DNA of 36,891 nucleotides from a virus: positions 1 to 36,891 of the IMG/VR virus record IMGVR_UViG_3300047551_003174; one strand, written 5' to 3'. The notes beneath the pieces were generated by a model, which was not told where the DNA came from, made no database searches, and saw nothing but the letters and a program-made list of their open reading frames with translations. Shown piece after piece: positions 1-36,891 of this stretch. How positions within the stretch are numbered: position 1 is the first letter of the stretch; each line of letters begins with the position of its first letter. A program made the position numbers and the translations under genes.

Positions 1-213
1 GAAGTACCTGCCGATCCAGACGACCCTGACGATCCAGAAGTACCTGCCGATCCAGACGACCCTGCCGATCCAGAAGTACCAGACGACCCTGACGATCCAG
101 AAGTACCTGCCGATCCAGACGACCCTGCCGATCCAGAAGTACCAGACGACCCTGACGATCCAGAAGTGCCTGATGTACCAGATGTGCCAGAAGATCCCGA
201 TGCTCCAGAACTA
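1..213 (-). repeat. Collagen-like Gly-X-Y coding repeat, 63-bp higher-order unit
   Basis: This DNA is built of 9-base and 12-base blocks arranged as 36-bp and 27-bp subunits. A 63-bp combination occurs twice in tandem (37-99 and 100-162), preceded by one 36-bp subunit, and the array degrades towards 213. It encodes GSS/GTS/GSA triplets on the minus strand. The array is visibly GC-richer (TCG, GGG, GCA codons) than its flanks. It continues past the left edge, so the copy number is unknown. Confidence 0.9.
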
Positions 214-755
214 CCTAATACATCAAATCTTATAGATTTAGGTACAGAATTTGGATCAGTCGTAATTTGTATTCCAGTACCAGCAACAAATTCTATAGTA
301 TCTAATCCCTGAGCAACTAAATCTTGTTGACCATCAACTTGCCAAGTTTTAAAAGTTGAATTTAAAGAAATTTTAACAGCACCACTAGTTAAATCAGTAA
401 CATCAAAACCCGCCTCAGTATCAAATCTTAAAGCTGTTACATTACTAACAACACCAGAAATTGTTGATCCACTAATATAACTTACTTCCAAACTTGAAGA
501 ACCAGATCCTTCATTAAATTTGATTAATTGAGAATTATCTATTCCATCTTTATACCAATATTTATATGAAGTTCCGCCGTAAATCAGACGAACTTCCATC
601 GATTGAAATCTAACTCCAGATGGAATACTAGAATTAGCTTCATTTTTAGCAGCTGATTCGTTTAAACCTGTATACGGACCAGACCAACTATCAACCGGAT
701 AAGGGTTGACAGGCTGCACACCAAAAGGTAATTGTAATCCAGTCGTTAATGGCAT
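1..755 (-). CDS. Tail fibre/adhesin with collagen-like repeat (partial, C-terminus off the window)
   Basis: My translation of the minus strand from the ATG at 755 gives an open frame of about 251 codons that reaches the left edge without a stop. The start is MPLTTGLQLPFGVQ, three bases after the stop of the upstream gene. Residues 1 to about 180 are a non-repetitive, Ser/Thr/Gly-rich, beta-type region. From about residue 181 the chain becomes Gly-X-Y triplets (GSS, GTS, GSA). Such collagen-like stretches are common as trimeric stalks in phage fibres. Lying last in the tail-tip operon after the J homologue and a large adhesin, it is probably a receptor-binding or side fibre. The distal receptor-binding end would lie outside the window, so its target is unknown. 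No Shine-Dalgarno sequence is visible (CGAACATAATAT before ATG). Confidence 0.85.
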   Translation of the reverse strand, partial: MPLTTGLQLPFGVQPVNPYPVDSWSGPYTGLNESAAKNEANSSIPSGVRFQSMEVRLIYGGTSYKYWYKDGIDNSQLIKFNEGSGSSSLEVSYISGSTISGVVSNVTALRFDTEAGFDVTDLTSGAVKISLNSTFKTWQVDGQQDLVAQGLDTIEFVAGTGIQITTDPNSVPKSIRFDVLGSSGASGSSGTSGTSGTSGSSGSSGTSGSAGSSGSAGTSGSSGSSGTSGSAGSSGSAGTSGSSGSSGSAGT

Positions 756-758
756 ATA

Positions 759-3482
759 TTATGTTCGTGTTACTTGATGTCTATGGTTTGATCCATATGG
801 AACAGCATTTGTCATAGTATACACATTATAAGTTGAAGTATCTCCAGTATAATTAGCGACAGCAAAAGACGATTGAATATAATTTGCAGTTATATTTGCA
901 TTTAAAGCGTCTAAATCAATAACTTCAGAAACGGATAAACTAGATGGCATAGCAGCAGAAAATATTTTTTCTGTTGTACTTGTATTTAAAGTGAAAGGAT
1001 TACTTCCATCTGTAAAAATTTTAGAAGATAAAGATCGAACACCCGCTGAATTCGCAGGAGCAGAAGCTGTCGGACCGTAAAAAATAAAATCAAGAAAATT
1101 AACAGAACTACTAGAAGAATAAACTTGTGACGATAAATAAGATTGATAATCGTCAATTATTTTTACTCGATAAGATAAACTAGAAGCAGTTTTTAAAGAC
1201 GAATCATTATGCCCAGTAGAAGTAATACTAGTTGTTCCCGGACCTATTGAAACTGGCGAAGCTATATCTACCCAAGAACCAGCTCCATTTAATTGATATT
1301 GCCATTGATAACTAGTTAAATTGACATTAGTTGAATTTCTAGTAACCGTTCCCCCTAATGTTGAATCAATATGCCCTTTTTCTCTTTTAGAATCGGTTTC
1401 TGGACTTACTAAATTATTTCCTAATATAGACAATGACGCCGTAGGAGCAGAATATGAAGATGGAGTAATTGTTAACAATGATATACCAGTAGAACCAGCA
1501 GTATCTGTTACAAGATAACGATAATAAAAACCAGAAGTGTTATAATTTGTATCGGTTAAAGAATGAGTAAAGCTATCGGGAGTTGTAGTTCCGCTTGCTA
1601 AAACAGACCAAGAACCAACATTGCCCCTTCTATATTCTAACGACGCGCCAGATACAGATGCCCCTAAAGTATTAACAGCATAACTAAAATTTAAAACATT
1701 ACTAATAGCTGTTTGATTAAAAGCTATACTAGTAGATGAGGTTAAAGAAGTAGTTACATCTAAATTTTCACGCAAAGCCATTTCAATTACATCTTTTGGA
1801 GTTTTCCCTGAAGCTGGTATTGTATCTCCATTTAAATACTTTCCGAAAGTTTTACCAGAAGCTATAGAAACAACTAAATCACCAGTAAAATATAAAGATT
1901 CAGGAACTGCACCTGAGCCCAGATCATGAACACCCGTGGTAGCATAATCGATTCCGCTTTTTGGTATATAAATTATATCTGAAAAATCAGTATAAGAATC
2001 TTTTGAAATAACTCCTCTTATTTTGACTTCATAATCAGCCGAATAAAAAAGAGGAATATAAAAACGAGGCTCCACCCCCGCTAAAACAATTGAACCTGTC
2101 GGATAATTTAAATTAATTTTTTCAGCAATTAAAACACCAGTATAATTTCTTAAATAATTTAATCCGCTTACATCACCAGTAGAAAATCCACCATAATAAC
2201 CAGAATCATAGATTCCTGATAAAATACCCCCAGATGGATAAAACTGAAAAGAGCCTGATCCAGCATCAAAATAATAATTTAAAAATAATTTATCTGAATT
2301 TATTGATCCAGAATCAAAATTGATAGAATATAGCAAATCAGAAACATTACCTGTATAAACACCAGACGGAAAGGAGCCTTTTGAATCGGTATAAACAGTA
2401 TGTTTTTGCCATTTTATTCCACTACCATCATCTGAAACAGAAAAAATTGGTGTAAAACCTGAGCCTGAATAATATGGATTAACACCATTATCAGAATTGA
2501 CAAATGCCCCAGAACCAGTGCCAAAACCAATAAAATCTATATTCTCAATAAAAGGACTAGAATAATTATATATTCTATGAATTCCATTTGAACCAGTAGA
2601 TCCACTTGGAGAAATATGAATTTCATAATCCAAAGGAACGCTTGAAGAATTAATCGCCCATTTTAATAAAAAATAACGTTCATAATTTTGAGCAACAGAA
2701 TCATAGTTTACAATAACACCGCCAGTAACCGCTTGAGGCTTAGTATCAAAAAGCTGAGTATTAATTGGACTTGGTTTTATTTGACCAATAAAATAAGCAG
2801 TTCCAGTATTATAATAATCAATTACATTTAAACGGTAATAATCTTTTGAAAAATCAGAAGCGTTATAAAAAACCGAAGAACTTAAATCGCTAGAAACAGA
2901 ATCAGTAACTAAACTAAAAGAAGGAGAAGAGCTTTTTTCAAAAAAAACAGTTCTCGCATAAGCTTTATTTTCTAAATCATAACTACAAAAAATTCCATTA
3001 TTTAAATCAAAACTAACATCAGAAAAATAAGGTATTTCAAAATTTAAAACAAAAACACCTTGAGCTGTTTGATTTGCCGAATTATAAGAAGTAACAACTA
3101 TCCTGCAATCTCTTAAATAATTTACATCTGAGTATAAAGTTTTTGATAAATTAAATAATCCACCAATATTAAAATTAAAAGAAGATTCTCTAAGAGAAGA
3201 ATTTAAAACAGAAACGGGTGAATTATTTTTATCAAGCAATTCAACCCTAAAATAAGAAAAAATACCATCATTTAAATTAGCTTGCGATTGCGTAACTGGA
3301 TCAATGACATTCCAACTAAATGAAAGATTTTGCGAATTAACTTTAATTAACCTTGCAGGAACCGTTGTGGCAAAACCATACTCTTGCTGATTTGTTATTT
3401 CAGTTGAATCTATATTACAAGTCAAATTCTGAAGCTTATAAGCTCCATTGGCCAAATTGTTGGATGAATTTTCTATAAACAT
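759..3482 (-). CDS. Large tail-tip adhesin / tip-associated fibre protein
   Basis: A 907-residue protein immediately downstream of the J homologue (1-base gap) and upstream of the collagen fibre gene. The sequence is almost entirely beta-prone, rich in Ser, Gly, Tyr and Asn, with no signal peptide or membrane segment. The first ~500 residues look like several Ig/Fn3-type or lectin-like strands. A module beginning near TFGKYLNGDTIPASGKTPKD, followed by FNQTAISNVLNFSYAVN, is of a type I recall from predicted structural proteins of aquatic phages; I cannot verify that here. The C-terminal third has repeated Fn3-like segments (SLEYRRGNVGSWSVL, YQWQYQLNGAGSWVDI). The role is inferred from position: host contact at the tail tip. 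The start at 3482 follows the previous stop directly and has no strong SD. Confidence 0.8.
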   Translation of the reverse strand: MFIENSSNNLANGAYKLQNLTCNIDSTEITNQQEYGFATTVPARLIKVNSQNLSFSWNVIDPVTQSQANLNDGIFSYFRVELLDKNNSPVSVLNSSLRESSFNFNIGGLFNLSKTLYSDVNYLRDCRIVVTSYNSANQTAQGVFVLNFEIPYFSDVSFDLNNGIFCSYDLENKAYARTVFFEKSSSPSFSLVTDSVSSDLSSSVFYNASDFSKDYYRLNVIDYYNTGTAYFIGQIKPSPINTQLFDTKPQAVTGGVIVNYDSVAQNYERYFLLKWAINSSSVPLDYEIHISPSGSTGSNGIHRIYNYSSPFIENIDFIGFGTGSGAFVNSDNGVNPYYSGSGFTPIFSVSDDGSGIKWQKHTVYTDSKGSFPSGVYTGNVSDLLYSINFDSGSINSDKLFLNYYFDAGSGSFQFYPSGGILSGIYDSGYYGGFSTGDVSGLNYLRNYTGVLIAEKINLNYPTGSIVLAGVEPRFYIPLFYSADYEVKIRGVISKDSYTDFSDIIYIPKSGIDYATTGVHDLGSGAVPESLYFTGDLVVSIASGKTFGKYLNGDTIPASGKTPKDVIEMALRENLDVTTSLTSSTSIAFNQTAISNVLNFSYAVNTLGASVSGASLEYRRGNVGSWSVLASGTTTPDSFTHSLTDTNYNTSGFYYRYLVTDTAGSTGISLLTITPSSYSAPTASLSILGNNLVSPETDSKREKGHIDSTLGGTVTRNSTNVNLTSYQWQYQLNGAGSWVDIASPVSIGPGTTSITSTGHNDSSLKTASSLSYRVKIIDDYQSYLSSQVYSSSSSVNFLDFIFYGPTASAPANSAGVRSLSSKIFTDGSNPFTLNTSTTEKIFSAAMPSSLSVSEVIDLDALNANITANYIQSSFAVANYTGDTSTYNVYTMTNAVPYGSNHRHQVTRT

Positions 3483-3483
3483 T

Positions 3484-6400
3484 TTAAGAAGTTGGATTTA
3501 TGAAAATATCATTTATTCCCATCATATACACTCTTAAATACTCAAATGAAACATTCATTTCAACTTTAGGAGCTGCAATAAAAGTAGAATTTTGATCGCC
3601 AACTCGCCAAGCATAAGAAACTTTTTTAGAGTTAATCACATATTCTACAATAAAACCCTTACAATCAGAGTTTCTTGTTATAGCGTACTGATAAATAACA
3701 GAATTTTGTATTTCAATAACAGAAATTAATTCTGCATACGTATCGTCATTATAATCAGAAGCAGATATTATATAATCAAACCTATCAGAAAGAGAAAAAG
3801 CTTTAGAATCAATCCTAACATAATTATTTTGACTGGAAACCGGAATAAGGTTAACAGGAATTATTTTTTGAAGATTTTCAGATGCATTAGAATAAAGCTT
3901 ATTAACTTGTAAATTTTGTTTGTTTTCTATATATGTGAATTTTGATTTTTGATATTCAGCCGCGCTAATATCAAACTCAACTAGACTTTTTTCTTTGATT
4001 GCTATAATTCTATATTGTTTAGAAAAAGATAGAGAAGTATCGGCTATATTTTTATCATAAATCCATAAAGCAGAGGGGAAAATAGATAATAGATTTCTTC
4101 TTTGCTCTATAGAAGTTGCTTTTAAAGTAACTTGAGTTCTAAAATTACCATCTAAAGATGTATCAAAAACTTCAAACTTATAAATATATGTGGGCTGAAG
4201 TTGATCTATCTGTGAATCGCGAACAAAATCATTAGTTATACTTTCTGAATTTAAATCTTCAATAGTTTTAGTAGGAGTTGGAATAATAAAAGATAAAATA
4301 TCTCCAGCTTTAATGAAATCATATTTATCATCCAGAACCAATATTTCATCAACAATACTAACAACTCGACCGCCTCTTCTGCCAGCTAGTTTTAACTCAT
4401 CTGCAATGCTTATCACATTTCCAGGAGAAAGAAGCAAACATTCAGGACCTGCCGTAAAAGATATTATCTCTTCTTCAACTTGGTTAGTAACTAAAAACCA
4501 TTCACCAATTCTTCTTGCTTGCGATTTAGATGTAATACCAAAACCAATAATTTCTTTTTCTACATAACCATATCGTCTAATATTTACCTGATCTTCAACA
4601 TAAATAGTTTTATCTTTAAAAGAATCAGATTCATCAGAATAAACAACTTTAGCAACAGTATATCTAGTATCTTTTGAAGTACCAGCATAACTAAAAATAC
4701 CATCTTTTACATTAGAATTATTGAAAAAATAACTTGAAGATTTTGGCCTATCATTATCAAAATTTATAAAACTATTTGACCAATAAACCATTCCCTTAAA
4801 GACCGATGAAATATTATTTAATAAATTTATAACATCAGTTTCGTTAGAAATAGAAATATTACACCTAAAACGAGGCTCTACCAATGGAAGAAAACCATCA
4901 TATCTACAAGCAGAGACACCACTATTTGAAACATAATTTCTTCTTTCGTCATCTGTGAAAACGGTTTGCGTTTTCATGTACTCAATAAAACCAAATAAAG
5001 AACTTGCAGAATCAGTAGATAAATTATTAGATTGAGCAAGAACAGAAATTAATTTTTCAATAGACGCCTGATAAATATTAGAAGTTAAATTATTCTGAGA
5101 TAAATAGCTTTGAATATAAGTCTTTAAACCCGGTATAGAAGAAAATAATTTATGCAATCCAAAAACATTAACTAGATTAATAACAGCTTCTTTTCCAGAT
5201 GAATCTATTGAAACCGAAACGACAATGGCTTGATAAGATTTAAAAACTTCAATAGGCTGACCATCATCATCCTCATCGATAAATTTTAAATTTACAAGAT
5301 CTATTATTGCACCGGGCTGGAAAAAATTATTTAGACTGTAAGAAGAAGTAACTCTAACAAAATTATAGTTAATACTTTTTATATAACATACCGGAAATTT
5401 AGATATATTATTTGTAGGCACCATTTCATCACAGTATTTAGCGATTTTATATAAATTCCATTTATCAGCCAATCCTTCTTCAAAAGAAAATTTACCAAGA
5501 CCGTATCTATAATTTGTAATTATATCGTATAAAATCCAAGCCGGATTATCACTCCATCTTAAAACAGAATCAAACTCACCATTCCAAAAACCATCATAAA
5601 TTTTCGCCTCTGCATCATAATTTTCTGGAACTTTAATTTTAAGGCATTTTAAATCAAAACTTCTATTCGGAGGTTGAGAAAAACCTCTACCATCAAAAAC
5701 GCTTAAAAAGTAACAACTATTAGGGTATTTATATTTTAAAGAAGTAACTTCGGTAACACCATAAACACCAACGTTTCTTGAATTTCTAAAGTTTGTTGCA
5801 TCTTGTTTTGCCGACAAATTGTATATTTTTATATAAGGCTGAAGGCCAAAATCAAAATCTGAAATATCTAGAAAAAGGTCAAAATTATAAGGACTAGTTG
5901 CAATACCATTAACAGAATGAAATATATATGCTTTATATCGATCTGTTAATTTATATCCAATTTCTATACCAAAAACAACAGAGTTAGCAATTGTACTTCC
6001 TTCGTCAGTTGTATTATATAAAGCATTTATCTTAAGAGTCAAAAAAAGATAATCTGTATTAGCATCTTTAATTTCATGATATGCACCAAAACATTCTTCA
6101 AAATTCTTAGATGTAAAAATATTTAAAAAATCGAAGTTTTGTTTTAAATAGTTTAGATTTACATTTCCAACTGTTTGACCATTATCTAAAATAGAAAGAC
6201 TAGAAACATGCTGTTCTCCTTTCAAAAAAACAGGAGAAACTGGTTTTTCAATACCATATAAAGTTTTATCAAGAGAATAAAAAACGCCTGGATTATTGAA
6301 TGAAAAATCTCCTATTCCACCTAACGGTAAATATGTTTGAAATTCTGTTCCGGGCCTTGAATAAACTTGAAGACGGTTATAATTAAAAGAATTAGTTAAA

Positions 6401-6735
6401 TTATTTTTAATCGGATAATCATTTAAATAAATTCCCTTTAATATTTCAGTATTATTTTTCCCTTCATCAAACAAAACAAGTTCATTTCCATTTGGATCAA
6501 CTAAACCAGCTATCGGGCCTTCTCCAATTAAATCTTGAACAAAATATTTAGAACTCGACTCAAGCACAGATCTATCGGTTTTTGTTGTAAAAGGAGTAAA
6601 ATTTGTATTGATATTTAAATAATCAACAAGTTTTCCAGCAAATTTAGAAAAAGTTAAATTTTGGCTTTGAAGTTCGTTTCCATCTGAAGGATCAGACTGA
6701 CGCTTTCTTATTTCTGTTACTCGGTTTAACGCCAT
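3484..6735 (-). CDS. J: Tail tip attachment protein J homologue (central tail hub/fibre)
   Basis: About 1083 residues, similar in size to lambda J. Two J-family hallmarks are visible: an N-terminal segment with VQDLIGEGPIAGLVDPNGNE followed by GIYLNDYPIKN, and a mid-protein stretch LRWSDNPAWILYDIITNYRY then GLGKF. Later SPGNVISIADELK matches the hub-domain strand pattern of the family. The C-terminal ~200 residues are Fn3-like beta sequence. Lambda J forms the trimeric hub and central fibre and recognises the receptor. It lies directly after the I-like genes, as in lambda. I prefer the ATG at 6735 (MALNRVTE), one base beyond the upstream stop, matching the spacing of neighbouring genes. An upstream in-frame ATG at 6762 adds MVIFQLLFN and would overlap the previous gene by 26 bases. 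Confidence 0.88.
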   Translation of the reverse strand: MALNRVTEIRKRQSDPSDGNELQSQNLTFSKFAGKLVDYLNINTNFTPFTTKTDRSVLESSSKYFVQDLIGEGPIAGLVDPNGNELVLFDEGKNNTEILKGIYLNDYPIKNNLTNSFNYNRLQVYSRPGTEFQTYLPLGGIGDFSFNNPGVFYSLDKTLYGIEKPVSPVFLKGEQHVSSLSILDNGQTVGNVNLNYLKQNFDFLNIFTSKNFEECFGAYHEIKDANTDYLFLTLKINALYNTTDEGSTIANSVVFGIEIGYKLTDRYKAYIFHSVNGIATSPYNFDLFLDISDFDFGLQPYIKIYNLSAKQDATNFRNSRNVGVYGVTEVTSLKYKYPNSCYFLSVFDGRGFSQPPNRSFDLKCLKIKVPENYDAEAKIYDGFWNGEFDSVLRWSDNPAWILYDIITNYRYGLGKFSFEEGLADKWNLYKIAKYCDEMVPTNNISKFPVCYIKSINYNFVRVTSSYSLNNFFQPGAIIDLVNLKFIDEDDDGQPIEVFKSYQAIVVSVSIDSSGKEAVINLVNVFGLHKLFSSIPGLKTYIQSYLSQNNLTSNIYQASIEKLISVLAQSNNLSTDSASSLFGFIEYMKTQTVFTDDERRNYVSNSGVSACRYDGFLPLVEPRFRCNISISNETDVINLLNNISSVFKGMVYWSNSFINFDNDRPKSSSYFFNNSNVKDGIFSYAGTSKDTRYTVAKVVYSDESDSFKDKTIYVEDQVNIRRYGYVEKEIIGFGITSKSQARRIGEWFLVTNQVEEEIISFTAGPECLLLSPGNVISIADELKLAGRRGGRVVSIVDEILVLDDKYDFIKAGDILSFIIPTPTKTIEDLNSESITNDFVRDSQIDQLQPTYIYKFEVFDTSLDGNFRTQVTLKATSIEQRRNLLSIFPSALWIYDKNIADTSLSFSKQYRIIAIKEKSLVEFDISAAEYQKSKFTYIENKQNLQVNKLYSNASENLQKIIPVNLIPVSSQNNYVRIDSKAFSLSDRFDYIISASDYNDDTYAELISVIEIQNSVIYQYAITRNSDCKGFIVEYVINSKKVSYAWRVGDQNSTFIAAPKVEMNVSFEYLRVYMMGINDIFINPTS

Positions 6736-6736
6736 A

Positions 6737-7354
6737 TTAAATAGAAGCTGAAATATTACCAATAGAAGAATTTTGATTATTTAAAATCTGACTCGAATCA
6801 TAAATTAAATCAAAATTAAAAATTAAACCATTTATAACGCTTGATCCCAATTTTAATCTTCCATAGTTTAAAGAAACAGGGGTATTTCTAGCGGCAATAT
6901 TATCTTTATTTCCAAAAATATAAGAAGAAGTTTTCAAACCAGAACCAGCGCCCTTCGAACCCATTAATTTAGAAATCAAATAACTTATTCCATAAGAAAC
7001 AGCAGCAATAATTAAAACAGTAACAACAGCTGCCCAAAATTTAGATAAACCAATGGCTACTAAAGTTGCGATTAAACTTGTAGCGAAGTTAAAATTAGAG
7101 CATGGAATGATATCAATTTTTTGAGCATCTTTAATATCAAAATTTAAATCTTCGTAGTCTTTGCAAAATAATTTACCATCGATAACAACAGCAAAACCAA
7201 AACATGATTTTTTGATTTTATTAATTTTTTTATTATAATCTGTATAGTTACAAGATAAAGATTTAAAAATATCTTTAAAAGCAACAACATTCAGTTTAAT
7301 TTGCTGACAAAATAATTTTTTAAGCAAACCATGAAAAATAATTGTTTTAATCAT
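6737..7354 (-). CDS. I: Tail assembly protein I homologue, copy 2
   Basis: 205 residues. The N-terminus (MIKTIIFHGLLKKL) and following ~80 residues fit the beta-grasp-like N-terminal part of lambda I proteins. A hydrophobic stretch (ATLVAIGLSKFWAAVVTVLI onward) resembles a membrane-active helix pair. The C-terminal part has NTPVSLNYGRLKLGSSVI, the NxPVPxxYGRLxxGS signature I associate with this family. It is a clear paralogue of the preceding gene, sharing the KTSSYIF-NKDN-A-RNTPV block. Start and stop overlap the neighbour by 4 bases (ATGA), implying translational coupling. Family knowledge: I acts in tail-tip assembly with K, L and J; whether both copies enter the virion is unknown. Confidence 0.85.
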   Translation of the reverse strand: MIKTIIFHGLLKKLFCQQIKLNVVAFKDIFKSLSCNYTDYNKKINKIKKSCFGFAVVIDGKLFCKDYEDLNFDIKDAQKIDIIPCSNFNFATSLIATLVAIGLSKFWAAVVTVLIIAAVSYGISYLISKLMGSKGAGSGLKTSSYIFGNKDNIAARNTPVSLNYGRLKLGSSVINGLIFNFDLIYDSSQILNNQNSSIGNISASI

Positions 7355-7929
7355 ATTTTTGCGCTTAATAAATTTGTAGCTACAGAACCTTGATTCTGTT
7401 CAGTAAAAACATCAAAATTACTAGCTAAATCAAAATTTAAATTAAATGAGCTTAAAATTTGAGAACTTAATCTTAAACGACCATAAGACATAGGAACAGG
7501 CGTATTTCTCTGAGCCAAATTATCTTTATTATTAAAAATATAAGAAGAAGTTTTTATTTGATTAGGTTGTTTTGGACTTAATAATTTTGACAACAAAAGA
7601 CTAATACCTATAGAAATTGCAACAAAAATAACAGTATTAATAGCAAAAGCCGCCCAAGCACTCACTTTAATACTTGTAAAAGCAATCGTAGCTGTAGCAG
7701 CCGCAGAAAATGTACACAAAGGAATCAATTCAATTCGTTTTATTCTATTAAAAATAGAATCTAAATACTTTATATTAGTAATTATTTTTCCATCAGCAAC
7801 TATAATCATAGCATTAGAGTCAAAATTTCCAACAATACAAGAAATCAATTCTTTAAAAGAATAAACATTCGCCTCAAACATCGGGCAAGTCAATTTCCTT
7901 AGTAAACCATGTAAAACGACCTGTTTCAT
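7351..7929 (-). CDS. I: Tail assembly protein I homologue, copy 1
   Basis: 192 residues with the same architecture as the next gene: an N-terminal beta-grasp-like region (MKQVVLHGLLRKLTCPMFEA), a hydrophobic alanine-rich middle (SAAATATIAFTSIKVSAWAA, then INTVIFVAISIGISLLLSKL), and a C-terminal RNTPVPMSYGRLRLSSQIL motif. The start at 7929 is needed to keep the HGLL-KL N-terminus shared with the paralogue, so the 56-base overlap with the K-like gene is probably real. In lambda the K and I genes also overlap. The tandem copy follows at once, making an I-I-J order rather than the usual I-J. Confidence 0.85.
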   Translation of the reverse strand: MKQVVLHGLLRKLTCPMFEANVYSFKELISCIVGNFDSNAMIIVADGKIITNIKYLDSIFNRIKRIELIPLCTFSAAATATIAFTSIKVSAWAAFAINTVIFVAISIGISLLLSKLLSPKQPNQIKTSSYIFNNKDNLAQRNTPVPMSYGRLRLSSQILSSFNLNFDLASNFDVFTEQNQGSVATNLLSAKI

Positions 7930-8287
7930 TGTTAATATTTACACTTAAAAAACGATTATAATTTAAACTATATATTATAATGGGAATATCGTAATTTTTT
8001 AAAAAAAATATATCTTCCTCCGAAGGCTTAAGCAAATGCAAATGACTATGAAAAGAAAATAAAATTTTTTTATTAACTAAATCAAAAAAAAATTCTGCTG
8101 GAGGAATATAAGAATGACAAGAATTATAAACAGATTCATAATGAAAAATGTTTAAATTTTCATCGACTAAACCACCTGTTTCAAAAGGATAGTTTTTTAA
8201 CAATAAATGCTTTATCTGCAATAAAATATGTTTATGTTTGATAATTATATGGTCTAGTTCCCGGAAATCCTCCATAAGGCAATCCAT
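7874..8287 (-). CDS. K: Tail tip protein K-like, MPN/JAMM metalloprotease domain only
   Basis: 137 residues. A JAMM-type zinc site is readable: Glu36 in PFETGG, His80 and His82 in FHSHLH, Ser89 and Asp92 in KPSEED. This is the MPN domain of lambda K, which sits between L and I exactly as here. Two differences stand out. The His82-to-Asp92 spacing is one residue shorter than the usual HxH-x7-S-x2-D. The NlpC/P60 cell-wall hydrolase domain found at the C-terminus of lambda K (199 residues) is absent. The start at 8287 overlaps the L-like gene by 56 bases; Met5 (8275) is an alternative. Likely role: tail-tip assembly or a proteolytic step during it. Confidence 0.87.
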   Translation of the reverse strand: MDCLMEDFRELDHIIIKHKHILLQIKHLLLKNYPFETGGLVDENLNIFHYESVYNSCHSYIPPAEFFFDLVNKKILFSFHSHLHLLKPSEEDIFFLKNYDIPIIIYSLNYNRFLSVNINNETGRFTWFTKEIDLPDV

Positions 8288-9329
8288 CTTTGTGACCCAA
8301 CCATCTTAAAGAACAACCTCTAATATCTTTTGCACAACTATCTTTAACCCAATATTCTTTATTATATCTTGGATCTTTGTTTAAATTTCCAGATGCTCCC
8401 GTTGAAACACAAACATAAATAGATAAAGAAATGTTGTCTTCTGAAAATTGATAAGCATCACCGAAAAAATTATAATCAACAGAGTCAGAATAAGTTACAA
8501 AATCTCCTAAATTATAAGTTGTAAGACTGTTCCAATTATTTTTAAAAGCAATTCCACTTAAACCATATCCGTTAGTCGTATAAAATTCTTTATTATTTTC
8601 ATCTGCAAACGGAATACCTATATTAATAGCGTCAAGATTAGCAGCCAATCCGACAGCCGAAACCGTTCCAAAAATCTCCGCAGATGTGTATTTTTTTCCT
8701 GTAATATAAATGCTTTGAGTCTCGTTTACATTGTTCCTCCAAGGAATTTTTCCATAATTACAGCCACAACCACGAAAATTCCAAGAACATAAATTATCTG
8801 ATATTTTTCTACTTGGCAAAAATTGATTTTCATAATCGATTGGGCTAGAAAGTTGAAAATCTATTGTATATTTATTTTCTTGTGTTTTTCTATTTATTAC
8901 ATACGTTTCTTCAAAAAATGGTGTTCCATAATTGTCTGGACCATATCTTTTAGCTCTATATCCATAATATGGATTAATACTATCCGAAAAATTAACATCA
9001 TCTAAATTTTTAACAAAAATCTTAATTCTTTTTAAATTACAATTTACTAAATCATTTTTATTTTTTATAATGTCGGTGATAACGCCATTTATATTTGCTA
9101 TTCGAATAGTTGGTCTGCTTTGTTTACCATCTGAAGAAAATTCGAAACCACCATATTCAATAGGAGCTGCAATATATTTATTACCTTTATAAACAATAAA
9201 ATTATTAAAGTTTTTTCCTGCATGAAATCTTAAAATCCCAGAAGATTCATCAACATAAATTTCAAACAAATCCACAAATGAATCAGGATCTAAATCTAAT
9301 AATGATTGAGTTGATACTATATCTGGCAT
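8232..9329 (-). CDS. L: Minor tail protein L homologue with inserted CBM-like module
   Basis: 365 residues. The C-terminal signature GCSLRWLGHKDGLPYGGFPG and the cysteine pattern (Cys181, Cys188 and Cys190 in NLCSWNFRGCGCNYG; Cys332 and Cys339 in DSCAKDIRGC) match lambda L, whose C-terminal domain binds an iron-sulfur cluster through four cysteines. The N-terminal half (YGGFEFSSDGKQSRPTIRIA) fits the L N-terminal domain. In lambda the two cysteine pairs lie close together; here about 140 residues separate them. That insert contains YNLGDFVTY, IYVCVSTGAS and a tryptophan (EYWVKD), resembling a CBM5/12-type chitin/carbohydrate-binding module. The gene precedes K, as in lambda. The start at 9329 is four bases from the upstream stop. 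Confidence 0.88.
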   Translation of the reverse strand: MPDIVSTQSLLDLDPDSFVDLFEIYVDESSGILRFHAGKNFNNFIVYKGNKYIAAPIEYGGFEFSSDGKQSRPTIRIANINGVITDIIKNKNDLVNCNLKRIKIFVKNLDDVNFSDSINPYYGYRAKRYGPDNYGTPFFEETYVINRKTQENKYTIDFQLSSPIDYENQFLPSRKISDNLCSWNFRGCGCNYGKIPWRNNVNETQSIYITGKKYTSAEIFGTVSAVGLAANLDAINIGIPFADENNKEFYTTNGYGLSGIAFKNNWNSLTTYNLGDFVTYSDSVDYNFFGDAYQFSEDNISLSIYVCVSTGASGNLNKDPRYNKEYWVKDSCAKDIRGCSLRWLGHKDGLPYGGFPGTRPYNYQT

Positions 9330-9333
9330 AGAA

Positions 9334-10983
9334 TTATGTTTTTTTCATTTTACCTAAAATGTTCAATCTATCTACATAACTATAATATATATCATTAGCG
9401 GTTAATTCAACGCTTGCATCCATAAACAATTTTTGCTTATATTTATTTATTAAATTTACTCTTATTAAATCAATCGGATTATAAGTGTTATTAAAACTCA
9501 AATTTTTATAAACTAAAGTTTCATAAAGTTTTACTTTATAATATGCTCGAACCCCAGAGCCTGTTTTTGTAAGAGGATTACCAATCAATAAATAAGGCGC
9601 AGCATTTCCAGCAAAAGGATCTGAAACTTGTAAATCAGATTGATTTAAAATTCCACCATCATGACCGCAATAATATTTAAAACCATTATTATTTTTTATT
9701 ATTCCATGAAAAATAATGCAAAACTTAGATTTATTTTTAATTTTTAATTTGTGCGAATCTGAGCCATATTGATCTGTTATATACGATCTTTGCCTAATTC
9801 TTTCTATTTGCTGATTAATAGTAGCGGCTATTGGCGCAGCTGTATCACCCTGAAAAAGACCAAACTTGTCATAATAAAAATATAAAATATTAGATATTTC
9901 TTTATTTAAATAAGTAACATTTTTTTCAATCCCTAAATGCAATCCTAATTCATAACTATCAGAACCATTTTCTGTAAAATAAGAATTTTTATTAGTACTA
10001 AAATATGAATCTTGAAAATCTGGAGCAAACATACAAAATTTTAATGATGGCGGCAAAAGATCGGTAGAAGTTGGATGATTCAAACCAACAGTAGCTGCTG
10101 GCATGTCGCCATAGGTACTATAAAAATCAGAAATATTAGAATTAAAAAACTTTAAATTATCCAAGCGACCATCACTATTTACAGTTCCTAAAGCTGAATA
10201 AATATTTTTTTCAGAAGAAATTCTTAAACGATCACCAACTAGAAAGGTATTAGAAGATAATCCATCTAAATTGAAACTTCCATCAGATCGTCGATATCTT
10301 GCATCACCTGTTAAAAAAGCTGTTTTTCCATCAAGATAATCTAATTCAACTACATAAAAACAAAATAAATTATCCAAACCAGCTAAATTAAGCTGCCTGT
10401 ACAACATTATATCATTCCCCGGCGAAGTATAACTATTTTCAAGATTTAAAAAATATTTATTTAAACCAAAATCTGAATCTAATTCTGGATATATAGAAGC
10501 TTGATATTTTCCTCTAACCGTAAAATCACCAAAAGAACCATTATTAAATATTAGAGCTGCATTGTTACTGATTCCACTTACGATACCGCCAAAGTTAAAA
10601 AATTCACTTCTTGAATAAAGATTGACAGATGGAAATTGCGAATATAAATTTATATTTAATGTACAAGCGTTACTTGCGTCTTGTAAACATTGAACAGCAT
10701 AACCACAATCATTTTCTTTTGTTGTTTTTACAATTTCCGTAATATTAACATTAGTATCTTTAGAAAATTGTATGTTACCGATATCATCTGTAAGATCAAT
10801 CGAAGAAAAAAACAACTCAGCCGCCTTGCTTTTTTCACCAATATCTCCACCAGGACCGCCTTTTAAAGTTAACCCTCTTGATAAATCGGAAGGTAAATTT
10901 TTTATTGTTTCTTCAGGTAAAGCTGGTATTGTGGCTGGATTTGTATAAACAGATACAACTGGAGGATTAGGATAAAAAGGCAT
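9334..10983 (-). CDS. Virion tail-tip protein of unknown family
   Basis: 549 residues that I do not recognise. The N-terminus is proline-rich (PFYPNPPVVSVYTNPATIPA), followed by a Gly-rich turn (LKGGPGGDIG). The rest is beta-prone, with several cysteines (NDCGYAVQCLQDASNAC near residue 100). The central part (NNAALIFNNGSFGDFTVRGK; EKNVTYLNKEISNILYFYYD; FCIIFHGIIKNNN) has the alternating strand pattern of concanavalin A-like jelly rolls, but this is only suggestive. It lies between the M-like-domain protein and the L homologue, separated by four-base gaps, so it is probably a tail-tip structural or glycan-binding component. No signal peptide, membrane helix or catalytic motif was seen. Confidence 0.75.
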   Translation of the reverse strand: MPFYPNPPVVSVYTNPATIPALPEETIKNLPSDLSRGLTLKGGPGGDIGEKSKAAELFFSSIDLTDDIGNIQFSKDTNVNITEIVKTTKENDCGYAVQCLQDASNACTLNINLYSQFPSVNLYSRSEFFNFGGIVSGISNNAALIFNNGSFGDFTVRGKYQASIYPELDSDFGLNKYFLNLENSYTSPGNDIMLYRQLNLAGLDNLFCFYVVELDYLDGKTAFLTGDARYRRSDGSFNLDGLSSNTFLVGDRLRISSEKNIYSALGTVNSDGRLDNLKFFNSNISDFYSTYGDMPAATVGLNHPTSTDLLPPSLKFCMFAPDFQDSYFSTNKNSYFTENGSDSYELGLHLGIEKNVTYLNKEISNILYFYYDKFGLFQGDTAAPIAATINQQIERIRQRSYITDQYGSDSHKLKIKNKSKFCIIFHGIIKNNNGFKYYCGHDGGILNQSDLQVSDPFAGNAAPYLLIGNPLTKTGSGVRAYYKVKLYETLVYKNLSFNNTYNPIDLIRVNLINKYKQKLFMDASVELTANDIYYSYVDRLNILGKMKKT

Positions 10984-10987
10984 AAAA

Positions 10988-13852
10988 TTAAATTTGACGT
11001 TTAAAAATATCTGCTTGTAATGTAACTATCTGCTTCAAAACATAAGATTGAGAAGGATTTATTAAATCCGCATTTTGAACTTGTATTCTTTGTCCATTTG
11101 AAAAAAGAGTCCCAGACCCTTTTCCATATGGAGCACCAGCACCGCCATATACTAAAGCAGGGTTGTTTAGGTTTGGATTGAAAAAATCATATAAAATACC
11201 AGCGCCATTCGTTGTGCAGTAATTTTTATTTAATATATCACCACCAACTAAACTTTTTGGATTATTAAAATCTTTTATAGTATCATCAGAAGCCTTCCGA
11301 TCAAAAGTGACATCATAATCTGGATAGCTCTTTCCATTATATACATTTGTGTAATTATATTCTTCTTTTAATTTATCATATTTGCTATTAACCACTGATA
11401 CTAAATCAGTTAATTCAATATTTTCTCCAGCACCGCCTCCTCCAGCTATTACCGAAGTTGAATCAATATTAATATTTATTAAACCAGAACATTTGATATA
11501 AAAAGCGTTTTTACCTTGTTTTATAGTATCATTATTCTTTTTAGTAACGCTACCGCCTTTTCCATAAACAAAAGAGTTATTATAAAAATTTAAAGTCACA
11601 CCGCTTGGCATAGCAGAATAATTTCCAGTAATTAAAAATGAACCTGAATCATAAATACCATAACTACTATTTGGACCTTGAGGGCCAATTTTAGTATTTA
11701 CAAAATCTATTGTTATACCAGAATAATAACTTAAATTGGGACCATAAGGAAAATTTCTAGATATATAATCATACAAATCAAAATATTCAAAAGCAGAATT
11801 AGTTAAACGTAAAGGTTTTATTTCTTTGCTAATCGTAATACTTGGAGCGCTTATTCCCAAAATGGATAAAACTGCTGGAGTTAAACCGGAATTAACCGCA
11901 GCATATTCAACAGAAGGATTGAGCCAAGCGTTACAGTCAGCCACACCAGAAGCATAAACATATTGACTTGTGTGACTTGTATAAGTTGAATTAGCTCCCT
12001 CTATAGAAATATAATAAGGAGTATTAAAACTTAAACCATTAAAAATTAAACTATAAAGCTTTTCGTTAGGTGTTCCGATATCATATAAATAATTATTTGT
12101 ATTTAATGGAATAGATAAAGTTTTTGTAGTTAAATTTGTTGTAAAACTGCTATCAGTAGCTATTTTGCCAACAAAACTTGTAAAATAATAACCTGAACCC
12201 GGTAAAGTCCATCTAACTTTCAAACCCAAACTTTTAGAAGTTTGATCATAAACTGGCGATGCAACACAATTTTGAACTCCAGATAAAAAATTATACGGAG
12301 CTGCGGCTCCAGCATTTCTTCTTATACCTGTATAATCAATTGATAAATTACTACCTAAAATTCCTAAATTTTCGCTTTCTTGAGTTATTGTAAAAGATCC
12401 TCTCAAATCTTGATTTGCGCTTGAATCTACATTTTGAGGAATAGAGTATATAATATTAAAAAATCCAGTTCGACCAGCATCAACTGTTAAAAATTTTCCA
12501 TTGTCTTGATCATAATCAAAAAAATTACTGCTATAACTAGGTTGTTCTATTTTATTACCAATCGTATATAAAACAGCATATCTTCTTGTATTGTTACCAA
12601 TCTGATATTGATACTCTTTAGTAAAGCCTTGAGGCAAAAAACCAAAATCATGACCAATAGGTTTTAATTCACTATTGAATTGAAGTTGTCTATCTGAAGC
12701 AAATTTAAATTCAATAAATTTTGCACTGATTGTATTATTATCAAGAAAATTATAAGTATGACTCCACTCAGGGCAAAAGAAATTTCTTGTTCCCGTAAAA
12801 TAGGCATACATATCATAAGCAAACAAATCAATACCATTATGATTTTCTAAAAAGTGCAAAATAGCTTTTGCTTCTTTATCAGATCTATTATTAAAAGATA
12901 AATTAAAACTAAGAAAATTTGGATTTAAACCAAGATCCTGATATAAATAAAATCCAGCTAATTCATTTTTATAAATTGTTGAATCAAAACTTAGTTGCTG
13001 AACAAGATCTGGAGAAAAATAAAATTTATTTGTCCAAGGCGCAGTGGGTGGATAAATATTTGATTGAGAATTATCGCCAGAAAAATAATAAAAACCATTA
13101 TTCAAGCTTAAATCTTTAACGAGTATATAATCATGCTTAGAATACGTTTTACTAGAACTATAATTCTGAGCAGAAGAATACGGAATTAATTTTTCTTTCC
13201 AGCTTGTGCTTGAAATAAATGGGCTTTCAACATTTAAAGTGACATCGTTAGAATTGATATTTTCAAAATTATTATCTATACTTTTTAAATAAAATGGTCG
13301 AGTTTTTGTATGCGGCGGAAATAAATACATATTAATAGTTTTATGACCTTGTCCATCAGCTAATGGACCAGCCACAAAACTATTTTGATAAAAATGATTT
13401 AAACATTTAGCTTCATTATCTGAAATACCTTTGAATTGTAAAGAAGCTTCGCAATGCAAAACATTTTCACTTTTACCAACAATAACTTGATAAGAATCTT
13501 GAAAATTATTTTGAAAATAACTAGACTTAAAATTTATTGTAGAACCATAAGTAGGAACGAAAAAATAATTTTGAGTCCAAAGTGCAGAACCGCGACTATT
13601 ATTGGGGCCGCTGACATAAGAATCAGGCCGCATGTAAAACAAATTATCACCAGAGTTTAAACGTCCGGTTGCATAGTAATATCCGGTTGCAAAAGAAGCG
13701 GAGATATTTTCGACAGGAATACCTGCCGGTCCCGTATAAGAACCTGGCTTTATGCCAGTATAGTAAACAACATCAAATTGATTAAATCTTAATCCCGTCT
13801 CATAATACGGGATGTTGGGCATTAATATTCTATAATCATTAACAGCTTTCAT
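10988..13852 (-). CDS. Distal tail protein with two M-like domains, Fn3-like and glycine-rich C-terminus
   Basis: 954 residues. Two internally repeated modules are visible. Residues ~103-215 and ~287-388 each contain a lambda M-like minor tail domain; compare CEASLQFKGISDNEAKCLNHFY with FNLSFNNRSDKEAKAILHFL. Each is preceded by a short CBM5/12-like segment (FDVVYY...GYYYATG...ALWTQNYFF and HDYILV...GFYYFSG...APWTNKFYF). The middle (to ~680) holds Fn3-like sequence such as LGLKVRWTLPGSGYYF. The last ~270 residues are Gly/Asn-rich (VIAGGGGAGENI, VYGGAGAPYGKGSG), like glycine-rich adhesin tips. The protein probably replaces lambda M at the tail tip and carries its own host-binding region. Its start overlaps the upstream stop by 4 bases. 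Confidence 0.78.
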   Translation of the reverse strand: MKAVNDYRILMPNIPYYETGLRFNQFDVVYYTGIKPGSYTGPAGIPVENISASFATGYYYATGRLNSGDNLFYMRPDSYVSGPNNSRGSALWTQNYFFVPTYGSTINFKSSYFQNNFQDSYQVIVGKSENVLHCEASLQFKGISDNEAKCLNHFYQNSFVAGPLADGQGHKTINMYLFPPHTKTRPFYLKSIDNNFENINSNDVTLNVESPFISSTSWKEKLIPYSSAQNYSSSKTYSKHDYILVKDLSLNNGFYYFSGDNSQSNIYPPTAPWTNKFYFSPDLVQQLSFDSTIYKNELAGFYLYQDLGLNPNFLSFNLSFNNRSDKEAKAILHFLENHNGIDLFAYDMYAYFTGTRNFFCPEWSHTYNFLDNNTISAKFIEFKFASDRQLQFNSELKPIGHDFGFLPQGFTKEYQYQIGNNTRRYAVLYTIGNKIEQPSYSSNFFDYDQDNGKFLTVDAGRTGFFNIIYSIPQNVDSSANQDLRGSFTITQESENLGILGSNLSIDYTGIRRNAGAAAPYNFLSGVQNCVASPVYDQTSKSLGLKVRWTLPGSGYYFTSFVGKIATDSSFTTNLTTKTLSIPLNTNNYLYDIGTPNEKLYSLIFNGLSFNTPYYISIEGANSTYTSHTSQYVYASGVADCNAWLNPSVEYAAVNSGLTPAVLSILGISAPSITISKEIKPLRLTNSAFEYFDLYDYISRNFPYGPNLSYYSGITIDFVNTKIGPQGPNSSYGIYDSGSFLITGNYSAMPSGVTLNFYNNSFVYGKGGSVTKKNNDTIKQGKNAFYIKCSGLININIDSTSVIAGGGGAGENIELTDLVSVVNSKYDKLKEEYNYTNVYNGKSYPDYDVTFDRKASDDTIKDFNNPKSLVGGDILNKNYCTTNGAGILYDFFNPNLNNPALVYGGAGAPYGKGSGTLFSNGQRIQVQNADLINPSQSYVLKQIVTLQADIFKRQI

Positions 13853-15435
13853 TTATTTAACTCTCCTGCTTTTTCAAAATAAATAGAATTTAAATTCGTA
13901 TCGGTATTAGAATTTAAAATAGTTGGATCGGTAGAATAAATTTTATTTTTTAAATAAGACCATTCACAACACCACCAATAAAAAAAACTATAACCAACTT
14001 GTTTTTGACAAACAGGTGGATCTGCATCTATATTATATGCCCATGAAATTGGTATTGTTATAGATAGAGCTGAATGCTTAGTTATTTCTAAATCTTGTGT
14101 ATCATCTGTAGCATCTAAAAATAATCTATAATCAGCTTCAAAATCTTTATAACTTGAATTGTTATAACCTCCATCCTTAATAAATTGTTTTCTTATTTTA
14201 ATCTTTCCTAAATAATAATATGGAGGAGTTTTTTTACTAGCAGTAATAATACCAAGTTTTAATTTTTTTAAATCTTGATTTGGCTCGAAGTACACCATCG
14301 AAGGAAAACTTTTTTGTATTGGTCCAAATTCATTATTATTAAATTCACATGCAAAAGTAGGATCTTCAATTGAAGAACCAAGATTTAATAAAGATTCTTG
14401 ATCTTCCGAAACAAATGCTCTATAATATTTTATATAAACATCTGTAATAAAATAAAAAGATTGTGGTTCAGCTATCTCAGCTAAATCATTTCCAACAGCT
14501 AAACCTGGCGGTTGCACACCACCATTATTTACTTTACCATCATCAGTAATAAATGGTTTAGCATTTGGATCATCAATAATAGATTCTGGAATTTCAATAT
14601 CATAATCCTCTATCTCAAATGGTATAGAAATAATATTTCTTTTTGGATTTATGTTTTGAATCATCTTAACATTCGACAATCCATAATTTCCTTCAGAAAT
14701 AGAATAGCTTTGATCAACAATAATACCAGTTAAAGAAAAATTTGTCGATGTTGATAAACTAGTGTTATCTTTTAAGATTGCATTAAAAACAGCATTATTG
14801 CCTTGAATTTTTAATCGCCCATCTAAATTATTTGCGGTTACCCCAAATTGAGCATTAATTTGTTTTAATGCAACTCTGCTTGGAATACTTTCTTTAATTC
14901 TCAAAACAGGAGAACGCTCTACAGAAAATGAATAATCAAAATTTGTGATAAGAAAATCTTTTGGATTTTCTGCATTTGTATCACGATCTGTTGTAACAAT
15001 ATAGCTAGATAAACCATTTAAAGTTTTTAAAGAATCTGAAAAACTTGTGTGATTATCATTTAAATCAGTATTTAAAACTGTTAAACCATGATAAAAAACA
15101 AAAGATGTAGCAACAGAAATAGGCTGAAATGGTTCGACAGAAAAACTCAAATCAGTTAAATACGCACTCGGTATATAAAATTGATTAAAAGAAAGACGAA
15201 CCGGAGCTTCAGTTTGATTTTCTAATTTTAAAAAATTTGGCAAAGCTCCAGTTAAATAAAAATTAGTAGAAAACTTCCCTTGAATAGGAGCTGTCGGAGA
15301 ATAATACAATAAATTGCCATTTATATCAAAAACAGGAGTAGTATTCGCATTTAAAGAAACTGAAATAGAATTACATGGAAAAACTGAATTATTTAATTTC
15401 AGCGCTGTTGTTTCAAATGTTAAAAAACGCGCCAT
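13849..15435 (-). CDS. Tail tube-like distal protein
   Basis: 528 residues. Residues ~90-120 (YLTDLSFSVEPFQPISVATS) and neighbouring strands share the pattern of the two other tube-like proteins in this window: a leading Leu/Thr-aromatic segment, then a turn with Pro and alternating hydrophobics. A second similar strand set follows (NAQFGVTANNLDGRLKIQGN; FNFSLTGIIVD-type strands). I infer a tail-tube-like beta-sandwich fold used as a distal ring or adaptor. The C-terminus is unusual, with an aromatic cysteine pair (YSFFYWWCCEWSYLK). The gene begins two bases after the upstream stop, and its end overlaps the next start by 4 bases (ATGA-type coupling), so it is translated with its neighbours. 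The assignment rests on pattern similarity only. Confidence 0.72.
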   Translation of the reverse strand: MARFLTFETTALKLNNSVFPCNSISVSLNANTTPVFDINGNLLYYSPTAPIQGKFSTNFYLTGALPNFLKLENQTEAPVRLSFNQFYIPSAYLTDLSFSVEPFQPISVATSFVFYHGLTVLNTDLNDNHTSFSDSLKTLNGLSSYIVTTDRDTNAENPKDFLITNFDYSFSVERSPVLRIKESIPSRVALKQINAQFGVTANNLDGRLKIQGNNAVFNAILKDNTSLSTSTNFSLTGIIVDQSYSISEGNYGLSNVKMIQNINPKRNIISIPFEIEDYDIEIPESIIDDPNAKPFITDDGKVNNGGVQPPGLAVGNDLAEIAEPQSFYFITDVYIKYYRAFVSEDQESLLNLGSSIEDPTFACEFNNNEFGPIQKSFPSMVYFEPNQDLKKLKLGIITASKKTPPYYYLGKIKIRKQFIKDGGYNNSSYKDFEADYRLFLDATDDTQDLEITKHSALSITIPISWAYNIDADPPVCQKQVGYSFFYWWCCEWSYLKNKIYSTDPTILNSNTDTNLNSIYFEKAGELNK

Positions 15436-15437
15436 GA

Positions 15438-17378
15438 TTAAATATAAGTTCCAGTTGCAGAATCAGTATCGGATGTATAAAAATATTCTGCCAATGTTGT
15501 CAAATTCATAGCGCCAGTTAATGGAACAAATGCACCCGCTGATGAAACGGCATAAGCAACCCAACTTCCAAACTGATATCTATTGAAATTTAAATTAGCG
15601 GTAGTACCAACAAAACGATTACCAACTGTAGTATTTCCTATTCTTGCTTTTAAATTAAGAATTCCTTGACCAGTGATTGCGCCCGTTACATATACATGAT
15701 TTGAAAAACTTGGAACTTGGTAGCTACTTGTATAAGGATTCCAAACTGGCAAAAATCCAGCAGTACCAGCATTATTACTTCCGCTAATATAATTCACACC
15801 ACCAACATTGACTTCTTGTAAATTAGGGTATTTAGTAAAAACTAAATATCCAGTAGCATTATTTACTCCGCTATTCAATTGACATAGAAAATCAACACCG
15901 ATAATTCTACCACTTGCTGGCAATAAAGTATGATAAGCTACACTACCTGACGTTTGAAATTCATAATCAATATTATCAAAATTTAAATAAATAGGACTGC
16001 CACTAACACAATTAGCTCTGTGTATTTGCAAGAATTTGCCATAACAATAATTGCTATCACTTGTATATAATCCTTTAGCATCAATATCACCAGCGTCAGA
16101 AATCGTAACAATATTTCTAGAACTTAAATAAGAATTTGTTGAATCGCCTGTTTGAAAGAAAAACTGTCCCTGCCTTGCGCTTGGACCTGATGGGCCTGAA
16201 GCAGATTTATCAAAATCATAACCAATCAAAAATGAATTATAATCTCCAGAACCGTATGCAGTGGCAACATAGTTTACAGGACCACTTGCTCCTGCATAAT
16301 TAGATTGAATTCTTGTAAGTGCAGAATCTTGATTTGTTTGAAATCTGTACAATAAACTAGTTGTAGCAATAACATCTAATGGATAATCTGGAGAAATACC
16401 ACCAACCCCTAATTGCTTATTGCTTAAATCAAAAATAATTGGATCTGTAGAAGCTGTAGATGCAGAAGCTTTATTTAAAGCAAAATGTAATTCTGAAATA
16501 GATTGATTATATAAAATAGAAGCCGTATTCGAACTTCCAGTTGTTCTTAAAAATATATTTGGAACACCAGCATCTTCAACTAAAAATGTTTTATACGGAG
16601 CAGAAGCAGCGGCAGAATTTGAAACCATTAAGCGAGCATCTGTTGCTCTATTTGTATCGCCAATTCGAACTGTTGCATCGTCTTTATCAACAAAAACTGC
16701 ACCACTTAAACCAAAATAAGAACCATTAATTGCATTAGATGGCAAGCTATATCCTAAATATAAATCATTTGTTGAATTTATACCATCAACATTAAAAGTA
16801 AAATCATTAGATGAACTGTTGTTATCGACGCTTAATCTAATATTATTCGCAGCAAATAATTGAATATTTATTCCTGTATCTACATTTGTATTAACATATT
16901 GAGAACCATCTGTAATTAAAACATCACCACTTGCATTAATGAATAAACTGTTGTTATAAATATCGTTAGTTCGCGTGCCACTAATAAAAAAATTATTTGT
17001 ATTATCTTTTAAAATATACCAAGAACCAGTATTGTCATATAATCTTATACCGCCATTAACCCCAGTTGGATTTTCAATTGTTAATAAAGCATTTGATCCT
17101 GTTGTTCCACTTATATGTAATAAAGATAATGGAGAAAAAGCGCTTGAATTAGAAATACCGAAATACTTGCTAGTGTCAGATATTCTAGCAACAGGAGAAC
17201 TAGAACTACCTACACCTAATAAAAGATCATTTCCAGCGCTTGATTGAACAAATGAAAAGTTCTTTATAAAATTTTCAAAAGTTACAATTTGAGATGGAGC
17301 ACCAGAATAACTCAACAAAATAAATGCATTACTTGGTACAGCTGTAACCTGTGTCAATTCTGGTATTGAATTTGCCAT
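15438..17378 (-). CDS. Tail fibre-like protein with fibre-type N-terminus
   Basis: 646 residues. The N-terminus ANSIPELTQVTAVPSNAFIL followed by SQIVTFENFIKNF matches the common phage fibre start in which a list of expected parameters is followed by an ITF-x-N-phi motif. The body is a long series of short beta strands with Asn/Ser/Gly turns (IRLYDNTGSWYILKDNTNNF, LFINASGDVLITDGS, VRIGDTNRATDARLMV), typical of beta-helical or shaft regions of trimeric fibres. A segment GPSGPSARQG is Gly/Pro-rich. No lyase or deacetylase motif was recognised. It sits between two tube-like genes, unusual for a fibre, so it may be a collar or side fibre attached to the distal tube. It is preceded by a 36-base AT-rich gap that may hold a promoter. 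Confidence 0.75.
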   Translation of the reverse strand: MANSIPELTQVTAVPSNAFILLSYSGAPSQIVTFENFIKNFSFVQSSAGNDLLLGVGSSSSPVARISDTSKYFGISNSSAFSPLSLLHISGTTGSNALLTIENPTGVNGGIRLYDNTGSWYILKDNTNNFFISGTRTNDIYNNSLFINASGDVLITDGSQYVNTNVDTGINIQLFAANNIRLSVDNNSSSNDFTFNVDGINSTNDLYLGYSLPSNAINGSYFGLSGAVFVDKDDATVRIGDTNRATDARLMVSNSAAASAPYKTFLVEDAGVPNIFLRTTGSSNTASILYNQSISELHFALNKASASTASTDPIIFDLSNKQLGVGGISPDYPLDVIATTSLLYRFQTNQDSALTRIQSNYAGASGPVNYVATAYGSGDYNSFLIGYDFDKSASGPSGPSARQGQFFFQTGDSTNSYLSSRNIVTISDAGDIDAKGLYTSDSNYCYGKFLQIHRANCVSGSPIYLNFDNIDYEFQTSGSVAYHTLLPASGRIIGVDFLCQLNSGVNNATGYLVFTKYPNLQEVNVGGVNYISGSNNAGTAGFLPVWNPYTSSYQVPSFSNHVYVTGAITGQGILNLKARIGNTTVGNRFVGTTANLNFNRYQFGSWVAYAVSSAGAFVPLTGAMNLTTLAEYFYTSDTDSATGTYI

Positions 17379-17414
17379 ATAACATTATATTATACACTTT
17401 AATAAATTTAAAAA
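17379..17414 (-). promoter_or_regulatory. Possible promoter upstream of the fibre gene
   Basis: One of the few real gaps on the minus strand, nearly all A and T. Read on the minus strand it contains AAGTGTATAATATAATG shortly before the ATG at 17378, including a TATAAT-like hexamer. The GTGTA core resembles those upstream of 29681 and 36010. No strong SD is present. The promoter call is inference. Confidence 0.35.
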
Positions 17415-18497
17415 TTAAGTAAATTCGACATATTGATCGAAAAACTGTTTAACAGATTGATTTTGAACATATAAGAAGTATTTATTGTCAATAACGCTAG
17501 TAGTATTACTAAATGATCTATCAAGATAAGTTATATAATCAATTTTAATAGTTACCACGTCTTCAGCTGTAGCTGATAATTGCTCCGAAGATATTCTTGT
17601 AGTAGATGCTGAAGATTCAAAATGAAACAATTTTAATGTTTTATTGCCTGCTTTATAAAGATAAATAGGCTCATTAGTACCATCTGTTAATCCAACTACT
17701 TGCAATGTATTATTTTCAAAAAGAGTGCCTCTTAATTCAATATCATTATAGACAGTTCCATAAACATCGACGGAAAAGGCATCAGAAACTCCAGTTCTCA
17801 AAGCATTTGTCATTCTTTGAATTTCATAATCATCTGCTTCTAAAGTAAAACTAGCTAGAACTTCAATTGGATATTTTGGGGTTACTTGTACTGGAATTGA
17901 ACTATTAACGCTATAAATCTCATGATATGGAACGTTAAAAGACAAATTAAAACTTGTAACTCTATTTGTTGTCGCGCCTCGACAATTTAAAACAATATTT
18001 GCTGGATAAATTGGAAAGTCTGAACCATCAGAGTTTCCTCCCCAAGCGTTTAATGTGCCGGGCACGCCTTGTTGGTTAGCATTTTCATTTGTTGATGTTA
18101 TATACAAACCACTGCCAATATCGCCATATGCTTTTATATTTACATTAGATGTAGGAAAATTTCCTAAAGAAACAGCGTAAGAATAAGAAGATAAAAAACC
18201 AGTTTCAAAACCAAACACTTTGTCGCCGTATCCTAATGATCCGCGCAATTGATGGTCGCCAAATTTAGTTATACTATTTGCAGAAAGAGGATCTAATAAA
18301 TCAATAAAACCTAAATTTCTAGTAATAGAAAAATTAGCCTCTGGAACACCACCTAATATATTTTTAACAACACCTTGACCCATTATATTCAATGGCTTAA
18401 ATTGATGACTGTATGAACCATCAACAGCTGATACGCCTTTTAATTTGATTCCGTTGATATAAACAACTTCATCATATTGTGCTACTGCGTTTTTCAT
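17415..18497 (-). CDS. Tail tube-like distal tail protein
   Basis: 360 residues, directly after the TMP (adjacent stop and start), the place of the distal tail component that caps the tube. Residues 100-130 (GFLSSYSYAVSLGNFPTSNV, then NIKAYGDIGSG) align by eye with residues 198-228 of the plus-strand tail tube (GFLTEYAFTASVGEVPTANV, then TIEGFNIKSDVG). Both are also rich in alternating hydrophobic strands (VTSFNLSFNVPYHEIYSVNS). I therefore infer a tube-fold paralogue joining the tube end to the tip, as lambda M or Dit proteins do. No membrane or catalytic feature was seen. The start at 18497 follows AAAGAAAAAATAA, purine-rich but not a clear SD. Confidence 0.78.
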   Translation of the reverse strand: MKNAVAQYDEVVYINGIKLKGVSAVDGSYSHQFKPLNIMGQGVVKNILGGVPEANFSITRNLGFIDLLDPLSANSITKFGDHQLRGSLGYGDKVFGFETGFLSSYSYAVSLGNFPTSNVNIKAYGDIGSGLYITSTNENANQQGVPGTLNAWGGNSDGSDFPIYPANIVLNCRGATTNRVTSFNLSFNVPYHEIYSVNSSIPVQVTPKYPIEVLASFTLEADDYEIQRMTNALRTGVSDAFSVDVYGTVYNDIELRGTLFENNTLQVVGLTDGTNEPIYLYKAGNKTLKLFHFESSASTTRISSEQLSATAEDVVTIKIDYITYLDRSFSNTTSVIDNKYFLYVQNQSVKQFFDQYVEFT

Positions 18498-21400
18498 TTA
18501 TTTTTTCTTTGTTGAATCTAATAGACCGCCAGAACGTTGTTCATCAACAATAACTTGTAGAACAGCTTCTTTTATTCTGCGGCCCAAGTTAGCATTATCG
18601 CTTTGCTGTTTATCTGTTGAATTTGTCTGCTCAGAAGAGCCTTCTGAACCATTTGCATTTACAGTAATATTGATGCTAACATTATTAGTATTAGAAGATT
18701 CAACATTACCGGGAGTATTATTTTGATTAGCGGCATCGCCAACCATACCACCATCTTCAAATCGGGCGATACCAGAATTAATACGATTCATTCCGCCAAC
18801 GCCATATTTTCTAACAGCACGACTATTAACAATATATTCGCCGCCGCTTAATAATGCTGGTATTGTATCATTTAAACGGTTGCCATATGGTAAATAACCA
18901 CCAGAAGCAAAACGCATTAAACCACCCCTTTGAGCTGTATCACGCATACTTATTACCTGATCTAAACGCCCGGCATCCATCTTTGTTCCTAAAACAGAAG
19001 TTTTAGTCATAGACCCCGATGAAGCAATAGCGCTAGACAAAGAACCCAAACCAGCAGTAAATCCAGCACTTATACCAGTCATAATTAACTGATTAATAAA
19101 TGCTTGACGTTGTTTTTTCTTGGCTTGATCTTTTTCCCATTGATCACGCAATTTACCTAAATAATCTTGATATTCTGGACTTTGTGATTTTCCAAATTCA
19201 CTTAATTGAGAAAATGGTTCAGTAAAATTAGCGCTACCAGAAAGAGAACCTGTATTTTGACCGCCATCCGCAAATCTAGGAAACTGTCTAAAATTTAAAT
19301 TATCTAAAACACTTGGTCCACCTAATGAATCGACTGCATTTCTATTTAAAACATATTCACCATCTTCAAGAAGAGCTGGATTGACATCACCAGTTCTGCC
19401 GCGATCTTGTATACCCATTCCATTTCCGCCAGCCATAGATGGAACATAAATTCCATTTTGGGCACGAATAATACCGCCTCTTCTTCTTGCAAAACTTTGA
19501 GCATTTATTCCGGTGGCAGAAGGGAATGCAGATCCAATACCCATTACTAAATTATTAGCAATTTGTTGATTTAGTGCTTGCTGCATAGTTCTCAAGAAAC
19601 CAGAAGCAACTTCCATCAAAGCAGCGCCCAAGTCATCAGTCTTGTTCATTGCAGCATCAATAGCGCCAGTTAAACCATCTCTGAACGCGAACACCGCTGT
19701 TTTACCAAAGTTTTGTTCAAAGTTTTGTGACTGGGTTACTATTTCTTGAAAACCTTCTTGAACGCCAGTTAAAAATTTACCACGTTTAGCTCTTGCTAAT
19801 TGATTATTTTTAATTCTTTCTTCGTTAGTAGCAATGGCTTCTGTAGTTTTTAATTCATTAAGTTTTAAATCATTAACTACTCTTTGTTGGTTTATGATTT
19901 GACCTCTTAACGAAACTAATTTATTTTCTTCAGCAATACTTAATTCTTCGCCTTTTGCTTTGCGATCTTTTAATTGATCTTCTTGGGCTTGATACCCTTC
20001 TAATATTCTTTCTTGTTCAGAGCGTTGATTTTGTAAATATGCTAAACTTTCATTTAAATTCAAACCCGGCGGAAGTTGAGTTAAATTACTTTTAACTCCT
20101 GATACCGCACTAACAGTTGGTAATTTTTCAGCGGCTTTCTTAAGACTTTGTAAATCTGCTTCTTGATTAGATTTTTCTGTTTTTAACGCAGTAATCTGAC
20201 CCTCTAATGAAGTTTTTTGAGCTTGCAATTGTTCATAGTCTTGGCTTGTTCGAGGAGTTACTTCTTTTTGTTTTAATAATTTCTTTAACTCAAGTTCGGT
20301 TTTTTCAATATCTTTCTTAAGTTTTTCAGTTTGTCTGTTTCTATTTTCTGTATTAGCTTTTTCTAAATCAGAAGGAGTTAAATAATTTGTAATAGCTTGT
20401 TTTGATTCCCTATCGTAATCAGCTTGAACTGTAGGAATTTCACTTAATAAGGTCTGTTGTTTTTTTAATTTTTCCTCCGTCTCAGATATTTGAGTGTCTA
20501 ATTTTTTTTGATCATTAAATACAATAATATCCCTGTTAACTCTATTAAGAAGAGATTCTTTATTTTTAATTTGATTTCCGGTTTGCGCTATTGAATCGGT
20601 AGCTACTAATTGTTTTTCTAAATTTTTTCTAGCAATTGATTCATAAATCGCTTTAGTATTTTCAGCAGTAGCATTGGTATTGGATTCAAGAACTTGACGT
20701 TGGACATCTGCAATTGCAGCATCATTTAAAGCTTGATCTATTGCTAATTTTTGTTGTTTTTCAAAAATTTCCTGTTGAATTCTAAAATTTTCATCTTGAA
20801 CACCAAATTCGCCACGACCCAATAAACGAAATGGTCTTTCCATTTCTAATTGTTTTCTTTCTATTTCGCCTTGACCAGTAATTTGCCTTTTTGCTCCCTC
20901 AAAAGTAATTGACTGAATTAATTCTTTTTCTTTTTGTGCGTTTGCTAATTTAATTTGACTCAATTTAAATTCTTCTTCACCAATTTTTTTCAATAATTCG
21001 ATTTGTTTGTTAGACCAAAACTGAGCAGTATCAAATCTTTCTTTAGCCAATTGACTATCAAGATCAGCCTGTTGTTGCGTTTGTCTAAGTTTTTCAATGG
21101 CTGAAGCTTTTTCGATTTCGCTATTCTGCGCATTTTTTAAATTAATTGTATTTAAAATAGTAATAGCTTCATCAAGATTTCCTGTATTTAATTTATCAAA
21201 AACAGATTGTATTTTTGGTATCTGACCCGGTTGACTTTCTTTTTCTAAAAATTGACTTATAGTTGCAACATTTTGTTGCCTAGCTTTCTTTAAATTTTGA
21301 ATTTGAATTTGAGGAAAAACTCTAGCTTCTAAAGATAAAACTGCTTGCTGTTGAGCGACATTTAAATCATTTATAAATTTATCGATAGAAGGACGCAAAT

Positions 21401-24400
21401 TATCATCAATATTTTTAGAAATTGCAGCAAAAGCTTGATTGATTAAAGCAGAAGTTTTATCTAAATTTAAAGAACCAATTTCTTTTGAAAATTCAAACTC
21501 TTTAATCTGGGTATCAATTTCAAAATTAGCTCTTGAAACTTCTAAATTAATATTAGCAAAAAACTTTCTTAAATTTTGTCCAGCTTGTTTAGCTGTTTCA
21601 GCTGATGTTTTTTTGCCACGTTGTCCACCTCGACCTAATGCAATAATTTGTTTAAAATTCTGTAATAAGGATTTTCCTGGTAAACTATTTTCAATTTGAT
21701 TATCAATTGCAGCTGCTATTTCATTAATTAATTCAACAGTTACTAATCCTTCATCGACGAAAATTTGAAATTTTTTACGAATATCAGCTTCAGTCGTGAA
21801 ATCATCAATAGTTGCAATTGCTTTATCAAATTCTAGCAGTAAATTTTGTTTTTTTGGTTGTTCAGCTATATTTTTTATCTTCTCTTCTAAATCAAAAAAT
21901 GGATCAGTAAAATCAGAAAAAACTTTTGCTAAACGTTCTCTATTTTTATCAAAATCAAAAGAAAATGGTTCAGCTAAATTTCCCCCAACACCTGGAAGTA
22001 TTCCTAAAAGATTTGGTATAGCTTGAAGTGCAGTATCGCCTTTACGAACATCTAATTGAAAACCAGTATTTCTTTCAATGTCTCTTTTTCTTTTTTGGAA
22101 ATTTTTAGTGTCAAAAAAAGAATCAAAATATAAACCAAAATCGCCCAAAATCCCAGCCGCTTGAAACGTATCAAGACCTGATGTTTGTTCAAATTGTTTA
22201 GCCTTAGAAGCTATATTTGCAATTTTTTCTCTTTGTCTGCTTTCAGTTGTGAATTTATCAATAGCTTCATTTAAATTTTTAATACTAACACCAGCAGCTA
22301 TTACTTCGTCTTGTAATCTGGCATTTTGAATACCCTTAACAGTATCTTCAATTTGATAAGAAAGTTCTTTAATTTTATACGGATCTGTTTCTTGTCCAAT
22401 TTGCTGTTGTAATTGAATTAAGTTTTTAACCGCATCAACATCAGCTTTATTTTTTTGAGCTAAATCTTGAGCTGCTTTTTGTAAATCTTCTAGGGTATCA
22501 CTAGTTTTTAATAAAGCAGATCCGAAAGTAACAAGAGCACCGCTAGCCGCTCCAATTAATGGACCAAATGGCCCTAGAATTGGAGTTAATGCGGTGCCAA
22601 TCATTGCGCCTGTTTGAATATTAGTAAAACCACTACCAACAGCTTCATTAGCAAATCTTTGAACGCCTGTTTGTTGAAATCTCTCAGTATTTCCAACAAT
22701 AGCTTGTTGCAATTGACCAGCTACCAATGGCACACCAAATGTTAGTGCCAAATTATTACTCATACCACTAACTCCACGATTCAATCTATCCAATGCTCCT
22801 CTTCTGCCTATTTGAGCATTTAAAGCAGATCCACTAGGATCCATTATATCTATTAGATTACCCCTTCTATCTGTTGTCTGTGTCGGTCTTTGTGGTGTTT
22901 TTGCGCCACTAGTGAGTTGTGATATTTCTTGCGCTGTTGTGTCTAATGTTTGAACAAGCTGTACAACTTCTGTTCTTAAATTTTTAATTTCATCGTCTGA
23001 TAAAAGCAAATCAGTATTTAATCTACGAAGAGTTGATTGCAGCTTTTCTAAAGCTACAGTATATTCGTTTTGTTTATTTGTTATACTGAGTTGATTTTGT
23101 GTTTGTAAGTTTTTAGCTTGAGTAGCAAGATTTCTTGTATATGCTTGAACTTGTGTGGCTATATCTTTTGCTGATGCAGCATCTAAACCATTAGCTGTAA
23201 TAAAATTATTTATTTCTGTAGCTAAACTAGCAAACGCTTGATCTGCTTCTTGTATACTTGTTATTTGCGTAGTTGCTTGAAATTGATTTATTAAATTATC
23301 TATTGCAGTTTGAAAAACTTGCTTTTGATTATTTGTAATCAAAGTTCCGCCAACTCCTTGTTGTATTCCAGAAATTTGAAATTGAGAAGGAGGCGGCGCA
23401 AAATTTGGAATCATTCCTCTCGAACTCAATAATCCTGCGTTTGTTTGATTGGTTATTGAATCTTTTAACGCTTTTTTCTCGCCACCATGATCGCTGATCG
23501 CGGCTGCAAAATTTGGCTGACTTGTGTTTCTGATAAATGGATAAGGCCCAGTTGTCGTATCAAGAACAGCGGTATTATTGCTCAAATTGCTTTCTAAACT
23601 CATTACGTCACTCAAATAACCAGTGGCAAAATTAGGAATAAAACCTTTTGAAAAACTCGATGCGCCTGAAAATCCTGCTCCAATGCCAAATTGTCCTTTT
23701 AATTTTTTTAATTCTTGAGAAGCTTTTTCTTTTTCCTGTAGAATTTGTTGTAAATCTGCTTTTACTCGGGCAACATCAGAAATGAAATTCTTTTGAGCTT
23801 GAGCTGTGTTATTATCTGGTACAAAATCGCCAATTCTATTATCCATCTTTGCTTCGAGCAAACCTATGATTTCGCGAGCTTTATCTAATGGTAAACTTTC
23901 AATTTTTTGATAAGTTTTTTCCTCAGAAAAATCATTCCAAGAAGCATTTTTTAAAGAATTAAAAGCGGCAAAAACTTCGCTTTGTGGCAATTCTTTAAAG
24001 AAAACGTTCTTTTCGTTTTTCTTTGTTTTTTCAATAATATTTGTTAAACCAGATTCTTTTAAATGATTTCTTGTTGATTTGGCAGCATAATCAATAAGCG
24101 ATTGACTGCGCAATTTTCCTTGCATCTGAAAAGTTTCTTCTAAATTTGGAATCGTTAAAACTCCATTTTGAATAAAAGCTTTTATTGAATTTTCAAGATC
24201 ATAAGCTGTTAATCCAAATTGCCTGACTAAACCTTCGTGACTTGGAATTGAATGATGATAAAAAACTCCATTTGGACCAACAAAAGCAGGAATAATATTA
24301 TCAGTAGAATTGGCTTTAACAAAATCATTGAATCGTTTTTTACCATTTAAAGAATCATATTTTCCATCGAACTCGTATCTTTTATTTAAAGCTATAGCGT

Positions 24401-27400
24401 TAGCGAAATTTGGAATGAAACCCATATTCGCAGCCATGTTTTCAATAGCTGTTTGCTTTCTTGCACCAGCTGGAATGCGATACAAAGATTCTTTATCTAT
24501 AGATTCTGGAGCTGTAATTAATTTTAATATTTCATTTTGATACAATTTAACATTATCAGCTTTATCACTCCAAAATTGCGGCGCTATATCTTTAGAAATA
24601 TTTGGATTATTAATATTTTCAAAAGGAAAGCGGAAAAATTTTTCTTCAACATTTTGAAAATTATAATTACCAGCTTTAGCTTCAACTACTGTTTTATCAC
24701 CAACAAAATCCAATGCAGAAGAACTTCCAAATTTGATTTCTTCGTTATTGCTTGTAAATTTTAATTGAGGATATTTTTTCTTAATTCCGGTTTCAAAAGC
24801 TTTACCTTCAGCTTGAATTGCTTTACTTATTTCAGATCTTAATTCTTTTGTGCGTTTTGCCGCTCTTCTAAATTCATTGCTATCAACATTAAGTTTTTCA
24901 ACTTGAATATTGGGTATTGTTAATTGATCTATGATTTTACCCTCATCTTGAACTTTTCCTTTATATGCTTGTTGATTTTTTAAATTTTTTACTGTTTTAG
25001 AAAAACGATCATATTGAGTTAAACGTTGATTATTCAAACCTAGTTTTGCAAAATTTGGAATGAAACCACCAAATTGATTTAATGGAAAATATTCGTAACC
25101 TCCACTAACTTGATATTCAGAATCTTTAATTCCAAGTGCAGCCAATCTTTCTTTTATGCCGGGCAAACCAGCGCCTAAAATGCTAATTTCTTTATGTCTT
25201 TTTTGTCTTAAAACTTGAATGATTTGTTCAAGAGAAGATAAAGGCGCGGTTCCTCTGCGCATTTCTCCTTTTGTATCAGTATAAGCAACTCTGATATTGT
25301 TTAATTGAGATTGTAAATCTAATTCCGGAACATCGATATCAGAAATAGAATTTAAGAAATTTATTCCACCTTCGCTACCTGTTAATTTTTTTAATTTTTC
25401 TTTTGCAACGTTAGCTTCATTAATCAATCGCGGATCATTGCTTCCTTCTGCTCTAGCAATTATTTCTTGCATTGTTCTAATTGCGTTTTCAGAAGCAAAA
25501 TTTGGAATAAAACCATTAGAAAGAAAAGATATTTCTTTTGCAAAATCAGTTCCTTCGAAACCTTTTTTATCAGAAAAAGATTGAAAATTCATGGCAATAC
25601 CTTTACCTAAACCAAAACTACCCCAAGTAGAATGCTCCATCATGAGCTGTTTCAAAGCTTTTTGCCCGTATTTACTTATGAATTTTCTGATGGATTCTGC
25701 GCTAAAGATTCTTGAATTCTTTATTGTTTTCGATCCTACTTTTCCTTCGTCTGAAAAATCACTATCTTGTCTTCCTCTTGCAAAATATTTAGCAATATCT
25801 TCATCTGTAGAAGCGGAAACAAAAGGTAATAATTTCTTTTCTGTTATATGATCATGAGCAATCTTATTTATATCTGTATCGATAAAATAATCAAAAGAAT
25901 TTTTTGCTTGAGAATAATTATTTGATTGTTCAAAAATATCGCGTCTCCATGAACCAGAATATCTTCCGCCTCTATTTTTAACCCCTCTAAAGAGAGTTGT
26001 TTTGCTTCCAAAAACATTTTTATCTTTTACGTCTGGAGTAGATTCTAGATTAAATCTTATTAAATCTCTTATCATTTCCGATCTACTTGCAAAATTTGGA
26101 ATAAAACCATTAGACGCTAAAGACAAAGATTTAAATCCTTGACTCATTAACATTTGTTCAAAATCAGATTCTCTAAGAGGAGCGTTTAAACCTCTTGCGA
26201 CACCAGATTGCGCTCTGAGCTGTCTTCTTTGAGTGATTAGTTCGTTAGGAAGTTCGCCAAAGAATTTTTTCCCACCTGTTTTATTAACAGCATCAAGCTG
26301 TTGCTGGAAATAAGTTGAAAAACCACCTTCTTTAGATAATCTAGATGCAGATAATAATAAGACACGATCACCTTCGTGAATATCTTCAAAATTTGTAATT
26401 GGTTTATATCCTAATTTAGCAGCATAAGTTGTTTTTCCTGCACCAGCTGGAGCAACTAAAATATCTTTTACAATACTAGGATCATTTAAAATTATATTTT
26501 TTAAATTATCAAATTTTTCTCCATAGCTACCGCCGAAAACATCAGAATCATAAACCCAATTAATTGGTGGACGAAGATTAGATGGTTTCTGTTTTGCGAT
26601 ATTTTGTACTGCTTGTGCAATCGCTCCGGCAGTTGCGGCTTTCTGAGGTGCTTGGCCTCTATTGTCAGCAATAAATTTTTTAAAATCAGCGTCTGTTTGA
26701 AATGGAAAAAATGATTTAACTCTTTCAGATTCTTTTGCTAAAAGACTTGGAATATCTTCTGCGGCAATAGACTGTTTATAATAAGCATAAGGCTCACCTA
26801 TTCCCTTCAACTCCTTAAAATATTCCATCAAATATAAACCGGGCGTAGCTGAATCTACTGGATTAAAATAAACGACTTTATTTCCAGACTTAGTTGCTTT
26901 TCCATAATCGTTAGCAACAAGAACATTCTGCCAAGCTTGGCTAGTATACTTTTTAAACAATGAATCAAAAACAGAAGCGTCCCTTGTCCAAGCTTTACCC
27001 AAAGCTCGATCATTTTCATCAGCTGTTTCGATCCAAGGTTTTCCAGTCTTACCTTGGAAAAGTTTTTCAAAATTGCCTTCATCAGTTCTTGCTCTAATGA
27101 ATTTACTTGTTATATTTTCAGGATCTACTTCTCCTCCCTTAAATTCAAAAAATGTTTGAGATGGAAAATCAACTGCATCAATAGCTGTTGTTTTTGGAGA
27201 TCCGGCTAAATTAAGAGACTCAGCAGTAACAGCTTTTGGATATCCAATTTGTTTGAGATGCTGCAATCCAAATGCTTCATAAGCCTGACCTAAATTATCA
27301 TTAATAATTTGATCCGCTGCATTCTTTTCTTTTTCACTAGCATTAGGATCATTAAGAATTTTTTGTAAATCTGGATAAGCTTCTGCAAAAGACTTTCTGC

Positions 27401-29681
27401 TTTGCATTCTAGTAACAAGAGTAGCAGCATTAAAACTAGGAGCGGCTTGCGGAGTTTCTGGAACGCCGGAAATAGATTCTCCTCTTCTTGTTGTAGTAAA
27501 TGTTTTTCCAAGTTTAGCTTCTAAATCTGCTTTTTTGCCTAAATTTTGGCTTTGAACATCGAAATCTTTTAATTTAGCAACTGAATATTGAGCTTCAGGA
27601 TTTGCTTTATTATATTGATCTAAATAATTTCTTAATTGCAAAACTGCTTCTGCATTTTCACGATACCAATTGATATCGCTAAGATTTGCACTGGCAAGAA
27701 AAGCCTCACCGCCCGGTTGAGTTCGTATCCAAGATTTAAATAATCCAGCACCACCAGCAAAATTCGGAATAAATCCTCTTGCTTGATAAGGATTAATACC
27801 TGTTTGTCTAATTGAATTTTCTCTGTGAGCAATTCCTGCCGGAGAATTTAAAGGAGGATTAATGAAAGGTTGAACAAAATTTGGCACATATTTAACTCTT
27901 TCAGCCGTGTTCATTACGCCACCAACCGGAGATGGAACAACTGTACCCGGTTGATATCCACCTAATAAAGAACCTTGAATTTCTTTACTTCGAACACTGG
28001 GTGGAATATATCCAGCACTATAACTCGGAATATAACCAGAAGCTGTAATTCTTCCAACCTGCAAACCAGCAGAACCAACTTGAACATTTTGCCCAACCAA
28101 CAACGGAGCTAATTGCTTCGCTATATTTAATTGTTGCTGATATTGCGCAGTTTGATATGTAGCTAAATTTAAAAGAACTTGCTGTTGGGCTGCTAAATTT
28201 CCAGAATTTCCAATTAAAGCTTGAGCGGTATTTGATTGAGTCTGTAATATTTTTAATATAGATTCTTCAACATCTTTACGTTTTTGAGCTTGAGTAGTAA
28301 TACCAAGCAAAGTCGGTACAGCAGTTGAAATATCTCTAAATGTGTTGCCAATTACCTTTGTAATAATAGCAGCAGCGCCTAATAAAACTGGCCCGCCTAA
28401 AACATTTTTTATGCCTTTTAATAAGCCATTCGCAAAATCAGAACCTAAACCTTCGCCTTCTAATAAATCATTAATATATGTAACAGCATCATTAAATGGT
28501 GAAATTAAACTTTTGAAAACAGGTTCAAATGTTACTTTACCAATATTATTGCTTAATTGTTGTAAATTAGTTCCTGTTTGAGAAATTAAAGCGGCAAGAG
28601 TAACGTTTAACGCTGCATTAGCTTGTTGAGCTTCATTAGTCGCATTAACACCAATTTCTAAAGCTTTATTGTAAGAACCTTGCTGATCATTCAAATCAGA
28701 AAGCAAAGATTTTAAAATGTTAACTTGATAAACACCGGCAACTTGTTCAGCAAGAGAAGATTTTGTTGTATCAGCCAATGTGTTATATGTCTGAGCTAAA
28801 TTTTGTAAAATTTGAACAGCAGGTAAAACATTTCCTTGGATATCGCGAACTGCAACATTAAAATTTTCTAATTGATCAAGAGTTTCAGTTCTTTGTAAAC
28901 GAGTGAAAATTGTTTTTAATGCGTTACCAATTACAGCGCCACCACGGGCAGTTTTTTCTTGGGTAGCAGTGACTAAAGCGTTTAATTGATCAAAATTAAC
29001 ACCAGCTTCTTGCGCGGCTTGACCTGTACGAGAAACAGCGCTTGTTAAGTCAGCGGCTGAAACAGCAAACTGTTGTTCTACAGCAACAATCTTGTTTAGA
29101 ATTGTTGTCGTATCTAATGATGTTTGAGCATAAGCGTTTGTAACGGCAGTTAAATCTTCAACCGCCTGTTTAGCGGATACGCCCGTTAAACGAACAAGAG
29201 TTAAAGCATCAGATACTCTTTGTAATGTTTGTTCAGTTGATAAACCCTGTCTAGAAAATTCAAGGGCAGCGTCAGAAGCATCTTTAAAACTAGATGCGGT
29301 TGCTTTTGCTACGCCAAATAAATCGCTGGAAAACTTTTGTAATCCAGATGACGAAAGAGAAAGAACGCGATTAATATCAACTAAAGCTTTTTCAACATCA
29401 ATAGTAGCAGTTGCTAATTCTTTAAAAGATTTAGCTACACCACCAATGACAGCAGTAGAAGCACCGAATGCAAGAACACGGGCGTTAGAAGCAGCAAGCG
29501 CAGATTGAAATTGTTTTAAATCACCGTTAATACGACCTAACGGTTGAGTAAAACTCTGAGGATTAAATTGTAGATTTAACTGATTCTGCGCTGCAAATCT
29601 GGCATTATATGCTGCTACACCTGCGGCGATACTTTGAGCTAGAGCTGTTTGACTAGCTTGTACATTAATTGTTACTGCCAT
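18498..29681 (-). CDS. Giant tape measure protein with embedded enzyme-like domains
   Basis: 3727 residues, far above lambda H (853). Residues ~1-430 match the TP901-type tape measure core (VEKALVDINRVLSLSSSGLQ; AKATASSFKDASDAALEFSR; EQVAGVYQVNILKSLLSDLN). Residues ~2096-3400 are mostly helical and coiled-coil, interrupted at ~2310-2395 by a hydrophobic Gly/Ala stretch (TPILGPFGPLIGAASGALVT) that may be membrane-active. Residues ~3400-3650 carry two copies of a Gly-rich GEYVLNRNAV / GEYIVNSRAV motif seen in many tape measures. Between these, residues 643-2088 hold globular segments separated by GFIPNFA repeats (listed separately). Tape measure proteins set tail length and leave the virion with the DNA. 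The gene follows two chaperone-position genes, as expected. The start at 29681 (MAVTINVQAS) has no SD but lies close to a TGTAAAT motif. Confidence 0.95.
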   Translation of the reverse strand: MAVTINVQASQTALAQSIAAGVAAYNARFAAQNQLNLQFNPQSFTQPLGRINGDLKQFQSALAASNARVLAFGASTAVIGGVAKSFKELATATIDVEKALVDINRVLSLSSSGLQKFSSDLFGVAKATASSFKDASDAALEFSRQGLSTEQTLQRVSDALTLVRLTGVSAKQAVEDLTAVTNAYAQTSLDTTTILNKIVAVEQQFAVSAADLTSAVSRTGQAAQEAGVNFDQLNALVTATQEKTARGGAVIGNALKTIFTRLQRTETLDQLENFNVAVRDIQGNVLPAVQILQNLAQTYNTLADTTKSSLAEQVAGVYQVNILKSLLSDLNDQQGSYNKALEIGVNATNEAQQANAALNVTLAALISQTGTNLQQLSNNIGKVTFEPVFKSLISPFNDAVTYINDLLEGEGLGSDFANGLLKGIKNVLGGPVLLGAAAIITKVIGNTFRDISTAVPTLLGITTQAQKRKDVEESILKILQTQSNTAQALIGNSGNLAAQQQVLLNLATYQTAQYQQQLNIAKQLAPLLVGQNVQVGSAGLQVGRITASGYIPSYSAGYIPPSVRSKEIQGSLLGGYQPGTVVPSPVGGVMNTAERVKYVPNFVQPFINPPLNSPAGIAHRENSIRQTGINPYQARGFIPNFAGGAGLFKSWIRTQPGGEAFLASANLSDINWYRENAEAVLQLRNYLDQYNKANPEAQYSVAKLKDFDVQSQNLGKKADLEAKLGKTFTTTRRGESISGVPETPQAAPSFNAATLVTRMQSRKSFAEAYPDLQKILNDPNASEKEKNAADQIINDNLGQAYEAFGLQHLKQIGYPKAVTAESLNLAGSPKTTAIDAVDFPSQTFFEFKGGEVDPENITSKFIRARTDEGNFEKLFQGKTGKPWIETADENDRALGKAWTRDASVFDSLFKKYTSQAWQNVLVANDYGKATKSGNKVVYFNPVDSATPGLYLMEYFKELKGIGEPYAYYKQSIAAEDIPSLLAKESERVKSFFPFQTDADFKKFIADNRGQAPQKAATAGAIAQAVQNIAKQKPSNLRPPINWVYDSDVFGGSYGEKFDNLKNIILNDPSIVKDILVAPAGAGKTTYAAKLGYKPITNFEDIHEGDRVLLLSASRLSKEGGFSTYFQQQLDAVNKTGGKKFFGELPNELITQRRQLRAQSGVARGLNAPLRESDFEQMLMSQGFKSLSLASNGFIPNFASRSEMIRDLIRFNLESTPDVKDKNVFGSKTTLFRGVKNRGGRYSGSWRRDIFEQSNNYSQAKNSFDYFIDTDINKIAHDHITEKKLLPFVSASTDEDIAKYFARGRQDSDFSDEGKVGSKTIKNSRIFSAESIRKFISKYGQKALKQLMMEHSTWGSFGLGKGIAMNFQSFSDKKGFEGTDFAKEISFLSNGFIPNFASENAIRTMQEIIARAEGSNDPRLINEANVAKEKLKKLTGSEGGINFLNSISDIDVPELDLQSQLNNIRVAYTDTKGEMRRGTAPLSSLEQIIQVLRQKRHKEISILGAGLPGIKERLAALGIKDSEYQVSGGYEYFPLNQFGGFIPNFAKLGLNNQRLTQYDRFSKTVKNLKNQQAYKGKVQDEGKIIDQLTIPNIQVEKLNVDSNEFRRAAKRTKELRSEISKAIQAEGKAFETGIKKKYPQLKFTSNNEEIKFGSSSALDFVGDKTVVEAKAGNYNFQNVEEKFFRFPFENINNPNISKDIAPQFWSDKADNVKLYQNEILKLITAPESIDKESLYRIPAGARKQTAIENMAANMGFIPNFANAIALNKRYEFDGKYDSLNGKKRFNDFVKANSTDNIIPAFVGPNGVFYHHSIPSHEGLVRQFGLTAYDLENSIKAFIQNGVLTIPNLEETFQMQGKLRSQSLIDYAAKSTRNHLKESGLTNIIEKTKKNEKNVFFKELPQSEVFAAFNSLKNASWNDFSEEKTYQKIESLPLDKAREIIGLLEAKMDNRIGDFVPDNNTAQAQKNFISDVARVKADLQQILQEKEKASQELKKLKGQFGIGAGFSGASSFSKGFIPNFATGYLSDVMSLESNLSNNTAVLDTTTGPYPFIRNTSQPNFAAAISDHGGEKKALKDSITNQTNAGLLSSRGMIPNFAPPPSQFQISGIQQGVGGTLITNNQKQVFQTAIDNLINQFQATTQITSIQEADQAFASLATEINNFITANGLDAASAKDIATQVQAYTRNLATQAKNLQTQNQLSITNKQNEYTVALEKLQSTLRRLNTDLLLSDDEIKNLRTEVVQLVQTLDTTAQEISQLTSGAKTPQRPTQTTDRRGNLIDIMDPSGSALNAQIGRRGALDRLNRGVSGMSNNLALTFGVPLVAGQLQQAIVGNTERFQQTGVQRFANEAVGSGFTNIQTGAMIGTALTPILGPFGPLIGAASGALVTFGSALLKTSDTLEDLQKAAQDLAQKNKADVDAVKNLIQLQQQIGQETDPYKIKELSYQIEDTVKGIQNARLQDEVIAAGVSIKNLNEAIDKFTTESRQREKIANIASKAKQFEQTSGLDTFQAAGILGDFGLYFDSFFDTKNFQKRKRDIERNTGFQLDVRKGDTALQAIPNLLGILPGVGGNLAEPFSFDFDKNRERLAKVFSDFTDPFFDLEEKIKNIAEQPKKQNLLLEFDKAIATIDDFTTEADIRKKFQIFVDEGLVTVELINEIAAAIDNQIENSLPGKSLLQNFKQIIALGRGGQRGKKTSAETAKQAGQNLRKFFANINLEVSRANFEIDTQIKEFEFSKEIGSLNLDKTSALINQAFAAISKNIDDNLRPSIDKFINDLNVAQQQAVLSLEARVFPQIQIQNLKKARQQNVATISQFLEKESQPGQIPKIQSVFDKLNTGNLDEAITILNTINLKNAQNSEIEKASAIEKLRQTQQQADLDSQLAKERFDTAQFWSNKQIELLKKIGEEEFKLSQIKLANAQKEKELIQSITFEGAKRQITGQGEIERKQLEMERPFRLLGRGEFGVQDENFRIQQEIFEKQQKLAIDQALNDAAIADVQRQVLESNTNATAENTKAIYESIARKNLEKQLVATDSIAQTGNQIKNKESLLNRVNRDIIVFNDQKKLDTQISETEEKLKKQQTLLSEIPTVQADYDRESKQAITNYLTPSDLEKANTENRNRQTEKLKKDIEKTELELKKLLKQKEVTPRTSQDYEQLQAQKTSLEGQITALKTEKSNQEADLQSLKKAAEKLPTVSAVSGVKSNLTQLPPGLNLNESLAYLQNQRSEQERILEGYQAQEDQLKDRKAKGEELSIAEENKLVSLRGQIINQQRVVNDLKLNELKTTEAIATNEERIKNNQLARAKRGKFLTGVQEGFQEIVTQSQNFEQNFGKTAVFAFRDGLTGAIDAAMNKTDDLGAALMEVASGFLRTMQQALNQQIANNLVMGIGSAFPSATGINAQSFARRRGGIIRAQNGIYVPSMAGGNGMGIQDRGRTGDVNPALLEDGEYVLNRNAVDSLGGPSVLDNLNFRQFPRFADGGQNTGSLSGSANFTEPFSQLSEFGKSQSPEYQDYLGKLRDQWEKDQAKKKQRQAFINQLIMTGISAGFTAGLGSLSSAIASSGSMTKTSVLGTKMDAGRLDQVISMRDTAQRGGLMRFASGGYLPYGNRLNDTIPALLSGGEYIVNSRAVRKYGVGGMNRINSGIARFEDGGMVGDAANQNNTPGNVESSNTNNVSINITVNANGSEGSSEQTNSTDKQQSDNANLGRRIKEAVLQVIVDEQRSGGLLDSTKKK
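18735..19485 (-). repeat. Two C-terminal GEY(V/I)-N-AV tape-measure repeats
   Basis: Around residues 3400-3530 and 3590-3650 the TMP has two diverged copies of a Gly-rich module: GIYVPSM...ALLEDGEYVLNRNAVDSLGG...RFADGG, and GYLPYGN...ALLSGGEYIVNSRAVRKYG...RFEDGG. This type of C-terminal module recurs in tape measure proteins of many phages, so it supports the TMP call. The copies are too diverged to be recombination substrates. Confidence 0.7.
23646..24401 (-). other. Unrecognised GFIPNFA-bounded domain (residues 1761-2012) of the tape measure protein
   Basis: A 252-residue segment between two repeats. The N-terminal part has IIPAFVGPNGVFYHHSIPSH, with paired histidines (FYHHSIPSHEG) that could be metal- or phosphate-binding. 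A helical part follows (LTAYDLENSIKAFIQNG), then a charged Lys/Glu-rich coiled-coil tail (KADLQQILQEKEKASQELKK). No family assignment is possible by eye. Confidence 0.5.
24423..25046 (-). other. PD-(D/E)XK nuclease-like domain 2 inside the tape measure protein
   Basis: Residues 1546-1753, cleanly bounded by two repeats. It shows the same motif set as the first nuclease-like domain: helix GKAFETGIKKKYPQLKF (Glu1630), then Asp1658 in SSALDFVGDKT, then Glu1667-x-Lys1669 in VVEAKAGNY. The Asp-to-Glu spacing of nine residues and the hydrophobic strand TVVEAK are typical of the family. The segment C-terminal to the motif contains EKFFRFPFENI and a helical tail. Seen: motifs. Inferred: nuclease fold and possible DNA or RNA cleavage after delivery. 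Confidence 0.6.
25068..25493 (-). other. Unrecognised GFIPNFA-bounded domain (residues 1397-1538) of the tape measure protein
   Basis: A 142-residue segment between two repeats. It begins with a charged helix (IRTMQEIIARAEGSNDPRLI) and ends with a Rossmann-like looking strand-turn-helix (HKEISILGAGLPGIKERLAA, then LGIKDSEYQVSGG). I cannot assign a family. Its size and clean boundaries suggest an autonomous domain like its neighbours. Confidence 0.55.
25515..26087 (-). other. ADP-ribosyltransferase-like domain inside the tape measure protein
   Basis: Residues 1199-1389, exactly between two GFIPNFA copies. It has an arginine on a strand (TLFRGVKNRGG, Arg1232) and a Ser-x-Ser-Thr strand followed by an acidic helix (LPFVSASTDEDIAKYFARG, Ser1289-Thr1292). 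This is the layout of the R-S-E class of ADP-ribosyltransferases, such as phage Alt and VIP2-type toxins. The catalytic E-x-E is not certain: no clear ExE motif is visible, and a candidate glutamate lies in MMEHSTWGSF or later. The domain may therefore be divergent or inactive. Confidence 0.42.
26109..26594 (-). other. P-loop NTPase/kinase-like domain inside the tape measure protein
   Basis: Approximately residues 1030-1191. A Walker A-like loop ILVAPAGAGKTTYAAKLG places Gly1082-Lys1083-Thr1084 after a hydrophobic strand. The first Gly of the canonical GxxxxGKT is Ala1077. A second hydrophobic strand (DRVLLLSASRLS) may supply a Walker B-like or kinase lid element but lacks an obvious DE pair. 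The short length and single strand before the loop resemble small nucleotide or zeta-toxin-type kinases more than motor ATPases. That assignment is inference. The domain ends exactly at the second GFIPNFA. Confidence 0.5.
26847..27314 (-). other. PD-(D/E)XK nuclease-like domain 1 inside the tape measure protein
   Basis: Approximately residues 790-945. The fold signature is readable: a helix with GQAYEAFGLQHLKQIGY (Glu802), then Asp835/Asp838 in AIDAVDF, then Glu846-x-Lys848 in FFEFKGG. In the PD-(D/E)XK family the helix glutamate, aspartate, glutamate and lysine bind metal and activate water for phosphodiester hydrolysis. About 90 residues follow with strand/helix alternation (QAWQNVLVANDYG; KVVYFNPVD). 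Seen: the motif set. Inferred: the fold and activity. It is bounded upstream by the first GFIPNFA and has no delimiter between itself and the P-loop segment. Confidence 0.55.
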
Positions 29682-29705
29682 GCATTAATTTACACATAAA
29701 AAATA
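29682..29705 (-). promoter_or_regulatory. Possible promoter/leader of the tape measure gene
   Basis: A 24-base gap between the chaperone-position stop and the TMP start. On the minus strand it reads TTTTTTATGTGTAAATTAATGC before the ATG. The GTGTAAAT core is shared with the gap before 36010. There is no SD. A promoter or an SD-independent translation enhancer are both possible. Confidence 0.3.
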
Positions 29706-30692
29706 TTAAACACCCATCAAATTCATCAAATCCTTCATATCAAGACTGCCGCCTTTTTTCTTAGCTTCTTCAGCAAGTGATAAAGATTTAACCTTACCTT
29801 TTTTCATGTTTATATAATCGTAATCTTCTTTTGTTGCTCCGACAATTGATTCGGCTTGGCCATCTTTAGCTTTTTGTTTTACCTGTTTGGCTTTTTCATT
29901 AGCATTAACATAATCAATAATCTTCTCCGGATCTTTTCGATATTCGTCTGGAATATTATCGTTACTAGTTAAAATATTCTTGAAATAACGCGAATAAAGC
30001 AGCATTTTTATCTGATTAAAAGTTAACTGAGTAATCGGACGACCAAAAAAATGAATAGGATCTTCGCAATAAGGCATATAATAACTGTAAAAATCACGCA
30101 AAACCATCTTTTGAATGTTTAAATCAGAAGCTTCTTTATTTAAAATATTATAAAAATGAATCAATACGCCGAGTTGACCAACTGGAATTTCATCAAATTC
30201 TTGATCTGAATAAAGAGGAATTTTACAATCAGAATCTTTAAATAAAGTATTTTTTAAGAAATCTTCAGTGATTTTCTGATCGGCAAAGTTTTCACAAGTA
30301 TTTCCAAGAAAAGAATTACGCTTGTTTTTTAGTTCGTTTACTTTTTTAAGCGAGTCTTCTATCTGTTTATTAAAAGAATCAATCTGCGATTTAAGATAAG
30401 TATTTTTCTTTTGATCGTAAAGTTTTTTAATGAATAGCTCTTCTTGGGCTATTTGATTTTCTTCATTTTTTGTCCAATAACCTTCTTCGTACAAATCATT
30501 AAGGGCCTCCTCGACTGTCGGGAGGCCCATACTTTTTGCTCTATTTATGTATTGTATACGCGCTTCATCAATAATATTTTGCTCAAAAATACTGACGTGT
30601 TTAATAAAGCCAGTTGCAAATTCTGTTTTTAAAGAAGAAGCGCCGACACAAATATCTTTAAACAATTTTTTAAACTGCAAATCTTCATCCAT
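29706..30692 (-). CDS. Tail assembly chaperone-position protein (distal)
   Basis: 328 residues, hydrophilic and largely helical, Lys/Glu-rich, with a long predicted coiled-coil at about residues 85-130 (SQIDSFNKQIEDSLKKVNEL). Its C-terminus is an amphipathic tail (LDMKDLMNLMGV). It sits immediately before the TMP, where lambda encodes GpGT, the chaperone that keeps the tape measure soluble. Unlike lambda there is no need for a -1 frameshift: the gene has its own ATG at 30692, overlapping the upstream stop by one base (TAATG), with an AAAGGTGA purine stretch just upstream that could serve as a weak SD. I saw no sequence motif proving chaperone function; the assignment rests on position. Confidence 0.6.
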   Translation of the reverse strand: MDEDLQFKKLFKDICVGASSLKTEFATGFIKHVSIFEQNIIDEARIQYINRAKSMGLPTVEEALNDLYEEGYWTKNEENQIAQEELFIKKLYDQKKNTYLKSQIDSFNKQIEDSLKKVNELKNKRNSFLGNTCENFADQKITEDFLKNTLFKDSDCKIPLYSDQEFDEIPVGQLGVLIHFYNILNKEASDLNIQKMVLRDFYSYYMPYCEDPIHFFGRPITQLTFNQIKMLLYSRYFKNILTSNDNIPDEYRKDPEKIIDYVNANEKAKQVKQKAKDGQAESIVGATKEDYDYINMKKGKVKSLSLAEEAKKKGGSLDMKDLMNLMGV

Positions 30693-31447
30693 TATTCACC
30701 TTTGACAATCTTATCAAATTCTTCCTTGTTAGCTGTACCAGAGAAGAACCAATAACTAAATATGCTTGCAAGCTTTAAATAAACATCCTTATAAATTGAA
30801 TCTTCAGAATCTTCCAACTTAGTCAAAGATTCTTCCTTGTCTTCAAACGTCTTTCCTTCAAAGACAGGCACAAAATCCTTATGATTCTTTGTTGGATCCT
30901 TATAGTATGATAGATTTAGCACATACCACAGAATAGAACGATTTTGCGCTCTTGTATCAGCAGTGTGATTAAATAAATTCAAATAACTTGTTTCTCTTGA
31001 TACAATTTCTTTTTGAATAGCTAAAATTTTCATTTCTTGATTTGATAGATCAGTTTTCTGATCTTCAGTTCTTTCGGCTTCAGCAACAATACGAATAGAA
31101 ATAACAGAAGCTTGTAGCTTTTCTAACTCTTTATATAGCTCTACCAATACCTTGGCGTCTGTTTCACTAGCAAGACCACCTGTATCTTTATACTTATTTA
31201 ACAACATTGCTTTTGTAAGAATACCTTGCTTAATAGCCTTACTCATTTCAACCGAGTAAATCAACTCTGCTTCTTGAACCTGTTTTCTATTTGGTTCGCG
31301 AAGCTGAATCTCGATTGGAACTTCCTTATCAACCGTCTCGGTGATAGTTCTTTCCTTCTCGACTTCACCATCCATATACTTCTCAACTCTTTTTTCTTCT
31401 ACTTGTGTTACCTTTTTGACATTAAACGTGTAAATATTCTTAGACAT
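30692..31447 (-). CDS. Tail assembly chaperone-position protein (proximal)
   Basis: 251 residues. The N-terminus is a short beta/charged segment (NIYTFNVKKVTQVEEKRVEK) with several Glu/Lys runs, then an all-helical region (EAELIYSVEMSKAIKQGILT; LYKELEKLQASVISIRIVAE), and a C-terminal part with aromatic helices (IFSYWFFSGTANKEEFDKIV). Its acidic helical composition and position two genes before the TMP fit the lambda G role. It is the first gene of the minus-strand tail operon, starting at a divergent AT-rich intergenic region. It is coupled to the next gene by a TAATG overlap. No family-defining motif was recognised. Confidence 0.6.
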   Translation of the reverse strand: MSKNIYTFNVKKVTQVEEKRVEKYMDGEVEKERTITETVDKEVPIEIQLREPNRKQVQEAELIYSVEMSKAIKQGILTKAMLLNKYKDTGGLASETDAKVLVELYKELEKLQASVISIRIVAEAERTEDQKTDLSNQEMKILAIQKEIVSRETSYLNLFNHTADTRAQNRSILWYVLNLSYYKDPTKNHKDFVPVFEGKTFEDKEESLTKLEDSEDSIYKDVYLKLASIFSYWFFSGTANKEEFDKIVKGE

Positions 31448-31481
31448 ACTTATTGTAAATATTATATATTAAATTTCTATT
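31448..31481. promoter_or_regulatory. Divergent intergenic region with likely promoters both ways
   Basis: These 34 bases separate the two divergently transcribed units and are nearly all A/T. On the plus strand TGTAAATA (31454-31461) precedes TTATATATT and the ATG at 31482. On the minus strand TATAAT lies about 13 bases before the ATG at 31447. Both operons must start at or upstream of this gap, so at least one promoter is expected here. With so little room, transcripts would have very short leaders. Confidence 0.5.
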
Positions 31482-31937
31482 ATGGCTACCAGTTTATTAT
31501 CAGCGAGCGAAAAAGAACAGTTGAATCAAGTTATTGATGATGTTCACGAAACATTTGCTCGTACCATCACTGTTTATAAAGAAGCCTCAGAAGTTGTTAT
31601 TATCACCGATCCCAATTTTAACCCATTGTATAATACCGCTGGCCAGACCACATCTATCATTAATACACCAATTTATAAGCAATTTAAAGCAAGAATTCAT
31701 TATAATGACGATATTGGTAAAAAATATTGGAGCGAAGGCGAAGTTAATACACAAATCAAATTACAAGCTGTTGTTGGAACAGTAAGATTAAAAATAGCTG
31801 CTGAAGATTATGATTACATCAAAGACGCAAGACGTTTTGATTTAGATGGAAAAAGATTTGTATTAAATTCTGCATTCAGAGGTCACGGCTTATTTGATAG
31901 TCAATATTATACTATTTATTTGAAACCTGATCCATAA
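31482..31937 (+). CDS. Head-tail connector (stopper-like) protein
   Basis: 151 residues. A helical N-terminus (LLSASEKEQLNQVIDDVHET) is followed by a beta-barrel-like region (ITVYKEASEVVIITDPNFNP; FKARIHYNDDIGKKYW; KLQAVVGTVRLKIAAEDYDY; FDLDGKRFVLNSAFRGHGLF). This is the size and layout of siphovirus head completion or stopper proteins that close the portal channel. It is first in the plus-strand block, with the next gene one base after its stop. Function is inferred from size, strand pattern and block order. No SD is visible (AAATTTCTATT before ATG). Confidence 0.6.
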   Translation: MATSLLSASEKEQLNQVIDDVHETFARTITVYKEASEVVIITDPNFNPLYNTAGQTTSIINTPIYKQFKARIHYNDDIGKKYWSEGEVNTQIKLQAVVGTVRLKIAAEDYDYIKDARRFDLDGKRFVLNSAFRGHGLFDSQYYTIYLKPDP

Positions 31938-31938
31938 G

Positions 31939-32535
31939 ATGCGTATCAGCGATTTAGACTTAAATGATATTTTGAATCAATTAAATTCAGAAAAAGCATA
32001 CACAAAATATGCTGACGATATTATTCAGTCTGAATTTTCAAAAGTTAAATCAGAAATATTACAAGAATTCAATCAACATCCAATAACTGTAGAAATAGAA
32101 GGAGGAATATACGCCACCAACATATCAAATACATTAAGCGGTATTACTAATTTATTTTCTTTTATTGGTTTTGAAGCAAACGATAAACCCATTGAACCAA
32201 TTAGAAATTTATTGGAGAAATCAACAATGCGTAAAAACTATGGTAGAAGAAGCCAAATATCTTACACTTTTGAAATACCAACTGCCAAAGATATATTTTT
32301 ATCTACGCCGTTACCATGGGCAGTTGGCCGCAGCTGGGCAAAAGGAATAGAACAAGGATTATCAGGTCTTGGTTATTATTTAAAGAAAACGCAAAACAGT
32401 CGATCAGGACTCGGCATTCAATCTCAAAAAATTATTCGCCCACAATATCGTTTTAAAAATATTCAATATATTTCAGCATTAATAAATAAATACAATCAAA
32501 GAATCCGCGAAATAGAAAAAAAATATAATCTATGA
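31939..32535 (+). CDS. Neck / tail-completion-like protein
   Basis: 198 residues, basic. The N-terminus is helical (SDLDLNDILNQLNSEKAYTK; IIQSEFSKVKSEILQEFNQH), followed by a short strand pair with a Gly turn (ITVEIEGGIYATNISNTLSG). The C-terminus is strongly basic and helical (INKYNQRIREIEKKYNL). That mix of helix, beta and basic tail fits HK97 gp10-like neck proteins, and the position between stopper-like and terminator-position genes agrees. The start lies one base after the upstream stop, and the stop overlaps the next start by 4 bases (ATGA), so the four-gene block is translationally coupled. I do not recognise a specific family. Confidence 0.5.
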   Translation: MRISDLDLNDILNQLNSEKAYTKYADDIIQSEFSKVKSEILQEFNQHPITVEIEGGIYATNISNTLSGITNLFSFIGFEANDKPIEPIRNLLEKSTMRKNYGRRSQISYTFEIPTAKDIFLSTPLPWAVGRSWAKGIEQGLSGLGYYLKKTQNSRSGLGIQSQKIIRPQYRFKNIQYISALINKYNQRIREIEKKYNL

Positions 32536-33395
32536 TACCAAAATATTCACACGATATAATGACATCGTTTTTTCTGTGGTTTGATAATTTTTTGATGAAC
32601 AAAAGCCAAGCATTTAAAACGTACACAACAAAATTATATAATTATTCAGACGATAGAGTAGGTGGCGGCAAAGTTGTTTATGGAAGTCCATATAAACAAT
32701 GGGTTTATGATAACGGTGTAGCGGGCGCAGTAATTCCCAGCGGTTTAACTGTGAATGGAACATTTGTCCCAACAGGAACAAGTGGATTATATTTTGATTT
32801 CGATAATGGTCGCGCAGTTTTTAATAGCGGAGTATCAACAGGCTTAAACATAACTGGAACATATACAGTTAAAGAAATAAATACATACATTACAGATCAA
32901 CCTGAAGACGATTTAATAATTGAAAATAAATATATACAAAACAGTCGTTTTACAGTTACAGAAAATTATATTAGTCCATATAATCCAGTTACTCCAGCAG
33001 CTTTTTGTTCTATCGAAACAATGGATAATGAAGGTTTTGCGTTAGGAGGTTTAGATGAAACTTCTATTAGAGTTAAAGTAGTTGGTTTTTGTGAAAATCT
33101 TTATCAGTTGGATGGTTTATTAAGCACATTTGCAGATGCATATAATACTTGTTTTAAAATTGTGCCTATGACAGGACATCCACTTGGTGAATTTAATAAA
33201 TTAAAAACAGGAGTATATCCAACAGGATACGACTATAAAAATGCAATAACAAGCCCTACGTCAATGGGGCCTTGTTACATATATAACGTAGACACATCTA
33301 AGATACGCGACAGCGTATTACGCGAACTCAATCCAACATTGCACATTGGTTTCATTGATTTTGAGATTGGAAACATTCGATATCCAAGAATTTAA
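32532..33395 (+). CDS. Neck protein in tail-terminator position
   Basis: 287 residues. It begins with an amphipathic helix (DIMTSFFLWFDNFLMNKSQA), then a beta-rich insert with Gly/Thr/Val (IPSGLTVNGTFVPTGTSGLY), and a C-terminal region with FALGGLDETSIRVKVVGFCE and LHIGFIDFEIGNIRYPR. Tail terminator proteins (lambda U-like) cap the tube and attach it to the head; they are usually 130-180 residues, so this one is long. It lies directly upstream of the major tail tube gene, the expected place. Function is positional inference. A 59-base AT-rich gap follows, suggesting separate expression of the tube gene. Confidence 0.45.
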   Translation: MIPKYSHDIMTSFFLWFDNFLMNKSQAFKTYTTKLYNYSDDRVGGGKVVYGSPYKQWVYDNGVAGAVIPSGLTVNGTFVPTGTSGLYFDFDNGRAVFNSGVSTGLNITGTYTVKEINTYITDQPEDDLIIENKYIQNSRFTVTENYISPYNPVTPAAFCSIETMDNEGFALGGLDETSIRVKVVGFCENLYQLDGLLSTFADAYNTCFKIVPMTGHPLGEFNKLKTGVYPTGYDYKNAITSPTSMGPCYIYNVDTSKIRDSVLRELNPTLHIGFIDFEIGNIRYPRI

Positions 33396-33454
33396 TTTCC
33401 CATATATTCAAAAATTCTGTAAAACATTATAACAATTTAAACAAATAAAAACAT
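33396..33454 (+). promoter_or_regulatory. Gap upstream of the tail tube gene with promoter-like sequence
   Basis: These 59 bases are AT-rich. CTGTAAAACATTATAACA is visible here, with a TGTAAA core and a TATAA-like element, about 20-35 bases before the ATG at 33455. An extra promoter before the most abundantly needed tail protein is plausible. The immediate leader (AAACAAATAAAAACAT) is A-rich and lacks an SD. Confidence 0.4.
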
Positions 33455-34882
33455 ATGTCAAGAAATCGTATAATTTATCAAAGCAAAGCTTTATTTATCG
33501 GTCCAAATTCTACAGGTATGCAGACTTGGCCGAGTGGCGCACCTCTTCCAGCTTCGTATGATCTTACAGCAACAGGATATGCAGCATTAGCCAATAATGC
33601 AAAATCATTTGCTAGAACTGGAGATTCAACCAATCTTACTGGACCCCAAGTTGTTAATGGCACTGGTCTCCTTTATAAATTAGATCGTGTACAAAATTGT
33701 AATTTTAACTTTACAATCAATCGTCAAGATATTAATGAATTTGGCAAACTTGCTCGTATCGCTACTATTGCAAATGAGCCACCAACAGTCACTTTAGATT
33801 TCAGTTATTATTTAACTGATGGTTTAAATGAGCGTTTAATGGGATTCAATTTCGGTGGCAGTTTAACAGGAAACGCTGGTGCCCCAAGCTGGGACACTCA
33901 AATGGTTTCTGGAGCCAGCGCCCTTTCTGGTTTCTTAAGAGAAACACAAGGTCAAAACTACTATATTCTTACTGTAGATGAGGGTGAAGACGTTGTCGGC
34001 GCAAGTCCAACAAGCTCAACAGACAGCATAGTTGCTATCGGTAATGGTTTCTTAACGGAATACGCATTCACCGCTTCTGTAGGCGAAGTTCCAACTGCAA
34101 ATGTTACCATTGAAGGGTTTAATATCAAGAGTGATGTTGGTCAAAATGGAGCTTTTGGCTATACTGGATCTAATCCAGCTATTGATACTTCAGCGTCACC
34201 TGCATCAAGAATTACAGGTTATAATAAGTATTATAAAATTAACGCTGCACAAATCGCAACTGATGCAGGTACAGGCGCAGCAACTGTTTCTGCTTTACGA
34301 CCCGGCGATATTGTATTAAGTTCTGTAAGTACTGATAAGACAGCTGAAGATCCAATGGTTCAAGTTACAAACTTTGGAGATGATAGCGTAAGAGTTCAAA
34401 GTTTTGGATTTACTATTCCATTAACTCGAACTGTATTAAGCCGCTTAGGCACATTATTCGGCTACAACAGAGTTGTTCAAGTTCCATTGAACATGGATGT
34501 TACAATCAATGCCCTTGTTAACGAATTGGTATCTAAAGACATGTTTGATGTTCTTTGTGGCGATCAACCTAAGAAAGACTTCACAATCACATTAAAGAAA
34601 TGCGCTGATACCACTGACACATCAGCTGAATCTAAATTAGCATTCACCTTCCGTGGTGCTATTTTAACAAGCGAAAATCATTCAACAGATATCGGTGGTA
34701 ATGAAACTGTTGATTTGACATATTCAATTCAAATCGGTGGCGCTAACGACAACGAAAACGGCATATTCATGAGCGGAAGCTACAACACTGGTAATGCAGC
34801 CTTGAATGCTGCTTATCCTTATCTTGGTTTATCAGGATTACTAACCAATTTCTACGGTATCGGTACTGCTAGAAATTATTAA
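33455..34882 (+). CDS. Major tail tube protein
   Basis: 475 residues. Seen: two beta-sandwich-like halves with alternating hydrophobic strands (QNCNFNFTINRQDINEFGKL; ANEPPTVTLDFSYYLTDGLN; GFLTEYAFTASVGEVPTANV; DSVRVQSFGFTIPLTRTVLS; ESKLAFTFRGAILTSENHST; ETVDLTYSIQIGG). Codons are noticeably more GC-rich and G-ending than in the tip genes, as for a highly expressed gene. The strong terminator directly after it also fits high expression. Residues 198-228 resemble the distal tube-like protein after the TMP. Position after the terminator-like gene and, in an inverted view, before the chaperone genes fits a tail tube. A sheath is unlikely because no contractile-tail genes are present. Confidence 0.72.
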   Translation: MSRNRIIYQSKALFIGPNSTGMQTWPSGAPLPASYDLTATGYAALANNAKSFARTGDSTNLTGPQVVNGTGLLYKLDRVQNCNFNFTINRQDINEFGKLARIATIANEPPTVTLDFSYYLTDGLNERLMGFNFGGSLTGNAGAPSWDTQMVSGASALSGFLRETQGQNYYILTVDEGEDVVGASPTSSTDSIVAIGNGFLTEYAFTASVGEVPTANVTIEGFNIKSDVGQNGAFGYTGSNPAIDTSASPASRITGYNKYYKINAAQIATDAGTGAATVSALRPGDIVLSSVSTDKTAEDPMVQVTNFGDDSVRVQSFGFTIPLTRTVLSRLGTLFGYNRVVQVPLNMDVTINALVNELVSKDMFDVLCGDQPKKDFTITLKKCADTTDTSAESKLAFTFRGAILTSENHSTDIGGNETVDLTYSIQIGGANDNENGIFMSGSYNTGNAALNAAYPYLGLSGLLTNFYGIGTARNY

Positions 34883-34898
34883 TAGATAAAAACAAATA

Positions 34899-34926
34899 AC
34901 CCCAGCCGAAAGGCTGGGGTTTTTTT
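34899..34926 (+). terminator. Intrinsic terminator, likely bidirectional
   Basis: A perfect 9-bp stem, ACCCCAGCC (34899-34907) and GGCTGGGGT (34912-34920), with a GAAA tetraloop, followed by six T residues (34921-34926) continuing into a T-rich run. It lies 16 bases after the tube stop. On the minus strand the hairpin is followed by TATTTGTTTTTATC, so it may also stop transcripts of the convergent adaptor gene ending at 34949. Confidence 0.93.
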
Positions 34927-34948
34927 ATTTTCTTTTTTTAAATTTTTT

Positions 34949-35467
34949 TTAAATAATGGAACTGTGATATCCGTAAGGATAATAAAAATAACCAGATCCA
35001 GTATAAATAGGCGAACCATCTTCGCCCGCGACTTGGCGCGGCGCAGCTTGATAAATATTATAAGCAGTTACTAAACGTTCCATTTCTTCACGCGCATCGT
35101 TAGCTAAACCACGATAAGTTTTTGCTAATTCGTTTTTATTTGTGCGGGTGATTGCGGTATCGCCTTCGCGCAAAGAAATAAAATCAACGGCTGAATCAAC
35201 GCCTCTTAATACTTGGCGTGTTTTCTTTGTATAAAATTCGTACAAATACATCTGCTTGTATATTGCACGCTCTTCTTGCTTGAAAGAATCAGTCGGCGTA
35301 AATTCGCCATTTTCGACGCTGAAACTTGTAAATATTTTATTATTTAACAAACCAACATTATTAGCTAACCAACCGCTAATAAAATAAAATTGCGCATAGC
35401 CGCTATCGTATTCAAACTCATTGGCAAAAATTTCATCCGCTAAATTGTGTACGCTATATGTAACCAT
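34949..35467 (-). CDS. Head-tail adaptor / connector-like protein
   Basis: 172 residues, mostly helical with conserved-looking aromatic patches: YAQFYFISGWLANNVGLLNN, AIYKQMYLYEFYTKKTRQVL, LAKTYRGLANDAREEMERLV. The helical bundle with a short beta loop (SFSVENGEFTP) and a proline-rich C-terminus fits head-tail adaptor proteins that bind the portal. The context agrees: it would come first in the neck order if the plus-strand block is read inverted. It ends next to the convergent terminator and begins three bases after the upstream stop. No SD was seen. The family assignment is tentative; that it is a virion neck protein is fairly likely. Confidence 0.6.
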   Translation of the reverse strand: MVTYSVHNLADEIFANEFEYDSGYAQFYFISGWLANNVGLLNNKIFTSFSVENGEFTPTDSFKQEERAIYKQMYLYEFYTKKTRQVLRGVDSAVDFISLREGDTAITRTNKNELAKTYRGLANDAREEMERLVTAYNIYQAAPRQVAGEDGSPIYTGSGYFYYPYGYHSSII

Positions 35468-35470
35468 AAA

Positions 35471-36010
35471 TTAAAACATTGAACCAGTTGTTAAATAACC
35501 ATTTCCAGTAATCGTAAATTCATTATTAGTTACAACTACTGAATACACACCTGTTTGTGATTCTTGTGCATTAGAAAGAGTGTAAGTATCAGATGTTGCG
35601 CCAACTATTTCTACTCCATCTTTGTTCCATTGGTACGAAAAACTTCCCGTTGGATATGACTCAACAGCGCAACTAAACACATAATTGGCAACACCGGTAT
35701 AAATATTAAATTGAGGAGACTGAGTAAATTTTAAATAATGTCTCCAATCTAAACCAATTTTGCGCAATATAACATCTGAAAGATATTTATAATCTTGTTC
35801 ATCTGTTTGATCGCATGGCCAATTTTGCCAATCGGGACCGTCAATGCGTACATATTGAGCGTCAAACGGCAAACCATTTGGATTTAACATCTCAACCCAT
35901 AAGCAAGGCCCACGAAGTGGACCCATAAAATCGAAATTTCCTAATACTGCTTTTAAACTTGCAACATTTTTTTCAGATGTTGGTTGAGTTTCTATATAAA
36001 CTGTATCCAT
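35471..36010 (-). CDS. Ig-like domain virion protein
   Basis: 179 residues. Residues 1-~95 form a compact domain of unknown family with several Trp/Cys positions (GPLRGPCLWVEML; DGPDWQNWPCDQTDEQDYKY; GLDWRHYLKF). Residues ~96-170 are an Ig-like fold: Cys in FSCAVESYP, Trp in FSYQWNKDGVEI, then DTYTLSNAQESQTGVYSVVV, the C-W-L-x-Y pattern of I-set-type phage Ig domains. Ig domains are common accessory modules on phage capsids and tails and often bind cell-surface sugars weakly. The fusion of Ig to a neck-region domain suggests decoration at the head-tail junction. A 41-base AT-rich gap with a palindrome precedes the start. Confidence 0.75.
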   Translation of the reverse strand: MDTVYIETQPTSEKNVASLKAVLGNFDFMGPLRGPCLWVEMLNPNGLPFDAQYVRIDGPDWQNWPCDQTDEQDYKYLSDVILRKIGLDWRHYLKFTQSPQFNIYTGVANYVFSCAVESYPTGSFSYQWNKDGVEIVGATSDTYTLSNAQESQTGVYSVVVTNNEFTITGNGYLTTGSMF

Positions 36011-36051
36011 AATTATTATTTACACTATATAAAAATATATAGAAGTAAATA
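36011..36051 (-). promoter_or_regulatory. AT-rich gap with imperfect palindrome and TGTAAATA motif
   Basis: The gap between the LamG-like and Ig-domain genes. On the minus strand GTGTAAATA (36017-36025) lies shortly before the ATG at 36010. The region also has an imperfect inverted repeat, TTTACACTATATA against the reverse complement of ATATATAGAAGTAAA. It may be a promoter, an operator-like site or a weak hairpin. There is no GC stem and so no normal terminator. Confidence 0.4.
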
Positions 36052-36789
36052 TTAAATACTGAATCTACCGCGAACAGCATTAAAATTTTGTGTTATTTCT
36101 AAAGCTGATAATTTTCTATTATAAATTTTAAACATAGCTATGGAACCATTAAAATAACCGCCAGTTCCAGCTCTGCTCGCTAAATACATTGTATCATTTC
36201 TAAAAGTAACGCTTTGATTTGTTGTAGCAGTTGATGTAGAATATCCGCCTGTACTAGAAAACGATAATAAATTTCCATTTACATAAGTTAATCTTCCTGT
36301 AGAGTCGGTAATTGTAGAAAAAACATTAACATGACAACTATATAATGTTGTACCACACGTAAATGCGTAATTTCTTCCTCCACACATACTAGTTGGATTG
36401 CTATTTGTATGACATAGTGTAGCATCATCAGTATTACCATTTGTGTTTGGCGCTAAACCAAATCCACCTGTGTTTGTATTCCAATTTGCAGAATGTTCAA
36501 AAACTATTGAATTGGTAGATGTAGACGGTTTAAACCAAACTTCTGTAGTTACAGAAGTAAAAGATGATAAATTTAATGTAGATGTAGAATTAGCATATTG
36601 ATTAGATCCATCAAAAACAAGACTGCCTCCATTTGCAGAATTAAATGTCGGACCTTCTCTCAACTTAAAAGTATTATTTCTTCCACTTAAATCAAACCAA
36701 TCATTTCCAGAGCGAGGATAACTTTTACGATCTGCCGCATCTAAATGCAAAACTAATCCATTTGTTACTATTTTAGGTCCATATTGCAT
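36052..36789 (-). CDS. LamG / concanavalin A-like lectin domain protein
   Basis: 245 residues forming essentially one jelly-roll domain. The start MQYGPKIVTNGLVLHLDAAD followed by SYPRSGNDWFDLSG is the characteristic opening of phage LamG-like proteins. Next come NGGSLVFDGSNQYANS, the strand VTTEVWFKPSTST, a Cys-containing loop region (TLCHTNSNPTSMCGGRNYAF), and the closing GYFNGSIAMFKIYNRKLSAL with ITQNFNAVRGRFSI. Such domains bind glycans and decorate capsids or tails. It is the second of at least two tandem copies; the preceding gene ends in a near-identical C-terminus. The four cysteines in the middle are unusual for an intracellularly folded virion protein. Confidence 0.85.
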   Translation of the reverse strand: MQYGPKIVTNGLVLHLDAADRKSYPRSGNDWFDLSGRNNTFKLREGPTFNSANGGSLVFDGSNQYANSTSTLNLSSFTSVTTEVWFKPSTSTNSIVFEHSANWNTNTGGFGLAPNTNGNTDDATLCHTNSNPTSMCGGRNYAFTCGTTLYSCHVNVFSTITDSTGRLTYVNGNLLSFSSTGGYSTSTATTNQSVTFRNDTMYLASRAGTGGYFNGSIAMFKIYNRKLSALEITQNFNAVRGRFSI

Positions 36790-36795
36790 AAATAA

Positions 36796-36891
36796 TTAAA
36801 TACCAAATCTGCCGCGAGTTGCGTTAAAATTTTGAAGCACTTCACTGGCAGTCAACGCTCTATTATAAATTCTGGCTATAGCAATGCTGCC
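36796..36891 (-). CDS. LamG-like protein, C-terminal end only (runs off right edge)
   Basis: An open frame on the minus strand entering from the right edge and stopping at TAA (36796-36798) gives 31 residues: GSIAIARIYNRALTASEVLQ then NFNATRGRFGI. It aligns over its whole length with the C-terminus of the adjacent LamG gene (GSIAMFKIYNRKLSALEITQ, NFNAVRGRFSI). It is therefore the end of a paralogous LamG protein. The stop is 6 bases before the next start, so both are probably co-transcribed. Confidence 0.88.
   Translation of the reverse strand, partial: GSIAIARIYNRALTASEVLQNFNATRGRFGI

Follow-up and report, generated by a model that had tools for sequence, protein, structure and literature searches.

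The window, 36,891 bases that make up one whole IMG/VR record (IMGVR_UViG_3300047551_003174), carries a minus-strand late module that encloses four plus-strand genes (31482-34882). This arrangement probably goes back to one ancestral flip, in place, of the segment from N151 to T475, which may have been kept by a putative new promoter box and a predicted bidirectional terminator. Genes are labelled by the length of the window protein in amino acids (A172, T475, N287, N198, N151, C251, C328) and their positions are given in Table 1. The window departs from the collinear order from adaptor to tape measure protein (TMP) on one strand, as its block lies on the opposite strand. Four plus-strand genes within a minus-strand module had been described from the letters of the window, and this was confirmed by the ORF coordinates and by synteny in 42/42 close contigs. 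Mean column identity was 58-82% for the four block ORFs in 20-sequence alignments and, together with the 42/42 synteny, this indicated that all four are real genes. GC skew was about zero over 32-35 kb as compared to about -0.11 in the flanks, in agreement with an inverted block. The window ends after two decoration-like genes (Ig-like and laminin-G-like) and stops short of the head genes, so the strand of the head genes is known from relatives.

Table 1. Features of the inverted block and its surroundings in the window.
Feature	Position	Strand	Description
TMP	18498-29681	-	3727 aa
C328	29706-30692	-	second of two chaperone-position genes
C251	30692-31447	-	251 aa, heads the divergent tail operon
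Displaced block box CGTGTAA	31427-31433	+	within C251, at its 5' coding end
Divergent intergenic region N151/C251	31448-31481		34 bp
N151	31482-31937	+	151 aa, first gene of the inverted block
N198	31939-32535	+	198 aa
N287	32532-33395	+	287 aa
T475	33455-34882	+	475 aa
Convergent intergenic region	34883-34948		contains the predicted bidirectional intrinsic terminator
A172	34949-35467	-	172 aa, closes the head module

To assign the block proteins we combined profile searches, structure models and gene position. N151 was modelled with AlphaFold2 at a pLDDT of 73 (31 diverse sequences), and its top 14 PDB fold matches were all phage connector or neck chains (probability 0.87-1.00, with modest E values of 2e-3 to 3e-2), led by SPP1 gp16 (7z4w, E 2e-3; 2kca) and including the T1 stopper and lambda neck. 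Matches in BFVD included proteins named 'head-to-tail stopper' as well as neck proteins, with E values down to 9e-6. As modelled, N151 has the SPP1 gp16-type fold of a head-to-tail stopper (head closure). N198 was conserved in all arrangements with the motif PWAxGRSWAxGIExGISGLG and had no PDB, Pfam or PHROG match; it is named a neck-position protein by position only. N287 lay between N198 and T475 in every arrangement; it was conserved, had no database match and is likewise placed at the tail-terminator position. T475 is the probable major tail-tube protein, mainly by position: members of its family weakly matched different PHROG major tail protein families, none significant individually, its AlphaFold model was unusable (pLDDT 34.5) and some relatives also had family members in the distal tail. 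C251 and C328 lie between T475 and TMP in uninverted relatives and are named for the tail-assembly-chaperone position; C328 had a weak PHROG match to a tape measure family. A172 is named for the adaptor position, and P678 and H391 were taken by position as portal and major capsid protein (MCP). PDB profile searches with A172, N151, N198, N287 and T475 gave nothing above noise, and sequence searches of cultured phages with T475, N198, N287 and A172 gave no match. Of the neck and tube identities in the original prediction, the stopper fold of N151 was upheld, while adaptor, terminator, tube and chaperone stay mainly positional names.

TMP matched several tape measure families in PHROG, one with an E value of 4e-41, and was followed downstream by J-like (phrog_31, E 6e-114), I-like and L-like tip genes, with phrog_32 and phrog_18 also matched, which identifies a lambda-like siphovirus tail. 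TerL of the longer relatives matched phrog_2 (E 3e-24). Tape measure proteins of the clade ranged from about 1457 aa upward. In the window TMP, residues 635-2088 hold seven repeats of the GFIPNFA type, separated by inserts that look unrelated, one of which has a P-loop-like APAGAGKT, and an uninterrupted 10,562-aa ORF was found in the tape-measure position of a relative with arrangement S1 (described below; L341+L321+L322, IMGVR_UViG_3300021958_000045, contig 14087-45775, minus).

Close relatives were collected by T475 and A172 searches and then placed on a synteny map. The block was carried by 42 distinct contigs with T475 identity of about 42-80%. The arrangement TMP- C328- C251- N151+ N198+ N287+ T475+ held in all 42 as far as the contigs reach, suggesting that the block orientation is old and fixed in the window group. 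A172 was on the minus strand in close block-bearing contigs wherever it was present. Its strand ran on into H140, H391, H224, H532, P678 and TerL in G004 and G008. A172 came downstream of MCP-H140 in the collinear relatives, in G004 and in L136; in G008 it stood behind additional genes. G003, G005 and G007, which also belong to the window group, had other genes beyond A172 on the head side. Two contigs, L060 and L065, carried A172 without an adjoining block. Here close A172 homologues sat beside glycosyltransferase-, nucleotidyltransferase- and dioxygenase-like genes, named by eye (L065 1565-11559; L060 downstream of 10507). A reading of A172 as a non-head gene, considered from these two contigs, was dropped because A172 comes right after MCP-H140 in most relatives.

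Deep relatives were mapped using profile scans and iterative HMM mapping, with the head drawn as plus. The head module TerL-P678-H532-H224-H391-H140-A172 was nearly always collinear and the variation lay beyond A172. Arrangement S1, found in 16 contigs from several lineages, was uninverted (A172+ N151+ N198+ N287+ T475+ ... C251+ C328+ TMP+), giving the order portal-MCP-A172-N151-N198-N287-T475-C251-C328-TMP on one strand. The window type, S2, was found in about 83 contigs including the window (A172+ T475- N287- N198- N151- C251+ C328+ TMP+). Seven contigs were placed in S3, where the whole divergent unit was flipped (A172+ C328- C251- N151+ N198+ N287+ T475+ TMP+), two of them (L266 and L278) from A172+ C328- alone, with contigs ending inside or just after C328. 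In S5, seen in 2 contigs and probable others, A172+ was followed by the entire distal tail in minus orientation (J- ... TMP- C328- C251-) and then by N151+ N198+ N287+ and a tube gene by position. Each of the three inverted arrangements was one inversion away from another arrangement: S1 and S2 differed by N151-T475, S2 and S3 by T475-C328, and S2 and S5 by the segment from T475 to the tail end. It had been predicted that flipping the block back would restore the textbook order, and the proposed synteny comparison found exactly this order in the 16 collinear contigs; orientation was thus not shared by all relatives, deep ones included. The later rearrangement into two more arrangements and the displacement of the promoter-like box in the window (below) had been missed.

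One breakpoint could be placed more closely. A gene of about 95 aa was found just before C251 in S1 contigs (L212, L247, L256, L298 and L301) and in S2 and S3 lineages, which places one breakpoint between T475 and this gene. In the window group this gene has been lost and the divergent N151/C251 gap measures 17-64 bp; in other inverted lineages the gap contains the gene and is about 200-400 bp long. The A172 junction was an insertion hotspot, with 1.1-14 kb of extra genes before the flipped block in L136, L269, L270, L288, L295 and G024. A172 and C328 converged without a gap in three S3 contigs (L191, L220 and L255), their stop codons overlapping in TTAA. Two clade members, L220 (JAQXAG010000048.1) and L221 (PBIO01000001.1), sit in MAGs named Neomarinimicrobiota and Halobacteriovorax, which may be host hints or binning errors.

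Transcription signals were assessed across the same loci. The box WGTGTAW was positioned 15-20 nt before late-gene start codons clade-wide: the 40 nt upstream of 649 genes held 118 occurrences as compared to about 10 expected from shuffled sequence, with a peak at -15/-16. It preceded P678, H532, A172, TMP and others. The box preceded internal N198 at 0/15 collinear and 1/66 inverted loci (1/81 loci of known arrangement). The box marked the first genes of units and not every gene, and we read it as a putative late promoter. The presence of the box changed with arrangement, in counts that come from related sequences and not from independent events. Before N151 it was found in 0/16 S1 loci, 51/59 S2, 5/5 S3 and 2/2 S5, or 58/66 inverted loci, and before A172 in 0/16 S1 and 46/63 S2 loci. 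TMP had the box in 8/10 S1 and 42/58 S2 loci and in 0/2 S3 loci, where TMP follows T475. A sigma-70 scan was uninformative (42 sites as compared to 32 expected) and no published match to the WGTGTAW box was found in the literature. The box occurred in late genes of 21 contigs and in the window before 7929, 17378, 29681 and 36010 (minus). A box 15-20 nt upstream leaves little room for a leader, and it looks like a clade-wide late promoter that would give short-leader or leaderless transcripts.

In nearly all other inverted relatives, the start of N151 was preceded at 15-20 nt by an AGTGTAA-like box. The S2 exceptions were the window subclade (L002, L003, L008, L010 and L013), with CGTGTAA- or TGTGTAA-like boxes about 50 nt upstream, inside C251. 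As the box is displaced into C251 coding sequence, the case for a divergent promoter region is weaker in the window than in relatives. TMP of the window had its own TGTGTAA box at about 29690-29696. The original prediction of a divergent promoter region was correct in that the 34-bp gap exists, while the box itself lies within C251; its suggestion of new transcription signals agreed with the gain of a putative promoter box before N151 in inverted loci.

The convergent end of the block held the stem-loop AACCCCAGCC-GAAA-GGCTGGGGTT at 34898-34921, which scored as a terminator on both strands with z-scores of -5.3 and -6.1. Its stem was kept by compensatory changes in relatives (for example CCCCAGCC/GGCTGGGG, CCCCAGTC/GACTGGGG and CCCCGTCC/GGACGGGG). 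This is a strong predicted terminator acting on both strands and conserved at the convergent end, as had been proposed for the window.

To assess how often and in which direction the block changed, we compared trees of the block, its flank and the head genes. In the block-gene tree S1 fell outside and all inverted rows formed one clade (SH-aLRT 100), and the C251+C328+TMP tree gave the same result (SH-aLRT 99). With this single-branch split, one ancestral inversion explains the divide between collinear and inverted loci, and the congruence of block and flank trees points to an inversion in place and not to replacement by a foreign block. Together with the uninverted state in 16 contigs, the split supported the ancestral inversion that had been proposed. 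The S3 row L191 lay within or beside S2 rows in all trees, suggesting that L191 flipped later. The head-gene tree had no clean single split and needed at least 6 changes. For the head genes the one-clade constraint was rejected for S2 (p 8e-64) and weakly rejected for collinear S1 (p 0.028), and a single origin of S3 (A172+ C328- C251- N151+) was also rejected (AU p 3e-46). This conflict is best read as head/tail module exchange or weak deep resolution.

The trees are unrooted in themselves, and the root was chosen by the long collinear branch and by the gene order usual in siphoviruses rather than by an independent outgroup; on this root and this order, which is also that of Slash, we infer that S1 came first and the inverted forms followed. 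With such rooting the opposite direction has to be weighed, with the inverted order ancestral in the clade and the collinear phages regaining the usual order later. We consider this unlikely, as collinear forms occupied at least three deep branches of the block and flank trees including the deepest (the L139 group, L212 and the L214/L256 groups), and the N151 start adjoins the A172 stop in collinear loci as in an old operon. The collinear order is also that of siphoviruses at large and of the distant cultured phage Slash (TMP 27% and TerL 25% identity), in which all annotated genes of the region are on one strand.

Replacement of the block by that of another phage, inserted in the opposite direction, could draw on the A172 junction, which accepts insertions (1.1-14 kb; L136, L270 and G024), and on the disagreement of the head tree with the tail trees. 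However, it was largely refuted and is very unlikely, since the trees of the block genes and of C251-C328-TMP were almost identical and split alike, and exactly the four expected genes were flipped in the window group, with none duplicated and none missing. That the block is an active switch flipping within a population (phase variation) is hardly credible despite several rearrangements in the clade with genes intact in all arrangements, because all 42 close block-bearing relatives had one orientation, no recombinase gene was recognised beside the block, flipping would separate N151 from its promoter-like box, and the inspection for recombination sites at both block ends turned up no long inverted repeats that match each other, the only matches there being AT-rich ones of 70-80%, of a kind also seen in the rest of the region.

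The favored history, an ancestral flip in place, would begin with the head genes, A172, N151, N198, N287, T475, C251, C328 and TMP all on one strand. Flipping of N151-T475 would have cut the block loose from the head operon, and the flip may have been kept because a WGTGTAW box arose before N151, with the terminator keeping the convergent transcripts from running into each other. Neck and tube would then be made from their own late transcript, apart from the chaperones and the tape measure, and sister lineages would have reshuffled the region again later. Promoter function, decoupled expression and the direction of change are all inferred here. There is about an even chance of a broader reading, in which the neck and tube genes, the two chaperone genes and the entire tail each form a late transcription cassette of their own. 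These cassettes would have been inverted and joined again to the head module repeatedly, giving four arrangements through at least 4-6 changes, and a short late-promoter box that came or went at each flip would have made this possible.

Few features of tailed phages are as conserved as the order of their head, neck and tail genes, which serves in their annotation and classification. It is an old question whether assembly requires this order or whether only history and shared transcription maintain it. The clade is a natural experiment on this question, with the same genes in four arrangements, a surviving uninverted state and promoter-like boxes that come and go in step. Rules that assume a fixed order would give wrong names to genes in these uncultured phages, which are abundant, with at least 588 MCP loci counted.

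T475, N198 and N287 had no sequence similarity to cultured phages, and no report of a neck/tube inversion of such kind was found in the open-access literature. Unlike Gin/Cin/Hin-type invertible switches, the block had no inverted crossover sites at its ends and no recombinase was recognised adjacent to it. The late modules of lambda, HK97 and SPP1 (portal-MCP-adaptor-stopper-terminator-tube-chaperones-TMP-tip) agree with the window in gene content and order after the block is flipped back, the modelled N151 appears to share the stopper fold of SPP1 gp16 and lambda FII, and similar tip genes to those of lambda follow TMP (J-, I- and L-like PHROGs). In contrast to the canonical siphovirus module, the genes from stopper to tube run on the opposite strand and have a promoter-like box and a terminator of their own. 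T4-type late promoters are short fixed boxes directly before individual late genes. The likeness is that many late genes are preceded by one short fixed box, which would free gene orientation, whereas the candidate box here, WGTGTAW, lies 15 to 20 nt ahead of the start codon. Local reordering within an otherwise fixed late module is also seen in Caulobacter phage Colossus, where one holin gene of the lysis cassette was transposed (PMC3556154), whereas here the change is an inversion of neck and tube genes.
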